From NCBI RefSeq assembly GCF_017641085.1, contig NZ_JAEPPI010000002.1, forward strand, positions 248,001 through 312,000: a DNA stretch of 64,000 bases, written 5' to 3'. The translations under genes and the position numbers were made by a program. Source of the stretch: Gracilimonas sp. Lineage in GTDB: Bacteria > Bacteroidota > Rhodothermia > Balneolales > Balneolaceae. How positions within the stretch are numbered: position 1 is the first letter of the stretch; the number at the start of each line of letters is the position of its first letter. This document shows positions 1 to 64,000 of the stretch, piece after piece. The notes beneath the pieces are model-generated. The model saw only the letters and a list, made by a program, of their open reading frames with translations. It ran no database searches and had not been told where the DNA came from.

Positions 1-1675
1 AGTGATTCTGAATATTACGATACAAGGAAAGCTCGATCTTCTTCGGGTCAATCATCACGAACTTCAGATTATCCGGATGGCACTTATACAGCAGGCAGGT
101 GATGATGGTATTAATCCCAACCGACTTACCCGACCCGGTTGCACCTGCAATCAACAAGTGAGGCATTTTGGTCAGGTCGATCATGAACACTTCGTTCTCA
201 ATGGTTTTCCCAAAGGCCACCGGAAGCACGAAGTCGGTTTCCACAAATTTCTTGGTATTAATAACCTGCTTGATGTACACCGTTTCACGCGTGCTGTTCG
301 GCACTTCAATTCCCACAGCCGACTTCCCCGGAATGGGCGAAAGCATACGCAAACCTTTGGAAGCCGTAGCCATTTTCAGGTCGTTGGAATAGCTTTCAAT
401 CTTGGAAATTTTCACATCGGGAGCCGGCTCCAGTTCATAAAGCGTAACGGTAGGTCCAACAATCGCGTTAATGCCTACAATCTCAATTTTGTGGCGCTTC
501 AGCTTATCAAGGATGATCCGCTTGTTCTCTTTAATTTCTTCAAGATCCACTTCGTTACCTTCATTGGGCGGCGGATCCAGCAGATCTACTTTCGGGAACT
601 TGTATTTTATGACCGGGACTTCCTTGGCTTTTTCCCGGTTTTGCTTGTCCAGATCTTTCTCATCAGCTTCTTCTTCGCCCTTCCCTACATAAACGGAAAC
701 TTCCAGATCGTCTTCTTCCTCATCAACCACTTCCTCTTTTTCTAACGAAGCCCTCTGGCGAGTATCTAAGGTCTTAACTTCCTGCTGCTCTTTCTCACGC
801 TGCTTGCGCTCTTCCGCTTCCGACTTCTCCACCAACTCATCGATGGATGGTGCCGGCTTCACGGGTTCTTTGTCGTCCTGAGGTTCGGCGATTTCTTTTT
901 TCTGAAGTTCTTCCTCTTCGTTATCAGAACTGCTTTCTTCTTTCTTCGCTTGTTGCTCAGCTTTTTTCTCTTCCTTCGCAGCTTTCTTGGCAGCTATGCG
1001 TTCTTCCCGCTCTTTGGCTTTTTGCTCTTTACGAAGCTGACGTTCAGCCCGCCAGTCTTCCATTTTATCCCGCAGGTTATCCATCCAGATCTTAACGCTG
1101 TCGATGGTTTTCTGAAGGTCACGATCTACAAACATGAGCAAAGTCACGATCATCAAAACAGACAGAATAAAAATAGATCCAATCCCTGTGATGTTCTGCA
1201 GTACTTGCGAGATAGCAATTCCCGCTGAGCCGCTCCAGATAGAGTCGGAAGGGAAATCGGCATTGGTGTTTAACCAGCCAATGAAAGTGGAAAGCAACAC
1301 CATGCCCCAAATGGATAGTACGGTTAGCCAGCTCAGCTCTTTGAAATCCCGACGGCGAAAGGTATGCCAGCCGTGATAACCGGTTATGAGCGCTAGGATG
1401 ATGCTGGTATATCCGAATAAACTATGCACCAGGTAATGGGAAAGATAAGCGCCTACCGGACCCAGCCAGTTTTTCACCAACCGTGATGAAGCGTCAGGGT
1501 TAAACAAATCGAGGAAAGAAATGCTTTTGGCGTACTGGTAGTCCTCCGGATTGTAAGAAATAATACTCAGCCCAAGCAAAATCGCAATCGACATCACAAT
1601 GATACCGATAATTTCGACCTTACGGTTGGAATCCAGCCCCGTAGTTGTAGATGTATTTAGGTTATTTTTAGCCAT
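1..1675 (-). CDS. ftsK: DNA translocase FtsK/SpoIIIE, N-terminal part (cut by window edge)
   Basis: FtsK pumps chromosomal DNA through the closing septum. Reading the minus strand from the ATG at 1675 gives 558 residues before the window edge. Four hydrophobic segments lie near residues 22-42, 75-100, 108-125 and 145-168. They are followed by a long Lys/Glu/Ala-rich charged linker (about 175-270), then the start of the motor domain. The Walker A motif GATGSGKS is near residue 510, followed by FVMIDPKK. This order (membrane anchor, charged linker, P-loop motor) is diagnostic of FtsK. The missing part would hold the rest of the motor and the gamma winged helix. The start overlaps the comB stop by 8 bp, so the two genes are probably translationally coupled. 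Confidence 0.95.
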   Translation of the reverse strand, partial: MAKNNLNTSTTTGLDSNRKVEIIGIIVMSIAILLGLSIISYNPEDYQYAKSISFLDLFNPDASSRLVKNWLGPVGAYLSHYLVHSLFGYTSIILALITGYHGWHTFRRRDFKELSWLTVLSIWGMVLLSTFIGWLNTNADFPSDSIWSGSAGIAISQVLQNITGIGSIFILSVLMIVTLLMFVDRDLQKTIDSVKIWMDNLRDKMEDWRAERQLRKEQKAKEREERIAAKKAAKEEKKAEQQAKKEESSSDNEEEELQKKEIAEPQDDKEPVKPAPSIDELVEKSEAEERKQREKEQQEVKTLDTRQRASLEKEEVVDEEEDDLEVSVYVGKGEEEADEKDLDKQNREKAKEVPVIKYKFPKVDLLDPPPNEGNEVDLEEIKENKRIILDKLKRHKIEIVGINAIVGPTVTLYELEPAPDVKISKIESYSNDLKMATASKGLRMLSPIPGKSAVGIEVPNSTRETVYIKQVINTKKFVETDFVLPVAFGKTIENEVFMIDLTKMPHLLIAGATGSGKSVGINTIITCLLYKCHPDNLKFVMIDPKKIELSLYRNIQNH

Positions 1676-2405
1676 TCAAATTGGTCAGGATGCCATCCCG
1701 CATGCCGGGAAGCACATCAAATTCATTTACTTTGCAACAGAATTCAATATCGCCATTTGGAACCAGTTCAGCCAATCTTTTTGCATGATCGCTCTTGCTG
1801 ATGGCTCCTTCTAAATCATCCCCAAATTTTTGGAAAAGACCAAATGCTACTTTAGCCCCGTCTTTAGCCGAGTCAGGCAGCTCTCCTCCGGAAATGGCAT
1901 GCAGCAGAGAGCCGGCAAACAAAGTATCTTCAATGGACAAACGACCCTGCCATCCGGAGCAGACTAATACTACTTCATCGTCATGATCCTTCAGGGCATT
2001 CAATATGCTATCCTGATTCAGGAAGGTGCCTACATAAATCTGGTTGGCAAGGGATGATTTTTTAATTGCCTTGGTGCCATTCGTAGTATTGAAAATCAGC
2101 GTTTTGCCTTTTACCACTTCCGGCTCATATTCGGCCGGGGAATTGCCAAGGTGATACCCTTCTATTTTGGTTCCGTTTTTTTCGCCACACAGTAAAAAAT
2201 CTTTTTGATCCATCGTATTGGCGATCTTCATGGCATCACTCATATCTGCTACGGGAATGATTTTTTTGGCCCCGTTACTCAGCGCTGTGGTAATGGATGA
2301 TGATGCTCTTAACACATCTATAATAACCGCTGTTTTCCCACGCAGCTCTTCTTCCTGAAAAGCCTGAACGGAAAAGAAAACGTCGATATAATTAATCTCT
2401 GGCAT
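1668..2405 (-). CDS. comB: 2-phosphosulfolactate phosphatase (ComB family)
   Basis: ComB removes the phosphate from 2-phosphosulfolactate to give sulfolactate; it was described in archaeal coenzyme M synthesis and is also found in bacteria. The 245-residue protein shows the family's conserved blocks in order: IIDVLRAS near residue 28, a CGEKNGTKIEGYHLGNSPAE block near 93-112, and NTTNGTKAI near 126-134. Length matches the family. It lies 12 bp after gcvT and overlaps ftsK by 8 bp, on the same strand. No other coenzyme M or sulfolactate gene is visible, so the physiological role is open. Formation of sulfolactate, or of a sulfonate precursor, is an inference from the family. Confidence 0.85.
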   Translation of the reverse strand: MPEINYIDVFFSVQAFQEEELRGKTAVIIDVLRASSSITTALSNGAKKIIPVADMSDAMKIANTMDQKDFLLCGEKNGTKIEGYHLGNSPAEYEPEVVKGKTLIFNTTNGTKAIKKSSLANQIYVGTFLNQDSILNALKDHDDEVVLVCSGWQGRLSIEDTLFAGSLLHAISGGELPDSAKDGAKVAFGLFQKFGDDLEGAISKSDHAKRLAELVPNGDIEFCCKVNEFDVLPGMRDGILTNLNG

Positions 2406-2417
2406 ATTCTCTCTTTA

Positions 2418-3518
2418 TTATTTTTTAATGAATGGTGGGCGGGTTACAGTTGCTTTAGCCGTCTTCCTGCGGATGCTGATCTCTATTTCTGTTCCTTCTT
2501 CCGCGTAGTCAGTAGCAACGTATCCCATCCCTATACCTTTACCCAAAGTAATCGACATTGTTCCGCTGGTTACTTCTCCAATGGCTTCTCCCGCATCGTT
2601 TTGGAGCTCATAGCCCTGACGTGGAATATTGCGTTCACCTTCAACCACAAAGCCCACAAGCCGGCGGTTTAAGCCTTCTTCTTTTTTCTTCAAAAGGGCT
2701 TTTTTTCCATTGAAATCACCCTTCTCAAATTTCGTAATCCAGCCTAATCGGGCTTCCAGTGGATGCGTATCTTTGGTGATATCGTTACCATAAAGCGCAT
2801 AGCCCATTTCAAGACGGAGGGTATCGCGGGCGCCTAACCCACAGGGCTCAATACCGAATTCTTCGCCGGCCTCCATGATGGCATTCCATACTTTTTCGGG
2901 GTCGGCATGACTTTTATCAAAATATAGCTCAAACCCCTTTTCGCCGGTGTAACCTGTGGCGGAGTACACAACGTTATCCATACCGGCAAGGCTTCCCATT
3001 TTGTAGGAATAGAATCCGATGTCACTCAAATTCAAATCCGTTAGCTTTTGGAGCGTCTCTACGGATTTTGGTCCCTGAACGGCCAACAAGCAGGTATCAT
3101 CCGATTGGTTGTGGACATTCGCGTCAAAAGTGTTGTTTTGGTTGATCCACTCAAGGTCCTTTTCAATATTGGATGCATTTACAACCACAATATACCCGGC
3201 ATCATCAAAAAGCTTATACACAATCAGGTCGTCCACGATGCCACCGTTTTCATAGCACATGCAGGTGTATTGCGCCTTTCCTTCAACCAGCTTGGAGGCA
3301 TCGTTCACCGTTATTTTCTGAATCAAATCCAGGGCTTCCGGTCCGCTTATAAAAAACTCGCCCATGTGGGAAACATCGAATATCCCTACGGCTTTGCGAA
3401 CGGCCGCATGCTCAGTTTTAATTCCTGCATATTGAACCGGCATCTGATATCCGGCAAAATCTACCAGCTTGGCGCCGGCCTGTTCGTGAATGCTGTAAAA
3501 AGGTGTTTTTTTTGACAT
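2418..3518 (-). CDS. gcvT: Glycine cleavage system aminomethyltransferase (T protein)
   Basis: GcvT transfers the methylene group from the aminomethyl-lipoyl H protein to tetrahydrofolate and releases ammonia. The 366-residue product has the folate-binding family blocks, including the early FDVSHMGE, the IVDDLIVYK stretch carrying the expected Asp, SATGYTGEKGFE, and GLGARDTLRLEMGYALYG. The start is placed at the ATG before SKKTPFYSIHE, because a further-upstream Met only adds a non-conserved hexapeptide. No strong Shine-Dalgarno is seen, which is common in this phylum. Other glycine cleavage genes (gcvP, gcvH) are not in the window. It is the first gene of a run continuing into comB and ftsK. 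Confidence 0.95.
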   Translation of the reverse strand: MSKKTPFYSIHEQAGAKLVDFAGYQMPVQYAGIKTEHAAVRKAVGIFDVSHMGEFFISGPEALDLIQKITVNDASKLVEGKAQYTCMCYENGGIVDDLIVYKLFDDAGYIVVVNASNIEKDLEWINQNNTFDANVHNQSDDTCLLAVQGPKSVETLQKLTDLNLSDIGFYSYKMGSLAGMDNVVYSATGYTGEKGFELYFDKSHADPEKVWNAIMEAGEEFGIEPCGLGARDTLRLEMGYALYGNDITKDTHPLEARLGWITKFEKGDFNGKKALLKKKEEGLNRRLVGFVVEGERNIPRQGYELQNDAGEAIGEVTSGTMSITLGKGIGMGYVATDYAEEGTEIEISIRRKTAKATVTRPPFIKK

Positions 3519-3694
3519 GTAATGTACTGAATTCAAATTAGTGGTTAGAGAGTATATCGAATTGTACCAACGTCTTAATTACTACCCATCAAACCTGTAT
3601 TGCTACGTTTTTCATTGCCCCAAACTTAGTGATTTATTGGGAATGTTATTGAAAAGCTAAAGTCTGTTTTTGGAACTTAGTGAGCGTAACTATA

Positions 3695-4081
3695 CTAATC
3701 TGAGATACCAACACTTATAACATGTCCGGTACTATCAAAGTGTATATTCAAATAATAAATCCAAGACTCACCGGGCCACATACTGTGTCCATAATCTAAT
3801 TCATATCTATAGATTTCCTGGTGTTCAAAGTCTGGTTTATTTAGAAGTTTTATGACTTCATCATGTGTAAACCCATCGAGAGTATCAGATGTAACGATAT
3901 GGTCAGCCATACTTGATCTGGTGGATTTATCACCTTCTTCCCATTCATTTTGATTGAAAAGTTCAGATTGATTTGTTCGAAAATATGAGGGAGAGGTAAA
4001 CAGAAAAGTTATTGTTGATAGCAAGACTACAACAATAATTAGTACCCAATTTTTTAAAGTGATTGAACGCAGAATGCTCAT
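3695..4081 (-). CDS. Hypothetical membrane-anchored protein, BamE/SmpA-like tail
   Basis: The product has 128 residues. It begins with a short basic stretch and one hydrophobic segment (about 12-30), which suggests a signal anchor facing the periplasm. The C-terminal half has the pattern LLNKPDF, a Tyr-rich strand, YYLNIHFDSTGHV. This resembles the small BamE/SmpA-type fold, in which a helix and an LGxPD-like turn precede beta strands ending in FDxxGxV. That likeness is weak and comes from inspection only. The gene is monocistronic, A+T-rich, and divergent from the next gene across 176 bp. No function can be assigned. Confidence 0.6.
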   Translation of the reverse strand: MSILRSITLKNWVLIIVVVLLSTITFLFTSPSYFRTNQSELFNQNEWEEGDKSTRSSMADHIVTSDTLDGFTHDEVIKLLNKPDFEHQEIYRYELDYGHSMWPGESWIYYLNIHFDSTGHVISVGISD

Positions 4082-4257
4082 ATAAATAAGTTATTTGTAG
4101 TTAATAACCTTTCACCAATAATTATTTAATCAAATATATTTGATGATTAAATATAATGTAGGATAACATGGTGTTATCTCTAAATATCTTGAATTATAGA
4201 CATAATAACCCTTTATTAATATAACTTCAGCTTCGATATAAATAAAATCATATAGTT

Positions 4258-4644
4258 ATGTTTTCGGGAAATAAAAAAACAAACAGTACTAATTCAGAAT
4301 TACAACAAGTATATGACAATGTTGCTAATCTGATGCTTTATAAAAACATTAAAAGGGATGAGATTACACAAAAACTCATTGATGAAGGGTTTAACCAGCA
4401 AGATGCTGAGTTTATTTCTAATGATGTTGCAACCGCACTTATTGAAAATCAGAGGAAAAGTGGCCTTAGAAGTTCGATTTTTGGTACCATCATGTTTTTA
4501 GTTGGTGCCGCGATTACTATTCCTTCACTTTTTGAGGGGGGTATTATTGCTTACGGGGCCGTATTTATGGGTTTCATACTGTTGGTAGGAGGCTTGATAA
4601 AAAGGAAATATGCTGAAAAAAGATTTATAGGCAAGAAATCTTAA
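4258..4644 (+). CDS. Hypothetical protein with two transmembrane segments
   Basis: The product has 128 residues and no recognisable family. The first 75 residues look like a small helical cytoplasmic domain (YDNVANLMLYKNIKRDEI, then EGFNQQDAEFI), which could be a helix-turn-helix-like or UBA-like bundle. Two hydrophobic helices follow, near 76-94 and 97-115, separated by a Gly-rich turn, and a basic tail (KRKYAEKRFIGKK) closes the protein. The start is the only sensible ATG. It belongs to the A+T-rich block of unknown genes between gcvT and mrp. Confidence 0.6.
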   Translation: MFSGNKKTNSTNSELQQVYDNVANLMLYKNIKRDEITQKLIDEGFNQQDAEFISNDVATALIENQRKSGLRSSIFGTIMFLVGAAITIPSLFEGGIIAYGAVFMGFILLVGGLIKRKYAEKRFIGKKS

Positions 4645-4704
4645 AGGGAATTATAGTCAGTCCTTATTTTTCAACCAGCACAGGAATAATAGCCTAGTAA
4701 ATAT

Positions 4705-5319
4705 ATGAGCCACATTGATTCATTTAAGCACGAGATTATTGGGCTTTTTGGCTCTATTCCGGTTTATCACCCATTAGAAGATATTGAAGGAGATTTTAAA
4801 GCTAACCCCGGTCAATTGGTTTTGGGCGGAGGGAGTGGTGAACATCCTGCTATGGTTGTGGAGGATTCGTCACAAGCCGTGGCTCTTTTTTTAAAATTTA
4901 GCCTGGAACCGTTGTTAAATCCAGAGCTGAGTGTTAATCGTTTTCCTCTGAAAAAAGTGACTGAAGACTGGTTAGAGAAAATCCAGCCTTTGTTGCCTGC
5001 TGACCCAGCCTCAATTTGTGTATTTTACAACTGGACGGAGGAAGATCATCAAAGATTTGCTAAATATTGCACCTCAGATGTGTTGCCTAACCCACACTGG
5101 AAGGGAGATTTGTATGAATGGCTGCCCGTTAGTTTTGGGGAATTTATCTTATTTGCTATGCCTGGGCTGGTCCCTGAAGTGATGGAGAAATTAGGGGAAA
5201 ATCCGCACGAATTTTTTAATCATATTCGGTACAATAATATTAGCCTTATTCCTCCTAATATGCCTGTGTATGCTAATGGAGGGAATGCATTTGCATGCCG
5301 TTGGGAGCCAAAGTTTTAG
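4705..5319 (+). CDS. Hypothetical cytoplasmic protein
   Basis: A 204-residue soluble protein with no signal peptide or membrane segment. Recognisable features are a Gly-rich LVLGGGSGEHP loop near residues 38-48 and many Trp and aromatic residues. The family was not recognised. The gene is 60 bp downstream of the two-TM protein and co-directional with it, so the two may share a transcript. Its stop codon overlaps the convergent stop of the next minus-strand gene (4 bp shared), so there is no room for a terminator between them. Confidence 0.65.
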   Translation: MSHIDSFKHEIIGLFGSIPVYHPLEDIEGDFKANPGQLVLGGGSGEHPAMVVEDSSQAVALFLKFSLEPLLNPELSVNRFPLKKVTEDWLEKIQPLLPADPASICVFYNWTEEDHQRFAKYCTSDVLPNPHWKGDLYEWLPVSFGEFILFAMPGLVPEVMEKLGENPHEFFNHIRYNNISLIPPNMPVYANGGNAFACRWEPKF

Positions 5320-5867
5320 TTAAAAGCGGCTTTTTCTTCCTCAGTTAACTCCGCTAACCGTTTTGCACCAGCGCTCTCAAGATTTTTTTTAAGTTTTTTA
5401 TATCGAATGACTGCCTCTTCATTACCATCATCTTGATTTGCCTTCAAGGCTCTATACACAACATCCAAAACTGTCTGCTTAAAAAATCCTTTAGAGGGAC
5501 GGTTGAGTATCAGGTGGCGCTTTTCCGGGGAGAGTCTGGAGATAAACTCAATTTCTTTGTCAACCTGTATACTAAACGGGCTTTTAGATACGGACAAATA
5601 TAAAGGGGAAGGAAATGCTGGTGGACATTGAATGCGGTGGTAGTTTTCAAAAAAAGTTACGAAACTCCCAAACAACTCTTTTCCATGTTCTCGAGCTTCC
5701 TCTATTAAATTGCCCTCATGCCCTGCACAAAAAATAATAATATCCGACTCTGTTAGTTCTACATCACTGCCATCGCCGGGTGTTTGGGCATGGGCTGAGG
5801 GGGTGCATAGCATTGCCAGGAGGAGAACGGTAGCATATTTGGGAAACAATAGACTATTCATAAGCAC
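5316..5867 (-). CDS. Secreted hypothetical protein, paralogue B of a tandem pair
   Basis: A 183-residue protein with a signal peptide ending SAHAQ (cleavage predicted between HA and QTP) and a mature domain of unknown family. The mature part has a Cys-containing FCAGHEG motif, a second Cys in HRIQCPP, a DKEIEFISRLSPEKRH stretch, and a C-terminus ending AELTEEEKAAFN. It is a close paralogue of the gene just upstream (5874-6443), only 6 bp away on the same strand. Blocks of near-identical DNA alternate with divergent ones. Two conserved Cys residues could form a disulfide in the periplasm, which is an inference. Function unknown. Confidence 0.7.
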   Translation of the reverse strand: MLMNSLLFPKYATVLLLAMLCTPSAHAQTPGDGSDVELTESDIIIFCAGHEGNLIEEAREHGKELFGSFVTFFENYHRIQCPPAFPSPLYLSVSKSPFSIQVDKEIEFISRLSPEKRHLILNRPSKGFFKQTVLDVVYRALKANQDDGNEEAVIRYKKLKKNLESAGAKRLAELTEEEKAAFN

Positions 5868-5873
5868 CTAATT

Positions 5874-6443
5874 TTAGTTAAAAGCGGCCTTTTCTTCCTC
5901 AGTTAACTCCGCTAACCGTTTTGCCCCGGCATCTCGCAGCATTTCCCTCAAATCTTTATAGCGAGCTATCGCCTCATCGTTCCCAGCTTCTCTATTTATT
6001 TTTAGTTTTCTCTCAACAACACCTAAAACAGTTTGCTTAAAAAATCCTTTAGAGGGACGGTTGAGTATCAGGTGGCGCTTTTCCGGGGAGAGTCTGGAGA
6101 TAAACTCAATTTCTTTGTCAACCTGTATACTAAAGGGGTGATCAGATATAGACATATAAAGTGGGGAAGGGAAGTGAGGCGGACATTGAATGCGATGGTA
6201 ATTGTTGTAGAAGTTTTCCAGTGATCCAAATCGTTTTTTTCCGTGACCCCTGGCTGCTTTAATAGAACCTCCCTCATGCCCTGAACAAAAAATAATGATA
6301 TCTGACTCAGTTAGTTCTACATCACTGCCATCGCCGGGTGTTTGGGCATGGGCTGAGGGGGTGCATAGCATTACCAGAAGACTGATAATAACAATGGTGG
6401 GTAATAAATATGTGCTGTTCAAACTTCGTATTCTGTCTTCCAT
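5874..6443 (-). CDS. Secreted hypothetical protein, paralogue A of a tandem pair
   Basis: A 189-residue protein with an N-terminal hydrophobic signal sequence ending SAHAQ, then the same mature domain as its neighbour: FCSGHEG, HRIQCPP, DKEIEFISRLSPEKRH, and the ending AELTEEEKAAFN. It precedes its paralogue by 6 bp, so both are likely co-transcribed. Signal-peptide DNA and a central block of about 95 bp are almost unchanged between the copies, while the segments between them differ. This points to a recent duplication or later gene conversion. The family is not recognised. Confidence 0.7.
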   Translation of the reverse strand: MEDRIRSLNSTYLLPTIVIISLLVMLCTPSAHAQTPGDGSDVELTESDIIIFCSGHEGGSIKAARGHGKKRFGSLENFYNNYHRIQCPPHFPSPLYMSISDHPFSIQVDKEIEFISRLSPEKRHLILNRPSKGFFKQTVLGVVERKLKINREAGNDEAIARYKDLREMLRDAGAKRLAELTEEEKAAFN

Positions 6444-6499
6444 TTATTTAAGCCATTGGATTATTTAATTCTAAGTTAATGCAACTGCCATTATGTATC

Positions 6500-8293
6500 C
6501 TAATACCCATACAAACTGGTGCTTTTTGCCTCATTATAAGCTGCTGTAAAACCATCCAAAGAAATGATGATATGATACCGTTCACCCGCAGTGGTTTCTG
6601 CCTGAAATTCAATCTTATTTCCGGATTTCATTACCTGAATGGACTGCTCGTCCACAGGCATACTAAAGCCGTTGCCATATTTTGCGCATTTAACAATTCG
6701 TTGCTTGCACTTTTCGTAGGCCGGCAGAGATTCGGGGCTATCATCAACAAAAATGTCACTTTGTATTTTAAAGTAGCTATCAGACGAAGCAGACCTTGAG
6801 TAAAAGTTTGGAATAAACGTCCAGGCATCATCCACCCCTTCCTTATCGCTGGTCCAAATAGATAGTATGCCTTCTCCGGTATCCACCTGTATACCTGCGC
6901 CTGTTTTAAATAAGGACCGCTGGTTCAGGGTGATATATTCTTCACCATAAGGTTCTACAACCTCCCATGGTTGTCCTTTAATTTTTATCATTTGTGTAGC
7001 CTCAGAGCGGTCATAATTATAAACACGGGCGTTTACCCAGTTATCCCATTCACCATTTACTTCCTGATTAAACCGTTTCACTCTGACCCTTAACCCATTT
7101 ATACTTGGAAAATCCCAGGCATCAGTTTTGTAATAGGTTTGTACTTCCTCATCGCCATCTTTATTCTCATCGATATAGTCTGTGAGATAATCATACTCCA
7201 ACTCTACTGATGCATTTTGTGTTACGGCATCTTTAAAGTTTTCATATAAAGATCCGGTATTAGGAAAGTAAGCCACTTGGCAATAATCTTGATTAATTCT
7301 AAAAGAGACCTCTTTTCCCTGATTTAGTACAGATGGGTGTTTTAATTTGGCATATGTCTCGTCATCTCTGCTTGATTGTCCAATGCTAAACATATCAGGA
7401 TTGTCATGCATAAATGCCTGTGCTTCTTCCCACCTAAAACTGAAGCAAAGGTCACTGTAGAGTCCTGCAATATCATTCAGCAGTTCCTTGGAGTTCCAGG
7501 CAAGGTCAGGCCGGAATCGGTCTTTTGTATTTAGCCCGGAGGGCATTCCGTACCAGTTGGAATAAGAATAGGCGTATGTATATTCTTCGCCATTACCAGA
7601 AATTTCATAGAGTACATTGCCCAACAGGTCTTTCTCAATGAAGTTTTCAGGGACTGGGTCACCGGGGTTAGTCCTGCCAAAAAAGTGTCCCTGTTCGTCA
7701 TAGTATTCTACCTCTCTTCTTAAAAGCTCATCTTCGTCGTTATAAAATGCTATCTGTACTTTTGTGTAATTATTTGTATTACTGTAAGCAAGCTCAATTT
7801 TATTCTCGAACATACCATCTTCAGTGGAGTATAACTCAGCTTCAATAACTCTTCCCTGGTTATCATAAGAATAACTTTTAGATAAGCTTCCATTCTCATA
7901 CTCTTTACTTAGGTTCCCGTTACCATCATAGCTGAACTGGAGAATAGTATCGTCGCTTTCCATTTTTATGATTCGATTGCGGGAGTCTGTTTCAATATCA
8001 TATGAGGTTCCATATCCCATGGTGGTATATTTATTAAGCGCACCACTTGAGTTATACTTATAGCTCCCACCGTCAGATGAAGTTTGTTTACCTTCAGTGT
8101 CAAAATCTATCGAACTTGACATAATTGAGTAAACTCTAGTTCGCTTCGTAACATCACCATTGATATTATAATGATCAAGGGTGTATTTATATGGAACAGG
8201 GTTAACAGGGGCTACAGACCAGTCCACTTCATATTGAGGAAAAGCAGCTATCGGGAAAAAAATAAAAACGAGAAAGAAAAAAATACGATTCAT
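6500..8293 (-). CDS. Secreted protein with RHS/YD-like repeats
   Basis: A 597-residue product starting at the ATG at 8293, which gives a clear signal peptide (hydrophobic run ending AAFPQ). An in-frame Met 13 codons upstream only lengthens the hydrophobic region. Residues of roughly 80-230 contain degenerate repeats such as FSYDGNGNL, YSYDNQGRV and VEYYDEQGHF, the YDxxGxx signature of RHS/YD-type beta-strand repeats. The C-terminal 350 residues have no recognised family. There is no hyper-variable toxin tip or immunity gene, so this is not a polymorphic toxin. Extracytoplasmic, function unknown. The gene is A+T-rich like its neighbours. Confidence 0.7.
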   Translation of the reverse strand: MNRIFFFLVFIFFPIAAFPQYEVDWSVAPVNPVPYKYTLDHYNINGDVTKRTRVYSIMSSSIDFDTEGKQTSSDGGSYKYNSSGALNKYTTMGYGTSYDIETDSRNRIIKMESDDTILQFSYDGNGNLSKEYENGSLSKSYSYDNQGRVIEAELYSTEDGMFENKIELAYSNTNNYTKVQIAFYNDEDELLRREVEYYDEQGHFFGRTNPGDPVPENFIEKDLLGNVLYEISGNGEEYTYAYSYSNWYGMPSGLNTKDRFRPDLAWNSKELLNDIAGLYSDLCFSFRWEEAQAFMHDNPDMFSIGQSSRDDETYAKLKHPSVLNQGKEVSFRINQDYCQVAYFPNTGSLYENFKDAVTQNASVELEYDYLTDYIDENKDGDEEVQTYYKTDAWDFPSINGLRVRVKRFNQEVNGEWDNWVNARVYNYDRSEATQMIKIKGQPWEVVEPYGEEYITLNQRSLFKTGAGIQVDTGEGILSIWTSDKEGVDDAWTFIPNFYSRSASSDSYFKIQSDIFVDDSPESLPAYEKCKQRIVKCAKYGNGFSMPVDEQSIQVMKSGNKIEFQAETTAGERYHIIISLDGFTAAYNEAKSTSLYGY

Positions 8294-8449
8294 AATCAAT
8301 AAAATTGAAATAAAAGTTACAATAATTAACAATTTTTAAATGAAGAAGTAAAAATCATATTCTGAAAACCGCATGGTTATGTAGTTATTATTTCTTCCTC
8401 TATTCATAGTATATATGAGAGCAAAAATTTTGTTTTAAAACATATTCGT

Positions 8450-8779
8450 ATGAAATATTTAGCAATTATTTTTTTGTTGATTAGTGGATGTGCAGAGTTT
8501 GATGCAGCGCTTGACCAGGCGAACCAAGACATGGGGAGTCATTGCAACTCTCTTTTCATAATTCCAGCTGTATATGATTCGGAAAGAGATAAGTATATAG
8601 AAAATGAATTTAGTAGCGGAAATTATAATTACTCGAAAGAGAAAGAATGGGCAGAAAACCGCTTAGATTATTACGAAAACAGGTACTATCGAGATCAAAG
8701 GCTGGGCATTTATTATGATACTTCACCTATTTCAGGTGCTCGATATCGTTTTCATTTAAAATGTCAGAGTTGGAGTTAA
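8450..8779 (+). CDS. Small hypothetical lipoprotein
   Basis: A 109-residue protein with a short signal peptide and the lipobox LISGC (Cys at about residue 15), so it is predicted to be lipid-anchored. The mature part is rich in Tyr, Asp and Asn (for instance NYNYSKEKEWAENRLDYYENRYY), with two further Cys residues. No family was recognised. It is transcribed divergently from the RHS-like secreted protein across about 155 bp. Confidence 0.6.
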   Translation: MKYLAIIFLLISGCAEFDAALDQANQDMGSHCNSLFIIPAVYDSERDKYIENEFSSGNYNYSKEKEWAENRLDYYENRYYRDQRLGIYYDTSPISGARYRFHLKCQSWS

Positions 8780-8810
8780 GCCCTGCATTAAATCGACCTC
8801 CAAAGTATAA

Positions 8811-8987
8811 TTATATATACGAATTTCTTGTTCTACGCAAAAATGAGTGGAACCAGTCGTAGAATGCTGACATCTCATTTAATGTGTTGTCCGCTACTAT
8901 TGTCTCAATCTGTTTTATCCATGTTCCATTTTTTGTATTCGACAATTCGTGGCATTTGAACATTCCTTCCCGGAATTTATTCTCCAT
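8811..8987 (-). CDS. Possible small protein of 58 residues
   Basis: A short open frame on the minus strand begins with an ATG and encodes about 58 residues. It has plausible composition: a polar N-terminus, KNGTWIKQIETIVADNT, then an aromatic FYDWFHSFLRR segment. It fills most of the 280-bp gap between the lipoprotein and mrp. There is no clear ribosome binding site and no recognised homologue, so it may be a remnant of a longer gene or chance. Apart from this frame nothing else is visible in 8780-9061. Confidence 0.35.
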   Translation of the reverse strand: MENKFREGMFKCHELSNTKNGTWIKQIETIVADNTLNEMSAFYDWFHSFLRRTRNSYI

Positions 8988-9061
8988 AAGAATCCTTATC
9001 TTAAGCGCCCAAAATTGAAACTAATGACCGTTCATCAGATTTAGGTTTTTAAAAATCATTT

Positions 9062-10186
9062 ATGTCTATCAATAAAGAGCAGGTTAAATCGGCACTCAGC
9101 CAGGTTTTACACCCCGAAGAACAACGCGACCTCATTTCCCTGGATATGGTTCAGGATGTGATTGTTCAGGACAAATACATTTCTTTTACGCTGGAATTTC
9201 CTGAGAAGAATGAAGGCCTTGAAAAGCAGGTCACGCAGAAGTGTGAAGAAGCCATCCAGAAATTTATCGACAAGGAAGCCATTGTTGATATTCAGACCGC
9301 TGTAAACTTGTCAAAAAAACGGGAAATGGAAGCCTCCAAACCCGGACAGCAGCAAGAACAACAACAGGAAATTCTGCAGGGAGTGAAGAACATCATCGCG
9401 GTTGCCTCCGGTAAAGGCGGGGTAGGTAAATCTACCGTAGCCGTGAATATTGCTGCAGCTCTGGCCAAGAAAGGGGAGAAAGTTGGCTTGATGGATACCG
9501 ACATCTACGGACCAAGTATCCCGACCATGTTTAATATCCATGAGCGGCCGAATATCACCACGCAAAAGAAACTGGTTCCGCACGAGAAGTTTGGCATTAA
9601 ACTGGTTTCCATGGGCTTCTTGGTGGATGTAGACCAGGCAATGGTGTGGCGCGGACCGATGGCAACCAGTGCCGTTAAACAATTTATGACCGATGTGGAA
9701 TGGGGCGAACTCGATTACCTGATTCTGGACTTGCCTCCGGGAACCGGCGATATCCAGCTTACCATTGTGCAAACCGTACCACTGACCGGAGCCGTGATTG
9801 TATCAACCCCCCAAACGGTAGCCCTTGATGATGCCCGCAAAGGCGTGGCGATGTTCAAGAAAGTGAACGTACCCGTGCTGGGGATGGTCGAAAACATGGC
9901 CTATTTCACTCCACCGGATATGCCGGACAAGAAATATTACATCTTTGGAAAAGGCGGTGCTGCTCACCTGGCACAGGAAATGAACGTGCCCGTGTTGGCC
10001 GAAGTACCACTTCAGCAAACCTTGCGCGAAGGGGGCGACTCCGGAAAGCCCATTGTGCTGGAAGACAGTGAATCCCCAGCGGCAACCGCATTGATGGAAG
10101 CCACCGGGAATATGCAGCAACAGCTGGCGCTCCGGAATAAAGAGCAGTCACCGACTAAAAAGGTAGATATTAAGTTCAGACCCTAA
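9062..10186 (+). CDS. mrp: Mrp/NBP35-family P-loop ATPase (iron-sulfur carrier)
   Basis: Mrp/ApbC proteins bind and transfer iron-sulfur clusters to apoproteins in an ATP-dependent way. The 374-residue product has an N-terminal MIP18/DUF59-type domain (about 1-80), a Gln-rich linker (94-104), the deviant Walker A SGKGGVGKST at 116-125, and LILDLPPGTGD as the Walker B region. The usual C-terminal CxxC that holds the bridging cluster is not seen: the equivalent stretch reads ENMAYFTPPDMPDKKYYIFG, which has no Cys. The gene's end overlaps the convergent next gene by 4 bp. Confidence 0.93.
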   Translation: MSINKEQVKSALSQVLHPEEQRDLISLDMVQDVIVQDKYISFTLEFPEKNEGLEKQVTQKCEEAIQKFIDKEAIVDIQTAVNLSKKREMEASKPGQQQEQQQEILQGVKNIIAVASGKGGVGKSTVAVNIAAALAKKGEKVGLMDTDIYGPSIPTMFNIHERPNITTQKKLVPHEKFGIKLVSMGFLVDVDQAMVWRGPMATSAVKQFMTDVEWGELDYLILDLPPGTGDIQLTIVQTVPLTGAVIVSTPQTVALDDARKGVAMFKKVNVPVLGMVENMAYFTPPDMPDKKYYIFGKGGAAHLAQEMNVPVLAEVPLQQTLREGGDSGKPIVLEDSESPAATALMEATGNMQQQLALRNKEQSPTKKVDIKFRP

Positions 10187-10704
10187 AGTGGCTTGAAGCC
10201 GTCCACGAAGCGTTGAATGGCCTCTGGTAATTGGTCTTGATTAATAATTTCGAGGTGGCTATCCCGAATCATGGTAAACTGGCGAATATATTCTTCGTTT
10301 ATGTACGCCCGAATTTCCCTACTGTCGTCACTTGCAGGTTTTGGACTGTCGGAGGCTACAGCTTTGTGAAATACCTCTTCTTTTACCCCGGCCTTCACCA
10401 CTTCTTCAGGCACCTTTAAAAGGGTAGAGATGGAGAGGGCTATGTTATTATTGGCATCCGATTCGGTAAGGTCTATAAAGAAAAGAAAACCTTCTTTCTC
10501 ATTATAGGTACCGCCCTTGGCAACAAAGGCTTTCGTTAACTGCTTCTTTGCATATTGTAGCCGTTCGTTGTCTGCTGAATCAGTAACCTTATAGCTGACG
10601 CTGAACTTTATATCAGTTGATGCTTGTCCAAAAATAAGATTGGGCACTAAGGCCAAACCGAAAAGAACAAGAAGGCGGAAAGGGTTAGAAATGAACTTAT
10701 TCAT
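10183..10704 (-). CDS. Secreted hypothetical protein
   Basis: A 173-residue protein with a signal peptide (basic start, hydrophobic core FRLLVLFGLALVPNLIFG, then Q). The mature part has a beta-rich N-terminal half and a helical second half, ending in QLPEAIQRFVDGFKPL. There are no Cys residues or known motifs. It is convergent with mrp, sharing 4 bp, and has no obvious partner. Family not recognised. Confidence 0.65.
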   Translation of the reverse strand: MNKFISNPFRLLVLFGLALVPNLIFGQASTDIKFSVSYKVTDSADNERLQYAKKQLTKAFVAKGGTYNEKEGFLFFIDLTESDANNNIALSISTLLKVPEEVVKAGVKEEVFHKAVASDSPKPASDDSREIRAYINEEYIRQFTMIRDSHLEIINQDQLPEAIQRFVDGFKPL

Positions 10705-10840
10705 AGCTCTGTCTATTTGATTAGAGTTTAAGGTTTATGAAAGAAATGGTAGCCTTAAGTAATAGACAGTGCTTGATTTAAGTTTAATCCATTTTAGTTA
10801 TTTAGATATTAAATTCAAAATCCCAACTCGTACATCGTTA
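10705..10840. other. Intergenic DNA without a recognised feature
   Basis: A+T-rich spacer upstream of the minus-strand secreted protein. It probably contains that gene's promoter, but no motif clear enough to place was seen. The repeat-bearing part of the same gap (10841-10905) is listed separately. Confidence 0.4.
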
Positions 10841-10905
10841 GTCACTGGTCACTGGTCACTGGTCACTGGTCATTGTGATTTGAAATTTAGAGCTTGTAAC
10901 TTCCC
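10841..10905. repeat. GTCACTG heptamer array plus TTGAAATTTAGAGCTTG tail
   Basis: Four direct copies of GTCACTG and one GTCATTG follow each other without gaps (10841-10875). They are followed by TGATTTGAAATTTAGAGCTTGTAAC, which resembles the tail of the repeats at 11584-11625 and 13158-13190. It therefore seems to be one member of a dispersed intergenic repeat family. It lies 25 bp upstream of the TRIC gene start. Confidence 0.75.
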
Positions 10906-10929
10906 TGCCATCTAACTGCCACACCATCT

Positions 10930-11538
10930 ATGGACCTTATCTACCTCTTAGACCTTATTGGTACGTTCGTCTTTGCCATTAGCGGTATCAGGATTGCTTC
11001 CCGAATCAATATGGATGTGTTTGGTGCTTCGGTGGTGGGCTTTGTAACTGCGATTGGAGGCGGAACCGTCCGGGATTTGCTGCTCGACAGTCACCCCATT
11101 ACCTGGATGGCCGACATGACGTATCCGCTGGTTATACTGGCGGCCGTGCCCTTCACTTTTCTGATGGGCAAAAGACTGAATAACTACAGCAAAACCATCT
11201 TCATTTTCGATACCATCGGGATTGCTCTTTTCACCATCATCGGGATGGAGAAAGCTCTTTCCTTTGGATTTAACCCTTTCATTGCCGGGATGATGGGGAT
11301 GATATCAGCGGTGGTTGGCGGGATAACACGGGATGTGCTCTGCCGGGAGGTTCCGCTCATTTTCCGGAAAGAAATTTATGCAACCGCCTGCCTGGCCGGA
11401 GCCATCATCTTTTATCTTGGACTGAAACTGAATCTCCCCGAAAACCTGAATTACCTGTTTACAACGGCCGTCATTATCACCATCCGTACCGTATCGATAA
11501 AATGGAATCTATCCCTTCCCAAAATGAAAAAGGTGTAA
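10930..11538 (+). CDS. TRIC cation channel family protein (UPF0126)
   Basis: A 202-residue integral membrane protein with about seven hydrophobic helices. The two internal repeats of this family each carry the glycine motif followed by Arg-Asp: AIGGGTVRDLLL near residue 45 and AVVGGITRDVLC near 130. Prokaryotic TRIC proteins form trimeric, cation-selective channels in the inner membrane. The gene stands alone, flanked on both sides by members of the GTCAYTG/TTTGGAGCTTG repeat family. Length is normal. Confidence 0.88.
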   Translation: MDLIYLLDLIGTFVFAISGIRIASRINMDVFGASVVGFVTAIGGGTVRDLLLDSHPITWMADMTYPLVILAAVPFTFLMGKRLNNYSKTIFIFDTIGIALFTIIGMEKALSFGFNPFIAGMMGMISAVVGGITRDVLCREVPLIFRKEIYATACLAGAIIFYLGLKLNLPENLNYLFTTAVIITIRTVSIKWNLSLPKMKKV

Positions 11539-11540
11539 TC

Positions 11541-11625
11541 TCCAAGCTCCAAATCTCAATTTCCAAAATAAAATTCTACCCTCGGTCATTGGTCATTGGT
11601 CATTGAGACTTGGAGCTTGGAACTT
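11541..11625. repeat. Inverted and direct TTTGGAGCTTG repeats with GTCATTG triplet
   Basis: At 11541-11564 the sequence TCCAAGCTCCAAATCTCAAT is the reverse complement of the TTGAGATTTGGAGCTTG unit at 13168-13183. At 11584-11606 there are three GTCATTG heptamers followed by GAGACTTGGAGCTTGGAACTT (11605-11625). The pair fills the gap between TRIC and putP. Same family as 10841-10905 and 13158-13190. Confidence 0.7.
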
Positions 11626-11631
11626 AAAAGC

Positions 11632-13140
11632 CTACTCCTTCGTCATCTCTTCAAAATGCTCTTCCAGCTTATCGGGTGTTTGGGTGAGTTTACTAACGCC
11701 CCAGGTGGCCAGCAGGCTTAGGGTAAATGCAGGGATCAGCTCGTATAGATTGTTCTTCAAAACGGGGATAAAATACCAGATGATGGTCACGGCCGTTCCG
11801 GTCAAAAGTCCGGCTATGACACCTGCCTTAGTGGTCTTTTTCCAGTAAAGAGCCAGAATGGAGGTCGGACCGATGGAGGCTCCCAATCCCGCCCAGGCAA
11901 AAAGCACCAGCCAGAACACAATATTCTGTGCAACCAGCCCGAAAATCAGAGAAACAACAACCAGCAAGACAACCACAATGCGACTGTAGAGAACCAGTGT
12001 TTTTTGCGGAATCTCTTCGTCTTTCTTAAGCAGCTTATCATAAATATCCCGGACTACACTGGAAGCAGCCACTAAAAGCTGGGAGTCGGCAGTGGACATA
12101 ATGGCTGCAAAAATAGAGGCAATTACCACACCAAACAGTACGGGGTGAAGTTGGTTCTGAGCTAAGAGCGGATACAGATTTTCGGTATCGGATGCCGGAA
12201 GCATATCCACCTCCGGAAAGTATGCGCGGCCGACCAGCCCGATCAAAATGGCACCGCCGGCCATCAGTATGTTCCATATGGTTCCAACTACGGCAGCGTA
12301 CTTCAGCTGCTTGGCATCATCAATCGACATGTACCGGGATAGGATGTGAGGATTTCCCGGGGAACCCAGTCCGATACCGATGAACCCGATAAAAGCCCCG
12401 AAGCCGAGTGCTGTGGGGTCGACAAATGCGGCGTCATACAGGTTCAGCTCTGCGGAAACAACGCTCCACCCACCCATATCATAAATCGCGATGATGGGCA
12501 GAAATACAAGGGCGATAATCATGAAAAACGCCTGGATGGTGTCGGTCAGGCTTACTGCCATAAAGCCTCCTACTACGGTGTACAACAGAATAATGGCGGC
12601 AGAAAGAATCACGCCCATGTTTTGGGTAATACCAAAGCTGGAAGCAAAAGCTTTTCCCCCGGCCACAAACTGGGAGGAGACGTAACTCACCATAAAAACA
12701 AGGAAGATGATTACGAGGATGACCCGAAGGCTTCCGGATTTGTCATCAAAGCGTTCGGCGAAGAAATCAGGAACGGTGATGCAGTCGTAGCGTTCTGAAA
12801 ATTGCCGGAGCCGTTTGGCGTAATACATGAACAGAAACCACTCGACCACAATATACCCTACAGCTGCCCAAAGAGCGGAAGCACCCTGAGCATAAGCCAT
12901 GCCCGTAACCCCGAGTAAAAGCCAGGCGCTGCGACCGGATACAACTGCGGAAAGAGCCACAACCAGCCGGTTCATTTTCCGTCCGCCTATAAAGAATTCG
13001 GAAATTCCTTCAGATGAAAAGCGGGCCGAATATATTCCAATCCCAAACAGGATAATCAGGTAGCCAATGAAAGCAGCCAACACATAGCCGCCTCCGTCAA
13101 TCGATATGGTATTCAGTTCATCCACAGGAAGAAACTCCAA
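11632..13140 (-). CDS. putP: Sodium/proline symporter (SSS family)
   Basis: PutP-type symporters import proline with Na+. The 502-residue product has about 13 hydrophobic helices and the family signatures FFIGGRKMNRLVVALS, VSGRSAWLLLGVTGMAY near residue 66-82, and FFAERF after the third helix. The frame begins with TTG at 13140; a GTG five codons later is an alternative, and no ATG is close, so the exact start is uncertain. It is separated from gdhA (upstream on the same strand) by 56 bp containing a repeat. Proline uptake beside glutamate dehydrogenase would fit amino-acid catabolism or osmoadaptation, which is an inference. Confidence 0.9.
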   Translation of the reverse strand: MEFLPVDELNTISIDGGGYVLAAFIGYLIILFGIGIYSARFSSEGISEFFIGGRKMNRLVVALSAVVSGRSAWLLLGVTGMAYAQGASALWAAVGYIVVEWFLFMYYAKRLRQFSERYDCITVPDFFAERFDDKSGSLRVILVIIFLVFMVSYVSSQFVAGGKAFASSFGITQNMGVILSAAIILLYTVVGGFMAVSLTDTIQAFFMIIALVFLPIIAIYDMGGWSVVSAELNLYDAAFVDPTALGFGAFIGFIGIGLGSPGNPHILSRYMSIDDAKQLKYAAVVGTIWNILMAGGAILIGLVGRAYFPEVDMLPASDTENLYPLLAQNQLHPVLFGVVIASIFAAIMSTADSQLLVAASSVVRDIYDKLLKKDEEIPQKTLVLYSRIVVVLLVVVSLIFGLVAQNIVFWLVLFAWAGLGASIGPTSILALYWKKTTKAGVIAGLLTGTAVTIIWYFIPVLKNNLYELIPAFTLSLLATWGVSKLTQTPDKLEEHFEEMTKE

Positions 13141-13157
13141 TTTCCAATAAACAGAGT

Positions 13158-13190
13158 CATTGGAATTTGAGATTTGGAGCTTGAAAATTC
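13158..13190. repeat. Member of the TTGAGATTTGGAGCTTG repeat family
   Basis: The TCATTGGAATTTGAGATTTG unit followed by GAGCTTG lies between gdhA and putP. It is in inverted orientation to the copy at 11541-11564, so putP is flanked by inverted copies. No transposase is present. Confidence 0.6.
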
Positions 13191-13196
13191 AATGTA

Positions 13197-14603
13197 TCAC
13201 GGGAAAATGCCCATTTGCTCGTACATGATGCCAATCTTATCAATGGCACCCACAAAAGCGGCTGTTCTTAGATCATCCAGGTTATGTTTATCCCGAACTT
13301 CGGCAATCTGCTCGTAAGCGGTAATCATGGTTTCTTCCAGGCCGGAATCCACCAGGTCATACTCACCGGCACCTTTAGCCAGATCGGCCAGTTCGGCGTC
13401 GGTAAAGTCACGGTCTGAAATATTTTCAATGACCCGCAGAATTTTCTTCAGGCTGGTTTCATCAAAGCGCTTGCTTAAACGCCCATACCGCACATGCTGG
13501 ATATCCTTCAGCCATTCGAAGTAAGAAACAACCACACCGCCCGCATTCAGGTAGGTATCAGGTAAGATTAAAGCACCGCGTTCTTTCAGGATGTCGTGGG
13601 CATCGGCCGTGGTTGGGCCGTTGGCGGCCTCGGCAATAATTTTCGCTTTTACATCGGCTGCGTTATCACCGGTAATCTGGCTTTCCAGAGCCGCAGGAAT
13701 AAGAATATCACATTCAGCAGTTAATGCATTGTCACGATCTTTGAGCTCTTTGGTATTTTCAAAACCGATGATAGACCCTGTGTCTTTACGGAATTCCATC
13801 AGTTTTTCAATGTCGATGCCATTCTCATCGTAAATAGATCCTTCAATTTCGGCAACACCTACCAACTTGGCTCCGGCTTCGGTCATGTACTTGGATGCGT
13901 GATATCCTACGTTACCCAGACCCTGCACCACAAAGGTTTTTCCTTCAACCCCGGTGTCGAGGCCTATTTTCTCCATGTCCTCTTTGTTATTACAGGCTTC
14001 GCGAATCCCAAAATAGACACCGCGGCCGGTAGCTTCCGTTCGCCCGCGGATACCGCCCTGCTGAATTGGCTTCCCGGTTACGCAGGCTTCGGCATTCAGA
14101 TCATCTTTCATCTGGCGATACGTATCCAGAATCCATCCCATTTCACGGGCGCCGGTACCGTAATCCGGTGCGGGCACATCCACTCCCGGACCAATAAATC
14201 CTTTCTTAATCAGCTCGTATGTGTAGCGCCGGGTAATTCTTTCCAGCTCGTCTTCCGAATACTCACGGGTACTGATTTTGATACCACCTTTGGCTCCTCC
14301 GAAAGGTACGTCAACAATGGCGCACTTGTAGGTCATTAAAGCAGCAAGCGCCATGGTTTCATCTTCGTCCACTTTATGACTGTAACGGATACCGCCTTTA
14401 GTTGGCAGTTTATGGTGGCTGTGTTCTACCCTCCAGCCTTCAACAACTTCGATAGAGCCGTCATCTCGCCGAACGGGAAAAGTGACATGATAAACGGTAT
14501 TACAGATTTTGATCTGGGCCAAAATACCTTTGTCGAAGCGGGTGTATTTGGCAGCTTTATCAAAGTTTTTGTTTACCTGTTCATAAAATTTATATGTGGA
14601 CAT
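13197..14603 (-). CDS. gdhA: Glutamate dehydrogenase (Glu/Leu/Phe/Val dehydrogenase family)
   Basis: This enzyme interconverts glutamate and 2-oxoglutarate plus ammonia with NAD(P)H. The 468-residue product carries the catalytic-lysine block VPFGGAKGGI, the dinucleotide motif QGLGNVGYHASK, and PAPDYGTGAREMGW. The start is placed at ATG 14603, because AGGAGA lies 8 bases upstream. A longer frame to 14648 adds 15 non-conserved residues. The protein is somewhat longer than typical hexameric enzymes, with an extra C-terminal segment. It is co-directional with putP downstream. Confidence 0.93.
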   Translation of the reverse strand: MSTYKFYEQVNKNFDKAAKYTRFDKGILAQIKICNTVYHVTFPVRRDDGSIEVVEGWRVEHSHHKLPTKGGIRYSHKVDEDETMALAALMTYKCAIVDVPFGGAKGGIKISTREYSEDELERITRRYTYELIKKGFIGPGVDVPAPDYGTGAREMGWILDTYRQMKDDLNAEACVTGKPIQQGGIRGRTEATGRGVYFGIREACNNKEDMEKIGLDTGVEGKTFVVQGLGNVGYHASKYMTEAGAKLVGVAEIEGSIYDENGIDIEKLMEFRKDTGSIIGFENTKELKDRDNALTAECDILIPAALESQITGDNAADVKAKIIAEAANGPTTADAHDILKERGALILPDTYLNAGGVVVSYFEWLKDIQHVRYGRLSKRFDETSLKKILRVIENISDRDFTDAELADLAKGAGEYDLVDSGLEETMITAYEQIAEVRDKHNLDDLRTAAFVGAIDKIGIMYEQMGIFP

Positions 14604-14680
14604 GTTCCGTGTCTCCTTAGCTAATTTTGAAGTACCTGATGGTCGCAATTATATCACAGAGAAACAAGGAAAAGCCCGCC

Positions 14681-15412
14681 CTATTCGGTAAGCGGAAGGG
14701 AAACGTGAAGATGGTCGGCAGTACCGGTGTGCCGAATGGTGTTGAGCCCCATAATTTCTAGAGAACCGCGAAGCAAAATGTTCCTGATTTCATTCCTCCC
14801 AATGGTTCTCAGGTCGATAGCATGCACGTACCCGGTTTCCTGGGTGTAATGTAGCGAGCGCTGGTTGAGCGGCAGCCCCATTGCTGTATAATCTTCGGGC
14901 TGGCGCTGAATGTCGGTGATCACGAGGTCGTTATCGGCAAGGGTGGTGGTGGCAATGGCTACCCGCAAAATAGGGTGCATCGACCGGTACACCTCGCGGA
15001 TGTCATTACTTTTGGCGTTAACGGACGAGAGGTACATCACCCCATAAAAACAGAATGCAAAAACGAGCGCCCCAACACCGCCCAAGCTGAATTTCAACAG
15101 CATTTTTTTATTCTCAATCCGCCTGAACAAAAAGAGGATGTAAAAGAGAATCAGCAGTACCGTAACAAAAACCCCGCCGCCCAGGGACAGCCAGCCGTTC
15201 CAGCCGTACGAGAGATTCAGCAAAACAGAGGTTCGGACAAGCAGAAAAAATGGAAGGATAACCAGACCGATGATCATCAAAAGTCCGAATAAAATCCTGA
15301 AGCCGGTGTTCTTCTTTTTGGGGGGTAAACCGGTTGGAGAAGTAGCGGGCGCTGCACCGCTTTTGTCCATATTCAGCAGCCAGTCAATATCTTTTTGGGA
15401 AATCTTGTCCAT
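14681..15412 (-). CDS. Three-TM membrane protein with M15-like C-terminal domain
   Basis: A 243-residue protein. Residues 1-36 are cytoplasmic and Pro-rich, and hydrophobic segments lie near 37-59, 73-95 and 105-128. The C-terminal domain (about 140-240) has SLHYTQETGYVHAIDL and TADHLHVSLP. The residues H188, D200 and H236 have the spacing of the zinc ligands in M15-type D-Ala-D-Ala peptidases and related YcbK/DUF882 proteins (SxH, AxD, HxH). An envelope-facing peptidoglycan peptidase is inferred; the three-helix anchor is not usual for that family. It lies between a four-TM protein and gdhA on the same strand. Confidence 0.65.
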   Translation of the reverse strand: MDKISQKDIDWLLNMDKSGAAPATSPTGLPPKKKNTGFRILFGLLMIIGLVILPFFLLVRTSVLLNLSYGWNGWLSLGGGVFVTVLLILFYILFLFRRIENKKMLLKFSLGGVGALVFAFCFYGVMYLSSVNAKSNDIREVYRSMHPILRVAIATTTLADNDLVITDIQRQPEDYTAMGLPLNQRSLHYTQETGYVHAIDLRTIGRNEIRNILLRGSLEIMGLNTIRHTGTADHLHVSLPLTE

Positions 15413-15442
15413 GGCTGCTTGAACGAATTAAATACGCCGGTG

Positions 15443-15841
15443 TTACATGCTGCGGTACGATCGGCGCAAAAGAAAGGGAAAGCTCTGCAGAATAACGACT
15501 AATACCAACACAATAGGAATAATCTCATACGAGTTCTGGTGGATGGCACTGCTCAGGTTCATCAGGTGATAAGAAAACAAAATACCGGAGGTAAACAGGG
15601 AAAAACCGTAGGCCCAGCTTGCGCGAGGCCAAAGAGAGAAGCTACTTAACAGTGATGCAACCCCTACAATAATGGATGTGCCGAGGGTGAGGGCGGGTAA
15701 GTCATTGTATTGAAACTCAAAAAGATTCCCGGAAAACTGACCGCTCTGCAGAGAACCTATCAGTTCCACAAACTGGTACAAGCCAACAAGAAGGAAAAAG
15801 AGTTGCAGGAACAGGTGAATTCTGCGGTCTTTAAGGGTCAT
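15443..15841 (-). CDS. Hypothetical four-TM protein
   Basis: A 132-residue protein made of four hydrophobic segments (about 10-28, 48-66, 72-92, 103-123) with a basic C-terminus. No family was recognised. It lies 30 bp upstream of the M15-like membrane protein on the same strand, so the two may be co-expressed. Confidence 0.6.
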   Translation of the reverse strand: MTLKDRRIHLFLQLFFLLVGLYQFVELIGSLQSGQFSGNLFEFQYNDLPALTLGTSIIVGVASLLSSFSLWPRASWAYGFSLFTSGILFSYHLMNLSSAIHQNSYEIIPIVLVLVVILQSFPFLLRRSYRSM

Positions 15842-15931
15842 TCGAAAGTAAATTTAGGGTTAGACAGGGCTCTCACTATACCCTAATTCCAAAGCCCAAA
15901 AATTGTTCCTGCAGAATTTAGATTTCTGTAT

Positions 15932-16198
15932 TTAAACCGTTTCAGCATCCACAAAAATGGGATCATCCTGGCGAAATACATTCACCGTAAATAAAACACC
16001 AACCGCACCAACTACCGCATAGAAAGCCGTACCAGCCAATCCTACCGCCTGTACAATAAAGGTGCCGGCCAATGCTCCGAGCACTCCAAAGGCGATGCTG
16101 GGTAACATGGTCACTCCCCGATCCTGAGTGATAACGCGGCTCAGCCATCCAATTACTAATCCAATGGTGATATAACTTAATAAATACATAAGGGTCAT
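15932..16198 (-). CDS. GlsB/YeaQ/YmgE family small membrane protein
   Basis: An 88-residue protein with three hydrophobic segments. It has the Gly-rich pattern of the transglycosylase-associated/YeaQ family: IGLVIGWLSR early, then SIAFGVLGALAGTFI. Members are small stress-induced inner-membrane proteins of uncertain biochemical role. Two Met starts three codons apart are possible. It is transcribed divergently from the M19 dipeptidase gene. Confidence 0.8.
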   Translation of the reverse strand: MTLMYLLSYITIGLVIGWLSRVITQDRGVTMLPSIAFGVLGALAGTFIVQAVGLAGTAFYAVVGAVGVLFTVNVFRQDDPIFVDAETV

Positions 16199-16326
16199 AT
16201 ACGCTCCTTTACTTGTTAATATCTATTAAATAAATGGGATGCAGAGGGTATGCGTTCCTTGACGCTTCACAACTTTCCAAAATTTAGTATAGATTCTTTT
16301 GCAAAAATCACTTAAAAAAATCTGCT

Positions 16327-17619
16327 ATGAAAAAACTACTCAGCTCTTCCATTCTTGCATTACTACTGTTAGTGGGATGCGCCCCAAGCGAAAAAGAAAT
16401 TTTTGATAAAGCCATGGACATCCATGAAAGGGTCATCACCCTGGATACCCACGTGGATATAAACGTGAATAACTTTACCGAAGAAACCAATTACACCCAG
16501 CGGTTAGATACCCAGGTGGATTTGATTAAAATGGAAGAAGGCGGCCTGGATGTGGTTTGGCTGGTTGTGTACACCGGCCAGGATACACTTACGGAAGAAG
16601 GCTATGCTGATGCCTATGATAATGCAGACAGCAAGTTTGAAGCCATCCATCGGTTAACAGAAGAAATTGCGCCTGACAAAATAGAACTGGCAACTACTTC
16701 TGAGGATGTGAGACGTATAGTTGCTGACGGAAAGAAAGTAGCTATGATTGGAGTGGAGAATGCCTATCCGGTTGGAACCGATCTCTCCAGAATAGAAGAG
16801 TTTTACGAGCGCGGAGCCCGGTATATGTCCCTTTCTCATAATGGTCACAGTCAATTCAGCGACTCCAACACCGGCGAGCGCAATGACGAATGGATGCATG
16901 ACGGCCTGAGTGATTTAGGAAGAGAAGCCATCGCCGAGATGAACCGCCTGGGAATGCTGATTGATATCTCCCATCCTTCCAAAAAAGCAAACATCGAAAC
17001 GATGAAATTATCCAGGGCGCCGGTCATTGCTTCGCACTCTTCAGCCAGAGCGATGAATGATGTAAGCCGTAACCTGAGCGATGAAGAACTGATGCTGTTG
17101 AAAGAGAATGGCGGAGTGGTTCAGACCGTGGCTTTTCGCAGTTACTTAGACTCCGAAAAACACGCCGCCTGGCAGGATGCCTCGCGCACAGTTCTGGAAG
17201 AAGAAGCCGGAAAATTGGGTTTTGAGCTTTTAAATTGGGGTGATATTCGCGAAATGAGCGAAGAAGAACGTGACGAATATATGGAAATGTATCGCACCGC
17301 TCAGGATAATGCCGAGCCCCGAATTGTGGAAGAAGTCAACAACATGTACCCGCCGGTTAATGTTGCCGACCTGGTTGACCATGTAGATTATATGGTCGAT
17401 TTAATTGGGATAGAGCATGTGGGAATCAGCTCTGATTTTGATGGCGGTGGTGGCGTTTACAACTGGATGGATGCCTCCGAAACCTTCAATGTGACGCATG
17501 AGCTGGTAAAACGCGGGTATAGTGAAGAAGAAATCGCAATGCTGTGGAGCGGAAATTTACTGCGCGTGCTGGATGAAGCCGAAGCGGTTGCCGCCCAAAT
17601 TCAAGCCGAAGAAGAGTAG
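16327..17619 (+). CDS. Membrane dipeptidase (peptidase M19), lipoprotein
   Basis: M19 (renal-dipeptidase family) enzymes hydrolyse dipeptides using a two-zinc centre. The 430-residue protein begins with a signal peptide and lipobox LLVGC (Cys at 18), so it is probably lipid-anchored. Zinc-binding and active-site blocks are LDTHVDI (H42, D44), ISHPS, IASHSSARAM and GISSDFDGGGGV. Length and motif order match the family. The gene is alone, and an imperfect palindrome follows the stop. Confidence 0.92.
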   Translation: MKKLLSSSILALLLLVGCAPSEKEIFDKAMDIHERVITLDTHVDINVNNFTEETNYTQRLDTQVDLIKMEEGGLDVVWLVVYTGQDTLTEEGYADAYDNADSKFEAIHRLTEEIAPDKIELATTSEDVRRIVADGKKVAMIGVENAYPVGTDLSRIEEFYERGARYMSLSHNGHSQFSDSNTGERNDEWMHDGLSDLGREAIAEMNRLGMLIDISHPSKKANIETMKLSRAPVIASHSSARAMNDVSRNLSDEELMLLKENGGVVQTVAFRSYLDSEKHAAWQDASRTVLEEEAGKLGFELLNWGDIREMSEEERDEYMEMYRTAQDNAEPRIVEEVNNMYPPVNVADLVDHVDYMVDLIGIEHVGISSDFDGGGGVYNWMDASETFNVTHELVKRGYSEEEIAMLWSGNLLRVLDEAEAVAAQIQAEEE

Positions 17620-17620
17620 C

Positions 17621-17683
17621 GAACTCCCAACAAGGAACATTGAACTCCGAACGTTTCACTTTTTCTTTTAACGTTGGGAGTTC
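17621..17683 (+). repeat. Long-range palindrome after the M19 gene
   Basis: The arms GAACTCCCAAC (17621-17631) and GTTGGGAGTTC (17673-17683) pair perfectly across 41 bases. Further imperfect pairing is possible inside. The vocabulary (GGAACATTGAACTCC, GGGAGTTCCTTATTGG) resembles the dispersed TTGGAGCTTGGAA repeats. It could act as a transcription stop, but there is no T-run, so it is better called a repeat or large stem-loop. Confidence 0.5.
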
Positions 17684-17832
17684 CTTATTGGATGTTAAAC
17701 TGTGGTGAAAACATTAAAGCCAAATTATCTTTTTGCAAAGAAAAGTTAGAAAAAGGTTAATTCCTTTAAACATCCGCCTAATCTTTTTAACTTTACGCTT
17801 CATAAAATTCATTTAAACAAAATCATAAAAGA

Positions 17833-18324
17833 GTGATTGCAGAAGCAGACGTTTCAACCGACGTCAAGATTTTAAAAGCTGACTTAAACAACCCTAAACA
17901 CGCCTCAGATATAGTCAAGATTGTAGACCTCTTTGCGAGAGATCCTATGGGGCAGGATGAACCGCTGGACGAGGAAGTCCGCGTTGATATGATCGCAGAG
18001 ATGAAAAAAGTACCCACCACCATGACCTACATCGCCTATGCCGGCAATAAGGCGTTGGGCATTGTAACCTGTTTTGTAGGATTTTCAACCTTTACGGCCA
18101 GCAAGGTATTCAAAATTCATGATGTTGCCGTTCACCCCGATGCACGCGGGATGGGAATCGGAACCATGATGCTGGAAAACATTGAGGAAGAAGCTCAGGA
18201 AATGGGCTGCTCCAAAATTACCCTGGAAGTGCGGGAAGACAATCCGGCACGACGCCTGTACGAGAAACAAGATTTTGAGTATGGCGATCCAAAGTGGTAC
18301 TTCATGACGAAGAATTTGAACTGA
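17833..18324 (+). CDS. GNAT-family N-acetyltransferase
   Basis: A 163-residue acetyl-CoA-dependent transferase. The core has KIHDVAVHPDARGMGIGTMM, whose RGMGIGT loop binds the acetyl-CoA pyrophosphate, followed by KITLEVREDNPARRLYEKQDF, the classical motif B. The substrate is unknown. The only sensible start is GTG at 17833, preceded by AAAAGAG. A strong terminator follows 26 bp after the stop. Confidence 0.85.
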   Translation: MIAEADVSTDVKILKADLNNPKHASDIVKIVDLFARDPMGQDEPLDEEVRVDMIAEMKKVPTTMTYIAYAGNKALGIVTCFVGFSTFTASKVFKIHDVAVHPDARGMGIGTMMLENIEEEAQEMGCSKITLEVREDNPARRLYEKQDFEYGDPKWYFMTKNLN

Positions 18325-18350
18325 TATTCTGATATCAGCCTAAAACTTCA

Positions 18351-18382
18351 AAGCCTCTTCTTAGCGGAAGAGGCTTTTTTTG
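18351..18382 (+). terminator. Rho-independent terminator after GNAT gene
   Basis: AAGCCTCTTC, a short loop, then GGAAGAGGCT runs into TTTTTTTG, making a roughly 10-bp stem with a T-tract. It ends the GNAT transcript. Confidence 0.85.
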
Positions 18383-18436
18383 TTTGAAGGTTTTTCCCAT
18401 ATTCATTCGCCATTGTATTCACTTGCACTTAAACGA

Positions 18437-19762
18437 ATGAAAAGATTACTGATACTGATTGCCGGAAGCCTGTTGTTGGCATCCTGCGCCAAAGAACATA
18501 CCGGCCCTCCTTTTAAGGTAGAGTTGAATTTGAAGGAAAACACCGGGCAGGTTCCCCCGTTGCTGGCCATATCAATGGGAGGGGGATTTATTTTTGAACC
18601 TGAATACCCGGGAGAGCCTGCCGATATTCCCGAAGGACTTCAAAATGGGGAGATCTTTCATGGCATCATTGATCTGTATCAATATGTGAGCCAGGGGCAT
18701 GCTTCAGGTTTTATCAATTCCTCGATTTTTCAGCGAAACAGTGCATTGATTGATTCTGTGGCCATCACCGATGAATGGGTTGATGTAATTTTTACGGTGG
18801 CCGTCGGGGAAGACGAGCAGGGTAAACCTGTGGTATATGTAGAAGGCAAAAGTGGAAACTTTTTGGATGACCCAATTTATTTTGATTCCACAACGGTAGA
18901 GTTTCAGGATCAGATTTTTAACGTTATGGAGGCTGTAGTTCCGTCTCCCTTTGAATATTTTAACGGAGAAGAGGCGGTATGGCATGAAGGAAAGGCGAGC
19001 CTGATGTACCTGTCTGATTCCTCTCCATCCGAAAGCCTGCAGCTTTTTTACCACAAAATCAGGATGGGCACGTGGACCGTTAATGATCAAACTTTCGATG
19101 TTCTTCTTTCCAAAGATAGTGCTCCTCCCTACAGAAAAGAATTATACACTTATTTGTATATAGACCTGGATGAAGACGGAAAATTTGACGTGATGCCGGA
19201 CGGCATGGAAGCTTATCCCGTTACCGAACCTTTTAACATAGCCGGCGAGAGCTGGAAGGTTACTGAAATCGCCATCGATGGAAGTTCTGTAATCATTGAT
19301 GTATCTGAGGAGAAAGTAGATCCCAAAGTCGCTCTTCGTCCCGGAACAGAAGCTCCTGATTTCACCGCTCAAACGGTAAGTGGTGATGAACTTAGCCTGC
19401 AAGAACTTCGGGGCAAGTATGTGATGCTTGATTTCTGGGGAACGTGGTGCGGTCCCTGTATTGATGCCCTGCCTGTTTTAAAGCAAGCCTATAATAAATT
19501 CGGCGGTTCTGAATTCGAGATTATTGGAATAGCCAATGAAGTAAGGGCCGATCCGTTTGAGGACTTTCTGGATCAGGAAAACATAACCTGGCCACAGATT
19601 CTGGAGATCTATGAAGAAAACAACACCGTTCAGGAATTGTATTCAGTCAACGCCTACCCAACCTACTACCTGATTGATCCGGAAGGTGAAATCGTGGAGT
19701 ACGGAATGGCGCTATCGGAGGAAAACCTTATGAGTACACTTGAACAATATTTAGAGAAGTAG
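18437..19762 (+). CDS. TlpA-like thioredoxin-domain lipoprotein
   Basis: An extracytoplasmic thiol-disulfide protein of 441 residues, starting at the ATG at 18437 before a signal peptide with lipobox LLASC. The first 290 mature residues are a beta-rich domain of unknown family. The C-terminal 130 residues are a TlpA/ResA-type thioredoxin fold with FWGTWCGPC (the CxxC active site) and the cis-Pro region NAYPTYYLID. Such proteins reduce disulfides in the periplasm. An upstream in-frame Met would place 19 extra residues before the signal peptide and is unlikely. The partner electron donor is not in the window. Confidence 0.88.
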   Translation: MKRLLILIAGSLLLASCAKEHTGPPFKVELNLKENTGQVPPLLAISMGGGFIFEPEYPGEPADIPEGLQNGEIFHGIIDLYQYVSQGHASGFINSSIFQRNSALIDSVAITDEWVDVIFTVAVGEDEQGKPVVYVEGKSGNFLDDPIYFDSTTVEFQDQIFNVMEAVVPSPFEYFNGEEAVWHEGKASLMYLSDSSPSESLQLFYHKIRMGTWTVNDQTFDVLLSKDSAPPYRKELYTYLYIDLDEDGKFDVMPDGMEAYPVTEPFNIAGESWKVTEIAIDGSSVIIDVSEEKVDPKVALRPGTEAPDFTAQTVSGDELSLQELRGKYVMLDFWGTWCGPCIDALPVLKQAYNKFGGSEFEIIGIANEVRADPFEDFLDQENITWPQILEIYEENNTVQELYSVNAYPTYYLIDPEGEIVEYGMALSEENLMSTLEQYLEK

Positions 19763-19799
19763 ATTTAAAATTGGCTCCGAGATAGCTTTTAAGTTTCAG

Positions 19800-20528
19800 C
19801 TACTTAATCTTTTCCACGAGCTCACCGTTTTCATACCGTTCCTGCAAAATGATATTCCCCTCTTCGTCATATTCAGACATCAGGCCATGTTTCAGCAAAT
19901 CTTTTTCGGTAGGATTCCACAAGTATGAGGCAGAGATCTGTATTTGACCATCAGGGTAGTAAAAGTTATGCGTCTGAAGTTCTGATTCCTTTATTGTTTC
20001 AAAATTAAGTGTCAGGCTATCAGTAAGCCGGTCACTATAATATGTAGTCACTTTATTTCCGTCTTCATCTAAAGAAGGAATGCTTACAGATTTATATTGA
20101 TACATCCCGGTACTATCATAACTGGGAAACTCTCTCCGGGTTACTTTTCCATCCACAATGGTCTCCTTATAGATTACTAAATCTGTATCTACACTATATG
20201 TGTTTCGTTCTCCGGTATAGGGCTCTCCATTTGGGCCGATGAATTTACCGGTATGTTCATCGAGTGGGTGATATAAACCGGTGACCCCATCAGATTTCAG
20301 TTCAACATCAACATAGGTTTTTGGAGGAACCTTGTCATGAACCTCTTGCCAGGTCATGCGGTCTGGCCACTCTTCCGTTTCTGTACATGAAATCAGGCCG
20401 AGCAAGGTAAGCAGGGAAATCGTAAAAACAATCTTAGGGAAAGCTCTCCAGATGGACAGATTTGAATTCATCATCTTCAGTCGCTTGCTGGTGAATTTAA
20501 AGTCGATTTTGGAGGTAAATTGCTTCAT
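19800..20528 (-). CDS. Free-standing copy of an M56 sensor tail (MORN/YwqK-like)
   Basis: A 242-residue protein with no peptidase domain. Residues of about 9-52 (FTSKRLKMM, then a hydrophobic helix ending LLGLISCTE) match residues of about 272-312 of the upstream M56 protein (SLTKRRLLMI, then FPLLGLMALMFCTR). The last 30 residues (EYDEEGNIILQERYENGELV) match that protein's C-terminus, whose repeats resemble MORN/YwqK-type YxxG strands. It therefore looks like a duplicate of the portion of the M56 protein that starts after the protease. If translation began at the internal Met20 it would be a lipoprotein (GLISC). It follows the M56 gene by 6 bp. Confidence 0.7.
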   Translation of the reverse strand: MKQFTSKIDFKFTSKRLKMMNSNLSIWRAFPKIVFTISLLTLLGLISCTETEEWPDRMTWQEVHDKVPPKTYVDVELKSDGVTGLYHPLDEHTGKFIGPNGEPYTGERNTYSVDTDLVIYKETIVDGKVTRREFPSYDSTGMYQYKSVSIPSLDEDGNKVTTYYSDRLTDSLTLNFETIKESELQTHNFYYPDGQIQISASYLWNPTEKDLLKHGLMSEYDEEGNIILQERYENGELVEKIK

Positions 20529-20534
20529 TGCTCT

Positions 20535-21992
20535 TTATTTAATCTTCTCGATGAGCTCACCGTCTTGGTAGCGTTCCTGTTCCAGAATAATTCCTTCCTC
20601 ATCATATAAGGTCATTATGCCCTGGTACTTTAGGTCTTCTTTCCATTTTACCTCAAACTTGAGAGATCCGTTCGGATGCCATTCCTTAATAGACCCAAGT
20701 GTGTTGCCGTCATAGCCCGGGGCTAACCACTCCTCTACCTGTACTCCATCATCGTTGAACATTCTCATTGCGACCATAGAGTTTGTAGAACCGGCGTATT
20801 CAAAGCTATGTTCTAAAGTCTCTTCTCCATTCTCATTATAGCTAATGGAAGCTGTTTTAAATCCATTTTCGAAAATAAAACTCGATACCTTTTTATCGGT
20901 TTTCTTGTTGTAATAGTTTTGAGTGCCGGTAAAGTAACTACTGTCCGGTGCTTTAAATCTCAGTACCGTACCGCCTAAAACATCTGACTGAATCTCTGTT
21001 GAAGATACAGTCAGGTCAATATCCGGGTAAGCTGAATAACTATTTGTATCGTCTGCACGAGTACAAAACATCAGAGCCATTAAGCCCAGCAGAGGAAATA
21101 AAAACAGATGTTTTAATCCGGATCGAAGTGCTGAAAATCTTTTCCCAATCATTAGTAGTCGTCTTTTGGTGAGCGAATAACTAATACTACTGGTTGTTTT
21201 CATTGGTTTACTCCCGGCACAAACCCGAATCAGCATGTTCTGGTAATCGCTTACAGAAGAGCCGTTGCTCACTACCATATCGTCGGCTAAAAATTCATGA
21301 TTTAATTGAATGGCATGTTTGTAGAGATACATCAGCGGGTTGAACCAGAAGATGACTTTCAGGAACTCCGTGAACAAAACATCCAGAGAGTGGAGTTGCC
21401 GTACATGCGTGATCTCATGATCCAGGATTTCCGGTTCTATTTCTCCGGACTCAAATTGCTTTTTCTCCAGGAAAATATAGCTAAAGAATGATTGCGGAGT
21501 GATCGGTTCATCCAGTAAAACCAGCGTGGCATGTTCCGTTTTCTGATGGCTTCCGGCTTTGATCTTATTTCGTATTTCCATCAAGCCGCCTGCAAATCGG
21601 ATCAGCAGAAAAAGCGTGGTCAAGCCATAGATCCCAAACAAGATACCTGCGACATTTATCGACCAGCTTGGTTCACTTGTAGTAACCGGGGTGATTTTTG
21701 TGTCAGTTTTTGGCAAAGGTTTTTGCTCAGGAGTGATCAGCGGCTCAACCGATTTACTTACGGCTTCTGCCGGAGCATTCACGATGCGTCCCATCTGTTG
21801 CATTTTTATACCGGCGATGGATTGTTCAGGTGAAACTCCAAATGAAATCAGCGGGGCTGTCAACCCAAAAATCAGAGCAAATAACAAAAAGAACCGGTTG
21901 AAGCGGTGCATCTTTTCATTTTCCAGCAGCAGCTTATACACCCCGAAAAGCAGCCCGAGCAGTAAAGTGGATTTAACTAAATAGATAATCAT
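20535..21992 (-). CDS. M56 (BlaR1/MecR1-type) membrane metalloprotease with C-terminal sensor tail
   Basis: BlaR1-like proteins sense an external signal and cleave or inactivate the partner BlaI repressor. The 485-residue product has membrane helices near 5-22, 34-52, 113-133 and 296-311. The zinc site is HEITH at 192-196 with E233 (NHEFLADD) as probable third ligand. The C-terminal 170 residues are extracytoplasmic and contain MORN/YwqK-like strands (EWHPNGSLKFEVKW, TLYDEEGIILEQER) in place of a penicillin-binding domain, so beta-lactam sensing is unlikely. The start overlaps blaI by 4 bp (ATGA). Confidence 0.88.
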   Translation of the reverse strand: MIIYLVKSTLLLGLLFGVYKLLLENEKMHRFNRFFLLFALIFGLTAPLISFGVSPEQSIAGIKMQQMGRIVNAPAEAVSKSVEPLITPEQKPLPKTDTKITPVTTSEPSWSINVAGILFGIYGLTTLFLLIRFAGGLMEIRNKIKAGSHQKTEHATLVLLDEPITPQSFFSYIFLEKKQFESGEIEPEILDHEITHVRQLHSLDVLFTEFLKVIFWFNPLMYLYKHAIQLNHEFLADDMVVSNGSSVSDYQNMLIRVCAGSKPMKTTSSISYSLTKRRLLMIGKRFSALRSGLKHLFLFPLLGLMALMFCTRADDTNSYSAYPDIDLTVSSTEIQSDVLGGTVLRFKAPDSSYFTGTQNYYNKKTDKKVSSFIFENGFKTASISYNENGEETLEHSFEYAGSTNSMVAMRMFNDDGVQVEEWLAPGYDGNTLGSIKEWHPNGSLKFEVKWKEDLKYQGIMTLYDEEGIILEQERYQDGELIEKIK

Positions 21993-22360
21993 TGGTTTTT
22001 CCTCTCTATTTCTTTTTCGACAATGGCTTTGAGTTCCTCCAGTTCCTTGGCTGAAAGATCCGTTTCTGAAGTAAAAAATGAGGCAAACTGAGAAGCCGAG
22101 TTATTAAAAAACTTTTTGATGATCCCGTTTACATGCTTTGAAAAGTATTCGGATTTTTTCACCAATGGAACATACTGTCGGGAGCGACCCATTTGCTCAT
22201 ATCCTACAAATCCCTTTTCCGTCATTCGTTTTAGCAAGGTGGCAACCGTGGTGGGGGCCGGCTTCGGTTCCGGGTATAGCTCAAGCAAGTCTTTCATAAA
22301 AGCTTTTTCCAGCTTCCACAAATACTGCATCAGTTCTTCTTCAGTTTGGGTAAGACTCAT
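21989..22360 (-). CDS. blaI: BlaI/MecI-family transcriptional repressor
   Basis: A 123-residue winged-helix repressor. The family blocks are TQTEEELMQYLW at the start, TTVATLLKRMTEKGFV (recognition helix region) and a helical dimerisation tail. BlaI-type proteins bind TACA-N-TGTA palindromes and are cleaved after signalling through the M56 partner. The gene is immediately upstream of, and overlaps, the M56 gene. Two palindromic operator-like sites with the core TTCTACAAATGTAGAA lie just before the ATG, which predicts autorepression. The gene symbol denotes the family and not a role in beta-lactam resistance. Confidence 0.88.
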   Translation of the reverse strand: MSLTQTEEELMQYLWKLEKAFMKDLLELYPEPKPAPTTVATLLKRMTEKGFVGYEQMGRSRQYVPLVKKSEYFSKHVNGIIKKFFNNSASQFASFFTSETDLSAKELEELKAIVEKEIERKNQ

Positions 22361-22364
22361 TTTC

Positions 22365-22380
22365 TTCTACAATCTTAGAA
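22365..22380 (-). promoter_or_regulatory. Operator-like palindrome 2 of blaI
   Basis: TTCTACAATCTTAGAA: the half-sites TTCTA and TAGAA match those of site 1 (22385-22400). Its centre lies 20 bp, about two helical turns, from site 1. It sits at the predicted transcription start, so binding would block initiation. Confidence 0.6.
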
Positions 22381-22384
22381 TTGT

Positions 22385-22400
22385 TTCTACAAATGTAGAA
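22385..22400 (-). promoter_or_regulatory. Operator-like palindrome 1 of blaI
   Basis: TTCTACAAATGTAGAA is a palindrome with the TACAAATGTA core typical of BlaI/MecI operators. It overlaps the predicted -7 element of the blaI promoter. Confidence 0.75.
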
Positions 22401-22420
22401 TAAAAATTCAAAAAAACAAA
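22390..22420 (-). promoter_or_regulatory. Bacteroidota-type promoter of blaI-M56 operon
   Basis: On the minus strand TTTG (22417-22420), 19 bases, then TACATTTG (22390-22397). This matches the phylum consensus of TTTG near -33 and TAnnTTTG near -7. The predicted start is about 22383, leaving a leader of roughly 22 bases before the ATG at 22360. Confidence 0.7.
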
Positions 22421-22562
22421 AACCTCTTAAATAATCGCTGGAGATCTCATTACAATTTTATGTACTTCAAAAATCAATTTTTACCCCTAAAAACAGTTAA
22501 ATCAACATTAATTTGTAACATTTATCATTTTTTTACTCTTGTGTATGCAAGCAGTTAAAAAA

Positions 22563-22589
22563 TGACCGGTCATAGATAGTTAGCTAACT
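22563..22589. promoter_or_regulatory. Two perfect palindromes upstream of the subtilase gene
   Basis: TGACCGGTCA (22563-22572) and AGTTAGCTAACT (22578-22589) lie about 50-70 bp before the subtilase start. Both are perfect and could be binding sites for a regulator. The regulator is not identified. Confidence 0.4.
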
Positions 22590-22636
22590 CTTAATTGCTG
22601 TGTTATAAAAAGAACACCAATTAACAGAGGTAATCT

Positions 22637-23881
22637 ATGTCAAGTACTATGTTAAAAAAGCTAAGCTCTTTATTAATTATCGGGGCTTTAGTCGTCACAG
22701 GATGTGACCAAACAACAAGTGTAAATAAACAAGACGAACTCACCAAGGAAGAGAAAGCCGAACAAATTCTGGCTAAACAGAACCAGCCTATCGATGGTCA
22801 ATACATTGTGGTTTTTAAAGAAGAAGGCAATGAAAGAAGGATGGCCAAGGCTCAGCGGGCGCAGTTGATTCAGCGAAAAATTGACGCCGTTGCCACTGAG
22901 AATAACATCCCGCAGGAAAAGATCAGAAGTACCTATAAATATTCTGTTAGTGGTTTTACTGCCGAGCTGGACGATAACCAACTTAATGCGCTGAGAAATG
23001 ATGAACGCGTTGATTACATCGAGCAGGATAGAATTGTAATCTTGTCTCCTCCTAAAGCTACGCAGTCATTCTGGTGCATTTATTTCGGAATCGGTTGTGA
23101 TTATGGCGGCGGAGATCCTCAGGTTACCCCTTACGGCATCAACCGTGTAGGTGGTTCTGTTGACGGATCTGGTTTAACAGCCTGGGTGCTTGATTCCGGC
23201 GTGGATCTGGACCATAACGACCTGAATGTTAACACGCAGATGAGTACTTCTTTTGTATCCACGGAAAGCTCTGCTGATGACGGTAACGGACACGGAACCC
23301 ACGTAGCCGGAACCATTGCGGCTTTAGATAACGACATTGATGTGGTAGGTGTAGCTGCCGGTGCAAGCGTTGTTGGCGTAAAAGTATTAGATAGCAACGG
23401 AAGCGGATCTTATTCCGGTGTAATTGACGGAATTGATTATGTGGCCGCTAACGGATCCTCCGGTGATGTAGCCAACATGAGTTTGGGAGGAGGAACTTCT
23501 CAGGCTGTGGATGATGCGGTAAGAAACGCAGCGGATAACGGAATCATGTTTGCCCTTGCTGCCGGTAACGACGGCGCCGATGCCAATAATTCTTCTCCGG
23601 CCCGGGTTGAGTACAACAATGTATGGACCGTTTCTGCCATCGACAGCAACGATAATTTTGCTTCTTTCTCTAACTACGGAAACCCACCAATTGAATATGC
23701 TGCACCCGGTGTGGATGTTGAATCCCTTTGGAGAGACGGCGGTGTGAATACCATAAGCGGTACTTCTATGGCAACCCCTCATGTGGCCGGTGTGTTACTC
23801 GTAACCGGAGGGAACCCTGTTGCTGATGGAACAGCCAACGGCGATCCTGACGGAACACCCGACCCAATCGCAACTCATTAA
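22637..23881 (+). CDS. Subtilisin-like serine protease (S8, proteinase K-like), lipoprotein
   Basis: A 414-residue secreted protease. A signal peptide with lipobox VVTGC (Cys 23) suggests lipid anchoring. An I9 inhibitor propeptide follows (about 52-137, with YIVVFKEE and VDYIEQD). The peptidase domain shows the full catalytic triad: Asp186 (WVLDSG), His219 (GHGTHVAG) and Ser377 (GTSMATPH). The oxyanion Asn lies in AAGNDG. The C-terminus ends soon after the catalytic domain in a Gly/Asp/Pro-rich tail with no sorting domain. AGAGGTAA precedes the ATG as ribosome binding site. A clear terminator follows. Confidence 0.95.
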   Translation: MSSTMLKKLSSLLIIGALVVTGCDQTTSVNKQDELTKEEKAEQILAKQNQPIDGQYIVVFKEEGNERRMAKAQRAQLIQRKIDAVATENNIPQEKIRSTYKYSVSGFTAELDDNQLNALRNDERVDYIEQDRIVILSPPKATQSFWCIYFGIGCDYGGGDPQVTPYGINRVGGSVDGSGLTAWVLDSGVDLDHNDLNVNTQMSTSFVSTESSADDGNGHGTHVAGTIAALDNDIDVVGVAAGASVVGVKVLDSNGSGSYSGVIDGIDYVAANGSSGDVANMSLGGGTSQAVDDAVRNAADNGIMFALAAGNDGADANNSSPARVEYNNVWTVSAIDSNDNFASFSNYGNPPIEYAAPGVDVESLWRDGGVNTISGTSMATPHVAGVLLVTGGNPVADGTANGDPDGTPDPIATH

Positions 23882-23907
23882 GAGCAATAGTAGCTCCTAA
23901 ACATACG

Positions 23908-23944
23908 AAAGCCCCGCGCATAAACTATGTGCGGGGCTTTTTCT
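23908..23944 (+). terminator. Rho-independent terminator after subtilase
   Basis: AAAGCCCCGCGCA, loop, TGTGCGGGGCTTTTT makes a G+C-rich stem of about 12 bp with one G-U pair and a T-tract on the plus strand. Its end touches the last codons of the convergent ypdA gene. Confidence 0.85.
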
Positions 23945-24896
23945 ATAAACTCTTTTCAATATGATTCGCAATCTGCTCGGCATGCACGCGCGAGTTTTCA
24001 ATGAATAAGCGGCTGGTATCCATTCCTCCGCAAACAACGCCGGCCACGTAAACACCTTTTCGGCTGGTTTCCAGGCTGTCCTCATCATGAACAGGCATGC
24101 ATTTTTCATCATTGGTAAGCTCAATTCCCAAACTTTCCATTAGCTTATAGTTGGGATGATAGCCGGTCATCGCAAGAACAAAATCATTTTCGATGGTGAC
24201 CTCACCGTCCGGTGTGGTGATGACGACTTCTTTCTCCCGGATTTCCTTCACCTCTGAGTTAAAGAAACAAGGGATCTCCTCATTCTTAATCCGGTTTTCG
24301 ATGTCCGGTTTTACCCAATATTTTACTGAAGGTTTGATTTGGTCGTACTTCAACAGCATGGTTACATCGGCACCGCTTCTCCAGCATTCCAGGGCTACGT
24401 CGGCACCGGAATTACCACCGCCAATCACCAGCACTTTTTGCCAGGCATAGGGGTGAGGTTCATCATAATAATGCTTCACTTTAGGGAGATCTTCGCCCGG
24501 CACACCCATCATGTTGGGCTGACCGTAAAAGCCGGAAGCCACAATCACTTTTTCTGCTTTATATTCGTCTTTATCTGTTTTTACGGTGAAGTTGCCGTCT
24601 TCCCCTTCCATCGATGTTACGGTTTCGTATAGGTTGACGGGCAGTTCATAGTGCTCGGCTACCCGGCGGTAATACTCGAGAGCTTCGGCTCGTGTAGGTT
24701 TTGGTCCGTGAGAAATAAAAGGCACGTTCCCGATTTCCAACTTATCTGATGTGGAAAAGAACGTCATGTTGGTCGGGTAGTGGTACAGTGAGTTCACCAG
24801 GCAACCGCGTTCAATTATTTTAAAAGGTATGTTTTTTTCCTGAAGTGCAATTCCGGTTGCAAGCCCAATCGGACCCGCACCTATTATGATAACCAT
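23943..24896 (-). CDS. ypdA: YpdA-family putative bacillithiol disulfide reductase
   Basis: YpdA (Bdr) is an NADPH-dependent flavoprotein that reduces oxidised bacillithiol. The 317-residue product has the FAD-binding IIGAGPIGLATG at the N-terminus, the family's YPTNMTFFSTSD segment, a second dinucleotide motif VIGGGNSGADVALE, and the late YVAGVVCGG block. Length matches. There is no CxxC redox motif, as expected for YpdA and unlike thioredoxin reductase. Bacillithiol synthesis genes are not in the window. Confidence 0.88.
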   Translation of the reverse strand: MVIIIGAGPIGLATGIALQEKNIPFKIIERGCLVNSLYHYPTNMTFFSTSDKLEIGNVPFISHGPKPTRAEALEYYRRVAEHYELPVNLYETVTSMEGEDGNFTVKTDKDEYKAEKVIVASGFYGQPNMMGVPGEDLPKVKHYYDEPHPYAWQKVLVIGGGNSGADVALECWRSGADVTMLLKYDQIKPSVKYWVKPDIENRIKNEEIPCFFNSEVKEIREKEVVITTPDGEVTIENDFVLAMTGYHPNYKLMESLGIELTNDEKCMPVHDEDSLETSRKGVYVAGVVCGGMDTSRLFIENSRVHAEQIANHIEKSL

Positions 24897-25001
24897 ATCC
24901 GTTTTTGTAGTTATAAGTTTGAGTACGTAAGTGAATGTTCCAAACAGCCCAAAGATACGAATCGTTTAACTCTTAGGTAGGCTGCCGTTTTTCAAATTAT
25001 A

Positions 25002-25034
25002 ATTGCAGGAACTTTCCCGGATGAAGTATCTTTG
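25002..25034 (+). promoter_or_regulatory. Possible Bacteroidota-type promoter
   Basis: ATTG (25002-25005), 21 bases, TATCTTTG (25027-25034) fits the TTG / TAnnTTTG pattern upstream of the barrel-protein gene. It would give a leader of about 25 bases. Confidence 0.5.
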
Positions 25035-25067
25035 AATCACTGAACTCTCTAAAATTCAACCTGATTA

Positions 25068-25841
25068 ATGCTTCGATTTTTCCAATTCTCCATTCTGTCT
25101 CTTTTTCTGATCATGATTTCACCTTCGGCTCTTCAGGCTCAATTACTAAATGTAGAAAGCGTTCGGTCTGATGCCGATTCTGCCGGTTGGTACGGGCAGC
25201 TTAATTTTAACTTATCCCTGAGCCAGTATAACGACCGTGTGCTTCAGTTTACCAACAAAGCTAACCTCTCCTATTTTTCTGACCATCACGCATACCTGTT
25301 CCTGAACAATCTGAAGCTGGTTAACCTGGATGGCGCTTCCGTCATAAGCAGCGGATACAGTCACCTACGCTCTACTTTTAATCGGGAGAACCGTTTTTCA
25401 CCTGAAGTGTTTTTCCAATATCAGTACAACAATAACCTGGGACTTCAGAATCGTTTTTTGGGCGGAGCCGGATTTCGATACACGCTGTTTGATGGGGAAA
25501 ACTGGACAGGGAGCTTTTCAACCGGACTGATGGCTGAGTACGAACAATGGCAGGAGGACCGTGCGCCGGCTATCGACAACAGGTTCATCAAAAGCACCAG
25601 TAATCTATCCCTTCGGGGAAATCTCAACTCCCAAACCACCTTCCTGCTGATCGGTTATTACCAGGCCCGCCCCAATCAGTTTTTTCAGGCCCGGTCTATT
25701 CTGGAAACGCAGCTTCAGGTTAAAATCACCCGGCGCATTTCAATGAGTGTGCAGTTCTCGGCCGCTTATGATGCCGACCCGGTCATCGATATCCCCAACT
25801 GGACGTATGAACTCAGCAACGGGCTGATCATCAAACTTTGA
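25068..25841 (+). CDS. DUF481-family outer-membrane beta-barrel protein
   Basis: A 257-residue protein with a signal peptide ending ALQAQ. It then has a series of alternating hydrophobic strands with aromatic ends (for example WYGQLNFNLSLSQYND, YSHLRSTFNREN, FQYQYNNNLGLQNRFLGGAG) and a C-terminal strand ending in a hydrophobic residue. This is the pattern of DUF481/YdiY-like outer-membrane barrels, including the GAGFRYTLFD motif. The transported or bound ligand is unknown. The gene is monocistronic. Confidence 0.75.
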   Translation: MLRFFQFSILSLFLIMISPSALQAQLLNVESVRSDADSAGWYGQLNFNLSLSQYNDRVLQFTNKANLSYFSDHHAYLFLNNLKLVNLDGASVISSGYSHLRSTFNRENRFSPEVFFQYQYNNNLGLQNRFLGGAGFRYTLFDGENWTGSFSTGLMAEYEQWQEDRAPAIDNRFIKSTSNLSLRGNLNSQTTFLLIGYYQARPNQFFQARSILETQLQVKITRRISMSVQFSAAYDADPVIDIPNWTYELSNGLIIKL

Positions 25842-25932
25842 CGGCTTTCTGGTTTTTGGTCTTTTTCCCCAATGGAAAGTGATTACACAGGAGCATAAAA
25901 TGAAGGAATCAAAAATTCTTAAAGGATGACGC

Positions 25933-26152
25933 AAAATAGCTCCGCCCTTCAGGGCGGGGTAGAATAAGAGAAAGAACCAAGCTTCGCCCCATTATTGATA
26001 AAAGCTAAAGCTGCCTCCGAAGCTTTGGCAAACCGTTCTATAAAAAGATGGTGAGCCCAACCCTGCGGAAACAACTGGGCTCCTAACCTATAGATACTTG
26101 GGTTTTCTCTTTTTGATTTCAATTCCCCGCCCTGAAGGATGGGGCTATTTAT
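25933..26152. mobile_element. MITE-like element with palindromic inverted ends
   Basis: The left end (25934-25960), AAATAGCTCCGCCCTTCAGG plus GCGGGG, and the right end (26125-26150), CCCCGCCCTGAAGG followed by ATGGGGCTATTT, are inverted copies of each other. Each can also fold on itself. The roughly 170 bp between contains a further stem (GAGCCCA at 26053 with TGGGCTC ending 26082) and no plausible gene. The layout resembles small non-autonomous elements moved by IS200/REP-type transposases, but no transposase is in the window. An open minus-strand frame through it is judged fortuitous. Confidence 0.5.
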
Positions 26153-26213
26153 TTTTGATTCGTAAAGGATCGGAGAACTTGTGAAAGAGCTGAGCGGACT
26201 AAAACAACGAGAA
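26153..26213. other. Spacer with no recognised feature
   Basis: A short stretch between the MITE-like element and the first AACCTCCAAGCGTCC hairpin. No gene, promoter or repeat was seen. Confidence 0.3.
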
Positions 26214-26249
26214 GAACCTCCAAGCGTCCGAAGGACCTTGGAGCGTTCG
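26214..26249. repeat. AACCTCCAAGCGTCCG hairpin repeat, copy A
   Basis: The stem CTCCAAG pairs with CTTGGAG around GCGTCCGAAGGAC. It is similar in sequence to copies at 26281-26307 and 40856-40888, both in opposite orientation. Confidence 0.55.
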
Positions 26250-26280
26250 CTATAATTAGGGGCACATTCCCACAACGCTT

Positions 26281-26307
26281 CCAGGACCTAGCGGACGCTG
26301 AAAGGTT
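26281..26307. repeat. AACCTCCAAGCGTCCG hairpin repeat, copy B (inverted)
   Basis: Reverse complement AACCTTTCAGCGTCCGCTAG followed by GTCCTGG. It matches copy A with a few differences and lies 31 bp from it in opposite orientation. Together they form a larger inverted pair upstream of the YheT-like hydrolase. Confidence 0.5.
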
Positions 26308-26365
26308 ACTCCGGTTGAGCTTGGTTTTGACTTAATTTGTTAATATTCAAAAAGAAGATTGTTCT

Positions 26366-27319
26366 TCAAGAATGACCCAGCCATTGCAATATCACCCGGA
26401 ACAGCCAGTCTTTGGGAGAGCTTAAAAAACCGACATGACCGCCTTCATCCGTAAAGCAGGTTCGGATATAGGAATTAGCCTCCATCACGCCAAAAGGAGC
26501 AAACTCGAACGGACAAAGCGTATCTTCTTTGCTGTGAATAACCAGCAGGTCGGTTTTCACATCACCATAAAAATGCTTGCTCGAACATTGATGGTAATAG
26601 TCGTCGGCATCCTTAAACCCGTGCAGCTTGGCGGTCACCTGATCATCAAATTCATAAACCGAGGAACCGTTGAATTCCGGCATCTCCATTTTTTGCCGCT
26701 TCTTTTCCAGCTTCTGCACCAGCGTGTTCAAAAAATTAATTTCGTAAAGGCGGTTAAATCCCTGGTTCAGCCTCAGCGACCCTTCCTTCAAATCGTAGGG
26801 AGGAGAGACGGCAGCTGCCCGCTCAACCCGGCTTTGATTTCCCTCTTCACCCAGGTATTTGACCAGCGCATTTCCACCCAGCGAGAAACCCACCGCATAA
26901 ATATCTTTATTGGGAAAGGTGTCCGAAATCCACTTAAAAAACGTTCGGTAATCTTCGGTTTCCCCGGAATGATAGAATCTCGGGCGGTTATTCATTCGCT
27001 CCCCGCATCCCCGAAAATTTAATGCTGCAGATGAAAACCCCGCCTCTTTTAACTCTGACATCAGGTTGGCGATGTAGTAGCGGTCGGTAGATCCTTCCAG
27101 GCCATGAAACAGCGCCACTACCGGTTTGTCTGTATCCTGAATGCAGGTATCCACTTCCAGAAAATCCCCATCGGGAGTGTCGATCTCCATTCGCTGATGC
27201 GGTGGCTTTTTAACTTTCGAAAACTGTGAAGCCACAATGGTATGCACATGCACATTCCACGCCCACCAGGCAGGCTTAAACGGCTCAAGGGAGATGCTCT
27301 TCTTTTTTTGTTCAGGCAT
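26366..27319 (-). CDS. YheT-family alpha/beta hydrolase
   Basis: A 317-residue cytoplasmic alpha/beta hydrolase of the YheT/EMB8 family, esterases of unknown physiological substrate. Family marks are the N-terminal NVHVHTIVASQF, VALFHGLEGSTDRYY (oxyanion region), NFRGCGE, and the nucleophile elbow GFSLGGNALVKYLGE. The ATG at 27319 is preferred. An upstream Met at 27385 adds 22 residues without similarity. The gene is divergent from the plsC-like gene, with about 100 bp between the starts. Confidence 0.85.
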   Translation of the reverse strand: MPEQKKKSISLEPFKPAWWAWNVHVHTIVASQFSKVKKPPHQRMEIDTPDGDFLEVDTCIQDTDKPVVALFHGLEGSTDRYYIANLMSELKEAGFSSAALNFRGCGERMNNRPRFYHSGETEDYRTFFKWISDTFPNKDIYAVGFSLGGNALVKYLGEEGNQSRVERAAAVSPPYDLKEGSLRLNQGFNRLYEINFLNTLVQKLEKKRQKMEMPEFNGSSVYEFDDQVTAKLHGFKDADDYYHQCSSKHFYGDVKTDLLVIHSKEDTLCPFEFAPFGVMEANSYIRTCFTDEGGHVGFLSSPKDWLFRVILQWLGHS

Positions 27320-27423
27320 GATGAATGATTTCCCGGCAAAACTATACAGAAATGAGGACGGATTCCATTTCCGATTTTCAGTCAACCCCAGCTTACCCTA
27401 TATTCGGACTCAAATTTATTCCT

Positions 27424-28167
27424 ATGGCAACATCCCTCACACCAATAGAATACATACGAAGCGTTTTGGCCATTGTGGTATTCTTTATCATGTTTGCCAT
27501 TTCCACGCCGCTGATTGCCCTTTTGCTGCTGTTCTCTTTGGGGAAGGCAACGAATTTTGTGGTAGAAAAATTTGGCCCTTTTATCGCTTACCCGGTTTTA
27601 TGGACACTCGGCATCAGTTTCAATGTCGTCCAGCATGGGGAACCGGTTGAACCACCGGTGATTTACACCATCAACCACAGCTCCACACTCGATCTGGTGA
27701 CTATGATTGCCCTCGGACTTCCCCACATCCGTTTTGTAGCGAAATGGGAGCTACAGTACAATCCGCTGTTTTTTATTGTAGGAAGACTGACCGGACAGGT
27801 ATTCATTCAGCGCCAAAAAAGCGAAAAAGCCATCAAGCGCATCCAAAGTGCCTACGATCGGCTTAAAAGGGATAAACTTTCCATTATGGTTGCCCCCGAA
27901 GGTTCACGAAAACATCCCGGTGTCATAGGTCCGTTTAAAAAGGGAGCTTTTCACATGGCTATTAACCTGGGCTTTCCCATTGTCCCCATCTACTTTGACG
28001 GGAATCAGGAGCTGAGTCTTGGCGGTTCTTTGCTGTCCAAAAGCGGAACTATTAATGCACACATTCACAAACCGGTGGATACTTCTGACTGGAAGCGGGA
28101 AACACTTCATGAGCATATTGACGAGGTCAGAAATATGTACTTCGAATGGGCCGGAGTGGAAGAGTAG
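27424..28167 (+). CDS. plsC: 1-acyl-sn-glycerol-3-phosphate acyltransferase (PlsC family)
   Basis: PlsC transfers an acyl chain to lysophosphatidic acid to make phosphatidic acid at the inner membrane. The 247-residue product has one or two N-terminal hydrophobic segments. It then has the acyltransferase blocks NHSSTLD (the HxxxxD catalytic pair), FIQRQKS, and VAPEGSRKHPG with the EGSR phosphate-binding motif, followed by PIVPIYFDG. The start is ATG 27424; a longer frame overlaps the divergent gene's promoter region. Its stop lies immediately beside the convergent egtD stop. Several PlsC-like enzymes usually exist per genome, so substrate choice is uncertain. Confidence 0.88.
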   Translation: MATSLTPIEYIRSVLAIVVFFIMFAISTPLIALLLLFSLGKATNFVVEKFGPFIAYPVLWTLGISFNVVQHGEPVEPPVIYTINHSSTLDLVTMIALGLPHIRFVAKWELQYNPLFFIVGRLTGQVFIQRQKSEKAIKRIQSAYDRLKRDKLSIMVAPEGSRKHPGVIGPFKKGAFHMAINLGFPIVPIYFDGNQELSLGGSLLSKSGTINAHIHKPVDTSDWKRETLHEHIDEVRNMYFEWAGVEE

Positions 28168-29103
28168 CTATTTCGGCTCCAGGTACTGAAGGCTGAACCA
28201 ATCTTTTTCATCGGTCCATACTTTCTTCACTTCAAACCAGGGAGATACAATTTCGCCAAACTCCTCCAGGGTGTATTTATGAGAGTTTTCGGTGTGAATG
28301 CATTCACCTTCCCTGAAAGAAATGCACGTTCCGTTGACTTCCACCTCATGATCTTCCTTGCAAACCAAATGCATTTCGATGCGGCTTTCTTCTTCATTCC
28401 AAATCGCTTTGTGATCGAACAGGTCCGGATCAAAATCGGTGCCTAATTCCCGGTTTATATGCCGGAGAATATTCTTGTTGAATGCAGCCGTTACCCCTTT
28501 CGAATCGTTATAAGCGGCAAGCAGAACATCAATCTCTTTTTTAAGATCAACTCCAATCAGAAAAGCTCCTTCCCGGCCAACAATATCAGCAACCACACTG
28601 AGAAATCGATCTACGGTGTCTCTCTTAAAATTCCCAATGGTCGATCCCGGGAAAAAAACCACCTTTCTCCCCTCAGGTAATGAATCGGGAAAGTCTATGG
28701 AATGGGTGTAATCTGCCTGCAGCGGCTCGATGGTGATTTCCGGAAATGCTTTTTGCAACTCGGATGCTACGCTAAACAGATAGTCGCCGGAAATATCGAT
28801 GGGAATGTAGCCGGCTATATTGTTCAGGCCTTTCAGCAAGATCCGGGTTTTATCACTGCTTCCGCTGCCCGGCTCAATCAAAATAACTTCATCGCCCAAA
28901 AAGCACCCGATTTCCTCTACGTTCTGCTTCAGGATATCCCGTTCTGTCCGCGTTGGATAATATTCCTCCAGCTCCGTAATCTCATCAAATAGTTTTGAGC
29001 CTCTTTCATCATAAAAATATTTACTGGGCAGTGATTTCTGAGGCCCGGTCAATCCATACAGCACTTCATCCCGCATAGATTTCCGCTCTTTAACTTTGGT
29101 CAT
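28168..29103 (-). CDS. egtD: L-histidine N-alpha-methyltransferase (EgtD family)
   Basis: EgtD trimethylates histidine to hercynine with S-adenosylmethionine, the first step of ergothioneine synthesis. The 311-residue product shows the family's SLPSKYFYDERGSKLFDEI start, TRTERDIL, the SAM motif IEPGSGSSDKTR, YIPIDISG, and VVFFPGSTIGNF. Length is typical. It follows egtB by 73 bp on the same strand, so the pair is likely an operon. egtA, egtC and egtE are not here, as in many non-actinobacterial producers. Confidence 0.92.
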   Translation of the reverse strand: MTKVKERKSMRDEVLYGLTGPQKSLPSKYFYDERGSKLFDEITELEEYYPTRTERDILKQNVEEIGCFLGDEVILIEPGSGSSDKTRILLKGLNNIAGYIPIDISGDYLFSVASELQKAFPEITIEPLQADYTHSIDFPDSLPEGRKVVFFPGSTIGNFKRDTVDRFLSVVADIVGREGAFLIGVDLKKEIDVLLAAYNDSKGVTAAFNKNILRHINRELGTDFDPDLFDHKAIWNEEESRIEMHLVCKEDHEVEVNGTCISFREGECIHTENSHKYTLEEFGEIVSPWFEVKKVWTDEKDWFSLQYLEPK

Positions 29104-29176
29104 TTATTTCTGTAGCTGTTTCTCTGATACATTCCTCTAACAGATGTCTCAATCCAATCATTTATTACGGAGCAAT

Positions 29177-30469
29177 TTATTTTGCAAGCCGGATTCCGCT
29201 AAACTGCCAGCGGGCATCCGCATGGAAAAAATTTCGGTAAGTCTTACGGATATGGGTTTGAGAAGTGGCACACGATCCGCCTCTTAACACATATTGATTG
29301 GCCATGAATTTCCCGTTGTATTCCCCAAGTGCACCCGGCAGTGGTTTGTAGTTGGGATAGGGAGCATACGCACTCATCGTCCATTCCCATACATCTCCAT
29401 ACATCTGCTTCAGCTTTTCAGGAGAGTTTTCCGGAGCTGTGGGATGAAAGTTTCCGTCTTCCACAAAGTTGCCTTTTACCGGCAAATCTCCGCAAGCATG
29501 TTCCCATTCCTGTTCGGTGGGTAAGCGGACTCCCTTCCAGCGGGCAAAGGCATCTGCTTCGTAATAGCTGACATGGGTAACCGGTTCATTCGGGTCAACC
29601 TCCCGGGCCCCGGTCAAGGTAAATTGCATCCAATTGCCCTCCCGCTGAAACCAATACAGCGGAGCCTTCCACTCATTATTTTTTACGGCCGACCATCCCT
29701 CATCCAGCCATAACTCAGACCGTGAATAACCACCGTCGTTCATAAACTCCAGGTACTCGCCGTTGGTGATGAGCCGGTCGGCCAGTTCAAAATCCTGTAC
29801 CAGTGTTCGATGCCTCGGGTGTTCGTTATCATAGGTAAATTCTCCGCCGGCGTTACCCACCTCAGTAACCTGCTCTTCGAACGGAACCCAGATGATGGGT
29901 TCGGCTTCCGGCAGCGGCTTATGATCTCCTTCCCGGTATTTCGGCAACAGCGGATTCTGCCCAAGCATATACTTCAGATCCGTCAGTATAAGTTCCTGAT
30001 GCTGCTGCTCGTGATGAATACCAATTTCAATAACTTTCGCCGCTTCCTTCCAGGTTTTTTCTGAAGCCGACTCAATAAACTCTTCCAGCTGTTCATTCAC
30101 ATACTGCCGGTATTCGAACACTTCCTTAACGGTTGGGCGTGACAATACTCCACGTTTGGCCCGCGTAAACGGAACCCCGGTTTGCAGGTAATAGGAGTTA
30201 AAGAAGTAGGCGTATTGGGGGTGAAGGCTTTCAAAATCCTCATCAAACTTTTCGAGTACAAAGGTTTCGAAAAACCAGCTGGTGTGGGCCAGGTGCCATT
30301 TGGTGGGGCTGGCAAACTCCGAAGCCTGGATCACAAAATCCTCTACTTCCAGAGGCTCGCATAGGTACAGGCTAAAAGACCGGACGGTTTTAAAATGCTG
30401 TAGAAGGTGGGCTTTGGAAAGGCGGGAATCAGTGCTCTCTGATATAGATTCCTGGGTAGTTGTAGTCAT
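29177..30469 (-). CDS. egtB: Hercynine oxygenase, sulfoxide synthase (EgtB family)
   Basis: EgtB is a non-haem iron enzyme that joins hercynine to a thiol (gamma-glutamylcysteine or cysteine) with O2. The 430-residue product has an N-terminal DinB-like helical domain with the iron ligands HEQQHQE (H153, H157, within HxxxHxE) and an upstream His in WHLAHTSWFFETF. A C-terminal formylglycine-generating-enzyme-like domain (about 205-430) has RLPTEQEWEHAC, DVWEWTMSAY and LRGGSCAT. It is transcribed ahead of egtD. Which thiol donor it uses cannot be read safely from sequence. Confidence 0.92.
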   Translation of the reverse strand: MTTTTQESISESTDSRLSKAHLLQHFKTVRSFSLYLCEPLEVEDFVIQASEFASPTKWHLAHTSWFFETFVLEKFDEDFESLHPQYAYFFNSYYLQTGVPFTRAKRGVLSRPTVKEVFEYRQYVNEQLEEFIESASEKTWKEAAKVIEIGIHHEQQHQELILTDLKYMLGQNPLLPKYREGDHKPLPEAEPIIWVPFEEQVTEVGNAGGEFTYDNEHPRHRTLVQDFELADRLITNGEYLEFMNDGGYSRSELWLDEGWSAVKNNEWKAPLYWFQREGNWMQFTLTGAREVDPNEPVTHVSYYEADAFARWKGVRLPTEQEWEHACGDLPVKGNFVEDGNFHPTAPENSPEKLKQMYGDVWEWTMSAYAPYPNYKPLPGALGEYNGKFMANQYVLRGGSCATSQTHIRKTYRNFFHADARWQFSGIRLAK

Positions 30470-30539
30470 CGCTAATACGTGTTCTGTTCGGCTTTACAGA
30501 ATTTAGCGAATGAAAACGAAAGCCAAAATTTTAGTTTTA

Positions 30540-30791
30540 TTACTTATCGCGATAAAAATAAATCTTCTTATTGTCTGCGTCCCTTCGGCTTTTCACCTTA
30601 AAATCATTCTTCTTTCCAAATTGATAAACGGCCGTCCTCATGGAGTTGATGTTCTTCTCGTTCGTATAACTGACTTCTACCGCCTGTCCGCCGGGCTTCA
30701 GCTTTTCAATGGCGTCCAGCAGTGGCTTGAATTTCGAGGTTCTTTTCTTAGACGACTTTACATTCGATCGTTTTACAAATTTAATATCCAT
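30540..30791 (-). CDS. Small basic hypothetical protein
   Basis: An 83-residue, strongly basic protein (KRSNVKSSKKRTSKFKPLL start, KVKSRRDADNKKIYFYRDK end) without membrane segments. Its alternating strand/helix pattern with many Lys/Arg suggests nucleic-acid binding, but no family was recognised. It ends 70 bp before egtB on the same strand. Confidence 0.65.
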   Translation of the reverse strand: MDIKFVKRSNVKSSKKRTSKFKPLLDAIEKLKPGGQAVEVSYTNEKNINSMRTAVYQFGKKNDFKVKSRRDADNKKIYFYRDK

Positions 30792-31007
30792 GAGTGATCC
30801 GCTTTTTTAAAAATATCTATACAAATAATTATAATGATTTATTCGGATAGATAGAATTCCACTTTTCACATCTCTGTAAATTTCATCTGTTTTTTGAAAT
30901 TATTTTTTAGTTCACTTCACTTTCTACTTAAAAAACAATTCAGAATCTTATCTTTTTTAATTCGACCCAAGCGATTTTGTCAGGATGTTTAAATGATTCT
31001 TACATCC

Positions 31008-31040
31008 AAAAAAAGGAGGCTACTTTGGGCCTCCTTTTTA
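31008..31040 (-). terminator. Rho-independent terminator of the metzincin gene
   Basis: On the minus strand AAAAGGAGGC, CCAAAGTA loop, GCCTCCTTTTTTT, a stem of about 10 bp with a T-run. It starts 20 bp after the stop of the upstream metalloprotease gene. The rest of the 30792-31059 gap is A+T-rich without visible features. Confidence 0.85.
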
Positions 31041-31059
31041 TATCATAATTTTATGAAGA

Positions 31060-32052
31060 TTAGTTATTTGGCCACTCAGCCCAGTTACTGCAGTGTCCTC
31101 CTTTATCTGTTCCTTTCAGTTCTCTTTGAGGTCCGGTATAACCTGCGTTCATTACGGCTAATGGAGCAGCTTTAAACTTGCCGTTTTTTGTGATAAACAA
31201 TTTACCAAAATGGGCCTGACTTAATCCATGACCTGCTTCATGAAGAGCAACTGTTTCAAGGTCAACACCAGAACCATCATTAGTCCATGCATAATTTGGA
31301 TCGTAATAGATCTCTCTGAAGGCCACATCACTTTTTCCATTGTTATCTATATCAGTAGGGCCGTCAGGTCCAACAAATACTAAAGTAAATGCAACTCCTA
31401 AAATACCTCCCCCAAAATTAATGTCTCTGAAGCCGGCATGCTGTACATCTGCAAACACAAATGGACTGCCACCTAATCCATTCAGAAAGGCGATGTAACC
31501 TATATCAAGGCCAAAATCAGCATTTTGTGAAAGTGAAAGATCAGAGCATGACTGCGAATCCCATGTTCCCATTGCACTTTGAATGGAATTAGTGGCAGCC
31601 GCAGCAGTTAACCCGCCAAAGAATGGTACCGCATCTCCGGTTTGGTCAATTGCGTATGTGATATCATCATTCGCTAACGGAATCGGGCCGTTATTGCTCC
31701 AGGTTCTTCTTGCGTCATTAGGTACAAAATCTGCACCAAGCTGTTTGTTACCAACATCTTTGGCGATAACAGTATTTCCAACTTCTCCGCTACCTTCTGC
31801 TGTTATATACTCAGCCATAAGTACACGATAGTTCTGTTCCTTAATGGCCATATACTCATTCATTGAATCCATGATATCAGCAAGGCTGACTTCATCACTC
31901 AATGTTTGCCCCGAGTTGTTAAGGGCTTTTCCCTTATAAGTTATGGGCGGTTCATCCAGCGAGTTTTTTGGTTCAGTGACCTGATTTTCACATCCTACAA
32001 ATGCCATAGACATAATTAGGGTCATTGCAAGTAAATTGATCGATCTTTTCAT
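31060..32052 (-). CDS. Metzincin-like zinc metalloprotease lipoprotein
   Basis: A 330-residue protein with lipobox AFVGC (Cys 21). Residues of about 30-165 are a helical region of unknown family. The C-terminal part carries the zinc motif HEAGHGLSQAH (H271, E272, H275, H281). About 20 residues later VMNAGY (Met301) fits the Met-turn of metzincins. DNNGKSDVAFREIYYD upstream resembles the strand region of matrixin-type (M10-like) proteases. Secreted and lipid-anchored proteolysis is inferred. No inhibitor propeptide with a Cys switch was recognised. Confidence 0.8.
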   Translation of the reverse strand: MKRSINLLAMTLIMSMAFVGCENQVTEPKNSLDEPPITYKGKALNNSGQTLSDEVSLADIMDSMNEYMAIKEQNYRVLMAEYITAEGSGEVGNTVIAKDVGNKQLGADFVPNDARRTWSNNGPIPLANDDITYAIDQTGDAVPFFGGLTAAAATNSIQSAMGTWDSQSCSDLSLSQNADFGLDIGYIAFLNGLGGSPFVFADVQHAGFRDINFGGGILGVAFTLVFVGPDGPTDIDNNGKSDVAFREIYYDPNYAWTNDGSGVDLETVALHEAGHGLSQAHFGKLFITKNGKFKAAPLAVMNAGYTGPQRELKGTDKGGHCSNWAEWPNN

Positions 32053-32442
32053 TTTGATCCCCGTTAGGTTATTTTTTTAAACCCATCATTAATTTGATTT
32101 TCAAATCATGAAGACTACAGTAAGACCCAATTTAATCGCTTACCTCTTATAGTCAATGGTGGCCCTAAATTCTAATGTTTGCTTAAAGCTACAAACAATC
32201 ACAAATCCTGGTAGGAGGAAGACATAGATGTATGGAGCTCTATGCCATTTCGTGATATTTGAGGATGAAAAGAATGGCTAAAACAAAAATGTTTCCCTCA
32301 TGTGAGTAAGCGAACATAAGCTAATCAATAGGACTAATCACTGGGCTTGTTATTTGTCCTATAACTCACTGATATATAATTTGATAAGTTAAATCTTGAT
32401 GGCTAAAATCAGCTTATAAAATGGAAAACAAAATCACTTCAA
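32053..32442. other. A+T-rich intergenic region
   Basis: A 390-bp gap between the metzincin (minus) and the BRCT-like gene (plus). The only notable site is AGGAGG at 32213-32218 in front of an ATG at 32228 opening a 17-codon frame (stop at 32281). This could be a leader peptide or a gene remnant but cannot be shown. Promoters for both flanking genes must lie here; none was clear. Confidence 0.4.
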
Positions 32443-32877
32443 ATGGAAGCAAAAAAGAGGCTAATCAATATTATAAAGGATAGCACTGATGAGGTTAATA
32501 ATTCAAAGCTATCGAACCCGTTCTACGGAAAAAAGATATTCTTTAGCGATAATTGTACTGGTCCTAAGATAAATCGAACTACTTTAATTGGTTACATAGG
32601 AGCTACATCTGGAACAAACAAAGAGCTCAGTAAGGATATAGATTATTGTGTAATTCCTAAGAGTGTTTATTCGAATTTATTAGATGGGAATGTTGATAGT
32701 ATCACAGAGAATATAATTTCACTGATACATAATAAATCTGATAAAAAATCTAAGCCAAAAAATACGATACCTGAAACAAGGATAATTACAGAGAATACCC
32801 TCTTTTCACTAGTTTATAGATTTGTAAAAAATGATCCTGTAAAGATGAAACATTATAATAAGCTCCATATTAGCTAG
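32443..32877 (+). CDS. Hypothetical protein with BRCT-like segment
   Basis: A 144-residue basic protein. Residues of about 28-82 (GKKIFFSDNCTGPKINRTTL, YIGATSG, DIDYCVIPKS) follow the layout of a BRCT domain: a first strand after GKK, a helix, a Gly-containing turn, then a strand resembling the xDYLVV of BRCT domains. The likeness is remote. The gene lies 11 bp upstream of an exonuclease that itself ends in a BRCT domain, on the same strand, so they probably form one operon. DNA is clearly more A+T-rich than the flanking core genes, which suggests acquisition by transfer. Confidence 0.6.
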   Translation: MEAKKRLINIIKDSTDEVNNSKLSNPFYGKKIFFSDNCTGPKINRTTLIGYIGATSGTNKELSKDIDYCVIPKSVYSNLLDGNVDSITENIISLIHNKSDKKSKPKNTIPETRIITENTLFSLVYRFVKNDPVKMKHYNKLHIS

Positions 32878-32888
32878 AATTAAAAATT

Positions 32889-34136
32889 ATGTATTCGATT
32901 ATTGATATAGAGACAACTGGGTTTTCACCTGCCAAAGGTGACAGAATTCTTGAGCTTGGTGTTATAAAAATCCAGGAGGATGGTCAAATGATTGATAAGT
33001 ATTCGACCTTAATAAACCCTGATAGGGATATATCAAATTACAATATCCATGGAGTCAAGCCTAGTTTAGTTACAAAGGCCCCTAAGCTAGATGAAGTAAA
33101 AGATTATATAAAGTCATTCATTAATGGAACAACTCTTGTAGCACATAACGCCCCTTTTGATTTTAGGTTTTTACAAAATGAGCTTATAGACGAAGAAATT
33201 AAGCTTAATGGTATTTGCACTATTAAGTTGTCAAGAATAGTTGATCCCTCTCCACCTTCGAGAAGCCTAGAAAATTTATGCACTTACTATGACATTAAAA
33301 TTAAAAACACTCACGAAGCTCTATCAGATGCTCTCGCAACTTATAAGCTCTTTTTATTTCTAAAAAAAGAATATTCAAATCTTTTTGGAAGCCACCAGTT
33401 TCAAGATCAAATGGCTAATCCTCTTTCTTTAAATCTTAAAAACAGCATCTCACTTAAAAGGGTTGAATACAAACGGAAGGATGCTATTTGTTCAAATAAA
33501 AAAGAGAAAAGTAAACTACAGGTATTTATAGAAAGGCTACCTACAGATACCATTTCTGATAATGAAAATTCTCTGAATTATCTTGACACATTAAATGAAG
33601 TTTTATCTGATAGAGTAATCAGTGATACAGAGCTTACTAAGCTTGAGGAATTAGCACAAGAATTTGGTTTAACAAAAGAGAATATAATTCACTTACATAA
33701 ACGTTATTTAAATGAAGTAATTGAAGAGTATCTCCTTGACGATAGCATATCTGAATTTGAAAAAAATGACTTAGATGATTTAACAAAATTACTCGGGCTT
33801 AATTCAGACGATTTAAATGAACTCATCAAGTCAGCAAAAAAAGACACCTTTTATGATATACAAAAGCCAATAAATGATGTGGAAGGCAAATTGATATGTT
33901 TTACTGGTGCTCTACAGTCTAAAATAAATGGAGTAGAAGTTGATAGATCAAAAGCTCAAAGTCTTGCTCAAAAACATGGGATGATTATCAAAAAGAATGT
34001 TTCAAAAAAGCTAGATTACCTAGTTGTAGCTAATCCACACACTCAGTCAGGAAAGGCAAAGAAAGCCAAAAAATATGGAATAAAGATATTGGCTGAACCT
34101 GAATACTGGCGACTGATTGGGGTTAATGTTGAATAA
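32889..34136 (+). CDS. DnaQ-like 3'-5' exonuclease with C-terminal BRCT domain
   Basis: A 415-residue three-part protein. Residues 1-165 are a DEDDh exonuclease with all five acidic/His residues visible: D6 and E8 (IDIETTG), D91 (HNAPFDFRF), H142 and D147 (HEALSDALAT). Residues 225-315 contain two helical repeats (LSDRVISDTELTKLEELA and LDDSISEFEKNDLDDLTK) resembling TerB-like helical segments. Residues 331-412 are a BRCT domain (GKLICFTGAL, LDYLVVANP). The design suggests a DNA repair or surveillance nuclease that binds breaks or a phospho-partner through BRCT. It is A+T-rich and near tRNA-Val. Confidence 0.85.
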   Translation: MYSIIDIETTGFSPAKGDRILELGVIKIQEDGQMIDKYSTLINPDRDISNYNIHGVKPSLVTKAPKLDEVKDYIKSFINGTTLVAHNAPFDFRFLQNELIDEEIKLNGICTIKLSRIVDPSPPSRSLENLCTYYDIKIKNTHEALSDALATYKLFLFLKKEYSNLFGSHQFQDQMANPLSLNLKNSISLKRVEYKRKDAICSNKKEKSKLQVFIERLPTDTISDNENSLNYLDTLNEVLSDRVISDTELTKLEELAQEFGLTKENIIHLHKRYLNEVIEEYLLDDSISEFEKNDLDDLTKLLGLNSDDLNELIKSAKKDTFYDIQKPINDVEGKLICFTGALQSKINGVEVDRSKAQSLAQKHGMIIKKNVSKKLDYLVVANPHTQSGKAKKAKKYGIKILAEPEYWRLIGVNVE

Positions 34137-34213
34137 TAACATTACCACCAAATAATCGAATATATACTCTCAAAAAGATTTACTAATAATTTGGCGCGTT
34201 TGTACCAAAAAAT

Positions 34214-34251
34214 AAAAAAGCCAGTTAGATATATGACCTAACTGGCTTTTT
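34214..34251 (-). terminator. Terminator of tRNA-Val (bidirectional)
   Basis: Read on the minus strand: AAAAAGCCAGTTAG, loop, CTAACTGGCTTTTTTATTTTTT, a 13-14 bp stem plus T-rich tail directly after the tRNA 3' end. T-runs on both strands let it also stop the exonuclease transcript from the plus side. Confidence 0.85.
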
Positions 34252-34328
34252 GGTGGGCGATGAGGGACTCGAACCCCCGACCCCCTCGGTGTAAACGAGG
34301 TGCTCTGAACCAACTGAGCTAATCGCCC
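34251..34328 (-). tRNA. tRNA-Val (anticodon TAC), CCA encoded
   Basis: Minus-strand cloverleaf: acceptor GGGCGAT pairs with ATCGCCC, followed by discriminator A and an encoded CCA (34251-34253). The D-arm has AGCTCAGTTGGTTCAGAGC. The anticodon stem CCTCG/CGAGG encloses loop TTTACAC with anticodon TAC (valine). The T-arm has GGTTCGAGTCC. A strong promoter lies upstream and a terminator directly downstream. Confidence 0.96.
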
Positions 34329-34346
34329 GACTTATTCGAAGGGCGA

Positions 34347-34377
34347 CAAATATAAGAACATTTCAATCTCTGACAAA
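34347..34377 (-). promoter_or_regulatory. Promoter of tRNA-Val, Bacteroidota consensus
   Basis: On the minus strand TTTG (34374-34377), 19 bases, TATATTTG (34347-34354): an exact match to TTTG / TAnnTTTG at the expected spacing. The start would be about 7 bases further, some 12 bases before the mature tRNA 5' end. Confidence 0.8.
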
Positions 34378-34448
34378 GAAAAAATACACCCTATCTTGAT
34401 TTATTAGTTAACACTGTTAACTTATGGGTTCAATCAGAGGCTGATTTT

Positions 34449-35756
34449 ATGGAAAACAACACAAAACATTCATCGGTTGCCGTTCTTGTAGATGGCTGCC
34501 GAATCCCTTTTCAACGCTCAGGAACCAACTATAATGACCTTATGGCTTACGATCTCGGTCGCATGGCCATCGAAGGGCTGCTCGCACGAAACGCAGTAGA
34601 TCCGTCTGCAATCGACCGGGTGATTATGGGAACGGTTATACAGGAAGTGAAAACAAGCAACGTGGCCCGCGAAAGTGCCCTCGGGGCCGGCATCCCGAAT
34701 TCGGTGCCGGCTTTCACCACAACCATGGCATGTATTTCATCAAACCAGGCCATCACCAGCGGCGTTGATTTGATTCGCTCGGGACAGGCAAAGATTATTC
34801 TTGCCGGCGGAACCGAGACCATGTCCGACATCCCGGTTCGGTTCAAAAAGAAATTTCGCCAAAAAGTACTGGAGGCCCGAAAGTATAAGTCGCCACTGGA
34901 TTTCCTGAAGTTCTTCAAAGGATTGGGCTTCAAAGATTTTCTGCCTGAACTTCCTGCTATTGCCGAGTTTTCAACCGGAGAAGTGATGGGCGAAAGTGCC
35001 GATCGCATGGCTGCCCGTTTTGGAGTGAGCCGTGAGGATCAGGATGAATACGCTTTACGCTCCCACCAACTGGCAGCCAAAGCAACCCAAGAAGGCTTAC
35101 TGGGTGAAGAGCTGATTCCGGCCAAAGTCCCACCAAAATTTAATGTGGTAGAACACGACAACGGGTTCCGCGACGACACCTCGATGGAAAAACTCGGCAA
35201 ACTCCGACCGGCTTTCATTAAACCACACGGAACCGTGACGGCCGGTAACTCGTCTTTTTTGACGGATGGCGCTTCCGCCAGCTTTATTATGGAGGAGCAG
35301 ACCGCTCTTGAGCTTGGCCTGAAACCAAAAGCGTATATCCGTGAGTATAATTTTGTTTCCCAGGATCCGGGTGAAGAATTGCTGCTTGGTCCGGCCTATG
35401 CCATCCCCAAAGTGCTGGATGCGATGAAACTTAAACTTGGCGACATGGATGTCATCGAACTTCATGAGGCTTTTGCCGGACAGGTATTTTCTGTACTTAC
35501 TGCCTTGAATTCTGACACATTCGCCAAAGAATCTCTGAACCGGAATCAAAAAGTAGGTGAAATTCCTATGGACAAGCTAAACACGCTGGGAGGCTCCCTT
35601 TCTTTAGGGCATCCGTTTGGAGCCACCGGCGTGCGGCTCGTCACAACCGCCGCCAATCGCCTGATTCGTGAAGACGGTACGTTTGCGCTGGTCTCGGCCT
35701 GTGCCGCCGGCGGGCAGGGGCATGCGGTGGTGTTGGAGAGGTACCCTAACAAATAG
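34449..35756 (+). CDS. fadI: Acetyl-CoA C-acyltransferase (thiolase, FadI-like)
   Basis: Thiolase cleaves 3-ketoacyl-CoA with CoA in the last step of fatty-acid beta-oxidation. The 435-residue product has the catalytic Cys in MACISSNQAI, the HEAFAGQV His block, LGHPFGATG, and the second catalytic Cys in SACAAGGQG. Length and the FSTGEVMGESADRMA segment suit the long FadI-type class rather than FadA. It is followed by fadJ after a 95-bp gap that holds a hairpin repeat. Both are on the plus strand and probably act as one beta-oxidation unit. Confidence 0.92.
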   Translation: MENNTKHSSVAVLVDGCRIPFQRSGTNYNDLMAYDLGRMAIEGLLARNAVDPSAIDRVIMGTVIQEVKTSNVARESALGAGIPNSVPAFTTTMACISSNQAITSGVDLIRSGQAKIILAGGTETMSDIPVRFKKKFRQKVLEARKYKSPLDFLKFFKGLGFKDFLPELPAIAEFSTGEVMGESADRMAARFGVSREDQDEYALRSHQLAAKATQEGLLGEELIPAKVPPKFNVVEHDNGFRDDTSMEKLGKLRPAFIKPHGTVTAGNSSFLTDGASASFIMEEQTALELGLKPKAYIREYNFVSQDPGEELLLGPAYAIPKVLDAMKLKLGDMDVIELHEAFAGQVFSVLTALNSDTFAKESLNRNQKVGEIPMDKLNTLGGSLSLGHPFGATGVRLVTTAANRLIREDGTFALVSACAAGGQGHAVVLERYPNK

Positions 35757-35757
35757 C

Positions 35758-35842
35758 AGTCATTCCTGCGAAAGCAGGAATCTCCATTATTTAAATCACA
35801 ACTTTAACAACGAGATCCCGCATCAAGTGCGGGATGACAAGT
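35758..35842. repeat. Paired-hairpin intergenic repeat (GTCATTCCTGCGAAAGCAGG type)
   Basis: Two G+C-rich hairpins, CATTCCTGC-gaaa-GCAGGAATC and ATCCCGCA-tcaag-TGCGGGAT, are separated by about 30 bases with outer GTCAT/ATGAC ends in inverted order. This is a common style of non-coding bacterial intergenic repeat. It occupies nearly the whole fadI-fadJ gap and could affect transcript stability between the genes. Confidence 0.65.
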
Positions 35843-35851
35843 TCAAAAAAC

Positions 35852-37969
35852 ATGAGCTACCTACACATAACACATAAAGATTCCGTTGCCATCATCACGC
35901 TGGATTTACCCGACGAGAAAGTGAATAAACTCAATGAGTCGATGATGGACGAGTTCTCGGAATTCCTTGAAGAGCTTGAACAAAATGATGACCTGAGGGG
36001 AGCGGTTCTTATTTCCGGGAAGAAAGACAACTTCATTGCCGGGGCTGATATCGATATGTTTCAGGCCCGGGATACGGCCAAAGAGATAGAGCAACTCAGT
36101 AAAGACGGGCATAAGATCCTCAATCGTATTGCCGGTTTTTCCAAGCCCATAGCCGTGGCTGTTCATGGAAGCTGCATGGGGGGCGGACTGGAGCTGTCTC
36201 TCGCTTGCCATTACCGGGTATGTTCGGATAGCTCCAAGACCGTTTTTGCGCTTCCAGAAGTCAAACTCGGCATTCTGCCCGGAACCGGAGGAACGCAACG
36301 GCTGCCCCACTTAATTGGCATACAAAATGCCCTTCCCTATATGCTGACCGGGAAAAATATATATACCCGTCAGGCTAAGCGCATGGGGTTGGTGGATGAA
36401 GTGACTCATAAAGACGCCATCGAAAAAGCTGCGATTAAGGGCGTGCATAAAATATCGGACGGCAAGTTCGACCGAAAAGATAAACGGCCGTTTCTGCATA
36501 AACTTCTGGAGGGAAATCCGCTGGGTCGAAAAGTCATCTTTTCCCAGGCCCGTAAGAAAACAGCAGGCCAAACCAAGGGGAACTACCCGGCTCCTCCTAA
36601 AATCATCGATGCCGTTGAGTATGGATACAAGCATGGCCTCGAAAAAGGACTGGAAAACGAGACCGTTTTATTTGGTGAACTGGGGGCTACGCAGGAATCC
36701 CGAAACCTGGTGAACCTCTTTTTTGGGATGAATGCATCCAAGAAAGTTCCGAATCCTGATTTGGTAAGGGAAGTCAAAAAAATCGGGGTTCTTGGGGCAG
36801 GACTCATGGGTTCCGGGATTGCTGAAGTGAGCATCGACAAAGGCGATTATCGCGTACTTCTCAAAGATCAAACCATTGAAAATGCCGCTGAAGGCGAGAA
36901 GGAAATCTGGAAATCCTTGAATGAAAAAGCTCAAAAGAAAATCATATCGGAATTTGAGCGGGACAAAACCGCCAGTCGTGTTACCGGTGTGGATTCCTAC
37001 GAGGGATTCAGCTCTGTTGACTTGGTGATTGAGGCGGTATTCGAAGACCTGGAACTCAAACAGAACATCGTCCAGCAAATCGAGTCGAGTAGTCCCGACC
37101 ATACTATTTTTGCATCCAATACTTCCTCGCTGCCTATTTCAAAAATAGCTGAGGGGGCTCAACGGCCGGAGAATATCATTGGGATGCATTACTTCTCACC
37201 GGTTCAAAAAATGCCCCTGCTCGAAATCATCACCACCGATCAAACGGCCGATTGGGTTACGCAGACCGCTTATCAGGTTGGAGTGAATCAGGGCAAGAAT
37301 GTAATTGTCGTTAATGACGGGCCCGGTTTTTATACCACACGCATTCTGGCTCCGTATATGAATGAGGCATTGGTGCTGCTGGACGAAGGAGCGTCCATCG
37401 AGTTCCTCGACAAAATCATGAAAGACTATGGCTACCCGGTGGGACCTATGGCGCTGCTGGACGAAGTCGGTTTTGATGTGGGTGCCCATGTAGCCGAAAC
37501 GATGGGGCCGAAGTTTGCCGAGCGCGGCGTTGAATCGTCCAACAAAGCAGATGAACTCCTGGACGCCGGGTATCGCGGCCGAAAAAACAAACGCGGCATG
37601 TACAAATACAACTCCGGCAAAAAGAAAGAAGTAAACACCGAGATTTATGAGTACTTCGGAGGCTCAAGCCGAACCAATCGCAACAAAGAAACCGCCCAAC
37701 AGCGCATGGCTTTAACCATGATCAACGAAGCCGCTTGGTGCCTTGAAGAAGGCATCCTGAAATCCCCGGAAGATGGTGACCTCGGTGCCATTCTCGGGCT
37801 TGGGTTCCCGCCCTTTCTTGGCGGCCCTTTCCGCTACATCGATCAAACCGGCGTTCAAAAAGTGGTAGATCAGCTCAATGAGTTCACCGAAAAATTCGGC
37901 CCAAGATTTAAACCTGCCCAAATTTTGGTGGATTATGCCAAAGAGGGGAAAAGGTTTTATGGGGAGTGA
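35852..37969 (+). CDS. fadJ: Fatty-acid oxidation complex alpha subunit (FadJ/FadB-like)
   Basis: A bifunctional enoyl-CoA hydratase and L-3-hydroxyacyl-CoA dehydrogenase of 705 residues. The N-terminal crotonase domain has FIAGADIDMF and the oxyanion stretch GSCMGGGLELSLACHY, with PEVKLGILPGTGGTQRLP carrying the catalytic Glu. The dehydrogenase part starts near residue 310 with IGVLGAGLMGSGIAEVS (NAD binding) and HYFSPVQKMPLLEII. The start is the ATG before SYLHITHKD; an upstream Met adds six codons inside the intergenic repeat and is rejected. It acts with the adjacent thiolase. Confidence 0.94.
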   Translation: MSYLHITHKDSVAIITLDLPDEKVNKLNESMMDEFSEFLEELEQNDDLRGAVLISGKKDNFIAGADIDMFQARDTAKEIEQLSKDGHKILNRIAGFSKPIAVAVHGSCMGGGLELSLACHYRVCSDSSKTVFALPEVKLGILPGTGGTQRLPHLIGIQNALPYMLTGKNIYTRQAKRMGLVDEVTHKDAIEKAAIKGVHKISDGKFDRKDKRPFLHKLLEGNPLGRKVIFSQARKKTAGQTKGNYPAPPKIIDAVEYGYKHGLEKGLENETVLFGELGATQESRNLVNLFFGMNASKKVPNPDLVREVKKIGVLGAGLMGSGIAEVSIDKGDYRVLLKDQTIENAAEGEKEIWKSLNEKAQKKIISEFERDKTASRVTGVDSYEGFSSVDLVIEAVFEDLELKQNIVQQIESSSPDHTIFASNTSSLPISKIAEGAQRPENIIGMHYFSPVQKMPLLEIITTDQTADWVTQTAYQVGVNQGKNVIVVNDGPGFYTTRILAPYMNEALVLLDEGASIEFLDKIMKDYGYPVGPMALLDEVGFDVGAHVAETMGPKFAERGVESSNKADELLDAGYRGRKNKRGMYKYNSGKKKEVNTEIYEYFGGSSRTNRNKETAQQRMALTMINEAAWCLEEGILKSPEDGDLGAILGLGFPPFLGGPFRYIDQTGVQKVVDQLNEFTEKFGPRFKPAQILVDYAKEGKRFYGE

Positions 37970-38276
37970 GAATGAGTGATTTTGTGCTCTGACCTCCTCC
38001 AACTTGATAATCCCCTGCTTTTTCGGTAGCCTTTCATGAGCTATTGAGCGTATTGCTTTTTCTTGTAGAGCCAGCTATTTCAGTAGCCTGGTGCTAACTG
38101 CAAGTTATAAATCTCCGAAACCGGAGAACATGAAGTCATCGAAATTCGCAATTTGGGAGCACTTCAACTCAAGCAGATGTTAGTTTACTGCTGCTTAGCC
38201 TTTCAATGTGTGCCGCCCTGACAACCGCTTATTCATGTAAAAAGCGAGTCAATTTTAACTTTGTAACAACTACATC
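37970..38276 (+). other. Intergenic region with possible promoter for the BCCT gene
   Basis: A gap of 307 bp with no gene. TAACTTTG at 38256-38263 matches the TAnnTTTG -7 consensus 14 bp before the BCCT start, which would give a very short leader. A matching -33 TTTG is not evident. Nothing else was recognised. Confidence 0.4.
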
Positions 38277-39896
38277 ATGGGAATTAGAGGAGAAGAAAAA
38301 GAGCCTGCAAAAAAAACAGGTATCAATAAATATTTTGACATCCATAAACCTGTTTTCTGGCCGTCAGTAATATTGATTACCGCAATGATTGCCGCAACAC
38401 TTTTACTCGGCGACCAGGCTGAATCATTATTCAGCACCATTCAATCTACTATTACCGATAATGGCGGGTGGTTTTTTGTGATCGCCGTTAACGTGTTCAT
38501 CATCTTTTCTTTATTCATTGCCTTCAGTCGATTTGGGAATATACGGCTGGGTGGTGAGGACGCCGAACCGGACTTCAGCACCCTTGCCTGGTTTGCCATG
38601 CTGTTCAGTGCCGGGATGGGTATCGGCATTATGTTCTGGAGTGTGGCGGAACCGATTTTTCATTATCTGTCCCCACCTATGGCTGACGGCGAAACTGTTG
38701 AAGCTGCCCAGCAAGCCATGAACCTCACTTATCTGCACTGGGGCTTTCACGCCTGGGGGATATATGCGGTAGTGGGTTTATCGCTTGGATTTTTTGCCTT
38801 CAACCGAGGACTTCCCCTTTCCTTCCGCTCGGTATTTTATCCGTTGATTGGAGATCGCATCAAAGGCTGGATGGGTGATGTGATTGACATCCTTGCCGTG
38901 TTGGCCACCTTATTTGGATTAGCGACTTCATTGGGTTTAGGCGTGCTACAAGTAAGCGCCGGGCTCGATCATGTATTCGGCTTACCGGATAACATCTACC
39001 TGCAGGTCGGGATAATCGTAGCCATTACCGGGGTTGCCACCGTTTCGGTAGTGCTTGGAATTGATAAGGGTGTTCGGGTGCTTAGTGAAATGAATGTCCG
39101 AATCGCTGCCCTGTTCCTGGTGTTTGTGATTTTGGTTGGCCCGACGATATTCATCTTCGATTCCTTCATTCAAAACTTTGGCGGTTACCTCAATTCTGTT
39201 GCCACCTTTAGTTTCTGGACGGAATCGTATGCCGGAACCAACTGGCAGAGTTCATGGACTATATTCTACTGGGCCTGGTGGATTTCCTGGTCTCCATATG
39301 TAGGAATGTTTATTGCCCGTATTTCGAAAGGACGATCCGTAAAAGAATTTGTACTGGGCGTGCTGATTGTTCCCAGCATCATCACCTTCCTGTGGATGTC
39401 TGCGTTTGGCGGAACCGCTATCAGCCTGGAAATGAGCGGAACCGGAGCCATCGGTGATGCCGTAAATGAAAACGTAGCCACTGCTCTGTTTGTATTTCTT
39501 GAACAATTCCCGCTTGAGATGGTTACCTCCATCATTGCCATCGTACTTATTTTGAGCTTCTTCGTCACTTCTTCCGACTCTGGCTCACTGGTCATCGACG
39601 GACTAACCAGCGGTGGTAAACTGGATGCCCCGGTAGGTCAGCGTATATTCTGGGCTCAAACCGAGGGACTGGTAGCTGCCATCTTATTGGTTGGCGGAGG
39701 GTTAAGTGCCCTGCAAACAGCTTCCATTAGTACCGGCTTACCGTTCGCACTCATACTGTTGATTATGTGCTACAGCCTGCACAGGGGATTAAAACGCGAG
39801 TACAAAGAGAATCAACAGAAAATAAAAGACAAAGAGCGCGACTCGTACGAAGACCTCGTCAAAGATACCATCAAGAATCAAAAACAAGAGGACTAA
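38277..39896 (+). CDS. BCCT-family betaine/choline/carnitine transporter
   Basis: BCCT proteins import quaternary ammonium osmolytes, usually driven by Na+ or H+. The 539-residue product has about 12 hydrophobic helices. Signatures are GIGIMFWSVAEPIFHY near residue 120-135 and the substrate-site block FYWAWWISWSPYVGMFIARI, rich in Trp. A charged N-terminal extension (about 30 residues) and a charged C-terminal tail (KDKERDSYEDLVKDTIKNQ) could be osmosensing tails. The next gene, a universal stress protein, begins 12 bp later, so the two are almost surely co-transcribed. Confidence 0.92.
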   Translation: MGIRGEEKEPAKKTGINKYFDIHKPVFWPSVILITAMIAATLLLGDQAESLFSTIQSTITDNGGWFFVIAVNVFIIFSLFIAFSRFGNIRLGGEDAEPDFSTLAWFAMLFSAGMGIGIMFWSVAEPIFHYLSPPMADGETVEAAQQAMNLTYLHWGFHAWGIYAVVGLSLGFFAFNRGLPLSFRSVFYPLIGDRIKGWMGDVIDILAVLATLFGLATSLGLGVLQVSAGLDHVFGLPDNIYLQVGIIVAITGVATVSVVLGIDKGVRVLSEMNVRIAALFLVFVILVGPTIFIFDSFIQNFGGYLNSVATFSFWTESYAGTNWQSSWTIFYWAWWISWSPYVGMFIARISKGRSVKEFVLGVLIVPSIITFLWMSAFGGTAISLEMSGTGAIGDAVNENVATALFVFLEQFPLEMVTSIIAIVLILSFFVTSSDSGSLVIDGLTSGGKLDAPVGQRIFWAQTEGLVAAILLVGGGLSALQTASISTGLPFALILLIMCYSLHRGLKREYKENQQKIKDKERDSYEDLVKDTIKNQKQED

Positions 39897-39908
39897 AAGA
39901 GTAGAATT

Positions 39909-40820
39909 ATGAAGAATTTCGAACACTGGTTTGTTTGCTTAGACTTATCCAATATGGACGACATCCTGATTGGATACACCCATTTTCTAACTTCTGTCAT
40001 TGAACCTAAAACCATCTCTTTTTTGCACGTGGTTGAGTCCGGAAATGTGGCAAAGGAAATGGCGGAATTGTTTCCTGATATTGAAACCGATCAGGATTTC
40101 GAAGACGTCATCAGGGATGAACTCAACAAAAAGGTTGAAGAACACTTTGGAGAGAATGACATCGAAATACGACTGATCATAAAAGAAGGACGCCCCACCG
40201 ATCAGATTATTGAGCTGATGAATACCATGGATCCCGACCTGCTTATGATGGGTAAGAAAACCGGGTATGTGGGAGAAGGGGTGATTGCCCGCCGCATCGT
40301 TAAATATGTGCCGGCATCCATTCTGTTTGTGCCGGAAAACAGCCGTTACGCTATGAATACCATTCTTGCGCCGGTCGATTTCTCCAGGCAATCAGCGAAT
40401 GCGGTTAAACTGGCCCGGAATCTTGTGGAACCACAGAATGGAACTGTTCAGGCACAGCATATCTTTAAGTATCCCTCTCACTTTTTCCCGTACATGCCAA
40501 CGGAGGATGACAAAGACAAAATCCGTGGTCACATCGAAGAGCAGAAGAAGGAGTTTATTGATGAATATGACCTCCCTGAGGATGTTACTTTCACCCTCAC
40601 CTTACACAAAGAAGGGCGAATCGGGGATGAGGTTTATGACGAGGCCGTGAGAAATCAGGCCGACCTTATCATTGTAGGTTCCAAGTCGGATAAGAAAATC
40701 ACCAGCATTCTGCGGGACGACTTCACCGATAAAATGACCTACTACTCGTTCGGGATTCCGCTGTTGGTCGTCAAGAACAAAGAGAAGCATCAGAAATTCC
40801 TGAAGACGTTGTTTAGTTAA
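39909..40820 (+). CDS. Universal stress protein with two UspA domains
   Basis: A 303-residue cytoplasmic protein with two tandem UspA folds (about 1-145 and 148-300). Each ends in a typical strand: LLMMGKK then ASILFVPENS in the first; LIIVGSKS then IPLLVVKNK in the second. The usual ATP-binding G-x2-G-x9-G-S/T pattern is not clearly present, so nucleotide binding is uncertain. It sits 12 bp after the BCCT gene; a regulatory or stress link to osmolyte uptake is inferred from this spacing. Confidence 0.88.
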   Translation: MKNFEHWFVCLDLSNMDDILIGYTHFLTSVIEPKTISFLHVVESGNVAKEMAELFPDIETDQDFEDVIRDELNKKVEEHFGENDIEIRLIIKEGRPTDQIIELMNTMDPDLLMMGKKTGYVGEGVIARRIVKYVPASILFVPENSRYAMNTILAPVDFSRQSANAVKLARNLVEPQNGTVQAQHIFKYPSHFFPYMPTEDDKDKIRGHIEEQKKEFIDEYDLPEDVTFTLTLHKEGRIGDEVYDEAVRNQADLIIVGSKSDKKITSILRDDFTDKMTYYSFGIPLLVVKNKEKHQKFLKTLFS

Positions 40821-40855
40821 GAGCTGACTGTTCGGGATAAACGGTCCTGACGCTA

Positions 40856-40888
40856 CGCTCATAGGACCTGCAGACGCTTTGAGGTTGC
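40856..40888. repeat. AACCTCCAAGCGTCCG hairpin repeat, copy C
   Basis: Reverse complement GCAACCTCAAAGCGTCTGCA followed by GGTCCTATGAGCG. It matches copy A at 26214-26249 with a handful of changes, so it is the same family some 14.6 kb away. It lies just after the Usp stop. Confidence 0.5.
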
Positions 40889-40920
40889 TGTAAGTAACAC
40901 ACTTGTCCTCATACTTCTCG

Positions 40921-40964
40921 TCACGAACCTCTGGTTCGTGATGCATAGCGGAACCGCTGGTTCC
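40921..40964. repeat. REP-like double hairpin, copy 1
   Basis: TCACGAACC-tct-GGTTCGTGA (9-bp stem, 3-base loop), spacer TGCATAGC, then GGAACC-gct-GGTTCC. A second copy with about 40 of 44 identical bases is at 42914-42957. The rest of the 40821-41156 gap shows no gene. Confidence 0.75.
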
Positions 40965-41156
40965 ATTTTATCCTCGTTAAGGTGCTCTGCTCCGCAATAC
41001 CAAAGCGAGGCTCTACCTCTAACTCTTCGTTTGTTTTTATGATATTCACAATGCACCCCACGGGAATGACAGCACATTGGCAAACCGTTTTAATATCGTC
41101 ATTGAATACAGGAATTCGTATCTTCACCCCGCAATAATTTAATCGCACATTAATCT

Positions 41157-41483
41157 ATGACTATGCATTTTTTACCACTTTTTTTAATGGGTAATCCTGA
41201 TGACCCGAATGCCGGCATCATTAACCTGGTGTTTCTTGGTGCTATTTTCCTGGTATTTTACCTATTCATTATTCGCCCGCAAAGTAAACGACAAAAGGAA
41301 ATTAAAGAGCAAGTTGAGGGCATGAAAAAGGGCGACAAAGTTGTTACGTCTTCAGGCATCATCGGTATTGTGGACAAAATCGAAGAGAATGAATTCCTGC
41401 TCGATATCGACAGCGGCACCAAACTTCGCATGTTGAAGTCGGCCGTAACCGATGTGAATCCACACAAACAGGATAAGGACTAA
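41157..41483 (+). CDS. yajC: Preprotein translocase subunit YajC
   Basis: YajC is the small single-pass partner of SecDF in the Sec system. The 108-residue product has one hydrophobic helix (about 22-42, NLVFLGAIFLVFYLFIIRPQ) with the conserved IIRPQSKRQKE following it. The YajC core then reads KKGDKVVTSSGIIGIV. Two Met starts two codons apart are possible. It is flanked by intergenic repeats on both sides. secD/secF are not in the window. Confidence 0.93.
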   Translation: MTMHFLPLFLMGNPDDPNAGIINLVFLGAIFLVFYLFIIRPQSKRQKEIKEQVEGMKKGDKVVTSSGIIGIVDKIEENEFLLDIDSGTKLRMLKSAVTDVNPHKQDKD

Positions 41484-41498
41484 CTGATCCTATTTTTG

Positions 41499-41648
41499 TT
41501 GTCACTCTGAGCACTCAATTTGAATATTATTGGAAAAAAAGTCATCGCGAAGAGTCTCAAGTTTTGACAACTATCCTTGTTCTGAATTTGAGATCCTTCG
41601 CGTTAAACATTGGTTCAATATTTAACATCTAATCGCTCAGGATGACAA
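41499..41648. repeat. 150-bp intergenic repeat with TTGTCACTCTGAGC inverted ends
   Basis: The left end TTGTCACTCTGAGC (41499-41512) and right end GCTCAGGATGACAA (41635-41648) are imperfect inverted repeats. GCGAAGAGTCTCAAGTTTTG and GAGATCCTTCGCG form an inner pair. This is the style of short non-coding elements (TGTCATTCTGAGC...) scattered through many bacterial genomes. It fills the yajC-ribB gap. Confidence 0.6.
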
Positions 41649-41680
41649 TTAGTTATATCATACCCCAAATTCAATAAACC

Positions 41681-42880
41681 ATGAATCAGGAATTTCACTT
41701 TAACACCATCCCCGAAGCCATTGAAGACATTAAAAATGGCAAAATGGTCATCGTTGTGGATGATGAAGACCGGGAGAATGAAGGTGATTTCCTGATGGCG
41801 GCCGAAATGGTTACCACCGAAGCCATTAACCTGATGGTAACCCACGGCCGTGGGCTGGTTTGTGCTCCCATCACCAAAGAAAAAGCCGATAAGCTGCATT
41901 TACGGCATATGGTGCAGGAGGGAGCCGATCCTGATGAAGCTAATTTCACCATCTCTATCGATCACAAACGGCAGACCACAACCGGAATTTCTGCTGCCGA
42001 TCGCGCTAACACCATTCGTGAATTAGCCAGTGACGATTCTAAGCCGGTTGACTTCCGTCGCCCCGGACATGTTTTCCCGCTGCTTGCAGCAGAAGGCGGG
42101 GTTCTGCGAAGAGCCGGCCATACCGAAGCAGCCATCGACCTTGCCCGACTTGCCGGTTTAAAACCGGTGGGTATTATTTGTGAAATTATGAAGGAAAACG
42201 GTGAGATGGCCCGCGTTCCGGATCTCATCAAGATGGCCGATGAGTTTGAGATGAAGATCATCACGATAAAAGATCTTATCGCTTATCGTAACGAAAACGA
42301 GACGCTTGTCCACGAGGTGATGGATGTGAACCTGCCCACCATGTATGGCGATTTCAGCTTACGCGCTTTCAAAGAAAAGCTCACAGGCGATATTCACCTA
42401 GCCTTAACCAAAGGCAGCTGGACGAAAGAAGAACCGGTGCTTACCCGTGTTCACTCTTCCGATTTGATTGGGGATATTTTCGGAGCACGCAATAAAGATA
42501 CCAGCGAACAGCTTCACCAGGCGATGCTTCAGGTAGAGCGTGAAGGAAAAGGTGTGGTTTTATACATGAACCGGAATCAACGCGGCTCTGTACTCGTAAA
42601 TCAGCTGAAAACATTGAAAGCCTTACAGCAAGGCAAGATGGACGACAACGAAGAGGATATCTCCCCACGAGGTGATGCCCGGGATTACGGTGTCGGCGCT
42701 CAAATTCTTCGCTCACTCGGCATCCGTAAGCTGAAGCTGATGACGAATAATCCTGTAAAAAGAATTGGAATCAAAAGTTTTGGGCTCGAGATTGTAGATC
42801 AGGTTCCTATTGAGCACAACTTTGATTTCTCAGCTCAGAAGTATCCTTTCGAGAAAGAAGAAGGCAACCCAGATAGCTAA
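41681..42880 (+). CDS. ribB: 3,4-dihydroxy-2-butanone 4-phosphate synthase fused to a degenerate GTP cyclohydrolase II domain
   Basis: The N-terminal half (about 1-200) is Rib[14 protein letters not shown] with the acidic metal ligands, [23 protein letters not shown]. It makes the four-carbon precursor of riboflavin from ribulose 5-phosphate. The C-terminal half (about 205-395) aligns with RibA ([33 protein letters not shown]). However, the three zinc Cys of RibA (SxC and RCDCGEQL) are replaced ([13 protein letters not shown]), and RQEGRGIG-type catalytic residues read [12 protein letters not shown] cyclohydrolase activity is therefore doubtful. The overall layout matches RibBX-type fusions. 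Confidence 0.9.
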
Positions 42881-42913
42881 AATACTTTCTCACTACTTCT
42901 CGACCTCTCATCA

Positions 42914-42957
42914 TCACGAACCTCCGGTTTGTGATGCATAACGGAACCACTGGTTCC
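42914..42957. repeat. REP-like double hairpin, copy 2
   Basis: TCACGAACC-tcc-GGTTTGTGA, spacer TGCATAAC, GGAACC-act-GGTTCC. It differs from copy 1 (40921-40964) at four bases, none of which breaks pairing (one makes a G-U pair). Same orientation as copy 1. Confidence 0.75.
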
Positions 42958-43004
42958 ATTCCATTTTCAGCCCGTCAATCTATTCTATCTCACTAAAATA
43001 TGTT

Positions 43005-43048
43005 GAACCAGAGGTTCAGGCAGGCGTTCCTAACGGGACGTTAGGAAC
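43005..43048. repeat. Third hairpin pair near ribB
   Basis: GAACC-aga-GGTTC (43005-43017) followed by GTTCCTAAC-gggac-GTTAGGAAC (43026-43048), a perfect 9-bp stem. It has no T-run, so it is not a standard terminator. It ends 30 bp from the convergent lspA stop. Confidence 0.6.
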
Positions 43049-43078
43049 GAGTTGTACGAGTAGTAATCAGGAAACGAA

Positions 43079-43669
43079 CTAAATAATCCCTTCCTGTTTG
43101 GTAGGCTCATCCATTGTTACATCATCCGGTACTTCGGAGGACCCATCTTCTGCTTTTTGTGTAATAAAGAAGCGCTTGTTGAATATCAGTAGCAGGATGA
43201 TGGAACAGGAAATGGCGATATCGGCCACGTTAAAGATATAAGGGAAAACAGTCCAGTCCCCGATTTGAAGGGAGAAGTAAATAAAATCAACCACGTGACC
43301 TTCCAGCACACCACCGTAATCCATAATTAACCCCATAAAGAGCCGGTCGGTGATATTGCCGAAAGCCCCCCCTACTATCAGCCCCATACACACCAGGTAG
43401 CCGACGCTCGCCTGTTCGAGGTGTCGAATTATGTATATCATAATTCCGGTGACGGCCAGAATTGCTATGACACTGATAACGGGCGTAGAGAGTACGTCTA
43501 TACCCAGAGCCATCCCGGGATTCTTGGTGAAATAGAATTGCAGCCACCCGTCTATAAGGACTTTATTCTGCAATTCAGGGGTAGTCCGGATCAGCCATTT
43601 CGTAATCTGGTCAATAACCAGCACAATAACAGCCGGTACTAATAAAGCGAGCAGTTTTTTTCGGGTCAA
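43079..43669 (-). CDS. lspA: Lipoprotein signal peptidase (signal peptidase II)
   Basis: LspA cleaves prolipoprotein signal peptides at the lipobox Cys; the window encodes many such lipoproteins. The 196-residue product has four membrane helices and the conserved blocks DQITKW, TKNPGMALG, GGAFGNITDR, VVDFIYF and FNVADIAI. The two catalytic Asp lie in VVDF and NVAD. The start is TTG at 43669, 10 bp after dksA-like; no ATG is nearby. A hydrophilic C-terminal tail of about 30 residues is longer than usual. Confidence 0.94.
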   Translation of the reverse strand: MTRKKLLALLVPAVIVLVIDQITKWLIRTTPELQNKVLIDGWLQFYFTKNPGMALGIDVLSTPVISVIAILAVTGIMIYIIRHLEQASVGYLVCMGLIVGGAFGNITDRLFMGLIMDYGGVLEGHVVDFIYFSLQIGDWTVFPYIFNVADIAISCSIILLLIFNKRFFITQKAEDGSSEVPDDVTMDEPTKQEGII

Positions 43670-43679
43670 ACCGGTAGGG

Positions 43680-44081
43680 TTATCTGCGTTTCAGTTTTGC
43701 TTCGATACTCAACTGAGTATGGGGCACAGCTTCCAGCCGGCCTTTGGATATCTTCTTCCCGGTTACCTTACACACGCCGTATGTTTTATTGTCGATGCGC
43801 TTGAGGGCGTCGTCCAGATATTTTACAAACTTACGGGTCCGGTTAAAGAGCATGTAGGTTTTTTCCCGCTCCTGAGCATCTGTTCCGGCATCCGCCATAT
43901 GGTAAGAATAGGCCGATTCATCCGAGGCATTTTCCATGCTTTCGCGAAGGGTTCGCTGCAGAGCATTCAGCTCTTCTTCAGCTTCTTCCATCTTCTTGAT
44001 AATAATCTCACGGAAGTACTCCAGTTCTTTATCACTGTAGGGAGATACTCTTTCTTCGTTTTTTGATTCTTCTTTAGCCAT
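43680..44081 (-). CDS. DksA/TraR-family protein with degenerate zinc finger
   Basis: A 133-residue protein. Residues of about 15-95 form the coiled-coil hairpin typical of DksA-type RNA polymerase secondary-channel factors. The C-terminal finger reads YGVCKVTGKKI and AVPHTQLSIEAK, leaving only one of the four usual Cys; this variant is typical of the Bacteroidota lineage. It probably modulates transcription, though metal binding is unlikely. The start is the ATG at 44081; a longer frame overlaps ileS in the wrong phase. It sits between ileS (10-bp gap) and lspA (10-bp gap) in one operon. Confidence 0.85.
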   Translation of the reverse strand: MAKEESKNEERVSPYSDKELEYFREIIIKKMEEAEEELNALQRTLRESMENASDESAYSYHMADAGTDAQEREKTYMLFNRTRKFVKYLDDALKRIDNKTYGVCKVTGKKISKGRLEAVPHTQLSIEAKLKRR

Positions 44082-44091
44082 AGCTGCTTGG

Positions 44092-47000
44092 TTATGAATT
44101 AATATTTCTTCGGATGGAGATGGTGCACTCTTCCTCTCCAATTTCCCAGCTCTTGGTGAAGTCTGATACTTCCAGCTCTGAGATTTGAATTTCTTCCGCC
44201 AGTGTTTCCTTCTTAATATAATCACTCATAGAAACAACGGCCTCCTTAATATTGTCTGCTCCGGTAAAACCAATCGCAATGCGATCCGTCACGTCAAAGT
44301 TCGCTTCTTTTCGCATATTCTGCACACGGTTTACAAATTCACGGGCTATACCCTCCTGAATCAGTTCTTCACTGAGGTCCGTATCTACAGCAACGCTTAA
44401 ACCACCTTCAGTTTCTACCGTCCAACCCTCAAGTCCGGTGCGGATAATCTCTAATCCTTCTGAGTCAATACGAATGGTTTCACCTTCAACTTCGAGATCA
44501 ATCCATCCGTTCTTTTCAAACTCGGTGATTTCTTCCGTGGTCAGTTCTCCAATCCGGGCGGCTACGGGCTTCATTTTTGGGCCCAACCTCTTACCCAGAA
44601 CCGGGTAGTTTGGTTTCGCCGATTTCCGAACAATTCCGGAATCGTCATCCACAAACTGGATATCTTTAATGTTTACCTCTTCTAATATTATGTCGCGAAC
44701 CGATTCAATGGCCTGCCGTTCACTTTCATCCTTTATAGGAAGGATAATTCGCGAAAGTGGCTGACGAACATTCATCTCAATTTGGTTACGTACACGTAAT
44801 ACGATATAGGAAATCAACCGGGCCATTTCCATCTTATGTTCCAGCGCCTTGTTGATCGCTGTCTCTTCCACGGTCGGGAAGAAGGCAATATGCACCGACT
44901 CCTCATCCTGCTGAGTCACGCTATTCAGCTTCTGATACAACCACTCGCCAATAAATGGAGCAATAGGACTGATCAGCTTGCTGAGGTTGCTCAGGCATTC
45001 ATATAAGGTTTGATAGGCAGCTGTTTTATCCAGCGTGTTTCCTTCTTTCCAGAAACGCCGCCGGTTCCTGCGCACGTACCAGTTACTCAGCTCTTCCACA
45101 AAACTTTCCAGTTCGCGTGCAGCCTTGGTCGGCTCGTAGTCTTCATAATATTCTTCAACCAGCTTAACGGTTGAGTTCAGCTTCGATATCACCCACTTGT
45201 CAATTTCGGGGCGATCAGCAATAGGAATAGCCGTTCCTGAGAAGGTAAACCCATCAATATTCGCATACATCGCAAAGAAAGAATAGGTGTTTACGATGGT
45301 GTTGAAAAACTTCCGCTGAACTTCTTTCAGTCCGTCATCACTGAACTTCAGATTCTCCCACGGGGAAGAGTTACTCATCATATACCAGCGTACGGTATCG
45401 GCTCCATATTCCTGAATAACCTCAAAAGGATCTACCGTATTTCCTTTCGATTTACTCATTTTCTCACCGTTTTCGTCGAGAACCAGTCCATTGGATACTA
45501 CATTCTTATACGCCTGCTCGTTGAACAGCATCGTTCCCAGGGCGTGCAAAGTATAGAACCAGCCACGGGTTTGATCTACACCTTCCGCGATAAAATCGGC
45601 CGGGTAGTTATAGCTGAATTCGTGGTCGTTATCAAAAGGATAGTGCCACTGAGCAAAAGGCATGGCGCCGGAGTCGAACCAAACATCCAGCAGGTCAGGG
45701 ATACGACGCATAGTTCCGCCGTCCGGGCCTTCCCAGGTTAACTCATCTATATAGGGACGGTGCAGATCGATTTCGGCATCTTCATCCAAACCGGCTTTTT
45801 CACGGAGCTCGGCCATACTGCCAATACATTCCACATACTCCGGATTTTTATCACTCACCCAAATCGGAATGGGTGTTCCCCAGTAACGCTGACGAGAAAC
45901 GGCCCAGTCCACATTATTCTCCAACCAGGTTCCAAAACGACCGGTTCCGGTGCTTTCCGGCTTCCAGTTGATTTGCTTGTTCAGCTCAACCATCCGGTCT
46001 TTAACCTTAGTGGTTTCGATAAACCAGGATTCTACCGGGTACGACATCAACGGGGTTCCTTTTCTCCAGTCGAACGGATAATTGTGGACCATCGTCTCAT
46101 GCTTGTACATGAGGTTCTTTTCCTTAATAGCCCGGGCAATATCTTTGTCGGCTTCTTTAAACCACTGCCCCTGAAAATCAGGAGCTTTTTCGGTGAACTT
46201 ACCGTCCCGGTCAATCGGGTTGAACATCGGAATGTCAGATTTCTGGCACGAGTCAAAGTCATCAGCACCAAAGGCAGGTGCGGTATGAACCACGCCGGTG
46301 CCGTCTTCGGTTGTCACATACTCAGCCGGAATCACCCTCCAGGCCTGCGACTTGTCATATTCTTTGAAGGCAAAATCGAATACAGGCTCATAAGTGCGGT
46401 GCAGCAGCATTGAACCTTTCATTTCTTCCTGGATGATGTAATCCTCACCCAAAACCTCTTCCACACAATCTTTGGCCATGATGAAAGTCTCATCAAAATG
46501 CCCCACTTTCACATAATCCAGATTCGGATTCACGGCAAGCGCCATGTTTGATACGATAGTCCAAGGGGTAGTAGTCCAAGCAAGGAAATAGGTATTTTCT
46601 TCTCCTTCAACCGGAAACTTCACGTAGATAGAAGGGTCCTGCGTTTCCTTATAACCCAAGCTTACTTCGTGGGAAGAAAGTACGGTTCCACTGCCGGGTG
46701 AGTACCACTGAATTTTATATCCCTTGTACACTAAATTCTTTTCGAAGAGCTTATTAAACGCCCACCAAACCGACTCGATATAATTATTCTCGAAGGTTAC
46801 ATACGGGTTATCCTGATCTACCCAATAAGCCATTCGGGAGGTTAATTCATCCCAAAGATCCTTGTATTTGAGCACACTTTCGCGGCACTTGGCATTGTAT
46901 TTTTCGATGCCATATTCCTCAACTTGTGCGCGACCTTCGAGCCCTAATTCTTTCTCAACTTCAATCTCAACGGGTAAACCGTGCGTATCCCAGCCCGCTT

Positions 47001-47250
47001 TTCGTTCAACCCTGAAGCCCTTCAATGTTTTATACCGGCAAAACATATCCTTTACCGTACGGGCCATCACATGGTGAATACCCGGCTTGCCATTGGCTGT
47101 GGGCGGCCCCTCAAAAAAGGTATAGGGAATACCATCCTCACGAGTCTTGAGGCTCTTTTTAAAAATCTTGTGGTCCTTCCACCAATTCAGGGTTTCAACT
47201 TCTGATTTGGGAAAGCTTAACTGCTTTATTTCTTCGAATTTTTTTGCCAT
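44092..47250 (-). CDS. ileS: Isoleucyl-tRNA synthetase
   Basis: IleS charges tRNA-Ile, and its editing domain removes mis-acylated valine. The 1052-residue product has PPTANGKPGIHH (HIGH-class motif) near residue 50, the class I KMSKS loop in GEKMSKSKGN near 600, and an editing domain between them (WTTTPWT). Length and the C-terminal part suit the long type found in Bacteroidota and some other bacteria (mupirocin-resistant type, by family). It heads the ileS-dksA-lspA operon. A TATATTTG element lies upstream. Confidence 0.97.
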   Translation of the reverse strand: MAKKFEEIKQLSFPKSEVETLNWWKDHKIFKKSLKTREDGIPYTFFEGPPTANGKPGIHHVMARTVKDMFCRYKTLKGFRVERKAGWDTHGLPVEIEVEKELGLEGRAQVEEYGIEKYNAKCRESVLKYKDLWDELTSRMAYWVDQDNPYVTFENNYIESVWWAFNKLFEKNLVYKGYKIQWYSPGSGTVLSSHEVSLGYKETQDPSIYVKFPVEGEENTYFLAWTTTPWTIVSNMALAVNPNLDYVKVGHFDETFIMAKDCVEEVLGEDYIIQEEMKGSMLLHRTYEPVFDFAFKEYDKSQAWRVIPAEYVTTEDGTGVVHTAPAFGADDFDSCQKSDIPMFNPIDRDGKFTEKAPDFQGQWFKEADKDIARAIKEKNLMYKHETMVHNYPFDWRKGTPLMSYPVESWFIETTKVKDRMVELNKQINWKPESTGTGRFGTWLENNVDWAVSRQRYWGTPIPIWVSDKNPEYVECIGSMAELREKAGLDEDAEIDLHRPYIDELTWEGPDGGTMRRIPDLLDVWFDSGAMPFAQWHYPFDNDHEFSYNYPADFIAEGVDQTRGWFYTLHALGTMLFNEQAYKNVVSNGLVLDENGEKMSKSKGNTVDPFEVIQEYGADTVRWYMMSNSSPWENLKFSDDGLKEVQRKFFNTIVNTYSFFAMYANIDGFTFSGTAIPIADRPEIDKWVISKLNSTVKLVEEYYEDYEPTKAARELESFVEELSNWYVRRNRRRFWKEGNTLDKTAAYQTLYECLSNLSKLISPIAPFIGEWLYQKLNSVTQQDEESVHIAFFPTVEETAINKALEHKMEMARLISYIVLRVRNQIEMNVRQPLSRIILPIKDESERQAIESVRDIILEEVNIKDIQFVDDDSGIVRKSAKPNYPVLGKRLGPKMKPVAARIGELTTEEITEFEKNGWIDLEVEGETIRIDSEGLEIIRTGLEGWTVETEGGLSVAVDTDLSEELIQEGIAREFVNRVQNMRKEANFDVTDRIAIGFTGADNIKEAVVSMSDYIKKETLAEEIQISELEVSDFTKSWEIGEEECTISIRRNINS

Positions 47251-47285
47251 AAAAAACTTAGTTCCGGCGAATCATTTATAAGCCT

Positions 47286-47293
47286 CAAATATA
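47286..47293 (-). promoter_or_regulatory. Possible -7 element for ileS
   Basis: Minus-strand TATATTTG matches TAnnTTTG and lies about 36 bp before the ileS ATG. No matching -33 TTTG is visible at 19-21 bp, so the call is tentative. Confidence 0.4.
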
Positions 47294-47413
47294 CAAAATA
47301 TCAGAGAAAACCATGTATTCAGTTCGTTCAAAAAAATCTGACACTTGTAGCTAAGGAGCAATTGGTTTTAGGAAGACTAAATGAAAAGGGATGAAAAGCT
47401 GTTTAGCAACACA

Positions 47414-47421
47414 TACCTTTG
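47414..47421 (+). promoter_or_regulatory. Possible -7 element for the phosphatase operon
   Basis: TACCTTTG matches TAnnTTTG and lies 21 bp upstream of the GTG at 47443. The only longer start (TTG at 47419) would fall inside this element, which favours the GTG. No clear -33 box. Confidence 0.4.
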
Positions 47422-47442
47422 GGAAAAAATAATTCAATTATT

Positions 47443-47958
47443 GTGACTGAAACCTATCACCGAACCATTTCTAAAGAAAATCCTTATAAACTCGTTTTTG
47501 TGTGCCTGGGTAATATCTGCCGAAGTCCTACCGCCGAAGGCATCTTTATTCATAAAGTGAGGGAGGCCGGCTTGGAAAATTATTTCTATATCGATTCAGC
47601 CGGAACGGCCGCTTATCATGTAGGAGAGCCGGCTAACAGTAAGAGCCAGGCTACCGCAAATAAGCATGGAATTTACCTTCCCTCCAAAGCCCGAAAGTTT
47701 GAGTATGCCGACCTGGAAGAGTTTGACCTCATTTTGGCCATGGACTCCGAAAATTTCAAAAATATCAAAACCTTAGACCGAAAAAATCGATTTTCGGATA
47801 AAATAAAGATGATGCGCGAGTTTGATCCCAATCCCGGAGATGGAGAAGTACCCGACCCTTATTATGGCGGGCTGCAAGGATTCGAAAATGTATTCCAGGT
47901 GTTGAACCGAAGCTGCGAAGCCCTGCTTGAAGAATTAGAACCCCTCATCGAAAAATAA
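47443..47958 (+). CDS. Low-molecular-weight phosphotyrosine protein phosphatase
   Basis: A 171-residue cytoplasmic phosphatase. The P-loop VCLGNICRSP (CX5R) and the general-acid DPYYGG motif are both present, as are the family's IDSAGTAAYHVG and ILAMD segments. The start is GTG 47443. It is 3 bp upstream of a fructosamine-kinase-like gene. Relatives of this enzyme act on phosphotyrosine, phosphoarginine or ketoamine 5-phosphates. The adjacency favours the last, as part of deglycation; this is an inference. Confidence 0.9.
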   Translation: MTETYHRTISKENPYKLVFVCLGNICRSPTAEGIFIHKVREAGLENYFYIDSAGTAAYHVGEPANSKSQATANKHGIYLPSKARKFEYADLEEFDLILAMDSENFKNIKTLDRKNRFSDKIKMMREFDPNPGDGEVPDPYYGGLQGFENVFQVLNRSCEALLEELEPLIEK

Positions 47959-47961
47959 TTT

Positions 47962-48816
47962 ATGCTTCCCGAAGCTATCAAAGAACAAATCCGGCAAGAG
48001 CTGAACATGGAGATTCAATCTCTTCAGTCAGTTCATGGTGGCGATATCAATCAGGCTGCCAAAATTGTATTGGATGATGAGAAAGAATTGTTCGTAAAGT
48101 GGAATAATTCTGCTCCCGAAAATATGTTTGAAGCCGAGGCAAAAGGGCTTCAATTACTGAATTCAGCCGACACTGACCTTCAAATTCCTTCTCCGGTTTT
48201 AGTCAAAGAAGATTTTCTTGTTCTTGACTGGGTTGAGGAAGGTGGCGGAAAACAACACTCAGCCCAAGATTTCGGTAAAGAGCTGGCGAAGCTTCATAAA
48301 CAAACCGCTGATCAGTTCGGGCTGGATCATGATAATTACATTGGCAAGCTACCTCAGTCTAATACCCGGCATTCCAACTGGCCCGACTTCTTTGCCCTGG
48401 AGCGGATTGAGCCCCAAGTGCGTATGGGCGTTGAGTCCGGCAAACTCACCCGGTCTATTCTGAAAAATGTGGAAGGGATGTATAAAAAACTCGGGTCTAT
48501 ATTTCCTACTGAAAAACCTTCACTGCTTCACGGAGACCTTTGGAGCGGAAACTACATGTTCACCAAAAGTGGACAAGCAAGCATCTATGATCCCGCCGTT
48601 TATTATGGCCACCGGGAAATGGACCTGGCTATGACTCGTCTTTTTGGTGGATTCTCAGCTAATTTCTACGAAGGATACAATGAAGAATACCCACCTGAGG
48701 GCGGCTTCGACAGCCGGGTTACCATCTGCAACCTGTACCCCATTTTAGTTCATGCCAATTTGTTTGGCGGAAGTTATTGTCGCCAGGCTGAGAACATCAT
48801 CAACCGTTATGCCTGA
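47962..48816 (+). CDS. Fructosamine/ketosamine-3-kinase family protein
   Basis: A 284-residue kinase of the aminoglycoside-phosphotransferase fold. FN3K family marks are VHGGDINQA near the start, FVKWN (ATP-binding Lys), LDWVEEG, the catalytic LLHGDLWSGN near residue 192-201 and IYDPAVYYGHREMDLAM. Bacterial members phosphorylate ribulosamine or erythrulosamine residues on proteins, which then fall off, repairing glycation. It follows the LMW phosphatase by 3 bp and overlaps the next gene by 8 bp, so all are coupled. Confidence 0.9.
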   Translation: MLPEAIKEQIRQELNMEIQSLQSVHGGDINQAAKIVLDDEKELFVKWNNSAPENMFEAEAKGLQLLNSADTDLQIPSPVLVKEDFLVLDWVEEGGGKQHSAQDFGKELAKLHKQTADQFGLDHDNYIGKLPQSNTRHSNWPDFFALERIEPQVRMGVESGKLTRSILKNVEGMYKKLGSIFPTEKPSLLHGDLWSGNYMFTKSGQASIYDPAVYYGHREMDLAMTRLFGGFSANFYEGYNEEYPPEGGFDSRVTICNLYPILVHANLFGGSYCRQAENIINRYA

Positions 48817-49549
48817 TTTACCTTACACCCGCATTGTTTCACTGGTTCCAAGCCTAACCGAGCTCTTGGTTGAACTGGGATTAAAAGATCAGTTGATTGG
48901 TCGCACCCGGTTTTGTGTGCACCCCAAGGAGATTAAGGATATTGATATTATCGGGGGGACAAAGAATCCGAATCTTGAGAAAATTGTGGAGCTTGAGCCG
49001 GATTTCATCCTTGCAAACAAAGAGGAAAACCGAAAAGAAGACATCGATCTGCTCGACAAGTATGCTAAGGTTCGGGTTACAGAAATTGATTCTATTCAGG
49101 ATGCCATTCTGGAAATAAGCTCACTGGGAGAAGTGCTTGGGGTTAAGAAACAGGCCGGAATACTTGTTAAGAAAATTACGGCTCTTTTAAATGATCGCCC
49201 TGCAAAACCTCCTCTTTCCGTAGCCTATTTCATTTGGAAAGACCCCTGGGTGACGGTTGGAAATGACACCTATATTCATGATGTGCTGCATAAATATGGG
49301 CTGGATAATGTGTACGGTCTTCATAAAAGATATCCCAAAACCACTCTCAATCAGCTTTCAGAACATGCTCCCGAACTAATCTTCCTCAGCAGCGAGCCCT
49401 ATCCTTTTAAAGAAAAACACATCGATGAAATCAAAGCGGTTTGTCCTGATTCAAAAGTGGAACTCATTAACGGGGAATGGTTCAGCTGGTATGGCTCGCG
49501 AATGACAAAGGCGTTTTCTTTTCTAAATGAATGGCGGGCTTCCCTTTAG
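48809..49549 (+). CDS. BtuF/TroA-like helical-backbone substrate-binding protein without signal peptide
   Basis: A 246-residue protein starting at ATG 48809, inside the end of the kinase gene. Features of BtuF-type binding proteins are RIVSLVPSLTELLVELGL at the start, IIGGTKNPNLEKIVELEPD, and TLNQLSEHAPELIFLSSEPYP. There is no signal peptide, and no permease or ATPase gene is adjacent. It is therefore either a cytoplasmic member of the family or an imported protein whose partner is elsewhere. Binding of a corrinoid or iron chelate is suggested by family only. Confidence 0.8.
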   Translation: MPDLPYTRIVSLVPSLTELLVELGLKDQLIGRTRFCVHPKEIKDIDIIGGTKNPNLEKIVELEPDFILANKEENRKEDIDLLDKYAKVRVTEIDSIQDAILEISSLGEVLGVKKQAGILVKKITALLNDRPAKPPLSVAYFIWKDPWVTVGNDTYIHDVLHKYGLDNVYGLHKRYPKTTLNQLSEHAPELIFLSSEPYPFKEKHIDEIKAVCPDSKVELINGEWFSWYGSRMTKAFSFLNEWRASL

Positions 49550-49590
49550 TTCTTATTCTGCTATATTCGGGAAAGAACACTGTGTTTACC

Positions 49591-50505
49591 ATGACTACCA
49601 TTCGTTTCTCCCACACCCTACTCATACTCATTATCCTCATGCTTACAGGCTGCCAGACCGATAAACTGGAACGCATTTCTTACACCAGTCAGGTTGCCGG
49701 CGAGGAACGGGACTTTTACCTGTATCTTCCTAACGGTTATGAAGTGTCAGACAAAAACTGGCCGGTAATGATGTTTCTTCATGGAAACGGAGAACGAGGC
49801 AATGGAAAAGATGAGCTCGGTTTTGTACTGATGCACGGCCCATTAAAAGAAGCATGGATTCATAAAAGAGACCTGCCATTTATTATCATTTCTCCACAAC
49901 TGCATATGTTTGGGATGGATGAAAGCGTTTCATATCTGCAAAATCGTGATACCACTTCTATCCCAAAAAGAATGGAGGAAGGAATTCCCGAACGAACACC
50001 TATTGCACCTACTTCCGAGACTATGAATGGAGATGAAAGTGAGCTCCCCGATTATATTACTTTACCAAATGGCTGGGAGCGGGTAGAAGAGGATCTCATC
50101 GGGATGATTGACTATGTGATTGAAAATTACCGGGCAGATTCGAGTCGGATATATTTAACCGGCTTGAGCTACGGAGGCTTTGGCACCTGGTATTTGGCAA
50201 GTGCTTATCCCGAACGATTTGCTGCTATCGCTCCGGTAGTAGGTTGGGGACATCCCGATTTAATGGCTCCTGTCGCCGAACATGAAATACCGGTCTGGGC
50301 ATTTGCCGGTGGAAGGGACCCGGTGGTTCGGGCATCACATTTTTACCCGGGATTGAACAGGCTGGAAGAGTTAGGGCACACGAATGTCCGGTTCACAAAT
50401 CATGAAGACCTCGGGCATGACACCTGGAAGCGAGTTTATCGTGGGGGTGATTTGTACACCTGGTTTTTAACCCATCACCTTAATGCAGACTCTCTGGATC
50501 AATGA
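49591..50505 (+). CDS. Esterase/phospholipase-like alpha/beta hydrolase lipoprotein
   Basis: A 304-residue protein with a signal peptide and lipobox LTGC (start ATG 49591). The hydrolase domain has MFLHGNGERG (oxyanion), GLSYGGFGTWYLA with the nucleophile Ser, and a late DLGHDTW carrying the probable catalytic His. This pattern belongs to the dienelactone-hydrolase/prolyl-oligopeptidase-like esterases, such as feruloyl-esterase-related PHB depolymerases. Substrate unknown. It overlaps the following gene by 4 bp (ATGA). Confidence 0.85.
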   Translation: MTTIRFSHTLLILIILMLTGCQTDKLERISYTSQVAGEERDFYLYLPNGYEVSDKNWPVMMFLHGNGERGNGKDELGFVLMHGPLKEAWIHKRDLPFIIISPQLHMFGMDESVSYLQNRDTTSIPKRMEEGIPERTPIAPTSETMNGDESELPDYITLPNGWERVEEDLIGMIDYVIENYRADSSRIYLTGLSYGGFGTWYLASAYPERFAAIAPVVGWGHPDLMAPVAEHEIPVWAFAGGRDPVVRASHFYPGLNRLEELGHTNVRFTNHEDLGHDTWKRVYRGGDLYTWFLTHHLNADSLDQ

Positions 50506-50882
50506 ATGCGGCAGAAGATTTCATATTGCGGCATGAGGGAAATCAAAAAGAGGTCATGCTCTACTTCCACAACCTGTTAACTTCATTTCCCACGGTATCT
50601 TCTGCCATTAAATACCGCATTCCTTTTTACGACCAAAATACCTGGGTTTGCTACCTCAACCCTCTCAAGAATGGAAAAGTGTCGCTCTGTTTTCTTCGGG
50701 GATATGAACTTTCAAACGAACAAGGATTGCTGGAAAGCAAAGGACGTAAACAAGTACTGAGTGTAGATTTTGGAACGGTTGATGAAATTCCTAAAGACAC
50801 CATCCGGGAAATCATCAACGAGGCTCTTTTTCTTGATGAAACGGTGCCTTACAATCCCAAAGGGAAGCGAATTCAAGAATAA
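50502..50882 (+). CDS. DUF1801-family protein
   Basis: A 126-residue small protein. The pattern AAEDFILRHEGNQKEVMLYF, AIKYRIPFY, and a final TIREIINEALFLDET fits the DUF1801/YdhG-like fold. Function is not known for the family. It is translationally coupled to the upstream esterase by ATGA. Confidence 0.75.
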   Translation: MNAAEDFILRHEGNQKEVMLYFHNLLTSFPTVSSAIKYRIPFYDQNTWVCYLNPLKNGKVSLCFLRGYELSNEQGLLESKGRKQVLSVDFGTVDEIPKDTIREIINEALFLDETVPYNPKGKRIQE

Positions 50883-50895
50883 TCCGGATTTAAGA

Positions 50896-51165
50896 TCAGC
50901 ATATTTTCCCGCTTTTCGGATCTATAAAACACCCATCTCCGCTTAACGACCGCTGCCAGTTTAATTGTGATTCCAAGTCTCTCATCCACCCGGCAATTTC
51001 CTCTTCAGTATGAAACTCCACTCCGTCTTCTTCAATATATGGGAGCTTTATCTGCTCCCCTTCCTCCTCATAGTTCACCTTTTTGAAAGAAATCACGAGG
51101 TTGTTCAGCTGCTGCTCCAGCTGGTCAGATGCCGTATCTTGTCGCTTCCTGTGTAGTTTTATCAT
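50896..51165 (-). CDS. Hypothetical small acidic protein
   Basis: An 89-residue protein. Its middle has KVNYEEEGEQIKLPYIEEDG, then FHTEEEIAGWMRDLESQL and a C-terminus ending with Cys. No membrane segment and no recognised family. The gene is convergent with the DUF1801 gene, 13 bp apart. Confidence 0.55.
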   Translation of the reverse strand: MIKLHRKRQDTASDQLEQQLNNLVISFKKVNYEEEGEQIKLPYIEEDGVEFHTEEEIAGWMRDLESQLNWQRSLSGDGCFIDPKSGKIC

Positions 51166-51315
51166 GGTTCAAATGTTATGAGTTGTGTATTTCAATATAT
51201 GCTGAATCTGTTAATTCACCCTCAGTAAAAAAAGTTTCGCAAGCTTATTGACCCTATTAAAATATTCTAATATATTAACATTAGAAGTTTTTAATATGAA
51301 TCGGACAGGGCTACC

Positions 51316-51714
51316 GTGATTTCACGAAAGGTAATGATTGTTGAAGATGACCCGCTGCTATCTATAGTAGAGAAGAAGCTGGTTACCAAGCTTGGCTATG
51401 AAGTAGTTGGCATGGCCCGCAGTGGAGAAGAAGTCCTCGGGATCATCGCCGACATTAATCCTTCTATACTTTTGATGGACATTCAGCTTTCCGGTGACCT
51501 TGATGGCATTGAAACAGCAAAACAATTGCGTTCCGACCAAATTGATATCCCGGTAATTTTTCTTTCTGGCGATGACAGCCCGATGGTATTGAATCAAGCT
51601 AAAGATGTAGATTACATCGATTTTTTATTGAAGCCTGTAACCAAATCTGATCTGTCTAATTCACTTGGTAAAGCTGAGAACAAGATTAATTCAAAATCTC
51701 AGTACGCAGCATAA
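51316..51714 (+). CDS. CheY-like response regulator (receiver domain only)
   Basis: A 132-residue REC-only protein. Acidic pocket EDD near residue 10-12, phospho-acceptor LLMDIQLSG (Asp near 55), FLSGDD and the conserved Lys in LLKPVTK. There is no output domain, so it works by protein contact or as a phosphorelay carrier. It starts with GTG at 51316. No kinase gene is adjacent. A terminator lies about 70 bp downstream. Confidence 0.88.
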   Translation: MISRKVMIVEDDPLLSIVEKKLVTKLGYEVVGMARSGEEVLGIIADINPSILLMDIQLSGDLDGIETAKQLRSDQIDIPVIFLSGDDSPMVLNQAKDVDYIDFLLKPVTKSDLSNSLGKAENKINSKSQYAA

Positions 51715-51781
51715 GAACTTAGATCAAACAAATACCCATAACCCACATAAAGTAGTTTGACCGCTGCTTTATTGTTTTCCG

Positions 51782-51816
51782 AAGCCGACACATCCTTTTT
51801 GTGTCGGCTTTTTTAT
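51782..51816 (+). terminator. Rho-independent terminator after the response regulator
   Basis: AAGCCGACACA, loop TCCTTTT, TGTGTCGGCTTTTTTATTT, a stem of about 11 bp followed by a T-run on the plus strand. It abuts the convergent YhdH-like stop. Confidence 0.85.
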
Positions 51817-52824
51817 TTATCCCGAGGTTTGATGCTGCACCACTACACGTCCGGCCTGTTTCCCGTCCAATATAGCTTCAATCTCGGGCTTAAGGTTTTC
51901 CAGACCGACTATTCGGGCGAGATCATCCGGTAGTTTTCCGTGGTTCATTCCAGCGATGCTATTCCAAATTTTTAACCGCATCGGCATTTTGCATATGGCG
52001 GAGTCTATGCCCAACAGGCTTACCCCCCTCAGAATAAATGGGTATATATTTGTCTTCAGTTCATGCCCCAAAATATTCCCACAGCAGGCTACCGCTCCGT
52101 CATGATTGGTTTGGCGGATCACCGCATCCAGCATTTCCCCACCAACCGTTTCTATAGCCCCATTCCATTCACTGCTCAGCAAAAAATTCTCGTTTACCCC
52201 GGAAACTTCATCCCGGTGAATGACTTCAGCCGCGCCAAGCTCTTTCAGAAAATCCTCTTTATCTATTTTACCGGTGGCTGCCACAACTTCATATCCTAAT
52301 TGTGAAAGAAAGAAAACGGCAAGTGAACCCACACCACCCGTCGCTCCGGTCACGAGTACTTTTCCGCCCTCCGGCTTGATAAGTTCGCGCTGCAGCCGCT
52401 TCACCCCATACATAGCAGTAAAGCCGGCTGTTCCATACTTCATAGCCATTTCCATATTTAAAGCGGCCGGAAGCTCCACTACCCAATCTTTGGGCACGCG
52501 AATAAGCTCTCCAAATCCACCGGGGGTATTGGAGCCTAAATCACGACCGGTAACCACTATTTTTTGTCCTTCGGAAAACGCGCCGGACCTATCTTCCAAA
52601 ACAACACCCGAAGCATCGATGCCGGGAATGTGTGGGTATTCTCGGGTCACTCCTTTATTACCCGAAGCTGACAGGGCATCTTTATAATTAAGTGATGAAT
52701 AGTGAACTTGAATCAGCACGTCGTGGTCGGGCAAAAAGGTGCGTGGCACGTCCGTTACTGATGACACAAATTCCCCTTTCGATTTCTCTTCTACATAAAA
52801 TGCTCTGAATTTCTCTTCACTCAT
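51817..52824 (-). CDS. YhdH/AcuI-family quinone or acrylyl-CoA reductase
   Basis: A zinc-free medium-chain reductase of 335 residues. Family features are SSLNYKDALSASG near residue 45-57, PHIPGIDASGVV, TGRDLGSNTPGGFGELI and the NADPH motif VTGATGGVGSLAVFFL. Members reduce acrylyl-CoA or other enoyl substrates with NADPH. It is the third gene of a coupled trio (start overlaps the aldehyde dehydrogenase stop by ATGA). The natural substrate here may be an unsaturated aldehyde or acyl-CoA (inference). Confidence 0.9.
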   Translation of the reverse strand: MSEEKFRAFYVEEKSKGEFVSSVTDVPRTFLPDHDVLIQVHYSSLNYKDALSASGNKGVTREYPHIPGIDASGVVLEDRSGAFSEGQKIVVTGRDLGSNTPGGFGELIRVPKDWVVELPAALNMEMAMKYGTAGFTAMYGVKRLQRELIKPEGGKVLVTGATGGVGSLAVFFLSQLGYEVVAATGKIDKEDFLKELGAAEVIHRDEVSGVNENFLLSSEWNGAIETVGGEMLDAVIRQTNHDGAVACCGNILGHELKTNIYPFILRGVSLLGIDSAICKMPMRLKIWNSIAGMNHGKLPDDLARIVGLENLKPEIEAILDGKQAGRVVVQHQTSG

Positions 52825-54188
52825 TTTAATACTCGTTTAATCCACTTTAATTTTCCTTTGTAAGGGGCATACCGAAAAGGGATATCCAGCCAAAATGGTT
52901 TCTTCATAATGCTTTTGGTATGCGAAAATGTATCAAAGCTTTGCTTTCCGTGATACGCACCCATTCCGCTATTGCCAACGCCCCCGAATGGCAGGTGATG
53001 GTTTCCAAGATGAGCAAGCACATCATTTATTGCACCACCCCCAAAGGAGCATTTCTCTGTAATCATCGATTCTGCATCGCTGTCTTTCGAAAACAGGTAC
53101 AGCGACAATGGCTTGCTTTTTGAGTTTACCACATTGATGGCTTCAGGGATTTTTTCGAAGGTCAACACCGGAAGAATGGGGCCAAAAACTTCCTCTTCCA
53201 TTACGCTGCCATCTTCTTTGACATCCACTAAAACCGTCGGCTCAATGTATAGTTCATTCCGGTCTGTTTTGCCCCCACAATAGATCTTTCCATCATCCAG
53301 ATAACCTTCCAGCCGGTCAAAATGTGATTCATTTATTACCCGCGGATAATCAGGGCTCAGCTTCGGGTTCACTCCATAAAAATCCCGAACCGACTCTTTA
53401 AAATGTTCCAGAAACTGAACTTTCACCTTTGACTGAATGAGTAAGTAATCCGGGGCTACACAGGTCTGACCTGCATTCACAAATTTCCCCCAGGCAATGC
53501 GGCGGGCAGCCGTTTCAAGGTCGGCCGTTTCGTCCACAATACAAGGGCTTTTTCCTCCCAGCTCCAGCGTAACGGGCGTCAGGTTCTTTGCCGCCGCCTC
53601 CATCACAATTTGACCAACCCGGGTGCTGCCCGTAAAAAAGATGTAGTCAAAATCCCGGGCAAGTAAATCCTGATTTGTTTCCACTCCGCCTTCCACCACG
53701 GCTACAAACTCCTCTTTGAACCATTTCCCGAGAATTTCTTTGATGGCCGCAGAGGTATGGGGCGTCAACTCAGACGGTTTTATTACCGCCGTATTACCGG
53801 CCGCAATAGCACCCACCAAAGGCAGCAAAGCCAGCTGAACCGGGTAATTCCATGGCGCAATGATAAGAACGGATCCGTAAGGTTCGGCAACTGTATAATT
53901 CTTGGAGGGAAAATTGACCAGAGCGCCTGAGACCTTTTGCGGCTTCGTCCATTTTTTGAGGTTTTTCAGCACATAACTGATCTCATTATGGAGAATGCCG
54001 AGCTCGGTGGCATACATTTCCAGCTCGGGCTTTTTAAAGTCTTTATGCACGGCCTGCATAAATTCTTCCTCGTGTTCGGTGAGGAGCTTTTTCAGCGTTT
54101 GAAGCTGATGTATTCTAAACTCTACCGATTTCGTAGCCCCGGACTTAAAGTAAGTACGCTGACGCTCTAACAATTCTTTTCCGTCCAT
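52821..54188 (-). CDS. Aldehyde dehydrogenase family protein (class 3/fatty-aldehyde-like)
   Basis: NAD(P)-dependent oxidation of aldehydes to acids. The 455-residue product has PWNYPVQL, TGSTRVGQIV, the catalytic Glu in TLELGGKSP, and the nucleophile Cys in NAGQTCVAPDY. The C-terminal FGGVGNSGMGAYHGKQSFDTF block is typical of the class 3/fatty-aldehyde group. A hydrophobic, Lys-rich end (IKRVLK) might touch the membrane. The ATG at 54188 shares its A with the stop of the upstream SDR gene (TGATG). A TTG one codon earlier is less likely. Confidence 0.92.
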   Translation of the reverse strand: MDGKELLERQRTYFKSGATKSVEFRIHQLQTLKKLLTEHEEEFMQAVHKDFKKPELEMYATELGILHNEISYVLKNLKKWTKPQKVSGALVNFPSKNYTVAEPYGSVLIIAPWNYPVQLALLPLVGAIAAGNTAVIKPSELTPHTSAAIKEILGKWFKEEFVAVVEGGVETNQDLLARDFDYIFFTGSTRVGQIVMEAAAKNLTPVTLELGGKSPCIVDETADLETAARRIAWGKFVNAGQTCVAPDYLLIQSKVKVQFLEHFKESVRDFYGVNPKLSPDYPRVINESHFDRLEGYLDDGKIYCGGKTDRNELYIEPTVLVDVKEDGSVMEEEVFGPILPVLTFEKIPEAINVVNSKSKPLSLYLFSKDSDAESMITEKCSFGGGAINDVLAHLGNHHLPFGGVGNSGMGAYHGKQSFDTFSHTKSIMKKPFWLDIPFRYAPYKGKLKWIKRVLK

Positions 54189-55009
54189 CAATGATCTGTT
54201 TTTCTGCCAATAAAAGTATTCATGGAATCATAAACACCAAAAATTTTGCCTGCTACAAAATCGTATAATTTAGCAGGGAGAATTCCCCTTATAAAAGGAG
54301 TTAGTTTTACCATGAATGGTTCTCTGAGCCGTTCTTTTTCCCGCTCTACCGCATCCAGTATTTTGGTTGAAATGTCATCCGGATCGAGCAGGGGCATAAG
54401 TAACGGAGCGGTAACCCCCGCAAACATTCCGGTATTTATGTAGCTGGGCATTACGGTAAGCACATTCACCGGGTCCTCATTTTTCTTAAGCTCCAGATTC
54501 AACGATTCCGACCAGCCCACAGCCGCCCATTTACTGGCTGCATATACTGTCATGCCGGGGTTTGGGGTGAGTCCTGCTGCCGAAGCGATATTGATGATAT
54601 ATCCATATCCGTTCTCAATCATAGCCGGCAAGAAAGCCCGGGCTACATACATCAAACCAAGGCTGTTAATATTCATGGTTTTTTTGATGTGCTCTATCGA
54701 GTGCTCTTCAAACTTTTTACCCACTACAATTCCTGCGTTGTTGAATAACATATCGATGGACCCGTGCTCATCTAAAACTTTTTTTGCCTCTTGCTGAACC
54801 TGCTCAGGGTCACTTACATCCACAACGCCCGTCTCCACAGTATACCCTTGTTTGGAAAGACGTTTTGCGGCGTCAAGCAATTTGTCTTCATTTATATCCC
54901 AAATGATCAATTTACGTGCTTCTCTTTGCAACGATTTTTCCCCCATCAGATAGCCAATACCACTGGCTCCGCCGGTTATTAAAACAATTTTATTTTTAAA
55001 AGAAGACAT
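54188..55009 (-). CDS. Short-chain dehydrogenase/reductase
   Basis: A 273-residue NAD(P)-dependent SDR. The cofactor motif VLITGGASGIGYLMG lies at the N-terminus, then MLFNNAGIVVG (the NNAG block), and the catalytic Ser-Tyr-Lys as IASAAG and YAASKWA. It heads the SDR-ALDH-YhdH operon, whose genes overlap by 1 and 4 bp. The order suggests alcohol to aldehyde to acid steps with a reductase for an unsaturated intermediate, perhaps long-chain alcohols or lipid aldehydes; this is an inference from gene order. Confidence 0.92.
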   Translation of the reverse strand: MSSFKNKIVLITGGASGIGYLMGEKSLQREARKLIIWDINEDKLLDAAKRLSKQGYTVETGVVDVSDPEQVQQEAKKVLDEHGSIDMLFNNAGIVVGKKFEEHSIEHIKKTMNINSLGLMYVARAFLPAMIENGYGYIINIASAAGLTPNPGMTVYAASKWAAVGWSESLNLELKKNEDPVNVLTVMPSYINTGMFAGVTAPLLMPLLDPDDISTKILDAVEREKERLREPFMVKLTPFIRGILPAKLYDFVAGKIFGVYDSMNTFIGRKTDH

Positions 55010-55126
55010 ATAAAAACCGTATCTTTAAAGCTTGAAATTAAACAAATACTGAACGCAAATGTTGTTGCCAATGTGCAAGTGTTCAGGCAAAATTAAAAAT
55101 CAGACTATAAGTCAATTATTCATACA

Positions 55127-56209
55127 ATGAAAAGAATATTATTACTCTTCACCCTTTCAATTTTGTTGGCCTCTTGCCAGCAAGCACCTCAAAAGGTTGC
55201 GCTCAACTGGGAGGAAGCCGAGTCATTACCGATGGGAATTTCCAACAATGCCGTAACAGCTGCTCAGGTTGACGGTGACTGGTTTGTGTACACCTTTCTG
55301 GGACTGGAAGAAGGCAAAACACACGCCGATGTAAGTGATTTCGCTGCAAGATTCGACGTCAATAAAGGAATCTGGGAGCAAATTCCCGGTGTCCCTGACG
55401 GAACCGGCCGGTTAGCCAGCACCACTGAAACCGTAAACGGACAGATTTACATCTTTGGCGGATATACCGTAGCTGAAGATGGTTCTGAAGTATCAACACA
55501 AGAAGTATTCAGGTATGATCCTGATGCTAATTCTTACGAGCAGGTTGCCGACATGCTGCTTCCTGTTGAAGACGCTGTTTCCCTGGTTTACCTAGACCGC
55601 TACATCTACCTGGTTAGCGGATGGAATAACACCAACAACGTTTCGAATGTGCAGGTGTATGATACCCAGACAAATTCATGGTCACACGCCACACCGTACC
55701 CCGGCCCTCCCGTATTTGGGCATTCCGGTGGTATTGTTGGCAACACGATGGTTCTTTCTGACGGTGTTCAAACTGTTGTTGATGAGGGCGAACAGATTTT
55801 CATGATGTCTCCCGGCAGTATCAAAGGTGAGATTAACGCCGAGAACCCGGAAGAAATTAACTGGACACGCATCAAACAGCACCCGGGGCAGGCACGCTAC
55901 CGTATGGCGGCTGTCGGTGTATCATCTCCGGTAGAAATGGTTGTGTTTGTGGGCGGATCAACCAACCCCTATAACTACAACGGAATTGGCTATAATGCCA
56001 AACCCGCATTCGCTGAAAGTACCGTTTTCGCCTATCGTTTGGATACCGAAGCGTGGGTTGAGTTAGGTGAAATGCCAACGGCCAGCATGGATCACCGCAG
56101 CATTGCCAGAGCAGGTGACGAGTTTTACCTGGTTGGCGGAATGGTTAACGACCAACGGGTAACCGACATGGTTCAGAAATTCACCGTTGAGCTGGAAGCA
56201 GCCAACTGA
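55127..56209 (+). CDS. Kelch-repeat lipoprotein
   Basis: A 360-residue extracytoplasmic protein with lipobox LLASC (Cys at about 17). Repeats of the Kelch type are visible: VNGQIYIFGGYT, DRYIYLVSGWNN, EFYLVGGMVND, each followed by a distal Trp. This predicts a beta-propeller of about six blades. Such proteins bind ligands or proteins, and some are sialic-acid-related mutarotases; no catalytic residues are asserted here. Followed by a terminator. Confidence 0.85.
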   Translation: MKRILLLFTLSILLASCQQAPQKVALNWEEAESLPMGISNNAVTAAQVDGDWFVYTFLGLEEGKTHADVSDFAARFDVNKGIWEQIPGVPDGTGRLASTTETVNGQIYIFGGYTVAEDGSEVSTQEVFRYDPDANSYEQVADMLLPVEDAVSLVYLDRYIYLVSGWNNTNNVSNVQVYDTQTNSWSHATPYPGPPVFGHSGGIVGNTMVLSDGVQTVVDEGEQIFMMSPGSIKGEINAENPEEINWTRIKQHPGQARYRMAAVGVSSPVEMVVFVGGSTNPYNYNGIGYNAKPAFAESTVFAYRLDTEAWVELGEMPTASMDHRSIARAGDEFYLVGGMVNDQRVTDMVQKFTVELEAAN

Positions 56210-56233
56210 TCCGAATCTTTTTTTACTTTACCA

Positions 56234-56266
56234 AAGCGAAAGGCGTAACTGCCTTTCGCTTTTTTA
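56234..56266 (+). terminator. Rho-independent terminator after Kelch gene
   Basis: AAGCGAAAGGC, GTAACT loop, GCCTTTCGCTTTTTT, a 10-11 bp stem and T-run. Confidence 0.9.
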
Positions 56267-56335
56267 TTGAATCATTTTCTGAAGTATCTTAACGCTTTCA
56301 CATCAGCACAAATAGAAAGACATAAATATCCTCAC

Positions 56336-57997
56336 ATGACTATGAAATCATTATATCTGTTCATCGCTTCTCTGATCCTCCTTGGTGCCTGCAGTTCTTC
56401 CCCGGCGGACCAAGCCGCAAATAGCATAACCAAAGATTCCTTACTCAGACATATTGAAACGCTTTCTTCGGATGACTTTATGGGACGGGCAACCGGAACG
56501 GAAGGTGAGCAAATGACCGTGGATTACCTGATTTCAGAATTTGAAGACATGGGCGCTGAGCCTGCAGCGGAAGGTAACAGTTATACCCAGGAATTCCCGC
56601 TGTTGGGACAAAGCACTTCCAATGCGGAAATGTCGGTGCGTACAGACGGACGTACTCCTTTCGCCCTTCAGTATTATGATGAGTTTATGGCCTGGCCGGC
56701 AAATCAGGCTGAGGAAGTAGATGTACGCAATGCTGAACTGGTATATGTAGGATATGGAATCCAGGCCCCGGAAGAAGAGTGGGATGATTTTAAAGGCGTT
56801 GATGTAGAAGGCAAGATTTTAGTCATCAAAAACAACGACCCGGAATTTTCTCCTGGTGTTTTTGCCGGAAAAACCCGGCTTTACTATGGCCGTTATTCCT
56901 ATAAGTATGAAAAAGCAAAAGAGATGGGAGCACTGGGAGCCATAATTATACACACTACCGAAACAGCCGGATATGGCTGGAATGTAGTTGCTAATGGATG
57001 GAGCCGCGAGCGTTTTTATCTGAAAGGAGAAGGCGATGCTTCTGCTTCTCCAACCAAATTCAATGGCTGGCTTACTCAGGAAGCAAGTCGCCTGTTGTTT
57101 GAAGAAGCCGGATTGAATTTAGCCGAACAGATGGATGCCGCCGACAGCCGGGACTTTGAACCGGTCGAGCTTTCCGGCGTTCGCATGAATGTGAGCATGG
57201 ACGCTGATTACCGGGAAATTGAATCTCAAAACGTAATCGCTAAAGTGGAAGGAAGCGACCCTGAGCTCAAAGATGAATACCTGGTCCTCACCGCCCACCT
57301 CGATCACCTTGGAGTAACAACTCCCGTTGAAGGCGATTCAATCAACAACGGAGCTTCCGATAATGCTGCGGGAGTAAGTGCCCTGCTGGAAATGATGGAA
57401 GCCTACAAATCTATACAGCCTGTTCTAAAGCGAAGTGTGCTGGCCCTGGTTGTGAGCGCTGAAGAAGTTGGGCTGCTGGGTTCCCAATACTGGGCAGAGA
57501 ACCCAACCGTTGAGCCGGGCAAGGTTACCGCAAACATTAACCTGGACGGGATGAATGTGTATGGCAAAACCCGCGATGTTGTGGTAGTGGGATACGGGAG
57601 AACTTCGCTGAGTGATTTGCTGGAAGAAGAAGCCCGGCAGCAAGGCCGAACCATAAAACCGGATCCATATCCTGAGCGCGGCTACTTCTATCGATCCGAT
57701 CACTTTAACATGGCCAAGGTTGGTATCCCGGCAATCTTTCCCAATCCCGGAACGGAATACATTGACAAGGGGGATAACTTTCTGGCTGTTCGCGACAGTG
57801 TAGCTGATGCCAATTACCATACCGTAAACGATGAGATCAACGAGTATTGGGATTTAAGCGGTGCCGAAATTGACACCCGCCTGTTTTTTATGACCGGCTT
57901 CCGGGCTCTTAATTCTGAGAACCTGCAAAGCTGGGATTCCGGCGATGAGTTTGAAGCCACCCGGCTTCGCATGCTTGAGCGGGTTCAAGGACAATAG
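56336..57997 (+). CDS. M28-family zinc aminopeptidase lipoprotein with PA domain
   Basis: A 553-residue secreted peptidase. The start is ATG 56336 (or 56342) before a signal peptide with lipobox LLGAC. Residues of about 90-250 form a PA-type lid domain (VYVGYGIQAP, VDVEGKILVIK). The M28 catalytic part has the zinc ligands in TAHLDHLG, NGASDNAAG, the general-base VSAEEVGLLGS, NLDGMN and the last His in FYRSDHFNMA. Two-zinc aminopeptidase activity in the periplasm or at the surface is expected. Confidence 0.93.
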   Translation: MTMKSLYLFIASLILLGACSSSPADQAANSITKDSLLRHIETLSSDDFMGRATGTEGEQMTVDYLISEFEDMGAEPAAEGNSYTQEFPLLGQSTSNAEMSVRTDGRTPFALQYYDEFMAWPANQAEEVDVRNAELVYVGYGIQAPEEEWDDFKGVDVEGKILVIKNNDPEFSPGVFAGKTRLYYGRYSYKYEKAKEMGALGAIIIHTTETAGYGWNVVANGWSRERFYLKGEGDASASPTKFNGWLTQEASRLLFEEAGLNLAEQMDAADSRDFEPVELSGVRMNVSMDADYREIESQNVIAKVEGSDPELKDEYLVLTAHLDHLGVTTPVEGDSINNGASDNAAGVSALLEMMEAYKSIQPVLKRSVLALVVSAEEVGLLGSQYWAENPTVEPGKVTANINLDGMNVYGKTRDVVVVGYGRTSLSDLLEEEARQQGRTIKPDPYPERGYFYRSDHFNMAKVGIPAIFPNPGTEYIDKGDNFLAVRDSVADANYHTVNDEINEYWDLSGAEIDTRLFFMTGFRALNSENLQSWDSGDEFEATRLRMLERVQGQ

Positions 57998-58018
57998 TGA
58001 CTAAACTGGAATTTACAC

Positions 58019-58040
58019 GGGGTTTAGTTCGCTAAACCCC
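58019..58040 (+). terminator. Stable UUCG hairpin, possible terminator of M28 gene
   Basis: GGGGTTTAG-TTCG-CTAAACCCC: a perfect 9-bp stem with a UUCG tetraloop 22 bp after the M28 stop. No T-run follows, so it may stabilise the mRNA end or act with other factors. Confidence 0.45.
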
Positions 58041-58224
58041 GAAATCCTTCATTCCAAATTTTCCCCGACTCGCTAACCTTGCTCAAATCAATACATTACA
58101 GGCAAGCCCGGCCTGCTTAAATTCAGGGGACTATTTTGTATCTTTAAGCCATTAAAGTTTACTGATTTTATGCCGAAAAACTACTTAACAGTGTTTAGTG
58201 GTGGTGCCTTTAAAATCACAAAAT

Positions 58225-60465
58225 ATGGAACAACTGAAATCAATTGTTAGGAGAGACCTTAAACCGGCCTTTTGGTCTTGGAATATAAAGAGCGACAGTC
58301 TGACCTTTGGTGCATCTTTTGCAGATTTCTTTGATTGTCCTGGTGAAGAGCTCCCTTCAACTTTTGAAGAACTTTCAAGCTTCCTGGAAGAAAGTGACCG
58401 TTCTAAATTCGTCAAAGTTTTAGAGTCAAAATACGAATGCGAAGAAGCCCATCAGTTTAATTTTGAAACCTCTCATAATGCGGACCATGAAGAGAAACCA
58501 TTCAACCTGAAATGGAAAGGAGAGGTAATTGAGGCGGAACAAGGAAAACCTATTTTAATTGCAGGTCAGGTTCAAAAAGTTTCATTATTCGGGAACAACC
58601 TGTCACAGCGTCAACAGGCAAGTCTCTTTAAAAAATTAATGGACCACCTTCCCGACAGCATTTTCTTCAAAGATAAAGAAAGTCGGTTTATTGCCATCAA
58701 CAATGCCTGTGCAAGCAAGTTGGGATTGAAAAATCCTGAGGAGGCTATTGGTAAAACAGATTTTGACTTTTTTGATGACGAACATGCCCGGCAAGCCCGT
58801 GAGGATGAAGTTGAGGTAATGGAATCCGAACAACCCATTGTCAACAAAACTGAAAAAGAAGTTTCCCGGGATGGAGAGAAATCAGCCTGGGCTTCTACTA
58901 CAAAACTGCCTCTTTACGGAAAAGATGGAACCGTTGCAGGAACCTTCGGTATTACCCGAGATGTGACAGGGCAACAGCAAACGGAGCTGGAACTTCATCA
59001 GGCGGAGGCCACCCTTTCCCGACTTTCAGAACAGGTGCCTGGTTTCTTTTATGTATTTCACTACAAATCGGATGGAAACGCGTGCTTCCCATATGCAAGT
59101 AAAGGCATAAACGATATCTATGAATTAGAGCCTGAGGACGTAAAAGAAAGCATCGACCCAATAATTGACCGTATTCATGAAGATGACCTTAATCGTGTTG
59201 TGCAATCAATTCAACATACGTCAACAAACCTTGAGCCCTGGAATATTGACTTCCGGGTAGTCCTCCCTGAAAAGGGCTTACGATGGGTTCGTGGAAAAGC
59301 AAAGCCCGAAAAGCAGCCTGATGGCACTGTTATAGGCTACGGATATATCACAGATATCACCGAAGAAAAAGAACAGTTTAAGAAAACAGCCCAGCTTCAG
59401 GAACAACTTCAGCAGGTTATCGATTCTGCCCCCAACCTGATTTTCGTTAAGGATATTGACGGTCACTACCTGATGGCAAATGAATCAGCAGCAGACTTTT
59501 TCAATTTGACCGCCGAAGAAATGGTTGGCAAAACCGATGTTGACATTGGGTTATCAGAAAAGAAAGCGCAACGCTACCTTTCTGTAGAAAAAGAGGTTAT
59601 AGAAAAAAATGAACCTATGTTCATCCCTGAGGATAAAACCATTTTAGAGGATGGCAGTGAAGTGTGGCATCAAACCATTAAGGTTCCTTTCCTAAATACC
59701 GATTCAGGTAAACCGGCTGTTCTTTCCATTGTAACCGACATCACCCGAAGAAAAGAAAATGAACTAAACCTGAAGAACAGTATGGATATTATCGGGGAGC
59801 AGAATAAGCGATTGCAGAATTTTGCTCATATCGTATCTCATAACCTTCGCAACCATGCAGGTAACATTTCCATGCTGCTTTCTCTTTATGACATGGAAGA
59901 ATCTCAGGAAGAAAAAGAAGAACTATTAAGCCATCTGAGTTCTGCTTCCGACCGCCTTAATGAGTCTATTGCCGACCTGAATGAAATCATAGATCAGCAG
60001 TACAAGACCGGAGACGAACTTAAAGAGCTGAACCTGCAGGAAACCATCTCGAAAATCAAAGAAATTCTGACAACCGATATTCTTGCCAATAATGTTAAAT
60101 TTGAAGAACAGGTCCCTCCCGGCCTTTCCCTTGAGTATAACCCCGCTTATCTCGAAAGCATTATTCTTAACCTGCTTTCTAATGCCATCAAATACCGGCA
60201 TCCCGACCGAAAACCCAAAATTTCCATAAAGGCATGGGAAGAAAGTGATAAAGTATTTCTTGAAATATCCGATAACGGTTTAGGTATCGACATGAAAAAA
60301 TTCGGACACAGGTTGTTTGGCATGTATAATACCTTCCATGGAAATGATAACGCCAAAGGCATCGGGCTGTACATAACAAAAAACCAAATTGAGTCTATGG
60401 GTGGGTCCATAGCCGTTGACAGTAATCCCGGAGAGGGAACAACCTTTAAAATACAATTACAATGA
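58225..60465 (+). CDS. Multi-PAS sensor histidine kinase
   Basis: A 746-residue cytoplasmic kinase without membrane segments. Three or four PAS domains are seen: a less clear first (about 10-110), then FFKDKESRFIAIN near 145, a PAS with FYVFHYKSDGNACFPYASKG near 280, and FVKDIDGHYLMANE near 405. The phosphoacceptor is in FAHIVSHNLRNHAGN near 535, followed by an ATPase domain with NLLSNAIKYRH, DNGLGID and GIGLYITKN. The ATG at 58225 is preferred to a GTG nine codons upstream. The next gene, a response regulator, overlaps by ATGA. Confidence 0.92.
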   Translation: MEQLKSIVRRDLKPAFWSWNIKSDSLTFGASFADFFDCPGEELPSTFEELSSFLEESDRSKFVKVLESKYECEEAHQFNFETSHNADHEEKPFNLKWKGEVIEAEQGKPILIAGQVQKVSLFGNNLSQRQQASLFKKLMDHLPDSIFFKDKESRFIAINNACASKLGLKNPEEAIGKTDFDFFDDEHARQAREDEVEVMESEQPIVNKTEKEVSRDGEKSAWASTTKLPLYGKDGTVAGTFGITRDVTGQQQTELELHQAEATLSRLSEQVPGFFYVFHYKSDGNACFPYASKGINDIYELEPEDVKESIDPIIDRIHEDDLNRVVQSIQHTSTNLEPWNIDFRVVLPEKGLRWVRGKAKPEKQPDGTVIGYGYITDITEEKEQFKKTAQLQEQLQQVIDSAPNLIFVKDIDGHYLMANESAADFFNLTAEEMVGKTDVDIGLSEKKAQRYLSVEKEVIEKNEPMFIPEDKTILEDGSEVWHQTIKVPFLNTDSGKPAVLSIVTDITRRKENELNLKNSMDIIGEQNKRLQNFAHIVSHNLRNHAGNISMLLSLYDMEESQEEKEELLSHLSSASDRLNESIADLNEIIDQQYKTGDELKELNLQETISKIKEILTTDILANNVKFEEQVPPGLSLEYNPAYLESIILNLLSNAIKYRHPDRKPKISIKAWEESDKVFLEISDNGLGIDMKKFGHRLFGMYNTFHGNDNAKGIGLYITKNQIESMGGSIAVDSNPGEGTTFKIQLQ

Positions 60466-60860
60466 GTTCATTGAAGAGTATCTGTATTATAGATGATGAT
60501 AAAATTTACACCTACGGGGTATCCAAAATTATTAAAAACTACCTGCCCGGAAACGATGTCATGTCATTCGAAAATGGGAAAAAGGCACTTTCTGCCATCA
60601 AAGAAATGGAGCAGAACAATGACGAATTGCCTGACTTAATCCTGCTCGACATCGATATGCCGGAAATGAATGGCTGGGACTTCCTGAATGAATTTCAGCC
60701 AATAAGAGAAAAGGTGAATAAAGAGATTCAGATTTTCGTAATCAGCTCCCGAATTGATCATAAAAATCAGGAAATATACCGGGTGGAATGGGATCAAAAA
60801 GTAGATGACTTCATTCAAAAGCCGGTTCAGGTTGAGGCGCTTAAGAGTCTTCTCACCTGA
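60462..60860 (+). CDS. Single-domain response regulator, partner of the PAS kinase
   Basis: A 132-residue receiver protein. IIDDDKIY gives the acidic pocket, LILLDIDMPEMNGWDF the phospho-Asp (near 64), ISSR the Thr/Ser position and FIQKPV the Lys. There is no output domain. It overlaps the kinase gene by 4 bp, so the pair is a two-component system whose output must go through protein contact. Confidence 0.92.
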   Translation: MSSLKSICIIDDDKIYTYGVSKIIKNYLPGNDVMSFENGKKALSAIKEMEQNNDELPDLILLDIDMPEMNGWDFLNEFQPIREKVNKEIQIFVISSRIDHKNQEIYRVEWDQKVDDFIQKPVQVEALKSLLT

Positions 60861-60973
60861 AGCCTCCTGTGACTCTTGGTTCCGGTACTGCTTTTTTGTT
60901 TTGGGTTGATGTGAACCTTCTTCTGACAGGATAAGTTAATAGTAATAGAATACCACTTAACTAATTCCCGCTC

Positions 60974-61612
60974 ATGAAGATCGAAATTTGGTCGGACGTT
61001 GCCTGTCCGTTTTGTTACATCGGAAAAAGACACCTCGAAGAAGCCCTCCAAAAACTACCGGACCTGGATGTTGATATCGTCTGGAAAAGCTTTGAGCTCG
61101 ACCCCAATGCTCCTGTCGATTCCGATCTTGATATCTATGACACGCTCGCCAAAAAATACGGTCGCGACAGAGCCTGGGCCAAACAAATGAATGCCAACAT
61201 GGTTCAAATGGCCTCCGGCGCCGGGTTAGACTTTAACATGGATGAAGTAAAACCCACTAATTCTTTCAACGCTCACCAGCTTATCCACCTGGCTCGCAAG
61301 CACGGCAAACAAGGTGAGATGAAAGAGGCGCTGTTGTCTGCTTACTTTGTGGAAGGCAAGCATGTGGGCGACAAAGAAACGCTGGTTCAAATAGCTTCGG
61401 ATGTGGGGCTTGACCAAAATGAGGCGAGAGAGGTATTGAAAAATAACACGTATTCCAGCCAGGTCGTCAATAACGTGGAGGAAGCTCACCGACTTGGCGT
61501 TCAGGGCGTGCCCTTCTTTTACATCAACGAAAAGTACGGGCTTTCCGGGGCACAGCCGGTAGAAGTTTTCACCGAGGCACTCCAGAAAATTGCGGAAGAG
61601 AAAGTAAGTTAA
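60974..61612 (+). CDS. DsbA-family (FrnE-like) oxidoreductase
   Basis: A 212-residue cytoplasmic thioredoxin-fold protein with no signal peptide. The active site is SDVACPFCYIGKR (CPFC) at residues of about 8-20. A helical insertion and the cis-Pro block GVQGVPFFYINEKYGLSGAQ follow, typical of the FrnE subfamily. FrnE proteins reduce or isomerise disulfides and help against oxidative stress. It is about 110 bp after the response-regulator gene and has its own presumed promoter. Confidence 0.9.
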   Translation: MKIEIWSDVACPFCYIGKRHLEEALQKLPDLDVDIVWKSFELDPNAPVDSDLDIYDTLAKKYGRDRAWAKQMNANMVQMASGAGLDFNMDEVKPTNSFNAHQLIHLARKHGKQGEMKEALLSAYFVEGKHVGDKETLVQIASDVGLDQNEAREVLKNNTYSSQVVNNVEEAHRLGVQGVPFFYINEKYGLSGAQPVEVFTEALQKIAEEKVS

Positions 61613-61789
61613 CCAAATCGGCTCTCCCTCCCTAAGCTCCTTTCCACCAAATGATTACGCCGCATTTTATGTTATTGGATCTGCAAGTGCGATAAAACTT
61701 GTAAGCTTTTTCAAAGTTTAATTTATCGCAGTTGCCAGAACACTTTTTTTGAAATAGATTTTTGCACCCAATTAAAAATTAAAGTACCT

Positions 61790-62926
61790 ATGAGAAATTT
61801 ATTCATCACACTTATAACAGCTGCTCTGTTTGTGTCGTGCAGTACGGATGATCCCAACCAAGGATCGTTTGTAACCTTGTTAGGGAATGACACCCTTGCC
61901 GTGGAGCAGTTTGTTAAAACCGATTCCAGCATTACAGCTCAGGTTATCCTTCGAAGTCCTGAGGTTCAAATCTCAACCTACATTCTGCATTTTGACGAGT
62001 TAGGCGGAATTGAAAGTATGGTACAAACCGATCACTCTCCGGTAAATGGTTTCCAGGAAGATGGAGCCACCGTCCGTAACATCACGAAAGTGGGAGACAG
62101 TCTGTCGGTTCGCGTATTAAGAGACGAAGAGTATATAACCTATCGGGCACCCTTTGAAGAAGGCCTGCTTCCTTTCATCGATATGGTTCACTGGCCGTAT
62201 GAGTTAGCCTTCAATAAAGCTGCTGAAGCAGATCAGGATACGATCATTCAGCCACTGTTGTCGGGTAACAGGATTATGGATTTCACCATTGCTCAAATTG
62301 AGGGTGATTCCATGACCGTTCGTCACCCTTTCCGCGGAGTGATGGGAGTTCGGGTAAATTCGGACGGAGACATACAGCACCTGGATGCCGGACTTACCAC
62401 CCGAAAGCTTAAAGTACACCGAACCGGACAGTTGGATATGAACGCACTGGCCAATCGATTTGGGAATGATCCCGTTGGTGAGCTTTCCGGAGCTGTAAGT
62501 GCTGAGTATTCATTTAAAGGCGCCAATTTCCGCGTAGATTTCGGTTCCCCTAAAAAACGAGGGCGCGACTTATTTGGAAATATCGTCCCCTGGGGTGAGC
62601 GCTGGAGAACAGGAGCCAACCGAGCTACTCACTTCTATACTTCTGAAGATTTAATGTTCGGCGATCTTGAAGTTCCTGCCGGAGAATACACGCTGTTCAC
62701 AATCCCCCAGCCTGATGGCGGCACGCTCATCATCAATAAGCAAACCGGCCAGAACGGACGTTCTTATGATGAAAGCCGTGATTTAGGCCGCGTACCCATG
62801 GAGATTTCAACCACGGTAGAAACCATTGAGGCGTTCACCATTTCGGTTGAAGAAACAGAAGAAGGCGGCGAGTTGAACCTGGCTTGGGGTAACACCGTTT
62901 TTAAAGCAGACTTTACGATTCAATAA
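61790..62926 (+). CDS. DUF2911-domain lipoprotein
   Basis: A 378-residue protein with lipobox LFVSC (Cys at about 16). The N-terminal 230 residues are beta-rich and not assigned. The C-terminal 130 residues are DUF2911: FGSPKKRGRDLFG, VPWGERWRTGANRATHF, VPAGEYTLFTIP. The domain's function is unknown. The gene ends at a clear terminator. Confidence 0.85.
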   Translation: MRNLFITLITAALFVSCSTDDPNQGSFVTLLGNDTLAVEQFVKTDSSITAQVILRSPEVQISTYILHFDELGGIESMVQTDHSPVNGFQEDGATVRNITKVGDSLSVRVLRDEEYITYRAPFEEGLLPFIDMVHWPYELAFNKAAEADQDTIIQPLLSGNRIMDFTIAQIEGDSMTVRHPFRGVMGVRVNSDGDIQHLDAGLTTRKLKVHRTGQLDMNALANRFGNDPVGELSGAVSAEYSFKGANFRVDFGSPKKRGRDLFGNIVPWGERWRTGANRATHFYTSEDLMFGDLEVPAGEYTLFTIPQPDGGTLIINKQTGQNGRSYDESRDLGRVPMEISTTVETIEAFTISVEETEEGGELNLAWGNTVFKADFTIQ

Positions 62927-62948
62927 ACTTAAGCATACTTGTTTTAAG

Positions 62949-62981
62949 AAGGGCGCATCTTTAACGGTGCGCCCTTTTTTA
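62949..62981 (+). terminator. Rho-independent terminator after DUF2911 gene
   Basis: AAGGGCGCA, loop, TGCGCCCTTTTTT, a 9-bp G+C-rich stem with a T-run. Confidence 0.88.
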
Positions 62982-63019
62982 TTTTCTCTCAGTAAATAGA
63001 AGGAGTTGTTTAAACTTTT

Positions 63020-64000
63020 TCAGGATAATTCTTTTGGGAAACGAAATGAAAGGTGATACATCCCGTCTGTTTTAAGTTGTGATTCTGCTTCAATTTGGGT
63101 TAACAGCGAATCTACTAATGTGATGCCCAAACCGGATAATTTTTCCGATTTATTAACAACAACCCCACTTCCATTATCCTGATAGATAATTTTATAGTGC
63201 TCATCTTCTTCAAAAGCAGAAATATGAATTTGGTAGCTTTCCTGAGCCTCATTAAAACCATGCTTCAGACTGTTTGTAATCAATTCATTTAAAATGATGC
63301 CGATCGGAACTCCATGATTTACATTTAAATATTGAATGTCGATATCTAACTTTAAATTTATTTCTAACCCGGTCTTATTAAAACTATCAAGAATGATACC
63401 CGCTAATTCTTTGATGTATTTTTTGAAATGAATCCTGCTTACATCTTCCGATTGGTATAGCAGTTCATGAACTTTTGAAATTGATAAAATTCTGTTGGTA
63501 CTCAATTTAAGAGCTGACCTTGAGAAATCATCAGGGGCCATTCCCGATTGCAAATCCAATAAGCCAGAAACCACTGCCAAGTTGTTTTTTACCCGGTGAT
63601 GTATCTCCTGCAGCAGCACCTTTTTCTCTTCTATATTTTGTTTCAGCTCCCGGTCTTGATGCTCGAGAACCTCATAGCTTTGATCCTGTTGCTCAATAAT
63701 CTGAATTATAGACTGTATGAAGATATGCACAAACATGGCAATGATAATGCCTACCAAAGACAGTATAACACCATTTACAGCCCATTTATAGGGTACGTTT
63801 AGTGCAGGGTCCATCAAGCCGGGTGGTATTTGACCAGTCAAATATCCATAGGCTATTATTGCATAGGTAAGAATGGATACTAAATAGATAAAAATGGCCC
63901 AACGAACTTTAAAAACCAGTATGCCCGTAAATGGGATAAATACAAATACCGGCTTTACCGTAGAACTGAGACCGTGCTGGTACAGGTCCATAACGAAAAA
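63020..64000 (-). CDS. Membrane-bound histidine kinase (HisKA_2/HWE type), probably cut at its N-terminus
   Basis: The visible 326 residues include hydrophobic segments near the N-terminus (VFVFIPFTGILVF, FIYLVSILTYAIIAYGYL, GVILSLVGIIIAMFVHIFI). They continue into a coiled-coil linker (EQQDQSYEVLEHQDRELKQ), a HisKA_2 phosphoacceptor helix LLQEIHHRVKNNLAVVSGL, and an ATPase domain with LNELITNSLKHGF and GLGITLVDSL. A Met lies nine bases from the window edge, but the frame stays open, so more membrane helices probably lie outside. No receiver gene follows. Confidence 0.88.
   Translation of the reverse strand, partial: FFVMDLYQHGLSSTVKPVFVFIPFTGILVFKVRWAIFIYLVSILTYAIIAYGYLTGQIPPGLMDPALNVPYKWAVNGVILSLVGIIIAMFVHIFIQSIIQIIEQQDQSYEVLEHQDRELKQNIEEKKVLLQEIHHRVKNNLAVVSGLLDLQSGMAPDDFSRSALKLSTNRILSISKVHELLYQSEDVSRIHFKKYIKELAGIILDSFNKTGLEINLKLDIDIQYLNVNHGVPIGIILNELITNSLKHGFNEAQESYQIHISAFEEDEHYKIIYQDNGSGVVVNKSEKLSGLGITLVDSLLTQIEAESQLKTDGMYHLSFRFPKELS

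Follow-up and report, generated by a model that had tools for sequence, protein, structure and literature searches.

Genes of the PDC series are termed phage-defence candidates (PMC11514479), and Shango, which contains a TerB-like protein, protects against phages (PMC10250203). Shango is composed of the TerB protein SngA, the ATPase SngB and the helicase SngC. The candidate PDC-S48 (PADLOC profiles PDLC05027 and PDLC05028) joins a DEDDh exonuclease to a helical middle part and a BRCT domain; as far as we found, it is so far known only as a defence-database profile, and our search returned no published experiment on it. In the PADLOC naming, the S in PDC-S marks a single-gene candidate, and such a gene owes its candidate status to lying in defence-rich surroundings. 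Similar exonucleases occur in other settings. Cap18 (PDB 7t2s), a defence accessory associated with CBASS, is a DEDDh 3'-5' exonuclease of 177 residues with neither a TerB-like nor a BRCT part. In S. aureus DinG, an N-terminal 3'-5' exonuclease of the DEDDh type (PDB 8zef, 9ii8) is joined to helicase action. The NCBIfam families PRK06063 and PRK06195, named 'DNA polymerase III epsilon-like', combine a DEDDh exonuclease with a BRCT domain.

The window, by which we mean the whole analysed stretch of 64,000 nucleotides from Gracilimonas sp. (G000), carries a cassette of two genes, the larger of which encodes a protein matching PDC-S48. It is made up and bordered as follows.

32290-34244: inserted A+T-rich segment, 31.4% GC, delimited by BLASTN against the empty site and by composition
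32443-32877, + strand: ORF1, 144 aa, tentatively BRCT-like (residues 24-74), a lineage-specific companion
32889-34136, + strand: ORF2, 415 aa, PDC-S48 family (DEDDh exonuclease, TerB-like helical region and BRCT)
32889-33386, + strand: predicted DEDDh 3'-5' exonuclease domain of ORF2, aa 1-166, with D6, E8, D91, H142 and D147
33561-33848, + strand: putative TerB-like helical region of ORF2, aa 225-320
33876-34124, + strand: C-terminal BRCT domain of ORF2, aa 330-412
34215-34251: terminator-like hairpin between ORF2 and tRNA-Val, 14-bp stem, -18.8 kcal/mol, with A and T runs on either side
34251-34328, - strand: tRNA-Val(TAC), found by ARAGORN and Rfam RF00005, intact, the landmark of the insertion site

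ORF1 and ORF2 point in the same direction and are spaced by 11 bp, and the ORF2 stop codon lies 114 bp from tRNA-Val, which is encoded on the opposite strand. The hairpin between them may serve both strands. The GC content is 30.3% in ORF1 (GC3 27.6%) and 32.4% in ORF2 (GC3 24.8%), compared with 49-52% (GC3 about 54%) in nearby housekeeping genes (egtB-like, acetyl-CoA acetyltransferase-like and fadJ-like). Positions 32290-34243 (1,954 bp) have the lowest GC among 1,241 segments of that length in the 64 kb, 31.4% versus 44.4% overall. The first-pass annotation had described two co-directional genes 11 bp apart, deviating in base composition from their surroundings and ending about 115 bp from a tRNA gene, and the measurements agree with this description throughout. 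Metalloprotease-like, eIF1-like, egtB-like, egtD-like, acetyl-CoA acetyltransferase-like and fadJ-like genes make up the flanks; the adjoining genes are ordinary, with no known defence neighbour and no defence island at the window locus. The egtD-like and egtB-like genes are neighbours at 28168-30469 (- strand) and resemble genes of the ergothioneine pathway.

The cassette is a recent local gain by horizontal transfer, since neither gene was detected in nine sampled congeners and the nearest of them (G001) preserves a near-clean empty site. The same flank genes stand in the same order in G001, the flanking acetyltransferase being 98% identical, and the distance from the metalloprotease-like gene to tRNA-Val is 267 bp there versus about 2.2 kb in the window. 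BLASTN against this empty site (L067) aligned the flanks at 94% and 98% identity. Collinearity stops at about 32289 and restarts at about 34245; where the window has some 1.95 kb, G001 holds about 30 bp, a tRNA-side terminator hairpin. The hairpin at the same spot in the window differs from that of G001 and is stronger. ORF1 and ORF2 are the only genes of the insert, which contains no integrase or transposase. No word of more than 8 bp at the left boundary recurs in the region of the tRNA, so no tRNA-end repeat is seen, and an origin from a prophage or integrative element by way of the tRNA end is not supported. Gene gain beside the tRNA, which had been surmised from the sequence alone, is thus borne out by the presence of the cassette in one genome and its absence from nine congeners, as is the earlier statement that no mobile gene and no direct repeat of the tRNA end could be seen.

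We also compared the tRNA flank across eight congeners and found tRNA-Val in all eight whose locus was read. One of them, G007 (L072 1791-3981), carries a different A+T-rich insert (30.4% GC) at the same flank, with four small genes of unknown function and its own hairpin beside the tRNA. This independent insert suggests that the flank takes up cargo repeatedly. The metalloprotease-like gene (31060-32052, - strand, in the window) was present in G001 alone among the eight congener loci, so the flank has changed more than once.

ORF2 matches the PDC-S48 profile PDLC05027 over residues 1-411 (profile positions 5-406 of 411; E=2.5e-97). Judged by this match, its architecture is already catalogued and hence not new. 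The Pfam RNase_T/DEDDh family is matched above gathering (E=1.4e-27); among 33 relatives D6, E8 and D147 are invariant, H142 is kept in at least 90% and D91 in most. An AlphaFold model based on 33 aligned sequences reached a pLDDT of 88.6. Structural re-alignment to the PDB, which spans the exonuclease domain, gave Z values of about 20 to the exonuclease domains of Pol III epsilon, PolC and S. aureus DinG, and for the helical and BRCT parts we relied on sequence profiles. With its four acidic residues, its histidine and a DnaQ-like fold in the model, ORF2 is predicted to be an intact DEDDh exonuclease. It is not the housekeeping Pol III epsilon subunit (DnaQ), as there is no ORF2 orthologue in the nine congeners.

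The C-terminal BRCT domain scores above the Pfam gathering threshold (PF00533, E=2.7e-7, 31.2 bits versus a cut-off of 21.3, residues 351-403) and is found at E<=0.01 in 21 of the 33 relatives. This C-terminus also aligns with the BRCT matches of proteins of about 700 aa from relatives, presumably LigA. For aa 225-320, the likeness to TerB is weak but consistent. The model places helices at 225-241, 246-258, 263-284, 289-301 and 306-320, and among PDB profile matches the TerB structure 2ou3 ranks first (E=0.0066). The Pfam TerB family (PF05099) reaches E<=0.01 in 6 of the 33 relatives, 2.8e-4 at best, and in ORF2 itself stays below threshold (E=0.14, 12.8 bits versus 24.4). The exonuclease and BRCT domains that the first-pass annotation had read in the larger protein are therefore confirmed, while its TerB-like middle finds weak but consistent backing in a PDB profile match and in relatives, and not in the Pfam score of ORF2.

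Set beside the described systems, ORF2 resembles PDC-S48 along its full length; the locus departs from it in that ORF1 precedes the gene, both in the window and in a draft MAG discussed below. With Shango it would share the occurrence of a TerB-type domain in defence. However, the nuclease and BRCT parts of PDC-S48 lie outside the Shango core, and SngA, SngB and SngC are absent from the genes flanking the cassette, so the locus is not a Shango system. The exonuclease has the same fold as Cap18 (Z 16.7), but ORF2 goes beyond an exonuclease alone, and no CBASS genes were found at the window locus. S. aureus DinG is the top Foldseek match of the exonuclease domain, yet ORF2 has no helicase domain. 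PRK06063 and PRK06195 are matched above noise but far below their own cut-offs (127 versus 389 and 89 versus 373), and the helical TerB-like middle of ORF2 is an addition to them.

The small protein is more elusive. The first-pass annotation had called it BRCT-like and a partner similar in fold to the larger protein, and neither statement could be established. The BRCT label is weak and is applied tentatively; behind it stands a single Pfam match that falls below the gathering value of 21.3 (14.9 bits, E=0.032). A single-sequence AlphaFold model was uninformative (pLDDT 35), hhalign with a 3-row profile gave BRCT a probability of 2%, and the profile comparisons supported neither BRCT nor TerB. 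ORF1 has no PADLOC or NCBIfam match, and no conserved block is present in its alignment. Weak PDB sequence matches to NSA2, a ribosome biogenesis protein (best E=0.04), were treated as chance.

One relative of ORF1 was found (E=1.1e-15, 31% identity); it immediately precedes an ORF2 relative in G011, a draft Balneolaceae MAG from another genus of the same family (apparently JAFGWN010000012.1). The ORF2 counterparts of the two genomes are 62% identical. The frame of this ORF1 relative (L075 5301-5751) is broken by a small indel, and the downstream exonuclease gene is open; the break may reflect decay, an assembly error or frameshifting. Its pieces have no BRCT match, and a nucleotidyltransferase/HepT pair follows the ORF2 relative. 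Neither 92 family genomes nor plasmids, phages and viral contigs yielded another convincing relative of ORF1, and none is recognisable beside other relatives of ORF2. Homologous gene pairs, which had been put forward as a way to judge the first reading, thus recur once, with a frameshifted ORF1.

Full-length matches to ORF2 are sporadic: they occur in 2 of 394 genomes drawn from the phylum, namely the window genome and Algoriphagus boritolerans (G218), and in 1 of 24 sampled Algoriphagus genomes. Genome contigs searched with the single ORF2 sequence gave no match, and relatives had to be fetched with a three-row alignment. It gave 80 loci from species genomes, about 45 of which have the exonuclease and the helical middle. 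These belong mostly to Actinomycetota, with further members in Bacillota, Verrucomicrobiota, Myxococcota, Pseudomonadota and Bacteroidota; a single clade with full support unites the proteins of the window, G011 and Algoriphagus. In viral contigs, phages and plasmids, matches were exonuclease-only or distant.

Defence genes recur next to these relatives. In Algoriphagus a PDC-S37/Hhe-like protein (DUF4011-helicase-REase-DUF3320) is encoded about 10 bp upstream, and a PDC-S37/Hhe-like helicase gene also adjoins the relative in Leucobacter, Microbacterium and Blastococcus. Type ISP/IIG restriction-modification (R-M) enzymes adjoin it at three loci, one in Microbacterium and two in Demequina, and in two Mycolicibacter it is part of a type I R-M operon with the order hsdM-hsdS-PDC-S48-fic-hsdR (L085 5213-14091, L088 4475-13925). 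Micromonospora antibiotica has a complete Shango locus (SngA 1.3e-94, SngB 1.8e-180, SngC 3.6e-287), and here the C-terminus of SngC is the PDC-S48 exonuclease/TerB-like module itself (9.1e-90; L143 5556-8966, NZ_JAGFWR010000004.1). On plasmids from Arthrobacter crystallopoietes, Nonomuraea and Rhodobacter xanthinilyticus, the matches run past a helicase into the exonuclease, which indicates that the helicase-exonuclease fusion recurs.

Immediate neighbours of ORF2 relatives had PADLOC matches at E<=1e-30 in 12 of 75 cases (a sum over non-overlapping families), compared with 0 of 38 for exonuclease-only relatives, which the same search had fetched. The Fisher p was 0.008 by gene and 0.02 by locus, figures to be read knowing that the control loci have fewer and shorter neighbour genes and that the relatives, which include two Mycolicibacter and two Demequina, are not independent. 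Genes four to five positions away also gave scattered PADLOC matches. This suggests that the association is with defence-rich regions and not strictly with adjacent genes. We dropped these more distant genes as a neighbour control, since they carry defence matches too.

The full-length PDC-S48 match, the defence neighbours of relatives, the Shango fusion and the control count of 0 of 38 make an anti-invader role the best reading. We give a probability of roughly 0.6 to the cassette being a recently gained candidate phage-defence module, its anti-phage activity being something we infer from homology and gene context. LigA carries a BRCT domain that recognises nicks or ends of DNA. By analogy, that of ORF2 would place the protein on ends, nicks or protein-marked sites of invader DNA. 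The TerB-like module, to judge from the Shango fusion, would dock ORF2 to a partner, apparently a helicase or a restriction complex in the relatives, and the exonuclease would then degrade 3' ends of foreign DNA exposed by cutting, unwinding or replication. No helicase gene lies beside ORF2 in the window, so ORF1 is likely its dedicated partner; at a guess, it would be a subunit that confers specificity, or else a regulator protecting host DNA from the exonuclease. A more specific version is tentative, and we consider it doubtful as a whole: ORF1 and ORF2 would form a two-gene defence whose small BRCT-type protein guides or licenses the DEDDh-TerB-BRCT exonuclease, and more broadly PDC-S48 would act as a portable module, a nuclease plugging through its TerB-like domain into Shango, Hhe-like and R-M defences.

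New here are the companion gene ORF1 and the evidence linking the PDC-S48 family to Shango, Hhe-like and R-M systems. Through the type I R-M operons, the Hhe-like helicases and the fusion to the Shango helicase, the relatives tie this family to tested systems, and the prediction follows that a TerB-like domain is what brings an exonuclease to a helicase-based defence. It is worth stressing that G000, with the cassette, and G001, without it, are a natural presence/absence pair which, together with a candidate second subunit, makes the questions of function and partner directly testable.

The first-pass annotation had left repair and anti-invader roles side by side. We favour the latter, and repair is its main rival: the cassette would be mobile but host-serving, with BRCT sitting on nicks or ends and the DEDDh domain trimming 3' ends. 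BRCT domains are typically found in repair proteins, for instance LigA, and Pol III epsilon, PolC and DinG are the closest folds to the ORF2 exonuclease. In addition, the gene that comes after the relative on an Arthrobacter plasmid is 8-oxoguanine glycosylase-like, and many relatives in Corynebacterium and other Actinomycetota, which have no obvious defence neighbour, could be repair proteins. However, the sporadic distribution within genera, the recent insertion and the occurrence of relatives in R-M operons and Shango fusions fit a defence function more readily than housekeeping repair, and we consider this explanation unlikely.

The small ORF1 gene lies 11 bp ahead of the nuclease gene, a typical operon geometry, and the pair might also be toxin-antitoxin-like: a released exonuclease would harm the host and ORF1 would be its inhibitor. 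Inhibitors and specificity factors often diverge fast, and ORF1 has indeed diverged faster than ORF2 between the two carriers (31% versus 62% identity). Nevertheless, the frameshifted ORF1 beside an open ORF2 in G011 (a draft MAG, where an assembly error is possible) and the relatives with no recognisable ORF1 suggest that ORF2 is tolerated without an intact ORF1, which makes such an abortive pair quite improbable. We attach still less weight to the two genes being left-over cargo of a larger mobile element, a prophage or an integrative one, at the tRNA-Val end. Such a remnant would fit A+T-rich cargo next to a tRNA and the independent insert of G007, but there is no integrase, transposase, attachment repeat or phage gene, the junction is near-clean and both ORFs are open. 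Moreover, it would account for the arrival of the cassette and not for its function.

Some relatives carry the same domains within larger proteins. At Corynebacterium loci including L087, L097, L099, L100 and L104, the DEDDh-TerB-like-BRCT part forms the N-terminal third or so of proteins of about 1,050-1,200 aa, and at L087 it is followed by a helix-turn-helix resembling sigma-70 region 4.
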